Shown: positions 1 to 52,352 of the stretch, one piece after another
Layout of the letters: every line of letters starts with the position of its first letter
Numbering within the stretch: the first letter of the stretch is position 1
Assembly: GCF_025291715.1 (NCBI RefSeq)
Contig: NZ_JAMBIZ010000027.1
Span: 1-52,352 of the forward strand
Length of the DNA: 52,352 nt
Direction: 5' to 3'
Origin: Metasolibacillus sp.
GTDB lineage: Bacteria; Bacillota; Bacilli; Bacillales_A; Planococcaceae
Position numbers and translations under genes: made by a program
The notes under the pieces: generated by a model
Seen by the model: the letters and a program-made list of their open reading frames with translations, nothing else
What the model was told of the DNA's origin: nothing
The model's database searches: none

Positions 1-614
1 CATTAGAGCTTAGAAGACGAGAAGAAAAGAGTATCGAAAAGCGTTTATCGTGGGCACGTTTCCCATACCATAAGCCGTTGCATATGTTTCAGTTAGAGGA
101 GCAAACAGCGATTACAGAGCGCCAAATGAAACAGCTGCAGGAGTTCCAATGGTTAGAGCAAAGTTACAATTTAATTCTTTTGGGACCACCTGGTGCAGGG
201 AAAACATTATTGGCCGTAGGCTTAGGCATTGAAGCCATTCAAAAAGGCTTTCAAGTCTATTTCATAACAATGGGAGAATTAATTCAGTTATTGAAAACAG
301 AAGAATTTACACATCGCTCACAAATCCAATTAAAACGTTTGAGAGCATCAGATTTAATTATTATTGATGATGTGATGTATATGGCTTTAGATCAACGGGA
401 AGCCACTTTATTCTTTCAACTCGTACATCAGCTATACGAACAAAGTTCGCTAATATTGACATCAAATCGAAGTCCAGAAGAATGGACAGAGTTAGTGGAT
501 AACCAAGGGATGATGACTGCTATTTTAGACCGCCTGTTACACAGAGTCGAGGTCATTCATATGAACAATGAAAGTCATCGTTTAAAACATCAACAAAGAA
601 TCTTTACCGAATAA
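1..614 (+). CDS. istB: IS21-family helper ATPase IstB, 5' end outside window
   Basis: IstB is the AAA+ ATPase that assists the IS21-family transposase IstA in target selection. The open frame is already running at base 3, so the gene begins before the window; the ATG at 78 is an internal methionine. Visible features are the lead-in WARFPYHKPL, a Walker A motif GPPGAGKT near codon 36 counted from that ATG, a Walker B run LIIIDD, and a sensor-like LTSNRSPEEW. The C-terminal part looks complete and ends at a TAA. The matching istA should lie immediately upstream, outside the window. It sits in the cargo region of the Tn554-like transposon and faces tet(L). Family assignment is firm; whether the element is complete cannot be judged here. 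Confidence 0.88.
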   Translation, partial: LELRRREEKSIEKRLSWARFPYHKPLHMFQLEEQTAITERQMKQLQEFQWLEQSYNLILLGPPGAGKTLLAVGLGIEAIQKGFQVYFITMGELIQLLKTEEFTHRSQIQLKRLRASDLIIIDDVMYMALDQREATLFFQLVHQLYEQSSLILTSNRSPEEWTELVDNQGMMTAILDRLLHRVEVIHMNNESHRLKHQQRIFTE

Positions 615-667
615 AAAGTGTTCATCCTTAATGAGCAAAAAATGTTCAATTTGGGTTGACGGTGACA
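615..667. mobile_element. Probable right terminal region of the IS21-family element
   Basis: Downstream of istB lie two similar short words (GTGTTCATCC and ATGTTCAATT), the kind of subterminal repeat common at IS21-family ends. The run finishes with GGTTGACGGTGACA; read outward-in it begins TGTCACCGTCAACC, which suits an IS21-type terminus starting TGT. The exact end at about 667 is inferred, because the left end is outside the window for comparison. Confidence 0.45.
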
Positions 668-684
668 TCTGTATGTGGTAAAAT
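656..684 (+). promoter_or_regulatory. SigA-type promoter of the tet(L) leader transcript
   Basis: TTGACG at 656-661 and TAAAAT at 679-684 are separated by 17 bp, a near-ideal vegetative promoter 30 bp upstream of the leader-peptide start. If the IS21 end is at about 667, the -35 belongs to the insertion sequence and the -10 to the tet(L) segment. Confidence 0.7.
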
Positions 685-713
685 GTTTCAATCAAGATTA
701 GGAGGCATTAATT

Positions 714-776
714 ATGAAGTGCAATGAATGTAACAGGGTTCAATTAAAAGAGGGAAACGTATCATTAGCCCTATAA
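714..776 (+). CDS. tet(L) regulatory leader peptide
   Basis: A 20-codon ORF beginning MKCNECNRVQ, preceded by a strong AGGAGG at 700-705. It closely resembles the leader peptides known upstream of tet(K)/tet(L) genes, which couple tetracycline-slowed translation of the leader to reinitiation at the efflux gene. The stop codon lies 33 bp before the tet(L) start. It is too short to be a structural protein and its role is regulatory. Confidence 0.88.
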   Translation: MKCNECNRVQLKEGNVSLAL

Positions 777-786
777 ACTGCGTCTA

Positions 787-803
787 CCCTCATTATTGGA
801 GGG
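787..803 (+). promoter_or_regulatory. Hairpin covering the tet(L) ribosome-binding site
   Basis: CCCTC at 787-791 can pair with GAGGG at 799-803, which overlaps the GGAGGG ribosome-binding site (798-803) of tet(L). The 7-nt loop and the position between leader stop and gene start fit the translational control described for this gene family. Confidence 0.6.
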
Positions 804-809
804 CGAAAT

Positions 810-2192
810 GTGAATACGTCTTATTCACAATCAAATTTACGACACAACCAAATTTTAATTTGGCTTTGCGTTCTATCTTTTTTTAGCGTATTAAATGAAA
901 TGGTTTTGAACGTCTCATTACCTGATATTGCAAATGATTTTAATAAATCACCGGCGAGTACAAACTGGGTGAACACAGCCTTTATGTTAACCTTTTCTAT
1001 TGGAACAGCTCTATATGGAAAGCTATCTGATCAGCTAGGCATTAAAAGGTTACTCCTATTTGGGATTATAATAAATTGCTTCGGATCGGTAATTGGGTTT
1101 GTTGGACATTCTTTTTTTCCCATACTTATTCTGGCTCGATTTATTCAAGGAGCTGGTGCAGCTGCATTTCCAGCACTCGTGATGGTTGTAGTTGCGCGCT
1201 ATATTCCAAAGGAAAATAGGGGTAAAGCGTTTGGTCTTATTGGCTCCATAGTAGCTATGGGAGAAGGTATCGGTCCAGCTATTGGTGGAATGATAGCTCA
1301 TTTTATCCATTGGTCTTATCTTCTGCTCATTCCAATGATGACAATTATCACTGTTCCGTTCCTTATTAAATTGTTGAAAAAAGAAGTAAGGATAAAAGGT
1401 CATTTTGATATTGTAGGAATTATACTAATGTCAGTGGGCATTGTATTTTTTATGCTGTTTACAACATCTTATAACATTTCTTTTCTGATCATCAGTATTC
1501 TGTCATTCCTGATATTTGTAAAACATATTAGGAAAGTAACAGAACCTTTTGTTGAACCTGCACTGGGGAAAAATATTTCTTTTATAATTGGTGTCCTTTG
1601 TGGAGGACTTATATTTGGTACAGTAGCAGGGTTTATCTCTATGGTTCCTTACATGATGAAAGATGTACATCAACTAAGTACTGCTGCAATTGGCAGTGTG
1701 ATTATTTTCCCTGGAACAATGAGCGTTATTATCTTCGGTTACATTGGTGGATTACTTGTTGATAGAAAAGGTCCATTGTACGTGTTAACCATTGGAGTTA
1801 CATTTCTTTCCGTTAGCTTTTTAATTGCTGCCTTTTTTTTAGAAGTAACACCATGGTTACTGACAATTATATTAGTTTTTGTTTTTGGTGGGCTGTCATT
1901 CACCAAAACAGTTATATCTACAATTGTTTCAAGTAGTTTGAAACAAAAGGAAGCTGGTGCCGGAATGAGTTTGCTTAATTTTACCAGTTTTTTATCAGAG
2001 GGAATAGGTATTGCAATTGTTGGTGGTTTATTATCTGTACGCTTACTGAATCAGAAGTTGCTACCTATGGACCTTGATCAATCCACTTATTTGTATAGTA
2101 ATATGCTATTCCTTTTTACAGGAGTCGTTGTCACTAGTTGGCTGATCACCTTGAATGTATATAAACGAAGACAAATTCAATTTAAAAGTTGA
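810..2192 (+). CDS. tet(L): Tetracycline efflux MFS transporter Tet(L)
   Basis: A 460-residue, 14-helix major facilitator antiporter that exports a tetracycline-metal complex in exchange for protons (this family can also exchange Na+/K+). The N-terminus [16 protein letters not shown], the loop 2-3 motif [16 protein letters not shown] and the antiporter motif C ([10 protein letters not shown], in helix 5) are those of Tet(L). Start is GTG at 810 behind GGAGGG; the ATG at 808 is in another frame. Several residues differ from the Tet(L) sequence I recall, so it may be a divergent allele or sit between Tet(L) and Tet(K). It is mobile cargo of the radC-inserted transposon and is controlled by the leader at 714-776. 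Length is full, with no disruptions seen. Confidence 0.93.
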
Positions 2193-2570
2193 ATACCAGA
2201 GATAAATTAAATGACTTCTAGCTTTCTTAAGCAATCGGGCGCGATTGTTGCATAAGATTATGATTTTCAAACGACTTTATTGTAGCTTCCTTAAGTTCCT
2301 ATTCAGTAATTATAAAAGGAATTAAACAACTTTATTTTTACACCGTCCGCATATGCGGACGGTGTAATTCATTCTTTCAGCTTCAAAATTAAACAACTTT
2401 ATTGTCACTTAACATTTAATAAAATTAATTTTCCTTTTGGTGTCTATATTTTTCATTATAATCACCCTAGTTGCCCAGTATTTTATCCTTAAGCATTTGA
2501 GAGAACATTTTTTATATTAATTCATTAATATTAATACGAGTATTAGTTATTATTTACACACACTCTACTC
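2193..2570. other. Gene-free transposon spacer with repeats
   Basis: No credible ORF. It contains a small inverted repeat (CAATCG 2232-2237 / CGATTG 2242-2247), two exact copies of AATTAAACAACTTTATT (2320-2336 and 2388-2404) flanking a perfect palindrome, and a related word CAAACGACTTTATTGT near 2268-2283. The rest is AT-rich. It separates two convergent transcription units, tet(L) and the transposition genes. Confidence 0.6.
2340..2365. repeat. Perfect 26-bp palindrome
   Basis: Two 13-bp arms without a spacer, centred on CGCATATGCG. It lies between the two AATTAAACAACTTTATT repeats. No T-run follows on either strand, so a normal intrinsic terminator is not obvious; a protein-binding or cruciform site, or a terminator for convergent transcripts, are the alternatives. 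Confidence 0.75.
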
Positions 2571-3923
2571 TTAATTCTTTTGTTCGTTATGAAGAAGTGC
2601 TCTTTGATGACTTATACTTTCCTCTATAAGATAATCCTCTAACTTCCCATATCTTGAAGCCTGTGTAAGTGATAGACCAAACCCTTCTACAAGTATTTGT
2701 GGTCCAAAGTTACTTGCTATCATATTAAAACAAGTAATTCTAAGAGATTTAGGTGTAAAACCACAAAAGGCCTTTACTTTTCTTGCTATGAATTGATTAT
2801 TGATTGGACGATCCTGATATACCCCTGATGAACTTGAACTTAGAATTAAATAAATCTTATTCTTTGCGTTTCTATTATTCGATCTCTGTTTAACATATTC
2901 ATTTATTAATACCAGTTCATCATCAGATAGATAAACTGGTGGTCTATCGTTGAGGAAAATCGCCTTCATTTCAACCTTTACATCACTTATTTTTATATTA
3001 CTAATATGTGATGAAGATAGCCCATGATAAAAAGATAGCACAGTCAATAAACACTCTAAGGGTTGTTCGTAAAGTCTACTTTTAACTAATTTAGCCACAT
3101 TTACTTGCTCAAAAAAGGTTAATGGCTCGATAGTTGGAGGAAGCTCTCTAGATTTTATATCCAAGATTGGTATATGAGTTATTAGCCTTTTTCTTTTGGC
3201 TAACTTAAACAGAACTAATAAATCTTTTCTCACAATCTCACGATTCTTAGGAGTTAAAGTTAAAAGAAATTCATGAACATCTTCTTGTTGAACAGTATCC
3301 CAGGATTCTATATGCTTACAGTTAATTTGAAGCCATCGGACTAATCTAACAAAGACTACTATGTCCGCCTTTACTGTTAATAGGGATAATGGGTTTCTCG
3401 CGTTAAATTTTACTTGTCTATTCCTAAGTTCCATTTTTTCGTTGAAATATATCTCCAAGAGACGAATAAATCCTTTAGGAACTTGCTTTAAAACCTCTCT
3501 AATACTAGTGAGAATACCCTCATCTGCGTTAACACTTAAATAACCTATTTTAATAAAAAAATTAAATAGACTTAATTTTATTCTCTTGGAATTAGGGGTC
3601 TTTTCTAATGTAGATATCAGCCATCCTTCATTAATATCAGAAGGGCTTAAAAGCTCTTTTTCAGCTGCTTGTAAAAACCGTAACACCTTACTACTATTCT
3701 TACGAATTGTTTCTACACCAATACCTAGTTCTTTTAAATACATAATATATTTTTTAAATAGTGTTGCACTCCATGTTTTTGTGAAATTTTCTTTAAGAAA
3801 ATCTTCGGTTTGGATTCTCTCTACACGAGCTTTACTCAAACAATTATGACAGACGGTTGCTTTCTTATTAATTTCTGATGTATTTAGTTTTCTTTCACAA
3901 GATACACATGTAATAATGTTCAT
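2571..3923 (-). CDS. Zinc-ribbon, degenerate tyrosine-recombinase-like transposition protein
   Basis: About 450 residues, third gene of the transposition operon. The start chosen is ATG 3923, four bases after AGGAG (3928-3932), which overlaps the stop of the HTH gene; the longer open frame upstream lies inside that gene. The N-terminus has two CxxC pairs (CVSC and CHNC, about 14 residues apart), a probable zinc ribbon. The C-terminal half has the outline of a phage-integrase domain, but the first catalytic arginine motif reads GLSSSHI instead of GLRxxEI and the second reads PKSLRITCF (K-S-L-R instead of HxxR). A tyrosine is present near the end (SRYGKLEDY). It may be a structural partner of TnpA, comparable in position to Tn554 TnpB but shorter. 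Function is inferred from context. Confidence 0.6.
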   Translation of the reverse strand: MNIITCVSCERKLNTSEINKKATVCHNCLSKARVERIQTEDFLKENFTKTWSATLFKKYIMYLKELGIGVETIRKNSSKVLRFLQAAEKELLSPSDINEGWLISTLEKTPNSKRIKLSLFNFFIKIGYLSVNADEGILTSIREVLKQVPKGFIRLLEIYFNEKMELRNRQVKFNARNPLSLLTVKADIVVFVRLVRWLQINCKHIESWDTVQQEDVHEFLLTLTPKNREIVRKDLLVLFKLAKRKRLITHIPILDIKSRELPPTIEPLTFFEQVNVAKLVKSRLYEQPLECLLTVLSFYHGLSSSHISNIKISDVKVEMKAIFLNDRPPVYLSDDELVLINEYVKQRSNNRNAKNKIYLILSSSSSGVYQDRPINNQFIARKVKAFCGFTPKSLRITCFNMIASNFGPQILVEGFGLSLTQASRYGKLEDYLIEESISHQRALLHNEQKN

Positions 3924-3930
3924 CATTCTC

Positions 3931-4254
3931 CTATATTGGTGGAAGCTTATCTTCAGAAATAGATTCATTAACCGCCTTCGCCAACTTGTTATTCGTTGGT
4001 TTTTCAAGTTTTTTCACTGGTGTAGGAGTGTGTTTCCATAAATCATTTGGAGTACATTCTAATGCGGTACAAAGCGCATCCATTGTTTGAGTCTTTACTT
4101 GCTTAGGTTCATTAGTTAATAAAGCGCTTATTGAGGGAGGAGATAGTTTATAGCCTGCCTTATCCTCCAAAAGCCTACCTAATTCAGCTCCAGACCATAT
4201 TCCAATATCAGCCATGACTTTTCTTAATCTCCATTCAATCGCCAATTCATTCAC
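3931..4254 (-). CDS. Small Xre/Cro-type HTH protein of the transposition operon
   Basis: 107 residues. A Cro/C1-like helix-turn-helix is visible from about residue 20 to 75 (AELGRLLEDKAGYKLSPPSI and the trailing LCTALECTPNDLW, typical of this class). The C-terminal 30 residues are lysine- and proline-rich and probably flexible. The start overlaps the 3' end of tnpA by 8 bp and the stop overlaps the ribosome-binding site of the next gene, so the three genes are translationally coupled. It occupies the place of the small accessory gene in a Tn554-type operon, though the Tn554 small protein TnpC comes last there. A role as autoregulator or orientation factor is possible but not shown. Confidence 0.65.
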   Translation of the reverse strand: MNELAIEWRLRKVMADIGIWSGAELGRLLEDKAGYKLSPPSISALLTNEPKQVKTQTMDALCTALECTPNDLWKHTPTPVKKLEKPTNNKLAKAVNESISEDKLPPI

Positions 4255-5323
4255 CCTTTTTATTAAAGTTTAATAATTGATTTCGCCATTTTTCTTGAGC
4301 CATCCTCACTCTTTTCTCCAAATGATCTGAACCAGGATTAGAGTAATTAAATGTAGTTGCGACATCTGCGTGACCTAATAGTTCCTTTAGCGTTAATAAG
4401 TCAACGCCTAGTTCTGTCTGACGAGTAGCGAATGAATGACGTAATTGATGAGGACTGAAAATCTCCTCTTTAGTAAAACCCATCTTTTCTTGCCTTCTCG
4501 CTAAACTCTTTCTAGCTGTATGTTTATTCAGCCTTACTCCACCTTCAGATAAGAATAAAGGCCCTTCAGTTTCGTTAGTGAAAAGAGGTCTGATCCTTTC
4601 TAAGTACCATTTTAGGAGTATTTCTACATCATCCAACATTGGTACCCACCTTCGCTTAAATCCTGACCCTTTAGACCCTTTTCCAAAGCGAACATGGAGT
4701 TTACCTTTTTCCCCCAAGTCAAACCTACAGTCTTTTACATCCATCATGATTATTTCATGAGTTCTTAACCCTGTTAATTCTAACATCCTAAAAAGAGTAT
4801 AGTCCCTCGCTACAGTAGAGTATTTTCTTGCTGTTTTCATTTCTTCTTTCATACCATTCCAAAACCTATCAAGTAATTCAGGTTTTGGAGGTATTACTTG
4901 ACCATTATGATCATCTTTTCTATGGTAGTAACGGTTAAATTTATCTAATAAGTTAGGTACTTGTACTTTATACCTCTCCCATATTTCATGACCATGCCTT
5001 GTCTTTAGATATTCTAAAAATGTAGAAATAGTGGATTGATATTTCCTCCTAGTTGAATAGGCTAATCCTCTTCCAACCAAGCCCAAATAAAATTTATCTG
5101 CATCAGACATTGTAACTTCCCATATGAACTTATTTGACACATCTAAGAACTCATTCAAGCATTTTGTTCCTAGTGCTATAGTGTGCTCTGTATATCCTAG
5201 AACACGCTGTTGCTGTTCCCACAATCCTATTAACTTTGCTTGGTATTCTCTCGATTCTTCATATGTTGAAAAAATTAATTCTTGTTTATTACTGATAACA
5301 GATAGAAAAGGTTGCTTCCCCAT
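4247..5323 (-). CDS. tnpA: Tyrosine recombinase TnpA of a Tn554-like transposon
   Basis: 358 residues, close to the 361 of Tn554 TnpA. A SAM-like core-binding domain (residues about 25-130) precedes a catalytic domain with the full set: R187 (in GLRTHE), a lysine in the KGSKGSGF hairpin, H292 and R295 (HQLRHSFAT), H318 (LLGHAD) and the nucleophile Y327 (FNYSN). It should cut and join DNA at the transposon ends. It is the first gene inward from the radC junction, 93 bp from it, which is the arrangement of radC-targeting Tn554-family elements. A GAGG lies 9 bp before the ATG at 5323. The protein looks intact and active. Confidence 0.85.
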   Translation of the reverse strand: MGKQPFLSVISNKQELIFSTYEESREYQAKLIGLWEQQQRVLGYTEHTIALGTKCLNEFLDVSNKFIWEVTMSDADKFYLGLVGRGLAYSTRRKYQSTISTFLEYLKTRHGHEIWERYKVQVPNLLDKFNRYYHRKDDHNGQVIPPKPELLDRFWNGMKEEMKTARKYSTVARDYTLFRMLELTGLRTHEIIMMDVKDCRFDLGEKGKLHVRFGKGSKGSGFKRRWVPMLDDVEILLKWYLERIRPLFTNETEGPLFLSEGGVRLNKHTARKSLARRQEKMGFTKEEIFSPHQLRHSFATRQTELGVDLLTLKELLGHADVATTFNYSNPGSDHLEKRVRMAQEKWRNQLLNFNKKGE

Positions 5324-5340
5324 TTAATAACCTCGCATTT

Positions 5341-5373
5341 TAGGTATTAACTAATATTTTTAGTTAATACCTA
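5341..5373. repeat. 13-bp inverted repeat in front of tnpA
   Basis: TAGGTATTAACTA (5341-5353) and TAGTTAATACCTA (5361-5373) are perfect arms around a 7-nt AT loop. It sits between the transposon end (about 5416) and tnpA. It could be the operator for the HTH protein or the recombinase-binding site of the transposon end. Confidence 0.7.
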
Positions 5374-5386
5374 ATATAACAGGTGA

Positions 5387-5959
5387 TTAATAAAAAAGAA
5401 ACATATCCATTCTCCGGTGATTGTGTGCGCAAATAATAGAAGCAGCAGAACGCTTAATTGCTTCACGATAAAGCTCTCTAGGATGCACAATGGAGGCATT
5501 AAGCGAGCCGATAAAAATGGTTTGCTTGTGGATAATTTGATTTTTCGTATTGAGGAAAAGTGCCACGAAATGTTCCTGTGTTAAAGGCTCCATTTCAGGC
5601 ATTAAAAAAGTAGCGGCATCTTCGGGTGAGCGGATGGTGTAGCGGGAATCTATTTCCTTTTGTGCGAGACGCCTTCCTAGCTCAATGGCAGCTAATAATT
5701 GTACAGCCTTCGCTTCGCCGATACCTTTAATGGATGTTATTTCTTCAAATGTGGCATGCTTTAATGCGTGGAGTTTTTCAAAATCCACCAGTACTCGGTT
5801 GGCGAGTGCGAGCACTGAGGATTCTTTTGTGCCTGTCCGTAATAGAATGGCCAGTAATTCTTGATTCGATAAGCTTTCTGCCCCTTGACGTATGAGGCGT
5901 TCTCTAGGGCGATCTGCTTCATGGACATCGCGAATTTTCAATTCTGGGAGCATTGACAT
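5387..5959 (-). pseudogene. radC: radC, truncated by transposon insertion
   Basis: RadC is a JAMM/MPN-domain protein with an N-terminal UPF0758 region and a helix-hairpin-helix (SIKGIGEAKAVQ), found near maf and mreB; its role in DNA repair is uncertain. Here the frame is genuine from the start at 5959 to the codons for AHNH (to about 5417). It then runs into transposon sequence, adding RRMDMFLFY before a stop. The normal protein continues with HP-SGDP and about 40 further residues, including the last JAMM metal ligand, so the fragment should not form a complete metal site. The gene is last in the valS-folC-maf operon. Confidence 0.9.
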
Positions 5960-5982
5960 ACGATGGCTTCACAACCTTTCCG

Positions 5983-6570
5983 TTAAAATGTTAGGAGGCG
6001 CAGATGAATGAGCTGTTCAAATAACGAGGCTAACGGAAACCCTACGACATTGTTATAGTCACCTTCGATTCGCTCAACAAAAAGAGCACCATGTGTTTGG
6101 ATACCGTAGCCTCCTGCTTTATCAAATGGATCACCAGAATCAACATACGCTTCAATTAGCTCAAAGGATAGCTGCTTAAATTTCACAACTGTTTCTTCTA
6201 CAAAAACCGTTTCCTCACCATCTGGTTGAATAATGACAACTGCCGTCAATACGCGATGGGCATTGCCAGATAACGCCTGTAAATGGGCAATCGCTTCTGC
6301 ACGATTTTTAGGCTTATGTAGTAAACGGTCTTGAAAGACAACAATTGTATCAGCCCCAATTACCGTTTTCTTCCCACATTGTGCAGCGACATCTCGTGTT
6401 TTCAAACGGGCAACCTCCTGCACATACTGTTCGACAGATTGCGCTTGTACACTTGTTTCTTCTACGTTACTTGTTATGACCTCAAACGCTATACCTAGCT
6501 GCGCTAATAGCTCCTTGCGTCTTGGTGATGCTGACGCCAGTACAAATTCTGTTTGTGCAATAATATTCAT
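5983..6570 (-). CDS. maf: Maf-family nucleotide pyrophosphatase
   Basis: 195 residues, standard length. The N-terminal signature ASASPRRKELL and the internal GADTIV and DPFDKAGGYGIQ motifs mark the Maf/YhdE family, which hydrolyses non-canonical or canonical NTPs (dTTP/UTP in many members) and has been linked to division arrest. A ribosome-binding site GGAGGAG precedes the ATG at 6570. It is followed closely by radC and preceded by the SpoIIB-like gene, the same order as in Bacillus subtilis. Confidence 0.93.
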   Translation of the reverse strand: MNIIAQTEFVLASASPRRKELLAQLGIAFEVITSNVEETSVQAQSVEQYVQEVARLKTRDVAAQCGKKTVIGADTIVVFQDRLLHKPKNRAEAIAHLQALSGNAHRVLTAVVIIQPDGEETVFVEETVVKFKQLSFELIEAYVDSGDPFDKAGGYGIQTHGALFVERIEGDYNNVVGFPLASLFEQLIHLRLLTF

Positions 6571-6668
6571 TCAAATCTCCTCCTACTAGCTCTATCATAG
6601 CGGAGAAAGTCATTTTTGAACAATTTTATCAAATGTCCAAATTTAAATTTTGCCCGAAAAACAGCTAC

Positions 6669-7259
6669 TCAAAACTCAATTTTCAAACAATCATTTTCCC
6701 CATAATAATGGACTAAAAGATGTAAGCGCATGACGTTGATATCATTGGAAAGGCTTGATACAGCTGTGAGTATCTTTCCCCAATCAGCGGGCACTTCCCC
6801 TTCTTTTGGCGTTTGTTCAAAATAATTTTTTAGATACTTTTCATCCATTAAAATTTCAGGTAATTTTTGTAGCGTTGGCTCTGTACATCCAGCAACAACC
6901 GACAATTGCTTAAAAAAAGCAGATGGCGTTAATGATTCTGGCTGTTTATTTGTCGCAAGTGCTGACCAAACGAAAAATTGTTGATTTACTTCAATAATCG
7001 CTGCTTTATTCAAAAGGGGATTTTCTGCAATAAATTGCTGTGCCCCTTCCTTACTTGAAAAAAGCCCATGCTGACTCGCATAAAAAGAAGCATTTTCTTC
7101 TTCAATGACCTCTTGTTGGACTGGTAGAACTTCCTCCTTCACTTCCTCCTTACCTACAAAATTTAACACGACGACAAATAGCGCAACACCAACTAATCCT
7201 GAGGCAACTCCTAGTAACGCGGCTCGAATCCATTCATTTTTTCGCATGCTTTTCACCAC
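6669..7259 (-). CDS. Membrane-anchored protein in the spoIIB position
   Basis: 196 residues. A basic N-terminus is followed by one membrane helix (about residues 12-34), then an acidic linker (EEVKEEVLPVQQEVIEEE) and an extracytoplasmic domain in which FYASQHGLFSSKEGAQQFI resembles the start of a SPOR domain. In B. subtilis the gene between comC/folC and maf is spoIIB, which encodes a SPOR-domain protein of septal engulfment. Position and architecture therefore suggest a short SpoIIB analogue, but sequence similarity is not strong enough by eye to be sure. The first methionine could be M5 (MRKNEW) instead of the one at 7259. Confidence 0.55.
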   Translation of the reverse strand: MVKSMRKNEWIRAALLGVASGLVGVALFVVVLNFVGKEEVKEEVLPVQQEVIEEENASFYASQHGLFSSKEGAQQFIAENPLLNKAAIIEVNQQFFVWSALATNKQPESLTPSAFFKQLSVVAGCTEPTLQKLPEILMDEKYLKNYFEQTPKEGEVPADWGKILTAVSSLSNDINVMRLHLLVHYYGENDCLKIEF

Positions 7260-7286
7260 CTTATAAGTACCGTAGCAAATTTGCTA

Positions 7287-7318
7287 TGAAAAAAGGCAAG
7301 ACTTATGTCAGTCTCGCC
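7287..7318 (-). terminator. Intrinsic terminator after the second folC
   Basis: Read on the minus strand, GGCGAGACT and AGTCTTGCC form a stem (7310-7318 / 7295-7303) with one mismatch, followed by a T-run (7287-7294). It lies between folC and the SpoIIB-like gene, so the downstream genes may have their own promoter or depend on read-through. Confidence 0.75.
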
Positions 7319-7339
7319 AAAAAAGTTTTCGCTATTTTT

Positions 7340-8557
7340 CTACAAAGCTCGTAGCTCGCTTAATAAATATAAGGAGCCTGTGACAATTTTCGTCTGGCAA
7401 TCATGCTTTAAATAATTTGCAGCTTGTGGCAATGTCATAATTGTACCAGCCTGCATTTCAAGCATTTGCGTTGCCTTCATTGCACGTGGATTGTCAAAAT
7501 CGACAAAAATAAATTTGCTAGCGACAGGTGCTAGTAGCTGTATCGCCTGTGCGACATCTTTATCTGCTAGCATTCCTAGCACAATTTCCACTTGCTCATT
7601 CGGAAATTGCTGCTGAATTGTTTGGACAAGTGCCGCAATGCTCGCTGGGTTATGTGCACCGTCGAAATAAACATGTGGCAATACTTGCTCAAAGCGCCCA
7701 GCTACTTGTGCTGCATAGACAGCACGTTCAATGGCAGCTATATCAACTGCTATGGAAAGGGTAGCGGCAGCCTCTAAAAAGGAGGTAATCGCAACTGCCA
7801 TATTCTCCCCTTGATGCGTGCCCAAAAGCCTTCTTTGCAAGTTGCGAATTTCAAGCTGACGTGCTTTATGATGATATGTTGTCCCATCAATTTCAAATAC
7901 TTCACCAAGCGCAAAAAATGGCGCATTTTGATGTTGAGCCTCAGCTTTGACAACTTCATATGCCTCTTTAGGCAAACGCCCAATCACAACAGGTCTTTCC
8001 TGTTTAATAATGCCTGCCTTATGTGCCGCAATCTGTGCTAATGTTGTGCCTAAAAAATTGGTATGTTCTAGTGCAATGCTTGGAATAACAGAAACAATAG
8101 GCATCACGATATTTGTACTATCCTCACGCCCTCCCATACCTGCCTCCAGCAATACTAAGTCCACCTGCTCATTGTGAAAATGCTGCAATGCTGCACATGT
8201 TAGTAGCTCAAAATCTGTTAATAAATTTTGTAGCCCTGCTGTCACCATCTGTTTGAAAACTGTATCCATTTGTACTTGCGTAATAGGTTGTCCATTCATT
8301 TGAATTTGGTCATGTACATCGACAATACACGGTGACATAAATTTACCCACCGTTAAGCCATGCTCTCTAGCCATTTGCTCAACGAATGTCAATGTCGAGC
8401 CCTTGCCGTTCGTGCCTGCGAAATGAATGACCTGCAATGATTGCTGTGGCTGCCCAAGCTGTTGCAATGCCTGTAACATGCGTTGCAAGCCTGGCTTAAT
8501 CACATCGTCACTTGGCAATTGCCAACGTTTTTTATATTCATCTAATTTCGGTATCAT
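7340..8557 (-). CDS. folC: FolC-family folylpolyglutamate/dihydrofolate synthase, second copy
   Basis: 405 residues, Mur-ligase superfamily. It has the P-loop AGTNGKGST near residue 50, the region GMGGREDSTN (where typical FolC has GLGGRLDATN), the DGAHNPAS motif of the C-terminal domain, and the closing TGSLYLLSEL. The enzyme adds glutamate to dihydropteroate or folates using ATP. Its start overlaps the stop of the first folC by 4 bp, so the two form a translationally coupled tandem pair. Substitutions in the conserved GGRLDATN segment suggest it is the more divergent copy, possibly specialised. Which copy does which reaction cannot be read from sequence alone. Confidence 0.85.
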   Translation of the reverse strand: MIPKLDEYKKRWQLPSDDVIKPGLQRMLQALQQLGQPQQSLQVIHFAGTNGKGSTLTFVEQMAREHGLTVGKFMSPCIVDVHDQIQMNGQPITQVQMDTVFKQMVTAGLQNLLTDFELLTCAALQHFHNEQVDLVLLEAGMGGREDSTNIVMPIVSVIPSIALEHTNFLGTTLAQIAAHKAGIIKQERPVVIGRLPKEAYEVVKAEAQHQNAPFFALGEVFEIDGTTYHHKARQLEIRNLQRRLLGTHQGENMAVAITSFLEAAATLSIAVDIAAIERAVYAAQVAGRFEQVLPHVYFDGAHNPASIAALVQTIQQQFPNEQVEIVLGMLADKDVAQAIQLLAPVASKFIFVDFDNPRAMKATQMLEMQAGTIMTLPQAANYLKHDCQTKIVTGSLYLLSELRAL

Positions 8558-9810
8558 TGCACACCTCGCTGTGTTAAAAATGTACGTACCTCACCAATAA
8601 AGTAGAGGGAGCCCGTGATAATGAGCAACTCGTCCTCTGCCAATTGTTGCTCCGCTAAAAATTTTGCCCAATCCTCTACAATATGTGAATGGGGACTTTG
8701 TGCTGCCAAAGCTTGGGCTGACATCGCACGCGGCATCTGAATTGTTGTGAAATACAGTGCAGTCGCGACTTGCTCCATCATTTGAATGCTCACAGCATGA
8801 TCTTTATCCTGCAATGCCGCATAGAGAAAATGGTATTTTTTATTTGGCTCTACTTGCTGCAATGTTTGAATTAAGGCAGCTGTTCCTTCCGAATTATGTG
8901 CACCATCTAAAATAAGATTTGTGCCAAAGCGCTCAAAGCGACCTTGCCACTTGGCACGATGTAACGCCACACGCACTGCTTCCTCTCTAAGCTCCCTTAA
9001 CACTAGCTTGCTCGCTGTAATCGCTAAGGCTGCGTTATTTTGCTGATGTATCCCTTCCATCGCTGGTTGAATATTAGAAATGCTACAATCCCCTTTATAA
9101 TGAAATGCCCCATTTGCCAAGCGCTCAACCTGAAACGATTCATGCAATAAATAGCTTGGTGCCTCCTGCTGCTGTGCGATTTGGCGAATAGTCTCTCTCG
9201 CCTCTGGATGCTCCACACCAACAACGACAGGCTTACCTTTTTTAATAATGCCTGCCTTTTCAGCCGCAATTAGTGCATGTGTATCACCTAATAAATCCGT
9301 ATGCTCCAACGAAATTGTTGTAATGACACTCACTTCAGGTATCACAACATTTGTCGCATCAAGCCTTCCACCAATACCTGTCTCAAGCAATGCAATATCG
9401 ACCTCTTCCTCTGCAAAATGCTGAAGTGCAATACATGTCACGACTTCAAAAAAGCTTGGAAATTGCCCATTTAACTGCTCCTCGACAGCCTGTGCTACCG
9501 CATTGGCATAGCGTAAAAACTGCTCGTCTGAAATTTCTTGCTGATTAATCGTAATGCGCTCATTTGCTCGCTCTAAGTGTGGTGAAGTAAAAGCGCCTAC
9601 AGTCCAGTCATGCGCCATTAAAATTTCTCTCGTCGCATTTAATGTTGAGCCTTTGCCATTAGAGCCTGCAAAATGAATAAATTTCGTTTTACGCTCTGGA
9701 TGTCCAAGCGCTGCCAATATTTTGTTCATTGCCTCCAACGGCTCGCCTTTATAGCTGCTTGCCTTTAATTGAAAAATAAAATCTGTACATTGCTGCATCG
9801 TTTGAAACAT
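8554..9810 (-). CDS. folC: FolC-family folylpolyglutamate/dihydrofolate synthase, first copy
   Basis: 418 residues. P-loop AGSNGKGST, canonical GIGGRLDATN, DGAHNSEG and a C-terminal TGSLYFIGEV. The motifs match standard Gram-positive FolC, so this is the likelier orthologue of B. subtilis folC, which also follows valS. A GGAGTG lies 6 bp before the ATG at 9810. It is 101 bp downstream of valS, with a terminator in the gap, and is coupled to the second folC. Confidence 0.88.
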   Translation of the reverse strand: MFQTMQQCTDFIFQLKASSYKGEPLEAMNKILAALGHPERKTKFIHFAGSNGKGSTLNATREILMAHDWTVGAFTSPHLERANERITINQQEISDEQFLRYANAVAQAVEEQLNGQFPSFFEVVTCIALQHFAEEEVDIALLETGIGGRLDATNVVIPEVSVITTISLEHTDLLGDTHALIAAEKAGIIKKGKPVVVGVEHPEARETIRQIAQQQEAPSYLLHESFQVERLANGAFHYKGDCSISNIQPAMEGIHQQNNAALAITASKLVLRELREEAVRVALHRAKWQGRFERFGTNLILDGAHNSEGTAALIQTLQQVEPNKKYHFLYAALQDKDHAVSIQMMEQVATALYFTTIQMPRAMSAQALAAQSPHSHIVEDWAKFLAEQQLAEDELLIITGSLYFIGEVRTFLTQRGVQ

Positions 9811-9876
9811 TGCCTACACTCCATTTGTTTTGGATTTATTCCATGTTTTTCGAGATTTATTCCACGTTTCCAGAAA

Positions 9877-9906
9877 AAGGGCGACTAATGCTTATCAGTC
9901 GCCCTT
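9877..9906 (-). terminator. Terminator after valS
   Basis: AAGGGCGACT (minus strand 9906-9897) pairs perfectly with AGTCGCCCTT (9886-9877), followed by a T-run on the minus strand. A symmetric A/T context makes it possibly bidirectional. Confidence 0.85.
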
Positions 9907-9911
9907 CTTTT

Positions 9912-12557
9912 TTACATATTTTTTAGTTCTGCTAAACGCTTTTCAACCGTTGCGTGTTTTTCTTCGTAATCTGCTAATTTTTCACGCTCTGCCTGTACTA
10001 ATGCTTCTGGTGCTTTCGACACGAATTTTTCGTTTGATAGCTTGCCAGTTACGAGCTTCACTTCTTTTGCCCATTTTTCCAGCTCTTTCTCTAAGCGTAC
10101 GATTTCTTCCTCTACGTTGATTAAACCAGCTAACGGTAAAAATACTTCCGCACCTGTTACAACTGCTGACATCGTTTGTCCTGGTACTTCCACATTTTCG
10201 CCAATGATTAAAGGCTCTGGGTTACAGAATTTTTCGATGTATGCTTTATTCGTTTCAAGCACTGTTGCTGTCGCTGCATCTTTTGCCGATACGTAAAGCC
10301 CTACTTTTTTGCTCATCGGTGTATTTACCTCAGCACGGATGTTACGCACTGAACGTATAATATCCATAAGCAGCTTCATGCTTTGCTCATCTTGCTCGAA
10401 GTTGAAAGCAGGGTTGACAGTTGGCCATGCTGCTACTGTAATGGATTCACCTTCATGTGGTAGGTGCTGCCAAATTTCTTCTGTAATAAACGGCATGAAT
10501 GGGTGCAATAAACGCATCGTTTGATCTAATACATGCGCTAGCACCGAACGAGTTGTCTTTTTCGCTGCTTCATCTTCACCATATAGTGGCAGCTTCGCCA
10601 TTTCGATATACCAAGAACAGAAATCGTCCCAAATGAAGTTATACAATTCGCGTCCAACTTCGCCGAACTCATATTTATCTGATAATGCTGTTACACGTTC
10701 GATCGTATTGTTTAAGCGAGATAAAATCCATTTATCTGCAACTGATAAATTGCCTGTTAAATCGATTTCATCATATGTTAAGCCGTCCATATTCATCAAG
10801 GCAAAGCGAGAGGCGTTCCAAATTTTATTGGCAAAATTCCAAGTTGCCTCTACTTTTTCTGTTGAATAACGTAAATCTTGCCCTGGCGATGAGCCTGTCG
10901 CTAAGAAATAACGCAATGAATCAGCACCGTATTGATCGATAACATCCATTGGATCAACACCGTTGCCGAGCGATTTGGACATTTTGCGTCCTTCTGCATC
11001 GCGCACTAAACCATGAATTAATACATCTTTAAATGGGCGTTCACCTGTAAATTCAAGTCCTTGGAAAATCATGCGAGAAACCCAGAAGAAAATGATATCA
11101 TAGCCAGTTACTAATGTGCTTGTTGGGTAATAGCGTTTAAATTCTTCATTTTCAGCGTCTGGCCAGCCCATTGTTGAAAATGGCCATAAAGCAGATGAGA
11201 ACCAAGTGTCTAAAACGTCTTCATCCTGTGTCCAATTTTCGCTATCTGCTGGCGCTTCTTTGCCAACGTAAATTTCGCCTGTCTCATTATGGTACCATGC
11301 TGGAATTTGGTGACCCCACCATAATTGACGAGAAATACACCAGTCACGAATATTTTCCATCCAGCGTGCGTACGTATTTTCAAAGCGTGCTGGTACGAAG
11401 TTGACTTTGCCTGCTTCATCCTTTTGCAATTCAAGCGATGCATCGGCAAGCGGCTGCATTTTTACAAACCATTGTGCTGATAAATATGGCTCGACAACAG
11501 CGCCTGAACGCTCAGAGTGACCCACAGAATGCATATGCTCTTCAATTTTGAATAGCACGCCTGCTTCCTGTAAATCCGCTACGATTTGCTTGCGACATTC
11601 GAAACGATCCATGTCTTTATACTTGCCAGCTAGCTCATTCATTGTGCCGTCTTCATTCATTACTAAAATGCGCTCTAAATTATGGCGATTACCTACTTCA
11701 AAATCATTTGGGTCATGCGCTGGTGTCATTTTTACAACACCTGTTCCAAAATCTTTATCTACGTAGTCATCTGCTACGATTGGAATTTCACGTCCTACGA
11801 TTGGTAAAATAACCGTTTTACCGATTAAATGCTGATAGCGTTCATCATCTGGATGCACCGCTACACCTGAGTCTCCTAGCATCGTTTCAGGGCGCGTTGT
11901 TGCAACTTCCACATATCCTGAGCCATCTGCTAACGGGTATTTCATATGATAAAATGCACCTTGTACATCTTGATAAATTACTTCAATATCTGATAACGCT
12001 GTTTTCGCCGCTGGGTCCCAGTTAATAATGCGCTCACCGCGATAAATTAAGCCTTTTTCATATAACTGAACGAATACTTCCTTTACAGCATCAGATAGAC
12101 CTTCATCTAATGTGAAGCGCTCACGTGAATAGTCTAATGCTAAGCCTAGCTTCGCCCATTGATCGCGAATATGACCTGCATATTCCTCTTTCCATTCCCA
12201 TGTTTTTTCGAGGAATTTTTCGCGTCCTAGGTCATAGCGTGTTACGCCTTGTTCGCGTAGCTTTTGCTCTACCTTTGCTTGTGTCGCAATTCCTGCATGA
12301 TCCATTCCTGGTAGCCAAAGAGCATCATAGCCTTGCATGCGCTTCATGCGAATCAAAATATCTTGCAACGTCGTATCCCATGCGTGCCCTAAATGCAATT
12401 TACCTGTTACGTTTGGTGGTGGAATTACAATTGAATAAGGCTCTTTATCGCTAGCTGTCTGTGCTTCAAAAAATTTCCCTTTAAGCCACCACTCATAGCG
12501 CCCTGCTTCAATGGCATTTGGCTCATACTTTGTTGACATCGTTAGCTGTTCTGTCAT
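9912..12557 (-). CDS. valS: Valyl-tRNA synthetase
   Basis: 881 residues, the usual length for bacterial ValRS. It has the class I signatures HLGH ([14 protein letters not shown], about residue 50) and KMSKS ([14 protein letters not shown]), the editing domain between them ([18 protein letters not shown]), an anticodon-binding domain, and a C-terminal coiled-coil arm rich in Glu/Lys (about 815-881). It charges tRNA-Val and hydrolyses mischarged threonine. Start ATG 12557 follows TAGGAGGAAGACAAC. Control is by the T-box directly upstream. Confidence 0.97.
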
Positions 12558-12581
12558 GTTGTCTTCCTCCTAAGATTAAAA

Positions 12582-12848
12582 ATAAAAAAACACTCCTCTC
12601 GCCTATAAAAAGGACGAAGGAGTGCATATAATTTGTTCGCGGTACCACCTTTATTCCAATCCTCAAAAAGGATTGGCTCTCAATTCAGATAACGGTGTTT
12701 AACCGGCTTTTGCTACTTATCGTTCACAAAAACTGCTCCTAGGCTACATTCAAATGTTCGTATTGTAGGAGCTTTTCAGCTACCGCTCCCTCTCTAACCA
12801 AACGAGGACATTTTACTCTTCCTACTCATTGCATCAACTATTTAACTT
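12582..12848 (-). promoter_or_regulatory. T-box leader of valS
   Basis: On the minus strand the T-box sequence AGGTGGTACCGCG lies at 12650-12638. Downstream, a strong terminator is formed by CACTCCT and AGGAGTG (12624-12618 / 12597-12591) followed by a long T-run (12590-12582). Upstream is a stem-I-like region with the repeat GAGC-rich helices near 12720-12800. This is the standard layout for aminoacyl-tRNA-dependent antitermination, sensing uncharged tRNA-Val. I could not place the specifier codon with certainty; GTA is present in an apical arm, but that may not be the specifier loop. Confidence 0.93.
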
Positions 12849-12854
12849 GAACAT

Positions 12855-12883
12855 ATTGTATATAATTTAACGTTGAATTTCAA
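12855..12883 (-). promoter_or_regulatory. SigA promoter of the valS T-box transcript
   Basis: On the minus strand TTGAAA (12883-12878) and TACAAT (12860-12855) are 17 bp apart, placing the transcript start at about 12848, just ahead of the T-box stem I. Confidence 0.7.
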
Positions 12884-12901
12884 GTGGAAGGATGGTTTTT
12901 T

Positions 12902-13096
12902 ATGCGTCGAAAAAATTATAATCCTTATTTGCTACCACCATGGCTACGCAAAACACGCTTTTATTGTCGCACGATTATTTTGCCTATTGTCATCTTTCAA
13001 GGCGTGCGTGTGTTTATTGTCCCCACAACGGGCGATTTAATTTTGTTAGCAATTTTAGGATTACTTGCTTATTTATTATTAACTGATTGGATTTAA
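12902..13096 (+). CDS. Small basic membrane protein of unknown function
   Basis: 64 residues starting MRRKNYNPYLLPPW at ATG 12902, behind GGAAGGATGG; an earlier GTG at 12884 would put the initiation codon on top of that site. A cluster of Arg/Lys and aromatic residues is followed by two hydrophobic stretches (about 24-40 and 46-62), so it is likely a small integral membrane protein. It is divergent from valS, with the two promoter regions overlapping, and ends in a strong terminator. In B. subtilis this position between spoVID and valS is occupied by ysxE, which is absent here. I do not recognise the family. Confidence 0.65.
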   Translation: MRRKNYNPYLLPPWLRKTRFYCRTIILPIVIFQGVRVFIVPTTGDLILLAILGLLAYLLLTDWI

Positions 13097-13098
13097 GA

Positions 13099-13141
13099 AA
13101 AGTTGCTAGGAAAATAATCACCCCATTTTCCTAGCAACTTT
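13099..13141. terminator. Bidirectional terminator between convergent genes
   Basis: A perfect 17-bp stem, AAAGTTGCTAGGAAAAT (13099-13115) with its complement at 13125-13141. It serves the small membrane protein gene on the plus strand and the SpoVID-like gene on the minus strand. Confidence 0.88.
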
Positions 13142-13150
13142 ATAAGTATT

Positions 13151-13873
13151 TTACTCTATTCTAGTTGAGCGAACATTTAACACACTGTATGTTTCTGTTA
13201 AATCAGCTAAAAAATCATCCTGTAATGACGTTTCAGCTACAACTTGCTCCTGATGTACCGATACAAGATGGCTAGTAGATTCTTTATGGTGGACTACCTC
13301 TGCTGCTTCATGAGAGACAGGGATTGCTACTTCCTCTTGTTGTACAGCAACCTCTTCCTGAATCTTTGCTGTGAGCGGCTCTTCAACTTGTAATATCACT
13401 TCTTCTTGAACTATTGCGACAGGAGGCTCCTCGATTTGCTGCACAACCTCTGCAATTGACTCAGCAACAGCTACCGTTGCCTTATCTTCCGCAAAATCAC
13501 ATGTCACTTGCCAAACAAGCTGACAGCTCGCCCCATCATGAACCGCTTTTAGATTTTGCACCTTTAAATCGATTGGCCCTGTAACTTTATGTGCGGGCAA
13601 ATCCACTTCTAATGGCAACGCATACTCAAAATAACCCGTCGATTGCTCAATATCAATATGTTCAATATATGTGCCATGTACTTGCTGGATGGACTCAGCA
13701 GGATTAAAGGCAACAGAAGCTGCCACATGATAAATGCCTGTCAGCCGAATTGATTGCCCATCCTCGCTTTGTTCCCATTGCGGTGTTACACGTGCCATCA
13801 CAACATCCTCTAATGCCCCAAGCCCAACTGGAAATGTAAATTGCTCTGCCATATCCCAAGTAATTGTTTTCAT
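13151..13873 (-). CDS. SpoVID-like spore coat morphogenesis protein without LysM
   Basis: 240 residues. The N-terminal 150 residues are beta-rich (FTFPVGLGALEDVVMARVTP, RLTGIYHVAASVAF) and match the pattern of the SpoVID N-terminal domain, which drives spore-coat encasement. The rest is an acidic, repetitive segment of VQEEV / QVEEP units (about 150-195). B. subtilis SpoVID is much longer and ends in a LysM peptidoglycan-binding domain; nothing like LysM is visible here and the gene ends normally. Synteny supports the call, since spoVID lies between hemL and valS in Bacillus. A GGGAGGGAG precedes the ATG at 13873. It could be a functional short form or a C-terminally truncated gene. Confidence 0.65.
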   Translation of the reverse strand: MKTITWDMAEQFTFPVGLGALEDVVMARVTPQWEQSEDGQSIRLTGIYHVAASVAFNPAESIQQVHGTYIEHIDIEQSTGYFEYALPLEVDLPAHKVTGPIDLKVQNLKAVHDGASCQLVWQVTCDFAEDKATVAVAESIAEVVQQIEEPPVAIVQEEVILQVEEPLTAKIQEEVAVQQEEVAIPVSHEAAEVVHHKESTSHLVSVHQEQVVAETSLQDDFLADLTETYSVLNVRSTRIE

Positions 13874-13926
13874 CGCTCTCCCTCCCTATCGACTACTATA
13901 TGTTTTGCAGGAGAGAAAAATTCCCT

Positions 13927-14250
13927 TTACCAATAACGTATATAATGTTTTACTGTCTCCTCCACCTTCATACCCACTTTCTCATATAACGCTTGTGCTG
14001 TAACATTTGTGATAGCTGTTTCTAGTGTTACATAGCGAGCATTCTGTTCCTCGGCAAATCGGAAAGACGCTTGCATTAATTGTTCCGCAACCCCCTTTCT
14101 GCGATACTTTTCCACAACAAATAAATCATTCAAAATATATGCTCGCTTCATCGCAACAGATGAAAATACCGGAAATAATTGGACAAATCCCGCATAATCA
14201 TTTTGTATTTTTGCTGCTAAAATAATGGATTCGTTATTTCTTGAATGCAC
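13927..14250 (-). pseudogene. GNAT acetyltransferase missing its N-terminus
   Basis: 107 residues from a GTG at 14250, covering only the C-terminal two thirds of a GNAT fold: the acetyl-CoA-binding stretch VEKYRRKGVAEQLM and the closing ALYEKVGMK motif are present. Relatives have about 45 more residues before NNESIILAA. A stop codon sits immediately upstream of the GTG, so the missing part is not recoverable in frame. The break coincides with the broken 5' end of an oppositely oriented gene fragment (14225-14431). Probably a remnant and not a working enzyme. Confidence 0.65.
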
Positions 14251-14431
14251 TTATAGTGAGGAGGAATTAATCGCACTTGCACTTGAAGAACACGTCAAAG
14301 TTTATCCTTGTAGCCACTTATATATCGGCACGATGCCTACTGATCCGAAAATATTAATAGGCTTTGCCAACCTAACCTTTCAACAAATTGAACAAGTAAT
14401 ATTGCGCTTGAAGAAGGCTTGGGTTTTTTAG
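14225..14431 (+). pseudogene. C-terminal fragment of a MocR/PdxR-type regulator
   Basis: The 68 codons read LECTYSEEELIALALEE, then VKVYPCSHLYIG, then PKILIGFANLTFQQIEQVILRLKKAW. This is the conserved end of the aminotransferase-like domain of MocR-family GntR regulators. The first 350-400 residues, including the HTH and PLP site, are absent. The fragment begins where the GNAT fragment on the other strand ends, overlapping it by 26 bp. No ribosome-binding site was seen, so expression is unlikely. Confidence 0.65.
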
Positions 14432-14727
14432 CAAAGGAAGAAGCATAATACATGGATGATCCATTTTAACAGCATAAATCAATTACGCATTAGCATAATT
14501 ACAGCAAGATTTTTTAAGTTTACATAGGAAACCTCTTCAAAATCTATAACACCTGTTGGAGAGGTTGGTCACTCCCTTTGATTGAAATAACTTTTCCTAT
14601 ATTTATTTCCCAATTTATAAAAATTGGCTGTATCAAGTTAAAAACCACTTCCTATGTAAGCTCATAAGAAGTGGTTTGGCATTTAAAAATTTACTACTTC
14701 ACAACAAAAGCATATTTTCGCTTTAGA
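14432..14727. other. Gene-free region between the gene remnants and hemL
   Basis: AT-rich, no convincing ORF. The only recognisable element is the hem operon terminator near its right end. Confidence 0.6.
14633..14676 (-). terminator. Terminator of the hem operon
   Basis: AAACCACTTC (minus strand 14676-14667) pairs with GAAGTGGTTT (14650-14641), followed by TTTTAACTT. It lies 52 bp after the hemL stop. Confidence 0.85.
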
Positions 14728-16017
14728 TTATCTTGCTAATCTCGCAAATACCTTATGGAAAGCATCCACCGTTTTAGCAATATGCTCCTCTGTATGTGCT
14801 GTTGAAATAAACATGCCTTCAAATTGTGATGGTGGTAGGAAAATGCCTTCCTCTGCCATCAGTTTGAAGTATTCTGCAAATAACTGTAAATCAGATGTTT
14901 TCGCTGTTTCGAAATTGATCACTTCCTCGTTTGTAAAGAAGAAGCCAATCATGGAGCCTGCACGATTTACTGTATGTGGAATATTATACTTCGTTGCTGC
15001 TGCGCGGAAGCCTTCCTCTAACTGATCACCTAGCTTACGGAAATAGTCGTATGACTCTTTATTTAAGCGCACTAATGTTTCATAGCCTGCTGTCATCGCA
15101 AGTGGATTTCCTGATAATGTACCCGCTTGGTAAATCGGGCCTGCTGGAGCGATTTGTTCCATAATTTCACGCTTCCCACCGAAAGCACCTACTGGTAAAC
15201 CACCACCGATTACTTTACCTAAGCAAGTTAAATCAGGTGTGATACCATAGTAGCTTTGCGCACAGCCATAATCTACGCGGAAGCCTGTCATGACTTCATC
15301 AAAAATTAATAATGTGCCATGTGCTGTTGTTAGCTCGCGCAAGCCTTCTAAGAAGCCTGGTTGTGGAGGTACAACGCCCATATTGCCTGCAACAGGCTCT
15401 AAAATAACAGCCGCTAACTCGTTGCCAAACTTTTCGAATACTAATTTCGCTGATTCTAAATCATTGTATGCCACTGTTAATGTATTTTTGGCAACATCTG
15501 CTGGTACGCCTGGGCTATCTGGTAAACCAAGTGTTGCGACACCAGAGCCTGCCTTAATTAATAATGAATCACCATGCCCATGATAAGAGCCTTCGAATTT
15601 TAAAATTTTATCACGTCCTGTATAGCCACGTGCTAAGCGTAGTGCTGACATCGTTGCTTCCGTACCTGATGACACGAAACGAATCATTTCAATCGATGGT
15701 AAACGCTCCATCACTAGCTTTGCCAATTTATTTTCAGATAAAGTTGGCGCACCAAATGAAGCCCCTTTTGCTGCCTGCTCACTAATCGCCGCGACAACTT
15801 CAGGATGCGTATGGCCTAAAATTAATGGTCCCCATGATAATACATAGTCGATATATTCGTTACCATCAATGTCACGGATGATTGCACCTTGACCAGATTC
15901 CATAAAAATCGAACTCATATTGACTGATTTAAATGCGCGAACAGGGCTGTTGACGCCACCTGGCATTAAATCAATGGCTTCGCTAAATGCTTGCTTTGAC
16001 TTTTCATATGAACGCAT
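14728..16017 (-). CDS. hemL: Glutamate-1-semialdehyde 2,1-aminomutase
   Basis: 429 residues. It converts glutamate-1-semialdehyde to 5-aminolevulinate using PLP. The N-terminus [29 protein letters not shown] is typical, and the catalytic lysine lies in [17 protein letters not shown]. The start at 16017 follows GGAGGAGAAATAAT and lies just after the hemB stop at 16019; a longer frame to 16056 would run into hemB. It is the last gene of hemA-X-C-D-B-L, the same order as in B. subtilis, and depends on hemA for its substrate. Confidence 0.96.
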
Positions 16018-16018
16018 A

Positions 16019-16999
16019 TTATTTCTCCTCCAACCAACGTGCGGCATCTTTTGCATGGTATGTAATAATTAAATCTGCACCCGCGCGCTTCATACCAAGA
16101 AGTGTTTCCATTACAACTGCTTTTTCATCAATCCAGCCATTGATAGCAGCTGCTTTCACCATCGCATATTCACCTGACACATTGTAAGCAACAACAGGTA
16201 AAGCAAAGTTATTTTTCACATCACGAATAATATCCATGTATGCAAGAGCTGGCTTGACGATTAAGAAATCTGCCCCTTCCTCCACGTCAGATGCTGCTTC
16301 ACGCATCGCCTCTAGACGATTAGATGGGTCCATTTGATAGGTTTTACGATCGCCGAACTTTGGCGCACCGTCTGCTGCCTCGCGGAACGGGCCATAATAG
16401 CCAGAAGCATATTTCACCGCATATGACATAATCGGAATATGAGCAAAGCCTGCTTCATCTAATCCTGCGCGAATCGCCGCTACGAAGCCATCCATCATAT
16501 TCGATGGCGCAATAATATCAGCCCCAGCCTTCGCCTGTGAAATCGCTGTTTGTGCTAGTAAATTTAATGATGGGTCATTTAAAATTTGCTCGCCTTCTAC
16601 AACGCCACAGTGTCCATGGTCTGTATATTCACAAAGGCACGTATCTGCCACAACAAGAAGCTCTGGATGACGCTCCTTTGCATAACGTGTTGCCTTTTGA
16701 ATAATACCATGATCGTGATATGCACCAGAGCCGATAGCATCCTTTTCAGCAGGTAAGCCGAATAAAATAACGGCTGGAATACCTAGCGCTACGATTTCAT
16801 CTAGCTCAGCACCTAAATTGTCTAAAGAAAGCTGGAAAACACCTGGCATTGATGCCACTTCATTTTTAATATTTTCCCCTTCCGCAACAAAAATCGGATA
16901 AATGAAATCTTCCTTATGCAAATACGTTTCTTTTACCATTGCACGCATCCCTGCGCTTTGGCGTAAACGGCGGTGTCTTTGGAAATGTAATTGTGTCAC
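16019..16999 (-). CDS. hemB: Delta-aminolevulinic acid dehydratase (porphobilinogen synthase)
   Basis: 326 residues. It joins two 5-aminolevulinate molecules into porphobilinogen. The zinc-type metal site is seen in [14 protein letters not shown], and the two Schiff-base lysine regions in [15 protein letters not shown] and [19 protein letters not shown] is also conserved. The start overlaps the hemD stop by 4 bp, so the genes are translationally coupled. Confidence 0.96.
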
Positions 17000-17724
17000 T
17001 TTGTAATTCCTCCTATTAATTGCTCTATCACTGCTTGCATTGTGTATGTTTGTGGCTGTACAGTAACAGTTGCACCGTACTTTTGTAAAGCGGCTGTTGT
17101 AATATGGCCGATGGAAGCAACGGTTATGTCCTGCCAGCCAATTGTTGGGACAATATGTTCAGCATATACTTGCACCGCTGAAGGACTCGCAAAAACGACA
17201 ATCGGCTCTGCTGCTTGTAATAAGCTTTCCTTCATTGCTTGTACATGCGCTGTCGTAGGCACTGTTTCATAAATCGTCCATTCATCACAGCATAAAGCAT
17301 CTTTTATCGTAGTTTTTGCTAAGCTGCCTCGTAAAAAAAGGCAAGTCGCCTCTCCCATTACTTGTGGGAACTCCTTCACAAACACATCTGCACTATAAAC
17401 GCTTGGGACAAAATCCACAGTGTAGCCATACTGCTCTAGCGCTTCCTTTGTTTTTGCCCCTACAGCTGCAATGCGATTTGATACATGCTTGACCTTTTGC
17501 ATAAAGCTTGTTACCGCATTTTGGCTTGTGAAAATCAGCCAGTCATACGCGGGTAGACGCTGTAGCCATTCAGCATCTTCTTCACTTTCACACGTTTGTA
17601 CTGCAATGAGAGGAAAGGCTTGCACCTCTCCTCCATACTGTGCAACAAGCTGCGCAATCGTCTGTACCTTCTGTGTGCCTGTTACATAAATCGTTTTCCC
17701 TGTAAGTAGGACATTACTATGCAT
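16996..17724 (-). CDS. hemD: Uroporphyrinogen-III synthase
   Basis: 242 residues. It closes hydroxymethylbilane with inversion of ring D to give uroporphyrinogen III. The family is poorly conserved; supporting segments are [24 protein letters not shown] and [11 protein letters not shown]. Position between hemC and hemB, with an 8-bp overlap with hemC and a 4-bp overlap with hemB, makes the call secure. Confidence 0.92.
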
Positions 17725-18646
17725 CTTGCTCAGCCTTCACACGTTGAATCAGCTCAAATGCTCCTTGCTTCGTTAGTAACGCCGCTACTTCTTTGCCGAT
17801 TTCTGCCGCATCTGTTCCTGTTATCGTTTCCTTGTATGTAACAGAAGCATCAGGTGCAGCGACTAAGCCCGTCAATGTAATATTGTCACCATCAACCGTG
17901 GCATAGCCTGCAATCGGTACTTGACAGCCTCCGTCCATTTCAGCAAGGAATGTACGCTCAGCATGTGCTGCTTGCCAAGTTGCCTCGTCTGTTAACTTTG
18001 AAAGAGCCTCCAGTAGCTCCACATCGTCTGCACGACATTCAATCCCTAATGAACCTTGCGCAACTGCTGGTAAACAAATATCAAGATCTAAATACTCTGT
18101 CACTACATCATCGCTCCAGCCAAGGCGCTTTAAGCCCGCTGCTGCTAAAATAATCGCATCATATTCCTCTGTTTCAAGCTTCGCTAAACGCGTATCAACA
18201 TTGCCACGAATCCATTTAATTTCAAGATCTGGTCGCACTTGTAAAAGCTGTGCACTGCGGCGCAATGAGCTTGTGCCAACAACAGCACCCTTTGGTAAAT
18301 CGGCAAATTTCACATGCCCTTTTGAAATGAATGCATCACGTGCATCTTCACGTGGCGGAATACAACCAATCACTAAGCCTTCTGGCAACACAGCAGGCAT
18401 ATCCTTCATCGAATGCACTGCAAAGTCAATTTCTTTGTCGTACAATGCTTGCTCGATTTCCTTAACGAATAAGCCTTTACCGCCCACTTTAGACAGCTGT
18501 ACATCTAAAATACGGTCACCTTTTGTTACGATTTCCTTTACTTCAAATTCGAAAGGTGCACCTGAAGCACGCAATTCATTAATAAACCAATTTGTTTGTG
18601 TTAAAGCAAGCTTACTTTTACGTGAACCAACAATAATTTTTCTCAC
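17717..18646 (-). CDS. hemC: Hydroxymethylbilane synthase (porphobilinogen deaminase)
   Basis: 309 residues from GTG 18646, chosen because it follows AGAGGTAG and gives the standard N-terminus [18 protein letters not shown]. It polymerises four porphobilinogens on a dipyrromethane cofactor held by the cysteine in [12 protein letters not shown]. Other signatures are HSMKDMP and GTSSLRR. It lies 20 bp after hemX. Confidence 0.95.
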
Positions 18647-18666
18647 TAAAAATCTACCTCTTTCAC

Positions 18667-19494
18667 TTAATACCATAAATGGAATGTTGATAGTTTACTG
18701 CCTAAGAAGAAGTTAATAACAATGAGCAAAAAGACAAAGATTTGTGCCCATGCATATGTTGTACTAACCATTTTCTTGCTGCGGTGTAATAATAAAATAA
18801 CCAAATAAATAATGGCAATACAAAATGACCCTAAAATTTTCGCATCAATAATGGAAAACTTGTCAATTGATAAAAACGCCCATTCTAATCCTAACACTAA
18901 GCTAACGAATAGCAAAGGGATACCTACAAGCATCGAATAGCTCATCCAGCTCGTCGTTTGCTGTAAATTCGGCAAGCGTGACCATAACGGGTTGAATTTT
19001 TTTTGCTTTAAAATGCGATACAGCACTAAATAGAGCACCGAAAAAACGAACGATAACGTAAACGCTGCATACGAGGCAATTGCAAAGCTAATATGAATAA
19101 TTAATACCTCTGAAATGAGCGAAGTTCGTACAGGCTCAACCACATCGTTTGGTGCTAATAAATGAATGGTAACGAAGACAAAACCTAGCATATTCATAAA
19201 AAATACAGGCATATCTACGCGCACAACACAATGCAAAATAATAGACAACGATGTGAGCAACCACGCATAAAAATAAACGCCTTCAAATAAAGACAATACA
19301 GGGAATCGTTTCATCTCTAAAATAAACCAGATAAAGTAAATTGTTTGCAGTATCCAGACAATCGACACGAACCAAAATGCGATACGTCGTGCTTGAATAC
19401 GCCGATAAAAATAATCAATAAAGTAGAAGACGAGTCCAATTGCATAAAGTATCACAATTGATTCATAAATCCTCGTCATTATCATTTCAGACAT
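18667..19494 (-). CDS. hemX: HemX, CcsA-like membrane protein of the hem operon
   Basis: 275 residues with about eight hydrophobic helices and the pattern of the cytochrome c assembly (CcsA/HemX) family. Start [12 protein letters not shown] at 19494 follows AGAAGGGATACGC; the two earlier methionines lack such spacing. In Bacillus, HemX lowers the cellular level of glutamyl-tRNA reductase (HemA). It lies between hemA and hemC, separated from hemA by 215 bp that contain a hairpin. Confidence 0.88.
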
Positions 19495-19598
19495 GCGTAT
19501 CCCTTCTTTTATCATCAAAGTTTCAAGGGGCTCGTATTGAAAAGCGCCCTTTTAGTCAGCATTTAATAGCATCATAACATGTTTCGAAAATAGACGAA

Positions 19599-19643
19599 AG
19601 GCTGTCGCAAAAGGCAAGTGTCAACCTGCTTTCACGACAGCCT
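19599..19643 (-). terminator. Hairpin between hemA and hemX
   Basis: Minus strand AGGCTGTCG (19643-19635) and CGACAGCCT (19607-19599) form a perfect 9-bp stem with a 27-nt loop. The downstream T-run is poor (TTTCGTCT), so it may attenuate hemXCDBL relative to hemA instead of stopping transcription fully. Confidence 0.55.
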
Positions 19644-19709
19644 CCCTATCTTTTATTTTAGCATACAGATACGAAATTTTTGTCATTTTCCATCACGCTA
19701 ATGGTGATG

Positions 19710-21047
19710 TTAAGATTCGAATGCCAGCTTTGGCTGAACCTGTGCTTTGCTTTCATATGGTGTTACCATTTCATGCTGCACATCATCTTCAATACCAAAG
19801 ATTGCTTGGAATAATTGCAATTGCTCATTCGCTTTTGAAGAATTCGCCATTTCCTTTGCTTGCAAAATTGGCTCTTTCAATAGCTGGTTAATAATTGATT
19901 TTGTATGCTTGCTTAAAATTTTGCGCTCACGCTCTGTTAAATCAGGCATTTTATTCTCAATGCTTAGCATCGTTTCCTCTTGAATGCGACTCGCTTTTTT
20001 ACGCAATGCCGAAATGACAGGTACTACACCTAATGTCGCTAACCATGCTTTAAACTCTGTGACTTCATAACCAATCATATGCGTAATTTCAGCAGCCGCC
20101 TTCTCACGCTCTGCCAAATTCGCTTCCACAATGCCTTGCAAATCATCGATATCATATAAGAAGACATTTGGTAAATCCGCAATGCGAGGATCTAAATCAC
20201 GCGGCACAGCAATATCAACCATAAATAATGGCTGCCCTTTGCGCATACGTGCCACATATTGCATTAGCTCATAATCAATAACATAATTTGTTGAGCCTGT
20301 CGAGCTAATTAAAATATCTGCTTCCAACAACATGCATTGCAATTCTTGCATCGATTTAGCCTGACCTTCAAACTTCACTGCTAAATCTTGTGCTTTTTCA
20401 AATGTACGGTTAATAACCGTTACTTTTCCTACACCATTGCCATATAAATTTTGAATCGCTAACTCGCCCATTTTCCCTGCGCCTAAAATCGCCACATGGG
20501 TTTTCTTTAATGAACCAAAGATTTTCTTTGCAAGCTCCACAGCCGCATACGATACAGAAACAGCGTTTTCTCCAATAGCTGTTTCATTATGTGCACGCTT
20601 TGCAAACGTTACGGCTTGCTTGAACAATTGGTTAAATATCGTACCCGTTGTCGCAAGCTCTTGCCCTTGTAAAAAGCTTTTTCTCACTTGCCCTAAAATT
20701 TGCGTTTCACCAAGAATCATCGAATCAATCCCAGCTGTTACTTTAAATAAGTGCTGAATTGCCTCTTGCTCTTCATGAATAAATAAATGTGCTTCAAATT
20801 GTTCAGTTGAAAGATGAAACCATTCTGCTAAAAAACGTTTAATATAATAACGTCCTGTATGCAATTGATCAACAACCGCGTAAATTTCTGTACGATTACA
20901 TGTTGATACAATTACATTTTCTAAAATGCTCTTTTGTTGTTGTAGCGCCTCCATGGCATTCGGTATTTCGCTCTCAATAAACGATAGCTTTTCGCGAATT
21001 TCTACTGGCGCTGTTTTATAATTCAAGCCTACGACCAATGTATGCAT
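19710..21047 (-). CDS. hemA: Glutamyl-tRNA reductase
   Basis: 445 residues from ATG 21047 ([20 protein letters not shown]). It reduces glutamyl-tRNA to glutamate-1-semialdehyde with NADPH, the first committed step. The catalytic cysteine is C50 in [11 protein letters not shown]; the NADPH site GAGKMGEL and SSTGSTNYV follow, and a C-terminal dimerisation helix region ends the protein. A GTG at 21059 is possible but less well placed. First gene of the hem operon. Confidence 0.95.
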
Positions 21048-21059
21048 GAACCCCCACAC

Positions 21060-21365
21060 CTCACACGTTCTAATTCATATTTTTAATTGTACCATAAATA
21101 TACGCAATTTCATTACTTGTTTGTGAACATGCTATGAACACAATTACTATTTTAGAATCATTCTAATGTAAGCTTAACAAATTTTTTACGCTTTTTCAAT
21201 GCTCTTAACATAAAAAGCTGCTAAAGAAGCAGTTGTTCCCCCTTCTTTAACAGCTAATTTTTCGCTTTAATGTGCGAGTAAATGCATAGCACGTCACTTG
21301 ATAGTGACTACTTCTATTATACTATCGTTATGCCCCGGTACATGATAAAATTTTTGAATCTCTTC
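21060..21365. other. Spacer between hemA and the response-regulator gene
   Basis: Carries the terminator at 21211-21255, a short inverted repeat GTCACT/AGTGAC (21293-21298 / 21303-21308) and a possible -10 (TACAAT) for hemA near 21090. No gene seen. Confidence 0.5.
21211..21255 (-). terminator. Terminator of the comX-comP-comA-like operon
   Basis: On the minus strand AGCTGTTAAAGAAG (21255-21242) pairs with CTTCTTTAGCAGCT (21229-21216) with a single G-T-type mismatch, followed by TTTTTATG. Confidence 0.85.
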
Positions 21366-21971
21366 TCACTCTAAAAGTCGTTGCTCCTTAATAATGTCAA
21401 GCACCGCTTCGCGCGATGTCGCACCTAACACTTGAAACAGCTGTGACCAATAACGCTCAATTGTACGAACAGATGTATGCAGCTTTACTGCCATTTCTTT
21501 ATTTGTTAACCCTTCTTGCAGCCAAGAAAGAAGCATTTTCTCCTTAGCTGTCAATTCAATATCGTCTCGACTAAAATGAATGTAATCGAGGAAATCTGTT
21601 GGTATTAACATAAGTCCTTGCATTGCCGCGCGAATTGTTTGAATTACTTGAAAGCGCGTTGCCATTTTTGACACGACCCCATCCACCCTCTTTTCAACAA
21701 TAAGTGAATAATAATTTGTCGGGTCATCCCCCGTATATAAAATGACACGTGCCTTTGTGTGCTCTTTAATTTGCTGCGCTAAAGTAATACCATCAGATTC
21801 CCCTAAATTCACATCAAGTAAATAAACATCATAGTCATTTTCAGCTAATTGATGCACGACGTTTGTCGCCTGTAATTCTGTATCGATATGAATATCGTCA
21901 GCTGATTCCATTAATCGCTTTGACCCTTCCAGCACGATTGGATGGTCATCTACAATAAGCACCTTAATCAT
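21366..21971 (-). CDS. ComA-like LuxR-family response regulator
   Basis: 201 residues. Receiver domain with D8, D9, phospho-acceptor D53 (LLDVNLGESDG) and K102; C-terminal LuxR-type HTH from about 138 (LTAKEKMLLSWLQEGLTNKEMA). Its start overlaps the kinase stop by 8 bp. Size, architecture and the ComX-like gene two positions upstream make ComA the closest named analogue, although competence control is not implied. It is the probable DNA-binding output of the pheromone circuit and a candidate to bind the half-site arrays at 24672 and 25195. Confidence 0.78.
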   Translation of the reverse strand: MIKVLIVDDHPIVLEGSKRLMESADDIHIDTELQATNVVHQLAENDYDVYLLDVNLGESDGITLAQQIKEHTKARVILYTGDDPTNYYSLIVEKRVDGVVSKMATRFQVIQTIRAAMQGLMLIPTDFLDYIHFSRDDIELTAKEKMLLSWLQEGLTNKEMAVKLHTSVRTIERYWSQLFQVLGATSREAVLDIIKEQRLLE

Positions 21972-24183
21972 CTTCCACAGACCCTTCTATGATAATATGA
22001 ATAAATACACCTTCATTTACATTTGCCTCGATACGACAATAGCCATTAAATGCCTCTACTCGTTCTTTAATCCCTCTTATACCTAGAGAGTCCGTTTGTA
22101 GCATTTGTTCCAGCTCACAGCCCATTCCATCATCCTCATAGATTAATTCAAAGCCTTCATCTAATTCCTGTAAAGAAAGTGTTACCTTTGTTGCGTCAGA
22201 ATGCTTTAAGGCATTATTCAGCAGCTCCTGTACAATGCGATAAATGACTAAAGGTAGCTGTTCATGCTGTAAATAAACACGCTCAAAGGTTGTACATAAT
22301 TTGAATTTTGCTTTGTTACTTACTTGTTGGGCTAATTGGCTTAATGCTGCTGTTAAACCAAATTTGTCTAATACAGGTGGTTTCAATGTCTCACAATAGG
22401 CTCGTAAATCCTGCACATTATTATGCATTTGCTCATACAACTCTTGTGCTGAAACGGCTGTTTCATCTTCTACTAACAAGCCTATTTCACGTGTGAGGTG
22501 TGTTAAATTTTGTAATACTGTATCATGCAGCTCTTGTGCTACATAATACTTTTCTTGCTCTACTTTTAGCCATACGAGCTTCTTTAACCATATAGGCTCC
22601 TGCTCCGCTGTTTGCTGTAAGCTTTGCAGCTCTCTTAATAGCTCTTCAATTTTTTTCAAGCTTTCAATAGCACTTCCTGCATATTTCAACAAAAGCTTTA
22701 GCCATAGAAGCTCCTCATCCTTTAAGCGGATTGTTCCTTGATGTTCAATAAGTAATAGCCTTTGCATATGCGCCTCTTGATGAATAAGCGCTACATATAC
22801 ATTAGATAGCTTGATAATTTCTCCAGCATGCAACTGCTGCATTTGTTCATCTGTCATAATACATTCAGCAGGTCTGCTACTTCCATCATTATTCACAATC
22901 TTGATATTTTGAATTTCTAAATGCTTAGCTGCCTCCTCCTTTAAAATGGAAAGCAACACCTCTACGCGATAAGCAATGCTCATTTGATCAATTACTTTGG
23001 ATAGCTGCCGTATCGTATTCCCCTTTGGCGTAAATAATATATCTCGATATTTCGCATCTACTTTTTCTTTTATATAGAAAAATAGCAAAATGGAAATAAA
23101 TAAAAAAACAACAAGTATTCCATTTGGCACATTGTCCATTAAGAAATATAGCCCTAGCCACAGCCATATCGTTAAAGCAGATGTCACGACTAAATAATAG
23201 CTTGTTCGTGTAATATAGTAATGAATATCAAATAAGCGCTCTGACACACGTAAAAACATAAAACAAAATGGAATTAAAAGAACAAATAATATACTGTACT
23301 CTGCCTCTAGGATCGGGCGTTGTCTAATTACTTCAGGCACGACAAATAACAATAAGAATGGTAAAAACGGCAAAATTACGCTTAAAATTAATAAGCGTAA
23401 TTGTATCAGGCGTGTTTTATAATAGCCGTGTAGTAATATCCATAATGAACAAGCGAAGAGTAAGAATGATGTTGTTAATATAATTAAAGAAGTAGTATTT
23501 CTTAAAAATGGATAGACTATTTCAACACCACCTAGTACAGCACCTATTACTGGTAATATGTATAACATTTCAATGCGCTGTATAAATGTCCACTTAATAT
23601 GTAAATAACGATAATAGTTTTGCAAAAATTGCAATAATACTAATGGAGCAAGAAGAATTCCTCCATTTGTTACGATACCACCTAGAAGATTAAGTTTACT
23701 AGAAGCTGTGCTACTTAAATAAGCTAATGCAATTGTTAATATAAAGAGAATCAGCCATTTCATGCTTGCAATATCTTTTTGTCTTTTATATAGATAGAAG
23801 CCCGCTCCTAAAGATAACACAAAATAAATAATTGGTAAGATAACATGTAAATAAAATTGCGCAGGCAAATCTTTATGTAATATTTCAATTTTCTTTATTG
23901 TACCGTCCTGTTTTTGAATCGTCAGCTCATTAGCAGCTCTTATAGAATGAACATATATAATTGTGGATATTTCGTTAATGGGCACACTATCAACATTTAA
24001 AATAACATCTCCTACTTCAATGCCTTGCTCTGCTGCCCATTTTTTATAATATGGAGCTTCAACAGCCCATTGCTCATGTTGCTGCTGAAGCTCTATTTTA
24101 ATTAAAGGTTTATGATAAGCGACAATAGATAAATAAATAGCAATCCCTACATAAAGTATAAAAATGAAATAGCGCTTTTTCAT
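21964..24183 (-). CDS. ComP-like membrane histidine kinase with PDZ-like segment
   Basis: 739 residues. An N-terminal helix, a PDZ-like segment (about 55-105, containing GIEVGDVILNVDSVPI), then seven or so membrane helices up to about 380, a linker, a HisKA_3 domain with the phosphorylated H553 in ELHDTVLQNLTHL, and a HATPase domain (ELLNNALKHSDAT, DDGMGC, LGIRGIKERV). B. subtilis ComP has the same order of parts and 769 residues. The stop overlaps the regulator start, and the gene follows the ComX-like gene by 3 bp. Its likely signal is the processed ComX-like peptide. Pairing with that peptide is inference from gene order. Confidence 0.8.
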   Translation of the reverse strand: MKKRYFIFILYVGIAIYLSIVAYHKPLIKIELQQQHEQWAVEAPYYKKWAAEQGIEVGDVILNVDSVPINEISTIIYVHSIRAANELTIQKQDGTIKKIEILHKDLPAQFYLHVILPIIYFVLSLGAGFYLYKRQKDIASMKWLILFILTIALAYLSSTASSKLNLLGGIVTNGGILLAPLVLLQFLQNYYRYLHIKWTFIQRIEMLYILPVIGAVLGGVEIVYPFLRNTTSLIILTTSFLLFACSLWILLHGYYKTRLIQLRLLILSVILPFLPFLLLFVVPEVIRQRPILEAEYSILFVLLIPFCFMFLRVSERLFDIHYYITRTSYYLVVTSALTIWLWLGLYFLMDNVPNGILVVFLFISILLFFYIKEKVDAKYRDILFTPKGNTIRQLSKVIDQMSIAYRVEVLLSILKEEAAKHLEIQNIKIVNNDGSSRPAECIMTDEQMQQLHAGEIIKLSNVYVALIHQEAHMQRLLLIEHQGTIRLKDEELLWLKLLLKYAGSAIESLKKIEELLRELQSLQQTAEQEPIWLKKLVWLKVEQEKYYVAQELHDTVLQNLTHLTREIGLLVEDETAVSAQELYEQMHNNVQDLRAYCETLKPPVLDKFGLTAALSQLAQQVSNKAKFKLCTTFERVYLQHEQLPLVIYRIVQELLNNALKHSDATKVTLSLQELDEGFELIYEDDGMGCELEQMLQTDSLGIRGIKERVEAFNGYCRIEANVNEGVFIHIIIEGSVEDD

Positions 24184-24186
24184 TTT

Positions 24187-24345
24187 TTATTTCCAATACA
24201 TCGTATCAGAATGTATCTCCTTCTCAAAAGCCTCTATAATTGCTGCTTGCTCCTGTGCTGTAACACCTACTAATGATACTTTTCCTTCATGTAATAATTT
24301 TGCAATATCCATGTTGTCGCGTAAAAATTGAATCATTTTCATCAT
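24187..24345 (-). CDS. comX: ComX-like pheromone precursor
   Basis: 52 residues, easily missed because of its size. It starts MMKMIQFLRDNMDIAKLL, continues HEGKVSLVGVTAQEQAAII, then EAFEKEIH, and ends DTMYWK. The pattern L-(x)-N-(x)n-LL-x-G-x-x-SL-x-GV-(x)n-AII-x-AF and a tryptophan at the second-last position are those of ComX precursors, in which ComQ isoprenylates that tryptophan. A GAGGCGG ribosome-binding site lies at 24353-24359, and the kinase gene starts 3 bp after the stop. No comQ-like gene is found in the 980 bp upstream. The start may be the second ATG at 24342. Confidence 0.85.
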   Translation of the reverse strand: MMKMIQFLRDNMDIAKLLHEGKVSLVGVTAQEQAAIIEAFEKEIHSDTMYWK

Positions 24346-24611
24346 AATTAATCCGCCTCATTTCATCATTTTTAGTAAGTATGTTTTTATATGAGAAGCT
24401 GTTATATGCTTTCGATAGATTGCAATAAAACATCAACAATATCAAAAGCTAAAATTAAGAAGCTTTATCGTTGCTGCCATATCATAAACTTATGCATTAA
24501 TGCTACTAATTACTCATTAAAACTATTTTCTAAAGCGACTATTTTTTCCTACGTTGCTTTTATAGGGCTATGCTAGCTTGATATTCTCTTGCATTGTGTT
24601 AACCTCTTCTC

Positions 24612-24640
24612 ATTTATTATTTTAGCGAATTTTATGACAA
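24612..24640 (-). promoter_or_regulatory. Possible promoter of the comX-like operon
   Basis: Minus strand TTGTCA (24640-24635) and ATAAAT (24617-24612) are 17 bp apart. It would give a leader of about 260 nt before comX, where comQ normally lies; that leader holds only stop-ridden frames and a possible 8-codon ORF starting MQENIK. Confidence 0.4.
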
Positions 24641-24671
24641 TGTATATAGATATTTTTTATTTTTTGGCAAT

Positions 24672-24756
24672 TTGGCGGGATATTGTCGGTTACCGACAAA
24701 AAATTGACGGGATGTTGGCGGAATAATGGCGGTGCACGGATAATATTATTTATGAT
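24672..24756 (+). promoter_or_regulatory. Phased half-site array with promoter, copy 1
   Basis: Half-sites: TTGGCGG 24672, TTGTCGG 24683, its inverted partner CCGACAA 24693, TTGACGG 24704, TTGGCGG 24715, ATGGCGG 24726. The direct half-sites are 11, 21, 11 and 11 bp apart, so all lie on one DNA face. The middle pair forms TTGTCGG-TTA-CCGACAA, similar to the B. subtilis ComA site TTGCGG-N4-CCGCAA. The last half-site supplies TGGCGG as a poor -35, 18 bp before a TATGAT (24751-24756). It points away from comX, to the ORF remnant at 24814. Confidence 0.8.
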
Positions 24757-24813
24757 ATGCTAAAAGCACTCTAGGGGTAAAACATTTGCTATAGCTAAAA
24801 ACAAATTTATTAA

Positions 24814-25041
24814 GATGATTTTCTCAACTTAACGCTGACAGAAGAAAATATCATTATTGATAAAAATGTTTATCTTCAAATGATGAATGATCCTTTACCG
24901 CCTGACAAAATTCAGCAGTTTACTGTTATTCAAGGAGCTACGAATTCTTATTTGATTGAAACGACTCCAGGTAAAACAAAAATAAAAATTATTAATATGC
25001 AAGAAATGCCTGATGAAGTAAGAACGTATTTTATGGAATAA
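24814..25041 (+). pseudogene. Remnant ORF behind array copy 1
   Basis: 75 codons open from just after an in-frame TAA (24811-24813) to TAA 25039. The translation has a sensible composition (LTEENIIIDKNVYLQMMN, then PDKIQQFTVIQGATNSYL, then EMPDEVRTYFME) but no start codon with a ribosome-binding site; the first methionine is 27 codons in. It lacks a signal peptide, unlike the two genes behind array copy 2. It looks like the tail of a decayed gene that had the same promoter type. No family recognised. Confidence 0.5.
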
Positions 25042-25194
25042 AAGGGCTAAATCAACAAGTCACATGCATTTATTATCCAATTACATCCAATAAAATTAAG
25101 TAAAAGAGAGATTCTCATGTACAGTTGTTAGTTACCACACAAACAATTACGAAATGAACCAGAAAGTGTAGATATATTTTTAACTTTCAGTGAT

Positions 25195-25279
25195 TTGGTG
25201 GATAATTGTCAGTTACCGACAAAAAAAGTGGCGGTATGTTGGCGGAATAATGGCGGTGCCTAGTTAAAATATTTATGTT
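25195..25279 (+). promoter_or_regulatory. Phased half-site array with promoter, copy 2
   Basis: TTGGTGG 25195, TTGTCAG 25206, inverted CCGACAA 25216, GTGGCGG 25228, TTGGCGG 25239, ATGGCGG 25250. The spacings match copy 1 to within a base, and the block TGTTGGCGGAATAATGGCGG is identical in both. The last half-site lies 17 bp before TATGTT (25274-25279). It is 54 bp upstream of the secreted-protein gene at 25333. Confidence 0.8.
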
Positions 25280-25332
25280 AAGCTAAATGCAACCTAGGTA
25301 TAAATCAACGAGAAAGGCATTTTCTGTAAATC

Positions 25333-25740
25333 ATGAATACATCAATTAAACAAATTTTAGTTACATGTTTCACAATAGCTATACTCTTTTTTCTAACAAA
25401 CTCTTTATCTGCCTCCGCAAATCAGATAGAAGAAAATGATATTCTTCATCAGACACAAGATGAGAATGGAAATGTTATTACAGCAAGCCCTACTTTAACA
25501 AAAGTATGGATAGAACAAGAATATTTTGTTAATCCACTTATTCACCCAGCTGGACCTCCTACATGGATTTTTGCAAAACGTTATATGCATGGAACATACT
25601 TAGAGGGATATTTATTTTTTGAACGTACTTTAAATGGTTCCTACGCTTTATACTCTGGATATGTGTATAATACTAATGGCCCTATACCACATCCTACAAA
25701 AATCCAACAAGACCTACAAGATTACTACAAGGAGCAATAA
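25333..25740 (+). CDS. Small secreted protein A behind the array
   Basis: 135 residues. A signal peptide of about 30 residues ends with SLSASA before NQIEEND. The mature part of about 105 residues contains GTYLEGYLFFERTLNGSY, followed by ALYSGYVYNTN and PHPTKIQQD. The next gene encodes a shorter protein with the same order of features (PP, GTY, GYV, P-TPTK), so the two are tandem paralogues. A GAAAGG lies 13 bp before the ATG, rather far. No family recognised; a quorum-induced exported factor is the inference from promoter and signal peptide. Confidence 0.75.
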   Translation: MNTSIKQILVTCFTIAILFFLTNSLSASANQIEENDILHQTQDENGNVITASPTLTKVWIEQEYFVNPLIHPAGPPTWIFAKRYMHGTYLEGYLFFERTLNGSYALYSGYVYNTNGPIPHPTKIQQDLQDYYKEQ

Positions 25741-25743
25741 ACA

Positions 25744-26070
25744 ATGAAAAAATATCTTCCAATATATTTATTATTTTCTTTAACTGTATCTTTCACAGGT
25801 TTGTTTTTACCTTATCATAGCACTGTAGCCAATGCTGATACTGTTGAACCTGCATCAACAAATAGGAAATTCGTCACAATAGAAGTTATAATACCCAAAA
25901 AGAATACTCCACCTCCGCTTACATATTTATATAATGATGGAACATACGCTGGTCATTTGACTTTAGATACTTACTATCGTGATAAAGACTATTTATATCA
26001 TGGGTTTTATGTAGGTTATGTTTCTATGGGCAATTATCCTACACCAACAAAAGCATATGAACAAAATTAA
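25744..26070 (+). CDS. Small secreted protein B, paralogue of A
   Basis: 108 residues with a signal peptide ending near TVANA before DTVEPAST. The mature part of about 77 residues has PPPLTYLYNDGTYAGHL, then HGFYVGYVSMGNYPTPTK, which aligns with protein A. Its ribosome-binding site AAGGAG is inside the end of gene A, 3 bp separate the genes, and they must be co-transcribed. No cysteines, so no disulfide-type bacteriocin. Function unknown; it could act with A as a two-part exported system. Confidence 0.72.
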   Translation: MKKYLPIYLLFSLTVSFTGLFLPYHSTVANADTVEPASTNRKFVTIEVIIPKKNTPPPLTYLYNDGTYAGHLTLDTYYRDKDYLYHGFYVGYVSMGNYPTPTKAYEQN

Positions 26071-26145
26071 CGTACATTTCTTAGCCACTTAGATAATCGT
26101 TTGTCCAAAAGTTTTTTATAATGCCAAAATGGAGGTGTATATTGG

Positions 26146-26544
26146 ATGAAGAAATTACTTGTCTTGCTATTCGCTACTTTACTATTATCTGCTTGTACAT
26201 CGAATGATGAATGGGTAGCACAGATAGATGATTTTAAAGATTCTGGCTTTCAGAATAACGCTGGACAATTAATTGCTCTAACTGAGGATGGTTTACTAGT
26301 CAGCGGAGAACGCAGTGACAATAAGAAAGTAAGTGATATTGATTTATTTTTAGAAAGTCTCGATATACAGGTAGGGGAAAATTTCCGACAGATTTATGAA
26401 AATGCTGAAATTACAACTGATGGCTCAAAGTATATCATATCAATTCCTAATACAGGACAATTTGAATTCGAGAAAATTGGAGAAAGAATGATAAAGGACG
26501 CTCAAGGTATAGAATATTTTACACAAGAATACAGTGCAAAATAA
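26146..26544 (+). CDS. Small lipoprotein of unknown function
   Basis: 132 residues. The signal peptide ends in the lipobox LLSAC (cysteine at about residue 17), so the mature protein should be lipid-anchored outside the membrane. The remainder is acidic and mostly beta/alpha (ITTDGSKYIISIPNTGQFEF), without a recognised domain. GGAGGTG precedes the ATG. It follows the secreted pair by 75 bp and ends in its own terminator. It may be an immunity or receptor partner of the pair, but only proximity suggests that. Confidence 0.72.
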   Translation: MKKLLVLLFATLLLSACTSNDEWVAQIDDFKDSGFQNNAGQLIALTEDGLLVSGERSDNKKVSDIDLFLESLDIQVGENFRQIYENAEITTDGSKYIISIPNTGQFEFEKIGERMIKDAQGIEYFTQEYSAK

Positions 26545-26551
26545 AGATACT

Positions 26552-26595
26552 AATAATCCAGGGGAGATTAACATATCCACTCTGGATTATTTTTT
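26552..26595 (+). terminator. Terminator after the lipoprotein gene
   Basis: AATAATCCAG (26552-26561) pairs with CTGGATTATT (26582-26591), followed by TTTT. Confidence 0.88.
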
Positions 26596-26633
26596 GCTGA
26601 AACTAATGTATCAATACAAACGAGGTAAGCATT

Positions 26634-27302
26634 ATGATCGAAATCCACAAGCTTAGCAAATCTTTCGCATATTCATCAGGACACATTAACATTTTACATA
26701 ATATTTCTTTAACGATTGAAAAAGGAAAATGGTATACAATTATTGGTGATGCGGGCACAGGAAAAACAATATTTCTAGGCTGTATCGCAGGATTACTGAC
26801 GCCAACTAAGGGAGATGTATTGTATGATAATATTGCACTTTATCAATTAAGCGATAAAGCTCGAAGTAATTATCGCCGAAAACATATTGGTTTTGTCTAT
26901 CAAAACTTTAAATTCCTACCGCATTATTCCATAGTGGATAATGTGATTTTACCGTTTATTCATGATGAGCCGAGAAAAACATTATATCCGAAAGCGTTAA
27001 CCTTATTACAGCAAGTTGGCATTCATGCTGAATTATTTGAATGCTTTCCTGAAGATTTATCGTCAGAAGAAAAATATCGCGTAGCAATTGCTCGTGCGCT
27101 CCTTGGTAATCCGAGTGTCCTTATTATTGATGAGCCAACAGCTTATTTAGATGCACAGGCATGTTATGAAGTATTAAATTTATTATCATTTTATCGCAAT
27201 CAGGGACAAACGATTATTATGGCCACACGTGATAAAGAAGCAGCGCAGCTTAGCGATTATACATACAAGCTAATTGACAAACAATTAGTGCAAATAGATT
27301 AA
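26634..27302 (+). CDS. ABC transporter ATP-binding protein, LolD/MacB-like, without adjacent permease
   Basis: 222 residues. Walker A GDAGTGKT (about residue 39), Q-loop VYQNFKFLPHYS, signature LSSEEKYRVAIARAL (the usual SGGQ reads SSEE), Walker B VLIIDEPTAYLD and a switch region where the usual histidine is replaced (MATRDKEAAQLSD). The size and Q-loop fit the MacB/FtsE-type class that works with FtsX-like permeases, but no permease lies on either side. GAGGTAAG precedes the ATG. Replacement of the signature and of the H-loop histidine suggests weak or altered ATP hydrolysis. Confidence 0.85.
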   Translation: MIEIHKLSKSFAYSSGHINILHNISLTIEKGKWYTIIGDAGTGKTIFLGCIAGLLTPTKGDVLYDNIALYQLSDKARSNYRRKHIGFVYQNFKFLPHYSIVDNVILPFIHDEPRKTLYPKALTLLQQVGIHAELFECFPEDLSSEEKYRVAIARALLGNPSVLIIDEPTAYLDAQACYEVLNLLSFYRNQGQTIIMATRDKEAAQLSDYTYKLIDKQLVQID

Positions 27303-27326
27303 ATAAGCATTAACTATAAAAACAAA

Positions 27327-27373
27327 TGGCTATCAGAAAAGTGGCGCACTTGCCTTCTTTTCTGATAGCCATA
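27327..27373. terminator. Bidirectional terminator
   Basis: ATGGCTATCAGAAAAG (27327-27342) and its complement (27358-27373) form a 16-bp stem between the convergent ABC and SLH/vWA genes, with T-rich flanks both ways. Confidence 0.9.
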
Positions 27374-27376
27374 TTT

Positions 27377-30337
27377 TTATAGCTTCACTTCTTTATCTGC
27401 GATTAAATGACCATTTTGGTCAAATGCACGGAAGATGACTTCATTATACAAATCAAAACGATTAAATTTGCGAATTGATTGGCTTACTTTGAAAACATTT
27501 TGCCCACGATCAATTAAGTCGTAGTTGACATCACCGTTAACAGAGGTAAAACGTACTTGTACAGATGCTACATTTGTACAGTTTTCATTTAATTCAGCTG
27601 TCATAATGACTGTTGAACGTGTGACATCGACTGTTGCAGCGTTGAATAAACCTGTGCTCGTATCACAGCTTGCATCTGATACGAATGTTTGACATAAAAT
27701 CGCATCAATTACTGCTTGATATGCACTGTGCAAACGTTCTACATCTGTCGCATGATAGCTTTGACCACCTGTTTCAGAAGCAATTTTTTTCAAGATTGCT
27801 GTGTTAACATCTTTCGCTGGTCCAACAGCAATCGTATGAATTTGTATTTTTGCTTTTTTCGCACTATCAATAATGCGCTCTACCTGCGCATTCGATGTTT
27901 TACCATCTGTAATCAATACCATCGACTTGGCAACTTTATCGTCTGTTGTATAGTTGTTAAGTGCTGCCTGTACTGCTTGTGCCATGTTGGTATTGCGTGA
28001 TGACAGCTTATCATAGGAGATAAAGCCTTCCATATTGGCAATATTTGTTGCTGTACCTTTTACAACTGAGCCTGGATTTGCAGCAAACGGAACAACGATA
28101 TTGTTATTCGAGCCAATCTGACGAATCAACTGCTTTGTTTTGTCCGCTGTAAAATTATTTGGATCTTGTTTACGCATCGAGCTCGATTGGTCAACAATAA
28201 AGGCTATTTCCGTTGCAAGCGTACATTTGTTTTTTGTAAATTTAAAGTTTGTAAAGATTTTTTGCTTTGTTGGTACGCCAATGATCTCTCTAAACATCTC
28301 GCGATAACGTGGATCAATATTAGATGAAACCAATGTTGCTGTCGCTGTTGATGAGCCATAGACAATGGAATCAAAATAACCAACAGCTGAGCCAGCATAG
28401 CCTGTTCCTTTATTATAATCTGTCGTATTTGTATTGAATGACACAACTTTACGTTGTCCATTAAATTCAATTTCCGCTGTTCCTTTATAGTCTGTAATGA
28501 CACGTCCACCCGGTGCTACTAAATTAACAATCACTTTCGTGTAGCGCTCCATTCCTTCAGGACGCTCCACAATTTCTTGGCTTTCCTTTAAGCTGTCTAC
28601 CTTTGCATTATAGCCACTTAAATTCCCGACTGTATCTTTATAGTTTTTCGCTAAATAATCTTGATCTGCCTTGCTTAAAGAATCAAAGATTGCCTTAACT
28701 GCTTTTACACTGTCATAGTGAACCATCGTTAAATCATTTGTGTTTCTAGGGAAATACGTTAGTAAATGAACAATTAATGCATGGATTTTTGATTCGAATT
28801 GACTTGTAAAACTCTCATCCATTACATCTTGTAAATTATAAACCGCGCGACCTTCGCTATTAATGGTATAGTAGGCATTTACTCTTCCATACTCATCAAT
28901 CATACGCTCTATAATTTGTTCAAATAACCATACAGAAATAAGCTGATTATCCATGCGTAGCTCTGCATTTCCATATTGGATTGCATCGTCTCGAACACGA
29001 CCATTAACAATTTGACCTGATGAATTCGTATAGTTTTCCCATTTAAATCCATCAAATGTTAATTCATCTGTATCATAGTCACGGATTTCAATAATACCAT
29101 TCGGTGTAAATGGCACTGTTTGTACTGTACTGCCATCCACTTTCCCTACCGGTAATGCTGGTAATGGCTTTGGACCTGGTGTGACACTGCCACCACCATT
29201 TGGCTGGTCTGGATCATATACTTCGTAGGAAATGCGCACTTCCGCTTTTGGTACATAGCGCAATTCCACTTCGATGCGCTGATTGCGATAGCTGGCAAAT
29301 TTTGTTTCATTATTATTAACAAGCTCAAATGTAATTAAATCTTTTTCTGATTTTGTTAATGTTGGTGCAATAATGTATGCATTTAATTCACCACCATCAG
29401 TGAAAATCGTTGTTGTGCTACTGCCTGCATTTTTCTCTGGCTTTGAGCCTGATGTCGGTGGTGATTCGACGATGCGAGCTCCAACCTTTGATGTTACTTT
29501 AAATTGCAATGTCGTATCATATGGAATGTCATTGCCATAGCTATCTTTTAATAGTATTTGAATAGCTGTTGCATCCAAGCCATTTGCTGCTAATTCCTCT
29601 TTTTCCACATTAATGCTTTGTACGGCTTTAAAAGCGCTCGGATTATTAGATTTATCATTTTCCTTCTTATCTGAAGGTGGCTTTAATTCTACTGTACCGT
29701 TTGAGCTAACAAAATTTAATGGCAATGTTACTTTGCTATCGTCCTTACCAGATGGCGCTGCGCTTAAGCCTTCAATTGCAATGCCACCACTTTTTGCTGC
29801 ACGATATAAAAATGTCACAAGGTCACCACGTGTAATCGCCTTTGTTGCTGCATAATCATCAAACGTTTTCTTACCTGTTAAACCTTTTGTAATTTCATGT
29901 GTATATAAATATTGAACTGCCTGCACTTCTGATAAATCAAGGCTATTCATTGCCGCATATAGACGAGCAAATTGCCCTCTCGTTGCATTAGCAGTGCGGC
30001 GTCCCATATTATTTGCCCCATAAATCGGCATGTTTAAATCGGCATAATATGTGTACACCATATCATGTGCATAACTGAAATGATAATTTTTATCAAGCTG
30101 TGCAATCATTTGTAGCATTTGCTGCTCTGTTACAAGAACGTTAGGCTGGAACTTACTTCCCGAAAGCTGAACTAATTTTTGGTCAATGGCCCATTGCGCT
30201 GCTGTATATTTTTCACTATTTTTATCAACATCCGAAATGGATGGCGCTGCATTCGCTGGAGCTGCTAATGGAAGCCACCCTGCTAAAAGTAACGCTGAGC
30301 ATAAGATGATAATCCATGTTTTTTTCATGTTAGCCAT
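27377..30337 (-). CDS. Surface protein with N-terminal SLH-like and vWA domains
   Basis: 986 residues. Signal peptide to about residue 30 (PAANA region), then SLH-like repeats to about 185 (YTAAQWAIDQKLVQL, SLDLSEVQAVQYLYTHEITKG, KAITRGDLVTFLYRAAK), which should anchor it to pyruvylated secondary wall polymer. A bacterial Ig/invasin-like stretch with ELAANGLDATAIQI near 245 follows, and a von Willebrand factor A domain at about 715-900 with the MIDAS start FIVDQSSSM. GGAGGGGG precedes the ATG at 30337. It is the last gene of a three-gene surface operon, 12 bp after the preceding SLH gene. Adhesion or surface assembly is the likely role. Confidence 0.85.
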   Translation of the reverse strand: MANMKKTWIIILCSALLLAGWLPLAAPANAAPSISDVDKNSEKYTAAQWAIDQKLVQLSGSKFQPNVLVTEQQMLQMIAQLDKNYHFSYAHDMVYTYYADLNMPIYGANNMGRRTANATRGQFARLYAAMNSLDLSEVQAVQYLYTHEITKGLTGKKTFDDYAATKAITRGDLVTFLYRAAKSGGIAIEGLSAAPSGKDDSKVTLPLNFVSSNGTVELKPPSDKKENDKSNNPSAFKAVQSINVEKEELAANGLDATAIQILLKDSYGNDIPYDTTLQFKVTSKVGARIVESPPTSGSKPEKNAGSSTTTIFTDGGELNAYIIAPTLTKSEKDLITFELVNNNETKFASYRNQRIEVELRYVPKAEVRISYEVYDPDQPNGGGSVTPGPKPLPALPVGKVDGSTVQTVPFTPNGIIEIRDYDTDELTFDGFKWENYTNSSGQIVNGRVRDDAIQYGNAELRMDNQLISVWLFEQIIERMIDEYGRVNAYYTINSEGRAVYNLQDVMDESFTSQFESKIHALIVHLLTYFPRNTNDLTMVHYDSVKAVKAIFDSLSKADQDYLAKNYKDTVGNLSGYNAKVDSLKESQEIVERPEGMERYTKVIVNLVAPGGRVITDYKGTAEIEFNGQRKVVSFNTNTTDYNKGTGYAGSAVGYFDSIVYGSSTATATLVSSNIDPRYREMFREIIGVPTKQKIFTNFKFTKNKCTLATEIAFIVDQSSSMRKQDPNNFTADKTKQLIRQIGSNNNIVVPFAANPGSVVKGTATNIANMEGFISYDKLSSRNTNMAQAVQAALNNYTTDDKVAKSMVLITDGKTSNAQVERIIDSAKKAKIQIHTIAVGPAKDVNTAILKKIASETGGQSYHATDVERLHSAYQAVIDAILCQTFVSDASCDTSTGLFNAATVDVTRSTVIMTAELNENCTNVASVQVRFTSVNGDVNYDLIDRGQNVFKVSQSIRKFNRFDLYNEVIFRAFDQNGHLIADKEVKL

Positions 30338-30349
30338 GTAGCCCCCTCC

Positions 30350-31786
30350 TTAATCAAAGAATAAAATATCATCACGGTAGTTTTGTTTTAAATCATTTTC
30401 TAAATATTCAAGGAAACGCATCATAATTAATGATGCTTGCGCTCGTGTTAGCTTTCCTTTTGGATTGAAATTTCCTGTGACAGAATCGCCTGTCATTAAG
30501 CCTAGCTCTGATACAACATAAACTGCATCACGTGCATAGTCTGTAATTTTCGCATCATCACGATAGTTTGTTTGATAGCCTGGGTCTGGAGCTTTCCCTT
30601 CTAAACCTAATGCACGCACTAAAATGGCAGCTGCCTGCTGACGTGTTAAAAAGCCATCAGGATCGAACTTCGTAGGTGTTATACCTGTAATAACTCCTTT
30701 TTTGACAGCGGATTCTAAATAGTTATAGTCCTTTGTTGTACGTTTCACATCATTAAAAATGCTTGCAGGTGCTTTTTTCCCTCTTTTTTCAGTGTCTTCC
30801 AACACACGTAAATCGATTGCTTTTCCAATGGCAATCGTAAAGTCATAGCGTTGCATTGGTGTATTTGGTGAAAAGAAATTCGATTGATCCTCTAAAATAC
30901 CTAAAGAATATAGTTTTTCAATCGCATCTTTCGCTTGATGGCTCGATAAATCTCTAAATTTCGGAACAATTAATCGCTCTATACGAGGCATCATTTTTAA
31001 ATTTAATGATACCGTGCCCGATTTTTTCGGCAATTTATAGTCATACTCAGAAATAATATCAGCTGCGCTATTTACAACATAGCCACCATAAAAGCTTGAT
31101 AAGGACGAGGCATTTTCTTCATAGTTTAATGTACGAGACTTTGATGAAGATACACGATTTTTTACTGTACCAATGGAGCCATCCTCAAATATCATTTCAT
31201 ACTCTGTAATTTGTGTTTCCGTAGCACCCCAGAAGTTTTCGTAGCCTTCATTGCGGCTATCCACATGAATCGTAATTTCGTCCGTATTTTTTCCGTTTTT
31301 CACTGAGTATGTTTTACGTGCAAGTGCATTACCTGAAAAATAATCGGATGCTGGTCGTTTATCAGTAACAGCACTTTTAGAAAACTGATAATCCGTCAAT
31401 GTATACGTTTTATTGCCAATCGTCACTTTCTCTGTATACTTTGTAACTTCCCCTGTTGCTGTGCTTTGTCCAATTTGATCATAGTTTGTTACATCGTATG
31501 CATATGTAAATTGGCGCGCTAATTTTTCGCCGTTCGCTCCTGTTAATGTCAGCTTATACGTTTCTGTCAATTGTCCTTTTTTCTCCGATACGGATACAGA
31601 AACATTTTTATTTGTACCAGTAAATTTAATTGGTACACCTGTCAAAAATACATACTCTTCATATGTATTCTCATTTTTAACTCCACCATTTAAATCAATT
31701 GTGTTTGCCTCAACTTTTCCTGAATAAAAAACAATTGTAAATAGCAATAAGGAGACGATTGTGATTAACCATTGACGTTGCTTCAT
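30350..31786 (-). CDS. Secreted protein with C-terminal SLH domains
   Basis: 478 residues. Signal peptide (MKQRQWLITIVSLLLFTIVF), a beta-rich region to about 280 with many threonines and lysines (YTEKVTIGNKTYTLTDY), then three SLH repeats (about 285-470) including TPTKFDPDGFLTRQQAAAIL and GNFNPKGKLTRAQASLIM. These are close to the consensus with the TRAQ motif. It should be held at the cell wall. Middle gene of the surface operon. Confidence 0.87.
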   Translation of the reverse strand: MKQRQWLITIVSLLLFTIVFYSGKVEANTIDLNGGVKNENTYEEYVFLTGVPIKFTGTNKNVSVSVSEKKGQLTETYKLTLTGANGEKLARQFTYAYDVTNYDQIGQSTATGEVTKYTEKVTIGNKTYTLTDYQFSKSAVTDKRPASDYFSGNALARKTYSVKNGKNTDEITIHVDSRNEGYENFWGATETQITEYEMIFEDGSIGTVKNRVSSSKSRTLNYEENASSLSSFYGGYVVNSAADIISEYDYKLPKKSGTVSLNLKMMPRIERLIVPKFRDLSSHQAKDAIEKLYSLGILEDQSNFFSPNTPMQRYDFTIAIGKAIDLRVLEDTEKRGKKAPASIFNDVKRTTKDYNYLESAVKKGVITGITPTKFDPDGFLTRQQAAAILVRALGLEGKAPDPGYQTNYRDDAKITDYARDAVYVVSELGLMTGDSVTGNFNPKGKLTRAQASLIMMRFLEYLENDLKQNYRDDILFFD

Positions 31787-31816
31787 GCTTTACACTCCTT
31801 TATTCAAATAGCGAGG

Positions 31817-31841
31817 AGGCTGTCCAGCACTTGAACAGCCT
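31817..31841 (-). promoter_or_regulatory. Hairpin inside the surface-protein operon
   Basis: AGGCTGT and ACAGCCT form a 7-bp stem around an 11-nt loop, without a T-run. It lies between the first and second genes and could set their relative expression or protect the mRNA. Confidence 0.4.
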
Positions 31842-31863
31842 TCACTATTTTTATTTCTCACTA

Positions 31864-33531
31864 CTATTCATTTACTAATATTACATGTGCATCAAATTGA
31901 GCATTTGTGAATAACACGACACGATCTGATTCTTTTAACTCTGATGCTTTAATAACCTTACCGTTTTTAATAATCATCGCTTGATCAAGCATCACATTCG
32001 TCAATGAGCCACTATCGATCCATTCACTATTTATCCATTGACTTACATCTTTAACATTCATTAAGCGTGTTTCCTTGCCATTGCTTGTCAATGTACGGAA
32101 GTCTTGAATGCGACCTGTTAAGACTAGCTGTGATTTTTTCTGTGATGAAGTCAGCACATGTAATGCTTGAATATGGCCATCCTTCACATAGAAGTATCCA
32201 TATGAGCCTTCATGTTCAATTAAATCCATATTTGGCACAATTGAAATCACGCCATTGCGAACATTTGATACCATGTTTGAGCTATTGCTGTAAGCAAATA
32301 TTGTATCTTCCTGTGTCACCCAATAATTATTTTCGATTTTTTCTAGCTCATCAAGCTCTACTAAGTAATTGTCCATATCAACAAATTCTAGCTGACCAAA
32401 ATATAGACCTTGTTGCTTTAAGTTTGGCGATGTAAAGCTATCATTTGTAATATTGACAACATGAGCAAAGCGACTAGCTGTCGCGCCATCTGTTACCACG
32501 TATGCAGAGCCGTATGCAGCTAATGTAGATGGCTCTACTAAACGACCATTGCGAATTAAAATCGAGCCTTCATGGAAGTATAATTGACCTGCATAGCCTA
32601 GCTGTAGGAAGTTCAGAGACGTATTGACAGCTGTTAATGGCTCATAGTATGTGCGTTCATTATTTTGTAAAACAACAACCTTTTTGACAACTTCTTTGCC
32701 AAATTGCTTCGTTGTTACATAATAAAGCTCACTGTTTTGATAGTTTCTTAATTGATTTTTCGTAATTTTTTCATTGCCAACATAAATAGATGTATTATTA
32801 TCAAATGTAAATTTATTCATCGCTGTTTTTTCAGAAGTGCCGAATAGCCAGTTTGTGAATGCATGTGCATTTTGCACAACAAAGGTATTCGCTGATGTAT
32901 TGACTGTTTGTAGCTTTGCTTTATACACATTGGCTACTTGAACACCTGTTACGATAATTTCCATTTCAGAAATAATGGAAGTGGAAGGGCTTGAAAATTT
33001 TACTTTTACACGGTCTCCCTCATATAATGCACTTAAATCATGTGTAGATGAGCCTTTAATAAATTTCGTATTTTTATTGACATAATAATCTTGCTCTTTT
33101 GCACCATCCATTTTAATTGTGACGAACAAGCCATTTGGATCAATTTTTGTGACTGTACCATATTTTTGCTTGCTGCTTGGTGCAATTGTTCCTTCTTCAA
33201 TTGCTGAAACACCACGCATTTCTGTTACACGGCGCAAGTTTACTTTTACGGTTACTTCCATGCCAGGCTTAAAGCCTTCGATTGTCGTCATCGTATTATT
33301 AATGAAAAGCTTAGCGCTGCGGTCCATATTAAAGGTGCTACGACTGCCTCTGCTATTTTCCAATGTAACACCGCTTAACGTTTTTGTGACTGTACCATCC
33401 TTGGCAACTGTTTCGTTATACGTTGCTGAAACAAATGTATATGTTGTGGCTGCCTGAGCTTGCTGATTAGGTAATAGTAGACTCATTAAAACAGCAAGCG
33501 TAATGAATATTGTTGCTACTTTTTTTAACAA
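31864..33531 (-). CDS. Secreted surface-operon protein of unknown function
   Basis: 555 residues from a TTG at 33531, chosen because AGAGGAGG lies 7 bp upstream and translation gives LLKKVATIFITLAVLMSLLL as a signal peptide ending at QAQA. The mature protein is repetitive beta, with KV-x-V-x-L / GDRVKVKFSS units that look like small beta-barrel repeats. No SLH repeat is seen in this protein, unlike its two partners. First gene of the operon, it may be a secreted substrate or scaffold held by the other two. Confidence 0.75.
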   Translation of the reverse strand: MLKKVATIFITLAVLMSLLLPNQQAQAATTYTFVSATYNETVAKDGTVTKTLSGVTLENSRGSRSTFNMDRSAKLFINNTMTTIEGFKPGMEVTVKVNLRRVTEMRGVSAIEEGTIAPSSKQKYGTVTKIDPNGLFVTIKMDGAKEQDYYVNKNTKFIKGSSTHDLSALYEGDRVKVKFSSPSTSIISEMEIIVTGVQVANVYKAKLQTVNTSANTFVVQNAHAFTNWLFGTSEKTAMNKFTFDNNTSIYVGNEKITKNQLRNYQNSELYYVTTKQFGKEVVKKVVVLQNNERTYYEPLTAVNTSLNFLQLGYAGQLYFHEGSILIRNGRLVEPSTLAAYGSAYVVTDGATASRFAHVVNITNDSFTSPNLKQQGLYFGQLEFVDMDNYLVELDELEKIENNYWVTQEDTIFAYSNSSNMVSNVRNGVISIVPNMDLIEHEGSYGYFYVKDGHIQALHVLTSSQKKSQLVLTGRIQDFRTLTSNGKETRLMNVKDVSQWINSEWIDSGSLTNVMLDQAMIIKNGKVIKASELKESDRVVLFTNAQFDAHVILVNE

Positions 33532-33596
33532 TGTATTTCCTCCTCTTTGTTGCAAATTCCCTATGTAATGTCCATTGCACACAATGGACGTCATTA

Positions 33597-33770
33597 TTAT
33601 ACAGAAACATCAATGGCGTGACCTAAGCTTGGATGTGGTGCATCCATTACTTCTAATAGCTGCTCTGTGCTTTGCTCTTGAAACTCCATTGCTTGTTTTG
33701 TCACAGCGATTGATACTTGCTGCATCAATTGTGCCTGCTTCATATTCATTGCTAATGCTGCGATATCCAT
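33597..33770 (-). CDS. YjfB-family small protein
   Basis: 57 residues: MDIAALAMNMKQAQLMQQVS and a conserved tail ending HPSLGHAIDVSV. This is the pattern of the YjfB family, annotated as putative motility proteins. GGGAGG lies 8 bp before the ATG. A plus-strand frame over the same bases is a shadow. The gene starts 14 bp after the GNAT gene on the same strand, so they may be co-transcribed. A small inverted repeat GTCCATTG/CAATGGAC (33570-33577 / 33582-33589) follows it. Confidence 0.82.
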   Translation of the reverse strand: MDIAALAMNMKQAQLMQQVSIAVTKQAMEFQEQSTEQLLEVMDAPHPSLGHAIDVSV

Positions 33771-33784
33771 TATGTTGACCTCCC

Positions 33785-34258
33785 TTATAGCTTTTTCACT
33801 AGGCGAATTTCATCGGTAATTGGTATTCCATTATAGCCCACTAACGGAATGCTTGGTTTTATTTTCCTTGCTTGTTTAACAGCATTTGGAAATATTGCAT
33901 CGAGTTTGTAGCCTCGCTTTTGATAAAACTTCAGTGCATTTAAATTATCATTCGTTGTAACTAACGAAATCGTTGCTATACCCTGTTGCTGGACGAAATG
34001 TTCTACCTCTTTCATTAAACAAGAGCCAATTCCTTTCCCCTCTACAATGCTGTCTAACGAAATAACTTCGACTTCCTTTTCATGAAAAACATATGTCACT
34101 AATCCTAAAATTCGATTGTTTTCTTCAAAGATAAAACCGTCAAGATTACTACAATCATAGACACCTGAAGAGATAACCATTTCTGGGCTACCCCAATGCT
34201 TTTGAAAAAAGTCAATGACGCGTGACCTATTCTCTGCTGTTATTTTCACCGTAGACAT
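33785..34258 (-). CDS. GNAT-family N-acetyltransferase
   Basis: 157 residues starting MSTVKITAENRSRVIDFF at 34258, behind AGGGGGATAACT. The acetyl-CoA-binding motif is SIVEGKGIGSCLMKEVE, followed by the helix NALKFYQKRGYKLDAIFP. Full length for the family. The C-terminus (IPLVGYNGIPITDEIRLVKKL) matches a subgroup common in Bacillaceae. Substrate unknown. Confidence 0.85.
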   Translation of the reverse strand: MSTVKITAENRSRVIDFFQKHWGSPEMVISSGVYDCSNLDGFIFEENNRILGLVTYVFHEKEVEVISLDSIVEGKGIGSCLMKEVEHFVQQQGIATISLVTTNDNLNALKFYQKRGYKLDAIFPNAVKQARKIKPSIPLVGYNGIPITDEIRLVKKL

Positions 34259-34451
34259 AGTTATCCCCCTACTCTTTTTCATCGGCTAAAAACATGGATT
34301 TTCTAGTATTTTCTTTTCATTTTAACATAAAGTGATATGGCAATCAGTGGGCATTTTGTTGCTATCTTATAAAAACTTTAAAAAAAGAGACAGCGTGCAA
34401 CGCTATTTTTTTAGTCTCAAAGTAGTGATTCGCCCATCAAAACTAAAATAA

Positions 34452-34480
34452 GGGACTTATCCGAAGTTCGGACAAGCCCC
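34452..34480 (-). terminator. Terminator after engB
   Basis: GGGCTTGTCCGAA pairs with TTCGGATAAGTCCC with one mismatch and a very small loop, followed by TTATTTTAG on the minus strand. Confidence 0.8.
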
Positions 34481-34491
34481 ATTGAATTTTA

Positions 34492-35073
34492 TTACATATA
34501 GCTCTCGATTTCTTCCCATGCTTGCTCAAAGCCTAAGCCTGTTTCCGAGGAAAAGACGATGAGTTTGTCTGCTGGGTCCATATCAAGTGTTTCTTTTACG
34601 ATTTTTTTATGTTTATCCCACTTGCCTTTTGGGATTTTGTCTGCCTTCGTTGCAACGACGATACATGGAATATTGTAATGCTTTAAAAAATCATACATCA
34701 TGCAATCATCCCCTGTTGGTGGATGACGCAAATCGACGATTAGCATAACCGCTTTTAAGATTTCTCGACCAGTAAAATATTTTTCAATCATTTTGCCCCA
34801 AGCTGCTCGCTCTGATTTTGATACCTTTGCGTAGCCATAGCCTGGTACATCGACAAAAAATAGTTGCTCTTCGATTTTATAAAAGTTCAATGTTTGCGTT
34901 TTCCCCGGCTTTGAGGAAATACGCGCCATCGCTTTACGTCCAATCATTCGGTTAATAAACGATGATTTTCCGACGTTGGAGCGACCTGCTAATGCAAATT
35001 CTGGCAGTCCATCTTCTGGGTATTGCTCTGGTCTAACGGCACTAATGACCATTTCGACATTATGGACTTTCAT
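34492..35073 (-). CDS. engB: Ribosome-biogenesis GTPase EngB (YsxC)
   Basis: 193 residues. G1 [10 protein letters not shown]3 [11 protein letters not shown]4 TKAD and G5 FSSETG. It is an essential GTPase acting late in 50S subunit assembly. It begins 3 bp after lonA, the order seen in Bacillus. In B. subtilis hemA follows; here 13 kb of other genes separate the two. Confidence 0.95.
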
Positions 35074-35076
35074 TAA

Positions 35077-37395
35077 TTAAAAACCTCCGTCAAGTGCCAA
35101 TGCAAGTACTTCCTCTGCTTGTGACACAAGTTTAAATGTGAGCTGTTCACGAATTACCTCTGGAATATCGTCAATATCGCGCTCATTGTCTTTCGGTAAA
35201 ATGACCGTTGTCAAACCTGCTCGATGTGCGCTTAATGATTTTTCCTTTAAGCCACCAATCGGCAATACGCGACCACGTAGCGTAATTTCACCTGTCATAC
35301 CGATTTCACGTTTAATTGGCTTATTGGTAATAGCTGACACAATTGCAGTTGCCATTGTAATGCCTGCTGACGGTCCATCCTTTGGCACAGCGCCTTCAGG
35401 TACATGGATGTGTAAATCGTGCTGCTCAAAAAAGTCAGCATCTACGCCAAGTTGCTTCGTTAAAGAGCGCACAAAAGTTAAAGCTGTTTGTGCCGACTCT
35501 TTCATCACATCGCCAAGCTTACCTGTCAATTGGATTTTACCCTTTCCAGGTGTTAATGAAACCTCGATTTGCAGCGTGTCGCCACCAACCGTTGTATAAG
35601 CCAAGCCTGTTGCAACACCAATTTGATTTTCCTGCTCTGCTTGACCGTAACGATAACGGTGTTTACCAAGCAGCTCAACCAATGTTTTGGAATTGACTGT
35701 TACACGCTTTTTCTCACCTGACACGATAATTTTTGCTACTTTACGGCAAATTGTTGCAATTTGACGCTCTAAGCTACGTACACCTGCTTCACGTGTATAG
35801 TAACGAATTAAATCGATAATCGCTTCTTCCTTCAACACAAGCTGTGCTTTTTTCAAGCCATGTTCCTGCATTTGCTTTGGTGCTAAGTGATTCGTTGCAA
35901 TCATCGTTTTTTCAAGCTCTGTATAGCCTGCAATTGTAATGATTTCCATACGGTCAAGCAATGGCGCAGGAATCGTGCTCAAATCATTGGCTGTTGCGAC
36001 AAATAAGACATTGGATAAATCGTATGTTTCCTCAATATAGTGATCGCTGAATGTGTTATTTTGCTCTGGGTCTAACACTTCAAGCATAGCGGCTGAAGGG
36101 TCACCTCGGAAATCGTTGGACATTTTATCAATTTCATCTAATAAAAAGACCGGATTAATTGTTCCTGCTTTTTTCATTCCTTGAATAATACGTCCTGGCA
36201 TTGCCCCGACATATGTGCGACGATGTCCACGAATTTCAGATTCATCACGCACACCGCCAAGTGAAACACGGACGAATTTACGGTCTAAGCTTTCAGCAAT
36301 AGAACGTGCTAAACTCGTCTTCCCTACACCCGGTGGTCCAGCTAAACATAAAATCGGACCACGTAATGTATTTGTCAGCTGACGTACAGATAAATATTCT
36401 AAAATGCGTTCCTTCACTTTTTCAAGCCCATCATGATCGCGATTTAAAATTTCCTCTGCATGTGCAATATCTAAACGATCTGTCGTTTTTTCACTCCAAG
36501 GGATGGACACAAGCCATTCTACATAATTGCGAATCACACCGCTTTCAGCACTTGCTGCTGGCAGCTTTTCATAACGATCAAGTTCTTTTAGAGCGACTTT
36601 TCTTGTCGATTCAGGCATCCCTGCTGCATCAATGCGCTTACGCAATTCTGTAATTTCACCCATTTTGCCATCGCGGTCACCAAGCTCTGTTTGAATCGCC
36701 TTCATTTGCTCACGCAAGTAGTATTCTTTTTGCGTGCGCTCCATCGCTTGCTTTACTTTGTTATTAATTTTCTTTTCTAAATCTAAAATTTCCTGTTCAT
36801 CATGTAAGCGAATAATTAAGTTATCTAAACGCTTTTTGACATTAAAAATCGCTAAAACTTCCTGTTTTTCTTGTACCTTTAATGGCAAATGTGATGCGAT
36901 AACATCCGCTAATCTGCCAGGCTCTGTAATATCAAGTACAGATTCAATCGTTTCCTCTGTAATTTTCTTTGACATTTTTGCATATTTTTCAAAATACATC
37001 AATAAAGTACGCATTAGAGCTTCTGTTTCAGCGTCTTTGAATGTTGGATCTTCCGATAATTCGACATCTACTTTGGTAAAATCAACATCGTCTTTATATT
37101 TTTTAATCGCGCCTCGGCTAATGCCTTCTACTAAAATGCGTAGCGTTCCATTTGGCAATTTTAGCATTTGCTTTACAGTCGCTAGTGTTCCGATTTTAAA
37201 TAAATCTGCTTTTTCTGGTGCTTCAACACGCATATCCTTTTGCACTATTAAAAAAATATAGCTTTCATTCATCATTGCATGCTCTAATGCTGCCACTGAA
37301 CGATCCCGCCCTACATCAATATGTAGCACCATCGAAGGGTAAACAAGTAAGCCTCTTAAAGGTAACAATGGTATATTTTCTTTCATTTCACTCAT
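35077..37395 (-). CDS. lonA: ATP-dependent protease Lon (LonA)
   Basis: 772 residues from ATG 37395 (MSEMKENIPLLPLRG), behind GGAGGTG. Lon N-domain, an AAA+ module with GPPGVGKTS and LDEIDKM, and a protease domain with the catalytic serine in PKDGPSAG and the lysine in GGLKEKSLSAHRAG. It degrades misfolded and regulatory proteins in the cytoplasm. Coupled to engB by a 3-bp gap. The B. subtilis lonB gene that normally lies between clpX and lonA is absent. Confidence 0.96.
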   Translation of the reverse strand: MSEMKENIPLLPLRGLLVYPSMVLHIDVGRDRSVAALEHAMMNESYIFLIVQKDMRVEAPEKADLFKIGTLATVKQMLKLPNGTLRILVEGISRGAIKKYKDDVDFTKVDVELSEDPTFKDAETEALMRTLLMYFEKYAKMSKKITEETIESVLDITEPGRLADVIASHLPLKVQEKQEVLAIFNVKKRLDNLIIRLHDEQEILDLEKKINNKVKQAMERTQKEYYLREQMKAIQTELGDRDGKMGEITELRKRIDAAGMPESTRKVALKELDRYEKLPAASAESGVIRNYVEWLVSIPWSEKTTDRLDIAHAEEILNRDHDGLEKVKERILEYLSVRQLTNTLRGPILCLAGPPGVGKTSLARSIAESLDRKFVRVSLGGVRDESEIRGHRRTYVGAMPGRIIQGMKKAGTINPVFLLDEIDKMSNDFRGDPSAAMLEVLDPEQNNTFSDHYIEETYDLSNVLFVATANDLSTIPAPLLDRMEIITIAGYTELEKTMIATNHLAPKQMQEHGLKKAQLVLKEEAIIDLIRYYTREAGVRSLERQIATICRKVAKIIVSGEKKRVTVNSKTLVELLGKHRYRYGQAEQENQIGVATGLAYTTVGGDTLQIEVSLTPGKGKIQLTGKLGDVMKESAQTALTFVRSLTKQLGVDADFFEQHDLHIHVPEGAVPKDGPSAGITMATAIVSAITNKPIKREIGMTGEITLRGRVLPIGGLKEKSLSAHRAGLTTVILPKDNERDIDDIPEVIREQLTFKLVSQAEEVLALALDGGF

Positions 37396-37616
37396 GCGGG
37401 ATTCACCTCCATTAATAATCAATATTTTCTGCGACGAGTAACCGCAGGAGTAATCCGTAACAACCCGCTTTTGATAGTATGTGTTTAATTTAACATCTTT
37501 ATTTGTTATCGGACACGAATCATTTTTATGTACAAAAATTTCACGTAAATGAAAAGCTGATCATCTACTTGTGCTGATGCACGTTTGATGTCAGCTTCTG
37601 TTGTTACTTTAATAGT
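37396..37616. other. clpX-lonA spacer
   Basis: No gene. An imperfect inverted repeat (AAGCTGATCATC 37554-37565 / GATGTCAGCTT 37587-37597) may act as a weak terminator after clpX; its T-run is short. Confidence 0.4.
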
Positions 37617-38885
37617 TTAAGCAGATGTTTTTTCGTTATTTTTTTTTAATTCAGTGCCATCTGCTAACAGCAATTTCGGCTCTGCTTTATCAACGATTGT
37701 TTCAGCCGTAATGATACATTTGACAATATCGTCACGCGATGGTAATTCAAACATGACATCAAGCATTGTTGCTTCGATAATAGAACGTAAGCCACGCGCA
37801 CCTGTTTTACGCTCAATCGCTAGCTTCGCAATTTCCTCTAATGCCTTCTCTTCAAATTCTAGCTCTACATTATCAAGTTCAAGCATTTTTTGATATTGCT
37901 TTGCCAATGCATTTTTTGGCTCCGTTAAAATTTGTACAAGCGCATCTACGTTTAGCTGCTCTAAGCTTGCTAATACTGGTAAACGTCCGATAAACTCTGG
38001 GATTAATCCAAATTTCAATAAGTCCTCTGGAATCAATTGTGAAAGCAATGAGCCTTCCGCTTCTTCCACTTTATTCGGATTTGAACCGAAACCAATTACT
38101 TTTTCGCCTTGGCGACGTTTAATAATTTGTTCGATGCCATCAAATGCACCACCTACGATAAATAGGATGTTGGATGTATCAATTTGTAAAAACTCTTGGT
38201 GTGGGTGTTTACGTCCGCCTTGTGGTGGTACGCTTGCTACTGTACCCTCTAAAATTTTCAGTAAGGCTTGTTGTACACCTTCACCAGATACATCACGTGT
38301 AATCGATGGGTTTTCTGATTTACGTGCCACTTTGTCGATTTCGTCAATATAAATAATGCCTTTTTCAGCGCGCTCGATATCGTAATCCGCTGCTTGAATC
38401 AGCTTTAATAGTATATTTTCTACGTCTTCCCCAACATAGCCAGCTTCCGTTAAAGAAGTCGCATCCGCAATCGCAAACGGTACGTTTAAAATACGTGCTA
38501 ACGTTTGTGCTAATAAAGTTTTACCGCTACCAGTTGGTCCGATTAATACAATATTTGATTTTGACAACTCTACATCGTCAATTTTAGCATTTGAGTTAAT
38601 GCGTTTATAGTGATTGTAAACCGCTACAGCTAAAGCTTTTTTCGCGCGTTCTTGCCCAATCACATATTCATCCAAAATACCTAAAATTTCTTTAGGCTTC
38701 GGAATATCTTTGAAGTCGATTTCCTCTTCTACTCCAAGCTCTTCTACAACAATTTCAGAGCAAAGTTCGATACATTCATCACAAATGTATACACCTGGTC
38801 CTGCTACCAGTCTGCGAACTTGTTCTTGTGTTTTCCCACAGAAAGAGCATTTTAAATTGCCATTTTCATCATTAAATTTGAACAA
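37617..38885 (-). CDS. clpX: ATP-dependent Clp protease ATP-binding subunit ClpX
   Basis: 422 residues. An N-terminal zinc-binding domain with CSFC and CDEC, Walker [13 protein letters not shown], Walker [10 protein letters not shown], and the pore loop [14 protein letters not shown] region. It unfolds substrates for ClpP. Start at 38885 follows AGGGGTGAAACAA. It lies between tig and lonA as in Bacillus. Confidence 0.97.
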
Positions 38886-38911
38886 TTTGTTTCACCCCTA
38901 TTCAAGCTTCA

Positions 38912-38940
38912 ATCTTACAAGATTATTTGTTCTTTATCAA
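38912..38940 (-). promoter_or_regulatory. SigA promoter of clpX
   Basis: Minus strand TTGATA (38940-38935) and TAAGAT (38917-38912), 17 bp apart, about 27 bp before the clpX start. Confidence 0.65.
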
Positions 38941-39033
38941 ATATATTGACTGCCTTTATGCTTGCTTTATGTATATTATAAGTTATACCTAAAAAATATA
39001 TGAGCAGTTATCACGTTTTTATATGTATATGTG

Positions 39034-39069
39034 ATAAAACAAGGTGCAAAATTGTGCACCTTGTTTTAT
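39034..39069. terminator. Terminator after tig
   Basis: ATAAAACAAGGTGCA (39034-39048) and its exact complement (39055-39069) form a 15-bp stem with a 6-nt loop and A/T tails on both sides. Confidence 0.92.
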
Positions 39070-39091
39070 CTATATTTAGCAAATAAGTCGA

Positions 39092-40378
39092 TTAAGAAAT
39101 TTTTGCGTTTTCAACTAGTAACTCAACTGTTTTTTGTGTGCGAATATCGTTCTCTAAAACAGATGTACCACCTAATGCAGATGTAATTTGCTCTGTTGTC
39201 ATACCGAATTGAGCAGCCATTTTTTCTAATTCTGCTTTAATATCTTCTTCTGATACTTCGATACCTTCAGCTGCAGCGATTGCTTCTAACGTTAATGATA
39301 CGCGTACACGGTTTGCAGCGTCAGCAGCCATTTGCTCACGTAAAGCTTCTTCGCTTTGACCTGAGAATTGGTAGTAAAGATCAAGGTTCATACCTTGCAT
39401 TTGTAAACGTTGGCCAAACTCTTGTACCATACGGTCTACTTCTGTGTTAATCATTGCTTGTGGAATGTCGATTTCAGCATTTTCAGCTGCTTTTTCAACT
39501 AATTCATCGCGCAATGCTGCTTCAGAATCCGTTTCTTTTTGTGCTGCAGTTGTTTCTTTAATTTTTGCGCGTAAAGCTTCTACACTATCAACTTCTGAGT
39601 CTAATTCTTTTGCGAACTCATCGTTTAATTCTGGTAATACTTTTGTTTTTACTTCTTTTACAGTTACTTTGAATGTCGCTTCTTTACCCGCTAATTCAGC
39701 AGCGTGGTATTCTTCTGGGAATGTTACAACAACATCCTTCACTTCACCAGCTTTTACGCCTACTAATTGCTCTTCAAAGCCTGGGATGAATGAGCCTGAA
39801 CCGATTTCTAATGGGTAGTCAGCACCTTTACCACCTTCGAAAGCTTCATCACCTACAAAGCCTTCAAAGTCGATTACAGCTGTATCGCCTTCAACGATTG
39901 CTTCATCTTCTTTAATTTCAAGCTCTGCTTTTTTCGCTAATTGCTCTTCGATTTGTGCGTCTACTTCTTCGTCTGTTACTTCTGTTGGAAGCTTTGTTAC
40001 TTCAAGACCTTTGTAGTCTCCTAATTTTGGCTCTGGCTTTACTGTTACTGTTGCAGTAAATGTAAAGTCTGCGCCCTTTTCAAAGTTTTCAGTTCCAGCG
40101 ATTTCTGGGAAATCCACTGGCTCAATACCAGCTTCGTCGATGGCATTTGAGTATGCTTCTGGAATGATGATTTCTAAAGCATCTTGGTAAAGTGCTTCAG
40201 CACCAAAGCGCTTTTCAAACATCGGGCGAGGCATTTTCCCTTTACGGAAACCTGGTACGTTAATTTGCTTTACAACTTTTGCAAATGCTTTATCTAAAGC
40301 TTTGTTTACTTCTGTAGCTGGCACCTCGATTGTTAATAAACCTTGGTTACCTTCTTGTTTTTCCCATTTAACTGACAT
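39092..40378 (-). CDS. tig: Trigger factor
   Basis: 428 residues from ATG 40378 ([13 protein letters not shown]), behind GGAGG; the longer frame to 40477 lacks a ribosome-binding site. It has the ribosome-docking signature [10 protein letters not shown], an FKBP-type prolyl isomerase domain ([18 protein letters not shown], about 155-245) and a helical C-terminal chaperone domain. It binds nascent chains at the ribosome exit. Confidence 0.96.
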
Positions 40379-40449
40379 GTATATAACCTCCAAAATAAAA
40401 TTGCTCTGTTTACAAACATATTGTTTTATACAGTTTCTACAACCATTTA

Positions 40450-40477
40450 AGTATATCATAGATGTATAATGTTTCAA
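40450..40477 (-). promoter_or_regulatory. SigA promoter of tig
   Basis: Minus strand TTGAAA (40477-40472) and TATACT (40455-40450), 16 bp apart. Confidence 0.65.
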
Positions 40478-40491
40478 CTTTTTTCACATGT

Positions 40492-41472
40492 TTAATGTAA
40501 TTCTGAAAATGTTTCGAGTTGTTGCAAAAATTCAATAATTTCGTAATCCATTTCTTGCACTTGACCAAAAAGCATATGCACATAATCAATATAGCTCTGT
40601 GCCACATCCTCAGCATCATACGCTAACCATTCAAAAGGATATGTCACAATCGCATGCTTTGCAAGCAATTGCTGCACCATCTCTAGCGTTGTTGGGTCTT
40701 TCTCTAAGCGCGCCTTGATATTTGCTTCAATCGCTTTATATTGCGGCAATTCTGTTGGCACTGCTAGATCAGCTGGATTAACTGTGCGCTGCTGCTGAAA
40801 TTTTTCAATAAAAACTTCTGTATTAACTTGCTGTTCAACAAGCAAAATTAATGTCAAGCTTCGAATGAATGGATGTATCGCTTCATTTTCTATGACCTGT
40901 ATAAGCGGCTGTACAATTGGACGAATGTTTGTATCTGTTAATTGATAAATCACTTGTAGCTGCTCATATTGAGAGAGCTGCAAGAAATGGGCAATTGAAA
41001 ATTCTGCATTATTTTGCTGTTGAGCTTCCTGCTGAAGCAGTTGATTATTTGCGATTTCTGCATTCAAATTTTTTAGTCGCTGGAATTTTTCTAATTGATT
41101 TTCTGGGATGGCATCTTCATCAAGCAATGTTTCAATTAATTTTTCGACTTGCTTAAATTCTCTCAATTGCATAGAAATCGTTAAGTATAGCTCCATTGCT
41201 TCAAAATACATCGTTGGACCAATTGCTAAAAGCTCCTCACAAACTTCTTTAGCCTGCTTAAATGCGCGTATTTCATAGAGCGAATAAGCGTAGACACTTA
41301 AGGAAATTTCATCGCCCTCTATATAACGTAAAGCCTCCGCAAATGCTTCACAGGCCAAATCGTATTGGTAGCTTTCTGCATAAGCATGCGCCTGTTCCAA
41401 TAATCGTTCACCTACACCGGGAAACAGTATTACATTATCCTGTCGTCGTATTTGTTGCTTCTTTTTTTTCAA
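40492..41472 (-). CDS. TPR-repeat protein in the ysoA position
   Basis: 326 residues from TTG 41472, placed by GGGAG 7 bp upstream; a GTG at 41481 would overlap that site. At least three TPR-like helix pairs are seen in the first half (LLEQAHAYAESYQYDLACEA, LSVYAYSLYEIRAFKQAKEV, LYLTISMQLREFKQVEKL). Gln-rich helices follow. B. subtilis ysoA, also a TPR protein, lies just upstream of tig. Role unknown, probably protein-protein interaction. Confidence 0.75.
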   Translation of the reverse strand: MKKKKQQIRRQDNVILFPGVGERLLEQAHAYAESYQYDLACEAFAEALRYIEGDEISLSVYAYSLYEIRAFKQAKEVCEELLAIGPTMYFEAMELYLTISMQLREFKQVEKLIETLLDEDAIPENQLEKFQRLKNLNAEIANNQLLQQEAQQQNNAEFSIAHFLQLSQYEQLQVIYQLTDTNIRPIVQPLIQVIENEAIHPFIRSLTLILLVEQQVNTEVFIEKFQQQRTVNPADLAVPTELPQYKAIEANIKARLEKDPTTLEMVQQLLAKHAIVTYPFEWLAYDAEDVAQSYIDYVHMLFGQVQEMDYEIIEFLQQLETFSELH

Positions 41473-41627
41473 ACTATTCACTCCCGTTACGGTAACATCT
41501 GGATTATCCTCATCATCATTTTACATGTCAGCAGCTTATTGGACAACAGGAAGCCTCGCCTTTCAATATGTATATAGGCTGTCGAAAAAATCTAATATCC
41601 TTTCCAAGCAGCCTATTCATTTTAACT

Positions 41628-42764
41628 CTAATGTCTCGTTGTACGCTCTGTTCTAATGTTTTTGATGCTCACATCTAGCTTTCGGATAGATTGCTCTGTT
41701 AACTGAATTCGCCCATTGTCATTCAGCCTTTTCCATGCCTTCAACTTTTTTCGGTATGCTTGCTCAGATAATCTATAAACATCCATGTTTTGCTCTAAAC
41801 CTTTTGTATAAGTGCGTTCGACCTCTTTTTTTATTTGCCCTGTTATTTCCTTCTTTAGTTTTTCCTCACCTTTTCGTCCGTCTTTTCCACTTGTCGTTAC
41901 ATCTACTTCGATTGAGATATCAAAGCGTAGTTGTCCACCTTCTTCAACAGGGGTAATTTTACGCTTTACTTTATCTACAATAATTGTCGTATACGACTTT
42001 TGATCATCATCATTTTCCAGCGTAATTTGCGCCCGTGCTGTCTCATTGGTCATCCAACGTAGCCCCTCTGCATCAGCATCAAACAAGGAGCCCTTCAATT
42101 GCGATTTCGTGATAACACTAATACCTTGCATTTCATATACAGGATCAACACCTTTTGGCGTCTCCCATCTATCTCCTGAAACAACAAATGGTATATTTAC
42201 CTCATGACCTGGCTCGTCTAAATGGATAAGCATTGTACGTAAACTAATCGGTTCAATAAAAGACTCTTGATAATAAGAATTTAAAGGATCTGCAAGCCTT
42301 GAATAAGTCATCCCTTTATTTAAAATAGGTGTAACGAGCAACAGCTCGTCCAACGGCTCATCAGTCGTGTAAACCCACATCGTATAGCGCGTTTCTCGAT
42401 AGCGTACAAATGAATCAATTGCCTGCTCTAAGTGAGAGCTTTTCAACAACTGATTTGAAAATACTACGTAGGATAAATGTCCCCACAAAATTCGCTGGTC
42501 AACAGCTCGATATAAATTGACTGCCGCCTCATCAATTGTTTTACCTGTCGCATGACCGACCTCTATTTGAATAGCATCAGTGCTTGGTTGGTCTGAGCGT
42601 GCAATATTTGAGAAATCTAATAATTGCGCATAAATTTCAAATTGACCATCTTTGTAATCAACACCTACTCCGTGAATATACAGCATTCGCTCTGGCTCGT
42701 TATTGTCCCAGCATGAGGCTAACAAAAGACTACATAAAACGAAAAAACATAAACTCTTTTTCAT
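41628..42764 (-). CDS. gerC: Ger(x)C-family spore germination lipoprotein
   Basis: 378 residues. Lipoprotein signal MKKSLCFFVLCSLLLASC with cysteine 18, then the Ger(x)C fold (GVGVDYKDGQFEIYAQLLDF, HLSYVVFSNQLL). In GerA-type receptors the C subunit is a lipoprotein on the inner spore membrane. Its start overlaps the GerA-type gene by 4 bp; last gene of the operon. Which germinant is sensed cannot be told. Confidence 0.9.
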   Translation of the reverse strand: MKKSLCFFVLCSLLLASCWDNNEPERMLYIHGVGVDYKDGQFEIYAQLLDFSNIARSDQPSTDAIQIEVGHATGKTIDEAAVNLYRAVDQRILWGHLSYVVFSNQLLKSSHLEQAIDSFVRYRETRYTMWVYTTDEPLDELLLVTPILNKGMTYSRLADPLNSYYQESFIEPISLRTMLIHLDEPGHEVNIPFVVSGDRWETPKGVDPVYEMQGISVITKSQLKGSLFDADAEGLRWMTNETARAQITLENDDDQKSYTTIIVDKVKRKITPVEEGGQLRFDISIEVDVTTSGKDGRKGEEKLKKEITGQIKKEVERTYTKGLEQNMDVYRLSEQAYRKKLKAWKRLNDNGRIQLTEQSIRKLDVSIKNIRTERTTRH

Positions 42765-44185
42765 TTTTTGCCTCCCTTTGTTTTATCCTTTAAATGTAAA
42801 GCATTTGGACGCATTGCCTTCTGCTGAGGAACCTCACGTATTAAAGTTTTCTTTACCGTTTCCCATTTTAAATCTGTAGCGATATTTAAATAAGGAATAC
42901 CAAAGAGTCGTATACCCGCTAAATAAGTAAGCAGCATATATAAACAGACAAAAAAACCAAACAAGCCACATACTGCTGTAACTAAAATAAAGCAAACGCG
43001 CAACAAATTGACCGCTGTTACAAGCGCTTGATTGACGAGTGTAAAGGTCGCAATGGTAGAAATCGCAATAACGACAATCATGGCAGGGCTTGTCACACCT
43101 GCTCGTATCGCTGCATCGCCAATAATCAGACCACCTACAACGCTTATTGTTCCGCCAATAATGCTAGGCAAGCGCAAACCCGCCTCACGAAAAAGCTCAA
43201 ACATTAATAGCATTAATAGCATTTCCAGCGCTGATGGCAATGGTAAGCCACGATTCGATTGCACGATTGTTGCTAGCAACTGAAAAGGGAGCTGCTCTTG
43301 GTGAAAGGTTGTCAGCGCTAACCAAAAGGCTGGGAGCAGCAACCCGAATAAAATACCTACTAAGCGCAATAGCCGCTCGAATGAGCTAAATATTACTGGA
43401 TATTCATTATCTTCACTTGTTTTCAATAGCATAAACAAATTAATTGGAAAAATGACCGAATAAGAAACACCATCGACTAATATTAAAAAGCGCCCACTCA
43501 CTAATGACTGAACAGCAAAATCCCCCCTTGCTGTATTCGTGGTGCGAGGTATTAATTTTCCCTTTCCAGTAATGCGCTCCATTAATAAATCCGCACTTAT
43601 CATGACATCTGTATCAATTTCCTTAATTTGCTTACGTATCCCCTGCAATATTTTATCATTCGCAATATCGTTCATATATAAAAGTGCGACTGTTGTTTTC
43701 GAACGTCTTCCTACCGTATATTTCTCAACTGAAAGCGAATTTGTTGGCAAACGCTTACGAATAATGGCGATATTAACCCCAATGTCCTCAATAAAATTAT
43801 CACGTGGACCTTTAACAAGCACTTCTAAATTGGTTTCCTCGGGATTTCGGTTCGGTTTTTTAGCAATATTGCTTGAAAAAAGCAGTTGCTGCTGCTCAAA
43901 ATAAATAACAACAAAGCCTGTGAAAACAAGTGTTACGACCTCTGACAAAGACTCTACCCGCTGTAAGCCAGGTACATATAACTGCGCTTCGATTGATTCA
44001 TCTTGCTGCTGACCAACTGCTTTCACACGTGGGACAACAACCTCATTTAATAAATGCGTATCAATCATAGCCTCGCATGTAATGAGACTCACTGTCGATG
44101 ATTGGAACTGGTATGTTTGAAACTGCACATCGGCTGTTTGATTAAATAATTGGCGCAGCTCCATCTCCGTTATTTTTTGTTGCAT
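42761..44185 (-). CDS. gerA: GerA-family spore germination protein, A subunit
   Basis: 474 residues. A soluble N-terminal region with the typical NDIANDKILQGIRKQIKEID and TNTARGDFAVQSLVSGRFLI stretches, then about five membrane helices from 270 on, ending in a basic tail. It is the A subunit of a nutrient germinant receptor. It begins 1 bp after the B subunit gene and overlaps the C subunit gene by 4 bp. Confidence 0.93.
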   Translation of the reverse strand: MQQKITEMELRQLFNQTADVQFQTYQFQSSTVSLITCEAMIDTHLLNEVVVPRVKAVGQQQDESIEAQLYVPGLQRVESLSEVVTLVFTGFVVIYFEQQQLLFSSNIAKKPNRNPEETNLEVLVKGPRDNFIEDIGVNIAIIRKRLPTNSLSVEKYTVGRRSKTTVALLYMNDIANDKILQGIRKQIKEIDTDVMISADLLMERITGKGKLIPRTTNTARGDFAVQSLVSGRFLILVDGVSYSVIFPINLFMLLKTSEDNEYPVIFSSFERLLRLVGILFGLLLPAFWLALTTFHQEQLPFQLLATIVQSNRGLPLPSALEMLLMLLMFELFREAGLRLPSIIGGTISVVGGLIIGDAAIRAGVTSPAMIVVIAISTIATFTLVNQALVTAVNLLRVCFILVTAVCGLFGFFVCLYMLLTYLAGIRLFGIPYLNIATDLKWETVKKTLIREVPQQKAMRPNALHLKDKTKGGKK

Positions 44186-44186
44186 A

Positions 44187-45287
44187 TCATTGCTCCACCT
44201 TCTTTTTTGGCATTTTTTTCGTTTTTTTCAATGAAATAAGCGTCAGTATAATTCCCCATATAAAGAAGAAAACAAAGGTACTAACTAAAAAATACTCACT
44301 TTTTATTTGAAGAAATGTGCGATCATTGAACAAAAATAATGGCAAGCTAATCGCAAGAAACGCTGGTAATATAATTTTTAATATACGCTTTCTTTGACCA
44401 TCTAAACGTAGTAAATGAATAATTATAAATAAAATAAAACCAATGCGCATAAAAGCACCTGTAAGCCATTGATAAATAGAGAAAAAGTCCACATGCTCAA
44501 CAAAGCGTCCAATGGAGGCAAGCCGCCATTCCTCATATGCTGGATAGTATTGATTTTTAGCTTCAGCAGGTCCAAATTCTGCGATAGCACCAACTAGGGG
44601 ACCAAGTGTCAATCCTAGTAAAATGAACACAATCACACCAAAATAGGGCCATTTTATACGCTCTTTTATTTGACTTTGAATGAGCAATATAAAAAACAGC
44701 TCAACAAAGCCAGATGCCGGATAAACTGCAGCATATAAAATAGGGGAAATACCATGCTCTAAAAAAGGCATTAATAGCTCATATTCTTTTACCTTAATAT
44801 TGACAAATGCTACAAAAAAACCTAAAAATACGACGCCTGCTAGCACAATCACATTGACAATCACAATGCCCTGAACACCTGCCGCCGCTAAAAAAATACA
44901 TAGAGCAATATAAACTAAAAGTAGCAGCAGCTCAGGCGTCTCAGGTAGAAAGGTTACTTTCACCCACTGCATTGTTTCCCGTAATGTGAAAGCTGCTATC
45001 AACATTAAATAGACTACAAATATATAGACAATTATTTTCTCCCATGCTTTTCCTACTTTTTCTGATAGCCAATCTCGAAAAGGCGTCTTACCGATTTGCT
45101 TGTGCAAGTAAATAAGCAGTAATAACCACGGTAATAAAGCAATAACTGATAAAAACACGGACATCCATGCATCTCGTCCTGCTTTGTTTATTAAAGGTGG
45201 AAGAATCGTTACATGATTTTTCAACCCAATAACTGTCATCATTAAAAGTATGACATGCAATATACTAATCATTTTATTTTGATTCAT
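44187..45287 (-). CDS. gerB: GerB-family germinant permease, B subunit
   Basis: 366 residues, about ten hydrophobic helices, APC-superfamily-like (spore permease family). It probably forms the ligand-binding subunit of the receptor. It is the first gene of the operon; the common order is A-B-C, here it is B-A-C. Confidence 0.92.
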   Translation of the reverse strand: MNQNKMISILHVILLMMTVIGLKNHVTILPPLINKAGRDAWMSVFLSVIALLPWLLLLIYLHKQIGKTPFRDWLSEKVGKAWEKIIVYIFVVYLMLIAAFTLRETMQWVKVTFLPETPELLLLLVYIALCIFLAAAGVQGIVIVNVIVLAGVVFLGFFVAFVNIKVKEYELLMPFLEHGISPILYAAVYPASGFVELFFILLIQSQIKERIKWPYFGVIVFILLGLTLGPLVGAIAEFGPAEAKNQYYPAYEEWRLASIGRFVEHVDFFSIYQWLTGAFMRIGFILFIIIHLLRLDGQRKRILKIILPAFLAISLPLFLFNDRTFLQIKSEYFLVSTFVFFFIWGIILTLISLKKTKKMPKKKVEQ

Positions 45288-45405
45288 GTATTACCTCACT
45301 CATCTTGTTCAAAATTCACAAAAAGTGAGTCTGTTTTTCCTCATACCACTTTATTGCTAGTTATAGCTTCTCCATTGTTTTCATGTTTCATAAGCTAAAA
45401 TTGCA

Positions 45406-45451
45406 AAAAGCTGTAAGGAAGCAGCTTAACAGCTACTTTCTTACAGCTTTT
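45406..45451. terminator. Bidirectional terminator-like stem
   Basis: AAAAGCTGTAAG (45406-45417) and CTTACAGCTTTT (45440-45451) pair, with inner AGCTTAACAGCT sequence. It follows the GNAT-aminotransferase gene on the minus strand and precedes the ger operon. Confidence 0.85.
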
Positions 45452-45457
45452 CTACAT

Positions 45458-46990
45458 TTAATCGAGCAATTGATAATATTTATATATCGTTGTTAGCTTC
45501 GTAAATGCTTCTTCAAAATAAGGTTGAACGACACTTATTTGCACGAAACCTCTACTTTGCAAATAACCACTTTCATCATGCAAATGAATGCCATTCAGCT
45601 TTAAATCGTCAGCTAAATGGCATAGCTCATGCGGCAGCTTAAATGTTGCAATCATTGGGTAAGGGTTTATTTTTGATGCATATTGCTGGTAGCATGACCA
45701 TGCTTCTAGCCTTTTCATGCGCTCTGCTAGCAGCTCAAATCGCACAGGGTAGTTGCGCAAAGAAGCTAATGTGCTAGCTATAAGAGCTGCTGGCAAGGTA
45801 AATGGAATGTGCAATTGACCATAATGTGCCAAATTAATATAGAGCGGTGCATCGCTAGGCTGTGGCTGATGATTCGAGAACACAAAAGACAGTCCACTTA
45901 GTGCCCCAATTGCTTTACCGCTAACAGCTGTTGCCAAATAAAATGCTGCTAACGAAAATGGCAATGCCCCAAATGAGCTAATACAATCTGCACATAGCGC
46001 CACATTATAACGTTCAGCAAGCAGCGTTAGCTCTTCACCATTACACATTCCTGTTGATGTTTCGCCATGTGTATAGAGTAGCCATTTATACTCCCCTCGT
46101 TCAAGCAGCTCTTCAATATGTGCTAAATCAAATGACTCCTGCCAGTCAAAAGCTAGTACATCAAATGTCATTTGCTGCTGCTTTGCTTGCCGTGCTAAGC
46201 GTTCACCAAACTCACCATTTGTTATAATTAACCCTTTGCTCCCTGAAAAATCAGATTTTAATTGTGCTAGCATTGCCTCATTCGCTAATGTCCCCGTTCC
46301 AACAAGTGTCGTTACATATTTTGCATGTGCCAATGCTAATAAACGTTGCTGTAACTCTTCAAATAATAGTTGAAAGGCGTAGGAACGATGTGATAAATCT
46401 GTATGCACAATTGGCTCCTGCTGTAATACTGGCCCTGGGTAAAAGGTGCATGCATCACGCCTTAATCGCTGTCGTAATGGTGCACTCCCTTCCCTCGTTA
46501 ATACCATTGGTAAAAATAATGCCTCGCTTGTTCCAACAGCCTCTGCAAACTGCTGAAAGCCCATTTGCTTATATAGCTTTTGTTCTCTCGTTGTCCCTGA
46601 AATCACGCAGGCTGTGTAACGCCGTTCAAATAAATAATTTACTAATGCCTGTGCAAGACGAAAAAACACACGCCCATTGCGATATTGCCTTTTAATCGCC
46701 AAGAGTCGCACTTCACAAAGCTTCTCGCAATCTTCAGCTGTTAAATAGTTTTCAACAATACCGATTTTTTCATCTATTGAAAATGGACGTTTATCACGCA
46801 AAGCTAACATACCAATCAATTGTTGTTCCTTATAAACAACAAGATATGTATTCTCTGTATGAAATTTATCTACTAGATGACGTGCTGCATTTGTTGGATG
46901 CTGGGGAATCTCCTCTACAAATGTTGCGTAATTTAATGCAGCGATTTCTTCAAATTCTTTTTCAGATGTCGCTATTTTACACCAATACAT
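45458..46990 (-). CDS. GNAT-aminotransferase (class V) fusion
   Basis: 510 residues in two parts. Residues 1-165 form a GNAT-like acyltransferase domain (NYATFVEEIPQH, KRQYRNGRVFFRLAQAL, KLYKQMGFQQF), of a type similar to FeeM-like N-acyltransferases. Residues 180-510 are a PLP-dependent class V aminotransferase resembling 2-aminoethylphosphonate/alanine-glyoxylate enzymes: PGPV 185-188, THGETSTG, D335 (ADCISSFGA) and the Schiff-base lysine K359 (AVSGKAIG). The plsY-like gene starts 1 bp upstream, so the pair is co-transcribed. An acylated amino product is a reasonable guess; the substrates are unknown. Confidence 0.78.
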   Translation of the reverse strand: MYWCKIATSEKEFEEIAALNYATFVEEIPQHPTNAARHLVDKFHTENTYLVVYKEQQLIGMLALRDKRPFSIDEKIGIVENYLTAEDCEKLCEVRLLAIKRQYRNGRVFFRLAQALVNYLFERRYTACVISGTTREQKLYKQMGFQQFAEAVGTSEALFLPMVLTREGSAPLRQRLRRDACTFYPGPVLQQEPIVHTDLSHRSYAFQLLFEELQQRLLALAHAKYVTTLVGTGTLANEAMLAQLKSDFSGSKGLIITNGEFGERLARQAKQQQMTFDVLAFDWQESFDLAHIEELLERGEYKWLLYTHGETSTGMCNGEELTLLAERYNVALCADCISSFGALPFSLAAFYLATAVSGKAIGALSGLSFVFSNHQPQPSDAPLYINLAHYGQLHIPFTLPAALIASTLASLRNYPVRFELLAERMKRLEAWSCYQQYASKINPYPMIATFKLPHELCHLADDLKLNGIHLHDESGYLQSRGFVQISVVQPYFEEAFTKLTTIYKYYQLLD

Positions 46991-46991
46991 A

Positions 46992-47540
46992 TTATACCAG
47001 CCTTTCTTTTATATTTTTCCGATGCTTCCATAAAACAAGTGCAACGCTACAAAGAAGTGTTGCTGGTAACACATCAGCGAAAATAACAATACTACTATAT
47101 ATAACCAACGCAATACACAACCCAAATGTTGCACTTTTTAGCAAATAGGACCCAGCTATAAAACTAATAACAAATATACTAAAGTAGAGAAAATTTAATG
47201 CAACAAGCGCTCCGACTATCGTTGCAACCCCTTTCCCCCCTTTAAAGCGCAACCAAAAAGGATACAGATGCCCAAGCAAAACAAAAAATACTGCCCATGT
47301 AATAATGTTAGCCTCATACCCTGCATAACGCCCGATCAACACAACAATTACACCTTTTAAGCCATCTCCAATTGCCGTCAAAATAAATCCTTTTTTGCCA
47401 AGCGCACGTCCTGCATTGCGTGCTCCAAGGTTACCGCTATGCTGTTGCTGTAGCGAAAGACCATAGTACTTCCCTACAAGCCATGCTGTCATGATTGTTC
47501 CTAGCAAATAACTGCTAAATAAATAATAAGCAATCATCAT
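46992..47540 (-). CDS. plsY: PlsY-family glycerol-3-phosphate acyltransferase homologue
   Basis: 182 residues, about five membrane helices. Three family motifs are present: SGNLGARNAGR, DGLKGVIVVLIGR and GHLYPFWLRFKGGKGVAT. PlsY acylates glycerol-3-phosphate from acyl-phosphate in the membrane. Given the companion GNAT-aminotransferase, it may be a second copy serving another acyl acceptor. It starts ATG 47540, sharing bases with the stop of a 14-codon leader ORF; its own ribosome-binding site is weak. Confidence 0.88.
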   Translation of the reverse strand: MMIAYYLFSSYLLGTIMTAWLVGKYYGLSLQQQHSGNLGARNAGRALGKKGFILTAIGDGLKGVIVVLIGRYAGYEANIITWAVFFVLLGHLYPFWLRFKGGKGVATIVGALVALNFLYFSIFVISFIAGSYLLKSATFGLCIALVIYSSIVIFADVLPATLLCSVALVLWKHRKNIKERLV

Positions 47541-47581
47541 TTGCTCAGCACTACTTTGTTTAATTTTGTTGGTTGTGTCAT
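47537..47581 (-). CDS. 14-codon leader ORF overlapping plsY
   Basis: MTQPTKLNKVVLSK with stop TGA at 47537-47539, inside the ATGATG of plsY. AGGAGG (47599-47594) lies 12 bp upstream. The geometry fits translational coupling, with ribosomes reinitiating at plsY. The spacing of the ribosome-binding site is a little long and no cysteine or rare-codon run suggests a sensing peptide. Confidence 0.5.
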   Translation of the reverse strand: MTQPTKLNKVVLSK

Positions 47582-47792
47582 ATAAAAAATTTACCTCCTA
47601 TATTTTAAATACCAAAATGAAAAACAATTTTATGTTGATGAAGGATTCAGAACAAATTCCTTTACACCCATAGTATATTTTTTGTTAGCATTTCCACATG
47701 CCTGTGAGATTTTTTTACTCAAGTGAAATAGCCTTTCTTTACTATTTCTCTAAATAAAACTATACCATCACTATAATCTGTTAGAAACTGCA

Positions 47793-47832
47793 AAAAGGAT
47801 TGCTTGAACATACATTTCAAGTCAATCCTTTT
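47793..47832. terminator. Terminator after the Kelch/SLH gene
   Basis: AAAAGGATTG and CAATCCTTTT (47793-47802 / 47823-47832), extended by CTTGAA/TTCAAG inside. T-runs on both sides. It follows the minus-strand gene by 7 bp. Confidence 0.88.
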
Positions 47833-47839
47833 ATTTTTC

Positions 47840-50800
47840 TTATTTTAAAACTTCATGATTGCGCTCATCGAACTTTACTTCATGGCTGCTTACCGCTTCT
47901 TCAATTTCCCCAAATGCCCAATGTGTCATTGGAACATCAAGAAATGTCGGTGTCGTTATACCTGTTAATGACCCACGTTTGAATAAGCGATTTAATACTT
48001 TCACTGCCTGCGCTCTTGTTAGTTTTTCATTTGGTTGGAATGTCTGATCTTCATAGCCAATCATAAAGTTAACTTCCTTCATAAATTGAATGGACTCAAA
48101 TGCCCAATGTGTTGTTGGAACATCCTTATAGCTTCCTTTGTAGGTGGATGTGAACTTGCCACAACTATCAAATGCATTGTCATCACGTTGACATTCATTT
48201 TTTATCCAACGATATGCTATTCCCGCCATTTGTGCACGTGTGATTGAGCCACTCGGATTAAATTCATTGCTATTTATCCCCGTCATAATACCTGCTTGCT
48301 TCACTTTTATAATCTCTTGATAGGCATTATGTGTTGAAGGAACATCCAAATAATCGGAAACGATTGTGGATACAATGTTCAAATTACGGCCAAGCATTGT
48401 AGCCATTTGAGCCCTTGTAATATACTCATTTGGTCGGAATGTTGTACCATAGCCTTTAATATACGCTTCATGTCGTATAGTTGGTGTATGATTTTGCTGC
48501 TTTTCTCCTAAATAAATGACGGCAAACGTACTGAATTTATTAATTGTAAATTGTACCCCCTCAGCACCATCATTCATTTTCACAGCTGTGCCCTGAATTA
48601 ATTCCTTTGTACTGTCACTGTGCTCAATGTAAATCCCTAAATTAGCGAGCACCTTTGCACGTTCTTCTACATTTGATGATAGGTTTTCCTTTAATGGAAG
48701 AACGATGGATACCTCTCTATTTTGCATATTTGTTGAAATTTCCATTGGTCGTCCTACTAGCTGTACAGATTTGTCTTGAGCCACACTTCGTACAATTTCT
48801 TCTAACTTCGCCCGATTTTCAAGATTTTTCTTTTCCTCTGCTGATTTCATTGGAATTATTCTAAAATATAAATCATCATTGAAATTTGCCAGAGATGTTG
48901 TTGGAATTGACATTACCGCATTCGCTGTGACAATTTCAAGCTTTAAATTACCTTTGTTTAATTCTTCTAATGCTAGCTTAGATATCTCAATCAACACTTC
49001 CTGCACTTTATCCTCATTATCTGGAATAACAATGTGCACTGTATCAATACCTAGCTCACTTGCCTTTTGTACTATCTCTTTTGCGATTGTCTCTGTTATG
49101 GATATTTTATCTTCTATTGTTCCATCTGGCTCTGTTGTTCGAGTAATTAGCATTTTAGCTAAATTAAAGCCATTCTCCCCATCCACATTTATCGCAATCA
49201 TTTCTGTTGTCGAAGTAGGTAAAGCAGGGCTTGTAGCGCCACCATTCTCATTTGGATATGGATTAGACGGAGGCGTTATTGCTTCCCATTTCGCATATAA
49301 GATTACATTTGTACTGCCAATTGCAAATGTATTATTAGCTACATAGCTTATACCAGTACCATCAGCTTTTGTATTCCACCCAATAAACTTGTAACCTTTT
49401 TTTTCTAAATCACCAACATTACCAGCTACTGTCACTAACGCTCCTGGTACATACTGATTCGTATCAATCGGAACACTTCCACCTGTACTTGTATTCCCAT
49501 CATATGTCATTGTAAAGGTCGAGACAGGTTGCTGCATAACATGAATCGTCACTGTACCTATATCAATTCCACCATGACCATCGTCTACTTGGATTGTAAA
49601 AGTATCAACTCCTATAAAATCGTTATTCGGTATATAAATCCACGCCCCATCAGCACTCACCGTTGCTGTTCCATTTGTCGGTTCGCTAACTTTACTAAAT
49701 GTTAATGTATGACTGTCTGCATCGTATCCACTTGCTATACCAGAAACAGATGTATTAGCAAGCGTTACCTTTGTCTCATCCGCAATAGTAGGTGGTGTGT
49801 TAACTACGGTTGTATCTTGAACTGTTATAGCTAGATTCATTGGTAAGCCATAGCTAAATGTAAAGGTCAGATTGGTTGTCCCAACTTGCTGTGAAGATAA
49901 ATAATTTTTTGTAATTGTGACATTGTTTTGTGCATCAATAAAATAGTCAGTACCTTCCACTAGTATATCAATGCCGTTTGCAATGCTTGCCAATGTGTTG
50001 CCATTAAGAGCCATCGTCGTCATCACATCTGCACTATTAGCAGCATTTTTATCAAAGCTTGCTATAGTAGGATTAATTGTACTATCAACAGCTGTAACAT
50101 TGTAGCTTTCAGACATTACTTGACTTGCTAGCCAGTCATCCTTAATAGCAAGTGCCTTAATCGTCATTGCATGGTCAATTTCAATTGGTTCATTGTAGAC
50201 AGCACTATGAATCGTTGGCTCATTTCCATCTGTTGTATAATAAATAGTAGCTCCCTGCGATTTTGAGTTTAAGGTAACTTCCGTGCCCCACGCCACATTT
50301 CCAGCAGCTACACTAGCCTGTGGTTTATATGTGCGTAAGCTCGGTTCAACCTCCTCAGTGCTATTTGTAGGACCTGAATTCCCTGCACCACCTGCAACAA
50401 AAATGACCTTTCCATTTGCTAATGTAGAGGAAGTATGACCTAGACGACCTGTATTCATAAATGTAGGATTTGTCATCCATGAATTTGTTTCTGGGTCATA
50501 CACAGCCGCAGAACGTAGCGGTGTATAATTAAGATCAAAGCCTCCTATTACATATACCCTACCATCCGCCATAGTTGCCGCAGATGTCATATATCTAGGC
50601 TGTGGCAAACTAACTCCATCTGACCAGCTATTAAGCGTAGGATTATATATTTCAACGCTATTTGACATTGAGCCATTTATTGTGCCCCCTATTACCATGA
50701 CATTACCGTCATCCAGTAGCACCGCACTATGTTCCTTTCTTGTTGCTTTCATATCTGGTCCAACTGTCCAAGTATTTGTAGTTGGATTATAAATCTCAGT

Positions 50801-51283
50801 TGATTTCAAATCCCCATTATTATGATTTCCACCACCTATTACTAATACATTCCCGTTTGGCAAAGTAACAGCTGTATGGCTAGCACGCTGCATCAACATC
50901 GGTGCACCAGTGGTCCATGTATCATTTAGCGGATCATATATTTCAGTTGATTGCAAAACTCCATCAGAGAAATTATTGCCCCCTATCGCTAAAATTTTTC
51001 CATTTTGAAGCTTTACAGCTGCATGAGCAAAGCGAGCTGTATTCATATTTGCTGCTATGGTCCAGCTATCCGTAGCTAAATTGTAAATCGCAGATGAGGT
51101 AAGATGATTAATACCATTATTTCCACCCATAATTATCACTCTATTCTCATCTAATGGAGCGGATGATAAAAGCTGACGATTATCATTCATATTAGCAAAG
51201 ACAAGCGTTTCATTAGAAAATGAGGGCATCACCAATATCAAAATTACTACAAGTATAAAAAAGCGTTTAAATTTTTCTATCAT
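47840..51283 (-). CDS. Large Kelch-repeat surface protein with SLH anchor
   Basis: 1147 residues. Signal peptide to about 30. Residues about 35-330 are Kelch-type repeats (GGNNFSDGVLQSTEIYDPLN, IGGFDLNYTPLRSAAVYDPE). A chitobiase-C-type segment (SQGATIYYTTDGNEPT, about 345-400), an X2-type module to about 490, a cadherin-like module (VDDGHGGIDIGTVTIHV, about 500-585) and an InlB B-type repeat (KKGYKFIGWNTKADGTGISY, about 590-670) follow. After an unassigned region come three SLH repeats (about 940-1135; FRPNEYITRAQMATML, FNPSGSITRAQMAGIA, FQPNEKLTRAQAVKVL). GAGGAG precedes the ATG. Wall-attached, probably a binding or structural protein. Confidence 0.87.
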   Translation of the reverse strand: MIEKFKRFFILVVILILVMPSFSNETLVFANMNDNRQLLSSAPLDENRVIIMGGNNGINHLTSSAIYNLATDSWTIAANMNTARFAHAAVKLQNGKILAIGGNNFSDGVLQSTEIYDPLNDTWTTGAPMLMQRASHTAVTLPNGNVLVIGGGNHNNGDLKSTEIYNPTTNTWTVGPDMKATRKEHSAVLLDDGNVMVIGGTINGSMSNSVEIYNPTLNSWSDGVSLPQPRYMTSAATMADGRVYVIGGFDLNYTPLRSAAVYDPETNSWMTNPTFMNTGRLGHTSSTLANGKVIFVAGGAGNSGPTNSTEEVEPSLRTYKPQASVAAGNVAWGTEVTLNSKSQGATIYYTTDGNEPTIHSAVYNEPIEIDHAMTIKALAIKDDWLASQVMSESYNVTAVDSTINPTIASFDKNAANSADVMTTMALNGNTLASIANGIDILVEGTDYFIDAQNNVTITKNYLSSQQVGTTNLTFTFSYGLPMNLAITVQDTTVVNTPPTIADETKVTLANTSVSGIASGYDADSHTLTFSKVSEPTNGTATVSADGAWIYIPNNDFIGVDTFTIQVDDGHGGIDIGTVTIHVMQQPVSTFTMTYDGNTSTGGSVPIDTNQYVPGALVTVAGNVGDLEKKGYKFIGWNTKADGTGISYVANNTFAIGSTNVILYAKWEAITPPSNPYPNENGGATSPALPTSTTEMIAINVDGENGFNLAKMLITRTTEPDGTIEDKISITETIAKEIVQKASELGIDTVHIVIPDNEDKVQEVLIEISKLALEELNKGNLKLEIVTANAVMSIPTTSLANFNDDLYFRIIPMKSAEEKKNLENRAKLEEIVRSVAQDKSVQLVGRPMEISTNMQNREVSIVLPLKENLSSNVEERAKVLANLGIYIEHSDSTKELIQGTAVKMNDGAEGVQFTINKFSTFAVIYLGEKQQNHTPTIRHEAYIKGYGTTFRPNEYITRAQMATMLGRNLNIVSTIVSDYLDVPSTHNAYQEIIKVKQAGIMTGINSNEFNPSGSITRAQMAGIAYRWIKNECQRDDNAFDSCGKFTSTYKGSYKDVPTTHWAFESIQFMKEVNFMIGYEDQTFQPNEKLTRAQAVKVLNRLFKRGSLTGITTPTFLDVPMTHWAFGEIEEAVSSHEVKFDERNHEVLK

Positions 51284-51865
51284 CTATCTTTCTCCTCTCT
51301 TATTTTTCTAAAATTCTTACAAAAATCATAGCATATACCTCTTATTTTTTATGTTAAGAAAAATTAACGAACGTATTAATTATCCATCTTTTTTCAATTA
51401 TAATTAAATAAAACAAGAGATTATCACATAAAAATGGTAGTTATACCCTAAAAATTACATCGAAATAGCAACGCTTTTATGCGCATTCTAAACTTTTTAT
51501 ACATATTTTTGTTATATACCTTTTATTCAGCACTTTATATATTTGCCTTCCAGATAATTTTCTTAACAATATACTTGTACAACAAACCTGTACTTTTTAT
51601 GGTTAATTCTTTTTCACTTGTGAACATAAAAAATCGGAGGATGTGAAAGTAGTCTATTTAACATAGATATACTGTAAAACGAAGCAGCAACATTATCGTT
51701 TATATTTTACTTTTAAAGTGGATTTTTGATTTCAATTTGAGGTAATGATTAAAATATGCCTTGTTTAATTGCTCCATTTCAACGTTAGATGGAAAGGATT
51801 ACCGTAACCCTCCTCTTTTTTCTACTTCACAATAGGCATAACTATAGAACAACCTCATCTTTTTT
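51284..51865. other. Long AT-rich spacer between divergent genes
   Basis: Apart from the two promoters at its edges I see no gene, RNA fold or repeat in it. The GGAGG at about 51636 is followed by ATGTGA, an immediate stop. Confidence 0.5.
51325..51333 (-). promoter_or_regulatory. Extended -10 of the Kelch/SLH gene
   Basis: Minus strand TGCTATGAT reads as TGn plus TATGAT, about 42 bp before the start codon. No good -35 was seen at the normal spacing, which is common with extended -10 elements. Confidence 0.45.
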
Positions 51866-51874
51866 CATATGTTA
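51849..51874 (+). promoter_or_regulatory. Candidate SigK promoter of the cotD-like gene
   Basis: CATATGTTA (51866-51874) matches the mother-cell -10 pattern CATANNNTA; an AC at 51849-51850, 15 bp upstream, fits the loose SigK -35. Transcription would start at about 51881, ahead of the ribosome-binding site. Confidence 0.55.
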
Positions 51875-51913
51875 AATATGACTTACTATTTCAGTGAAAA
51901 GGAGGGGCTCAAA

Positions 51914-52276
51914 ATGGTTAATAGATTTGGGGGCAATTTCCCTAATAGAGGTGGCAATCGCAACAACATGGGCTTTGGTGCATGGGGTAACAATCCAATG
52001 GTTGGAGGAAACGCGCAATACCTACCAACACAAGTTGGACCAACGCAATTTACTCAACCAATTGTTTCACCAACTCGTCAGTACGTGCAAACAAATGTGA
52101 CAAATACGGTCGTACCACACGTTCATCCATCCCATTTAACTGTTGTTAATCGTCAAATGATTAACAATCAACATTACTTCCCGCATACGCAATCGGTGAT
52201 GAATGAATGCTGTGAAACAACAACAATGTGTGGTCAGCCATTCAATCCATGCAACAATAGACGCGGTAGACGCTAA
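51914..52276 (+). CDS. cotD: CotD-like inner spore coat protein
   Basis: 120 residues starting MVNRFGGNFPNRGGN at 51914, six bases after AAGGAGGGG; a longer frame from 51869 would start inside the promoter. A Gly/Asn-rich N-terminus is followed by the conserved CotD core VVPHVHPSHLTVVNRQ and HYFPHTQSVMNE, and a Cys-rich tail (ECCETTTMCGQPFNPC) ending in Arg. It is a mother-cell structural protein of the coat. A group II intron end begins about 5 bp after its stop, so the gene is intact but has lost its own terminator from view. Confidence 0.9.
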   Translation: MVNRFGGNFPNRGGNRNNMGFGAWGNNPMVGGNAQYLPTQVGPTQFTQPIVSPTRQYVQTNVTNTVVPHVHPSHLTVVNRQMINNQHYFPHTQSVMNECCETTTMCGQPFNPCNNRRGRR

Positions 52277-52280
52277 AAAA

Positions 52281-52352
52281 TAGAGTAGGAGGGAGCGATT
52301 AACTCCCGTCCTCTCACACCACCGTACGTACGGATCCGTATACGGCGGTTCA
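52281..52352 (-). mobile_element. 3' end (domains V-VI) of a group II intron
   Basis: Read on the minus strand from the window edge: a domain V hairpin (52351-52318) beginning GAACCGCCGTATAC and closing GTACGTACGGTGGT, linker GTGAGAGGACG, then a domain VI stem GGGAG/CTCCC (52307-52303 / 52295-52291) with TTAAT in its loop holding a candidate branch-point A, then TCCTACTCTA. This is the standard 3' end of bacterial group II introns. The rest, including any reverse transcriptase gene, lies beyond the window. Confidence 0.85.

Follow-up and report, generated by a model that had tools for sequence, protein, structure and literature searches.

The window analysed here, a stretch of 52,352 nucleotides of Metasolibacillus DNA, contains two helically phased arrays of half-sites, and each array, with a probability that we put at roughly 0.8 from the sequence comparisons below, would be a site at which the neighbouring ComA-type response regulator activates transcription. 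The arrays are thus very probably ComA-controlled quorum promoters, a variant of the known ComA switch. A sequence-only reading of this DNA had proposed ComA-type sites beside a ComX/P/A set, with phased and promoter-proximal half-sites, and this part stands, as does quorum control as a probable reading; the proposed new design and the position given to the -10 element do not.

Each array is composed of five direct TTGNCGG-type half-sites and one inverted partner, at positions that the window sequence confirms (Table 1). The direct half-sites follow each other at steps of 11/21/11/11 bp in array 1 and 11/22/11/11 bp in array 2, the inverted repeat of array 1 reads TTGTCGG-TTA-CCGACAA, and the separation of 523 bp between the arrays was likewise confirmed. 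Because the two regions (24647-24784 and 25169-25307) are 79% identical over 140 aligned columns, we regard them as a duplicated promoter.

Table 1. Coordinates of the arrays, the predicted promoter elements and the genes discussed; positions are those of the window except in the last two rows, where the locus is named
Feature	Position	Strand	Basis or remark
Array 1	24672..24732	+	direct half-sites 24672, 24683, 24704, 24715, 24726; inverted partner 24693-24699
Array 2	25195..25256	+	direct half-sites 25195, 25206, 25228, 25239, 25250; inverted partner 25216-25222
Predicted extended -10 of array-1 promoter, TGATATGCT	24753..24761	+	conserved position in array alignment; gap 23
Predicted extended -10 of array-2 promoter, TGTTAAGCT	25276..25284	+	conserved alignment position; gap 22
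ComA-like response regulator, presumed array binder	21366..21971	-	Pfam Response_reg E 9.5e-18, GerE E 6.9e-10
ComP-like membrane histidine kinase	21964..24183	-	HisKA_3 and HATPase_c above Pfam cut-off
ComX pheromone precursor, 52 aa	24187..24345	-	Pfam ComX PF05952 E 3e-10, 40.2 bits, cut-off 25
comQ remnant, four in-frame stops (2 TAG, 2 TAA)	24450..24578	-	47% identity to G004 ComQ
Small ORF behind array 1, 53 aa	24880..25041	+	no Pfam family; gene status doubtful
Small protein, first gene behind array 2, 135 aa	25333..25740	+	signal-peptide-like N terminus (by eye)
Small protein, 108 aa	25744..26070	+	signal-peptide-like N terminus (by eye)
Small lipoprotein-like protein, 132 aa	26146..26544	+	weak lipobox and lipoprotein matches below cut-off
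ABC-transporter ATPase	26634..27302	+	best NCBIfam matches LolD, FtsE and lactococcin-972 exporter, all below cut-off
Second locus, G000 C35	L074 7242-10825		comQ full-length, comP and comA broken
Second-locus comQ, G002	L170 7207-8115		full-length

The arrays are non-random. With at most one mismatch per half-site and steps of 10-12 bp, the window holds two chains of six half-sites, and simulation over 40 Mb produced none of that length: Markov-1 sequence with the composition of the whole window (20 Mb) gave one chain of four and none longer, and 20 Mb simulated with the local composition gave no chain above three. Similarly, when steps of 9-12 bp were allowed, 13 chains of at least four were present in the 964,381 bases of the window plus 60 fetched loci, and three Markov replicates yielded eight chains of three and none of four. 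A separate scan for any phased word returned 29 places with at least four copies against 3 in the null, several of them inside genes.

The ComX/P/A-like set that had been proposed to lie beside the arrays is borne out by Pfam matches to all three genes. The ComA-like protein combines a receiver with a GerE/LuxR helix-turn-helix, the latter aligning with the B. subtilis ComA chains 2krf and 3ulq and having RTIERYW as its helix where B. subtilis ComA has RSIEYSL; its gene and that of the ComP-like kinase are adjacent and on the same strand, and the kinase has full-length counterparts in the four other genomes of the genus. The ComX precursor has a tryptophan next to its C-terminal residue and ends in YWK. 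An array adjoins this comXPA set in all five genus genomes, across which the adjacent ComA (201-205 aa) is 84-100% identical. The non-randomness of the arrays together with this constant neighbourhood argues for the adjacent ComA as their activator. We considered that the arrays might instead serve another NarL/GerE-family regulator, or an unrelated one, and be accidental neighbours of comXPA, since phased direct half-sites are also used by DegU, AgrA and the plantaricin regulators. This is unlikely, given the neighbourhood in five of five genomes, the occurrence of phased arrays upstream of comQ at some loci in other genera, and a half-site and 11-bp step close to the ComA direct repeat published in PMC4797271.

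Half-site searches and a promoter model, R1, together located 18 sites in the five genus genomes; weak R1 matches at L075 7180 and L078 9691, which have no half-site array, and fragments of known arrays were excluded from this number. Arrays common in genomes without a ComA-like protein, which the sequence-only reading had named as evidence against itself, were not observed: a series of three exact direct half-sites with 11-bp steps was located five times, in three of the five genus genomes, and in none of the 195 other genomes of the family (reverse control, one place), 44 of which have a ComX match (49 of 200 family genomes overall). A stricter triple pattern was present in 4 of 398 genomes of a class-wide sample, one being the window's own; the three others, among 397, have it at one place each. 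R1 was trained on 10 of the 13 arrays known at that stage (all but G004_8560, G003_C90 and G004_C3b) and at E <0.001 matched 14 places in all five genus genomes, 10 of them its training sites, and none in the 195 other family genomes. One site, G001 C6, gave a strong model match with poor half-sites. At E 0.001-0.01 the model also matched in 6 of the 195 non-genus genomes, and the weak site in L213 therefore counts little by its score.

The arrays share a promoter end as well as half-sites. In 10 of 10 aligned arrays the T, A and final T of a TANNNT element are invariant 22-23 bp past the last half-site, with TG upstream of it in eight, and over all sites the element stands at this distance in 16 of 18. 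Because R1 contains the -10, the five sites found with it are not independent of this element; among the 13 arrays found without use of the -10, TANNNT is present at 22-23 bp in 11, or in 9 of 11 when G000 C12 and G003 C222, whose degenerate last unit was chosen with the -10 spacing in view, are dropped, and two of the 13 have no -10 at the common position. That the spacing is kept in arrays found without it further supports activation by the adjacent ComA. The -10 boxes named earlier (TATGAT and TATGTT, 17-18 bp past the last half-site) are present in the window and are not the conserved element, which means that the -10 had been set ∼5 bp too near. With the conserved -10 at 22-23 bp, the last half-site is placed just upstream of a poor -35 hexamer (three of six matches to TTGACA in both window arrays, by eye, with a 17-bp spacer) and not at the -35 itself. 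A CCTAGG palindrome lies just after the array-2 -10 (25293-25298), with TCTAGG behind array 1 (24770-24775); the palindrome is exact in 7 of 10 aligned arrays and reads CCCATGGG in L169. As a genome-wide motif it was rejected (32 places in five genomes, 7 of them at arrays; reversed control, 73).

Variation within the arrays proceeds by about whole helical turns. Direct-to-direct steps, counted only between 10 and 12 bp, are 11 bp in 41 of 50 cases and 10 bp in the remaining 9. In five of the six arrays that end with a 10-bp step, the gap to the -10 is 23 bp (the sixth, G004_8560, has no -10 there), so that the second-last half-site keeps its distance; array 1, with a step of 11 bp and a gap of 23 bp, is an exception. 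Both halves of the inverted repeat are present in 10 of the 18 sites, the outer half is missing in 5 and the inverted partner is absent in 3. In the 10 complete cases the first half of the inverted repeat starts 31, 31, 32, 41, 43, 43, 43, 44, 64 and 64 bp before the start of the last half-site, that is, at the shortest distance and at about one and three turns beyond it.

These measurements also bear on whether the arrays are simply 11-bp tandem repeats that arose by slippage and have no regulatory role. The direct run of G003 C256 does read like an 11-bp tandem, and two genomes of the same species carry different numbers of units; set against this, the units vary in their spacer and free base, one unit is inverted, the distance to the -10 is nearly fixed and one array region has diverged less than the sequence around it. 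An origin without function is therefore extremely improbable, and slippage may be the route by which arrays grow. The conserved region is the orthologous array of G000 C12 and G003 C222, which is 93.2% identical over 221 bp, compared with 82-89% for six other aligned stretches of the two loci, and this difference again favours the adjacent ComA as activator. In alignment A1, MAFFT misplaced several arrays.

Comparison of the window with G002, a genome of the same species, revealed a break in the match next to an array. A 95% match breaks off at 24733, a single base beyond array 1, and is taken up again (92%) at 26612, just before the exporter gene; G002 has only 122 bp in between, which contain its promoter and the final two of its five direct units. 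This stretch aligns at 77% with array 2 of the window (25232-25287), and thus resembles it no better than array 1 does, for which reason an origin by recombination between arrays is possible rather than firm.

The genes behind the arrays point to a common kind of output. Small secreted-type proteins are encoded behind array 2 of the window and behind the arrays of L075, L081 (8346), L167, L168, L169 and L209; a lipoprotein-type protein follows the arrays of L213 and L212, the latter with a secreted-type protein further behind; and an ABC ATPase follows those of L076, L079 and L081 (4532). Behind the L078 array lies a C-terminal piece of the L075 protein, behind that of L077 the contig ends, the array at L081 8560 faces the next array, and no clear target was found behind those of L210, L211 and array 1 of the window, where the 53-aa ORF has no relative in the fetched loci. 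The 135-aa protein matches no Pfam family at its cut-off and no NCBIfam family, and has a counterpart behind an array in G003 (L167); the 108-aa protein, 28% identical to it, has a 77% counterpart in L167, and its structure prediction from two rows was poor (mean pLDDT 49.6). Proteins similar to the 132-aa lipoprotein-like protein, a candidate immunity protein, occur in L167 and L213. Relatives of the ABC ATPase lie near arrays in G001, G002 and G004 and also in L167. No target reached the Pfam or NCBIfam cut-off of a bacteriocin family, the best hint being that of L168 to NF053514 (E 0.0055, 17 bits versus a cut-off of 40), and a lactococcin 972-type bacteriocin was rejected because neither the 135- nor the 108-aa protein matches the Lcn972 family in Pfam or NCBIfam. 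By their context, the targets would be bacteriocin-like.

The window locus contains no intact ComQ isoprenyl transferase; there is a remnant only, whose match to the intact G004 ComQ covers residues 3-45 of the latter (E 3e-4). The first-locus comQ is intact in G004, broken in G003 and, by eye, a fragment in G001, and it gave no match in G002; it is therefore not intact in four of five genus genomes, which may alter signalling. A second comQ relative, full-length and 41-43% identical to the G004 query, is present at another place in each of the five genomes, in G000 on C35. In G001 and G004 this second locus has full-length comP and comA genes; in G003 there are a 671-aa comP ORF and a full-length comA, G000 has comP split over two ORFs and a comA fragment of 83 aa, and within the 15 kb fetched for G002, the only place where ComA was sought, there is comQ only, with a transposase-like ORF nearby. 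The window's species (G000 and G002) thus has a first locus of comX-comP-comA without comQ and a second comQ without an intact partner regulator, and the simplest reading is that the distant ComQ may serve the local ComX in trans. ComX-ComP pairs with no comQ or comA detected in the fetched stretch by single-query phmmer at E 1e-5 were also seen in L088, L095, L098, L099, L102, L104, L106, L110, L111, L112, L114, L115, L116, L117 and L118.

The second locus supplies another conceivable binder, because three of five genomes (G001, G003 and G004) encode a full-length ComA there. That the arrays are bound mainly by this protein and not by the adjacent one is nevertheless very unlikely. No intact second-locus ComA was found in G000 or G002, making the adjacent ComA the likelier candidate, and the recognition helices differ (RTxESxL in the second-locus proteins versus R[T]IERYW in the adjacent ones), as do the proteins overall (41-42% identity between the adjacent ComA and the second-locus ComA of G001 and G004). 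Further, TTGNCGG chains upstream of the second-locus comQ comprise one half-site at most in five of five genomes, which also argues for the adjacent ComA as activator of the arrays; TTGCGG chains there reach two half-sites at most. A general rule pairing ER[YH] recognition helices with TTGNCGG half-sites and ENN helices with TTGCGG was rejected because the second kind is represented by L084 alone and many ER[YH] loci have no array near comQ.

Elsewhere, phased arrays lie upstream of comQ in 6 of 40 loci with comQ (L081, L093, L096, L108, L119 and L084; not all independent). Those in other genera have alternating half-sites (L096 9216, L108 9035, L119 6562, L093 9319 and L084 10125), with a phased word of TTGCGG type in L084. 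In genus g11, phased alternating half-sites are found just behind comA (L089 from 5208; L090 3876-3937), ahead of a gene that by eye resembles 3-oxoacyl-ACP synthase III. A palindromic cluster of four TTGNCGG half-sites in L085 (from 9554; G114), followed by genes for an ABC ATPase and several membrane proteins, was set aside because it lies away from comXPA, and L101 and L103 because their array is behind comA, beside a terminator-like hairpin. The small share of loci with arrays upstream of comQ is counted against the ComA reading, as are the differences in half-site and spacer, the incomplete inverted repeats, the two arrays without a -10 and the non-intact comQ.

The scheme that we infer, from phosphorylation, binding, cooperativity and activation to the action of ComQ in trans and a bacteriocin function, would run as follows. 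With the local comQ gone, ComX would probably be isoprenylated by the ComQ of the second locus; extracellular ComX pheromone would activate ComP, which would phosphorylate the adjacent ComA. ComA dimers would then occupy the inverted repeat and, cooperatively and on one face of the helix, the neighbouring direct half-sites, the innermost of which, just upstream of the weak -35, would set ComA against RNA polymerase at the extended -10. The output would be a dispersed regulon of small secreted proteins, lipoproteins and ABC exporters, so that crowded cells would switch on small secreted proteins together with their exporter. A broader joint reading, which we offer tentatively and consider possible though doubtful, combines a polymeric ComA platform whose unit number sets the threshold or steepness of the response, repeats that serve as joints for cargo exchange, as the G002 match that stops at 24733 and resumes at 26612 suggests, and a pheromone matured in trans. 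If it is true, unit number, changing by about whole helical turns, would set the quorum response promoter by promoter, and a ComQ that outlived the comP and comA of its own locus would mature the pheromone of another; a pheromone locus could then rely on a modifying enzyme encoded at a distant genomic site. The arrays form a natural promoter series, with a varying number of half-sites and a nearly fixed promoter end, in which the effect of site number on the quorum threshold could be measured, and they would provide a sequence tag for the ComA regulon, of which no study for this genus was found in the searches made. Among the papers listed in them, no title or abstract opening described such arrays in Metasolibacillus or Lysinibacillus.

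Pheromone-controlled bacteriocin promoters of the plantaricin type contain paired direct repeats and are controlled by a LytTR-type regulator. The Metasolibacillus arrays are like them in that their direct repeats are spaced by roughly one helical turn and precede genes for small secreted proteins, antimicrobial ones in the plantaricin case, and unlike them in that the regulator is of the NarL/GerE type and the repeats form runs rather than pairs. Among the comQXPA loci outside the B. subtilis clade, passages of PMC4008528 describe two Lysinibacillus species with two loci each; as there, ComX, ComP and ComA are encoded side by side in the window, but the local comQ has decayed, and operator arrays were not found in those passages.

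The closest relative is the ComA site of B. subtilis. According to the sections of PMC4797271 on these promoters, ComA binds TTGCGG-4-CCGCAA as an inverted repeat and TTGCGG-5-TTGCGG as a direct repeat, the latter with an 11-bp step and beside a poor -35 and an extended -10; binding is cooperative, and pel has an upstream cluster of direct repeats. This combined use of inverted and 11-bp-step direct repeats is a further reason to regard the adjacent ComA as activator. Consistent with that core module, the window has an 11-bp-step direct repeat downstream of the inverted repeat (24704/24715/24726), a poor -35 and a predicted extended -10, and that the arrays would work like it is well supported. 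An identical site is ruled out by the TTGTCGG-TTA-CCGACAA repeat of array 1, which differs from the B. subtilis-type inverted repeat (two TTGCGG, 4-nt spacer): compared with the sites in those sections, the spacer is 3 nt instead of 4 nt and the half-site, TTGNCGG instead of TTGCGG, is one base longer. The arrays had been called a new design, a description that does not hold as such because inverted and direct repeats, the 11-bp step and the pel cluster are already in PMC4797271. In the genus arrays, the inverted repeat is followed by between two and five direct half-sites in phase with one another, and usually a further one stands ahead of it; new here are how long the direct run is, the way it varies by about whole turns, and the use of a TTGNCGG half-site, and this suggests that the principle of joining an inverted repeat to direct repeats reaches beyond B. 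subtilis.
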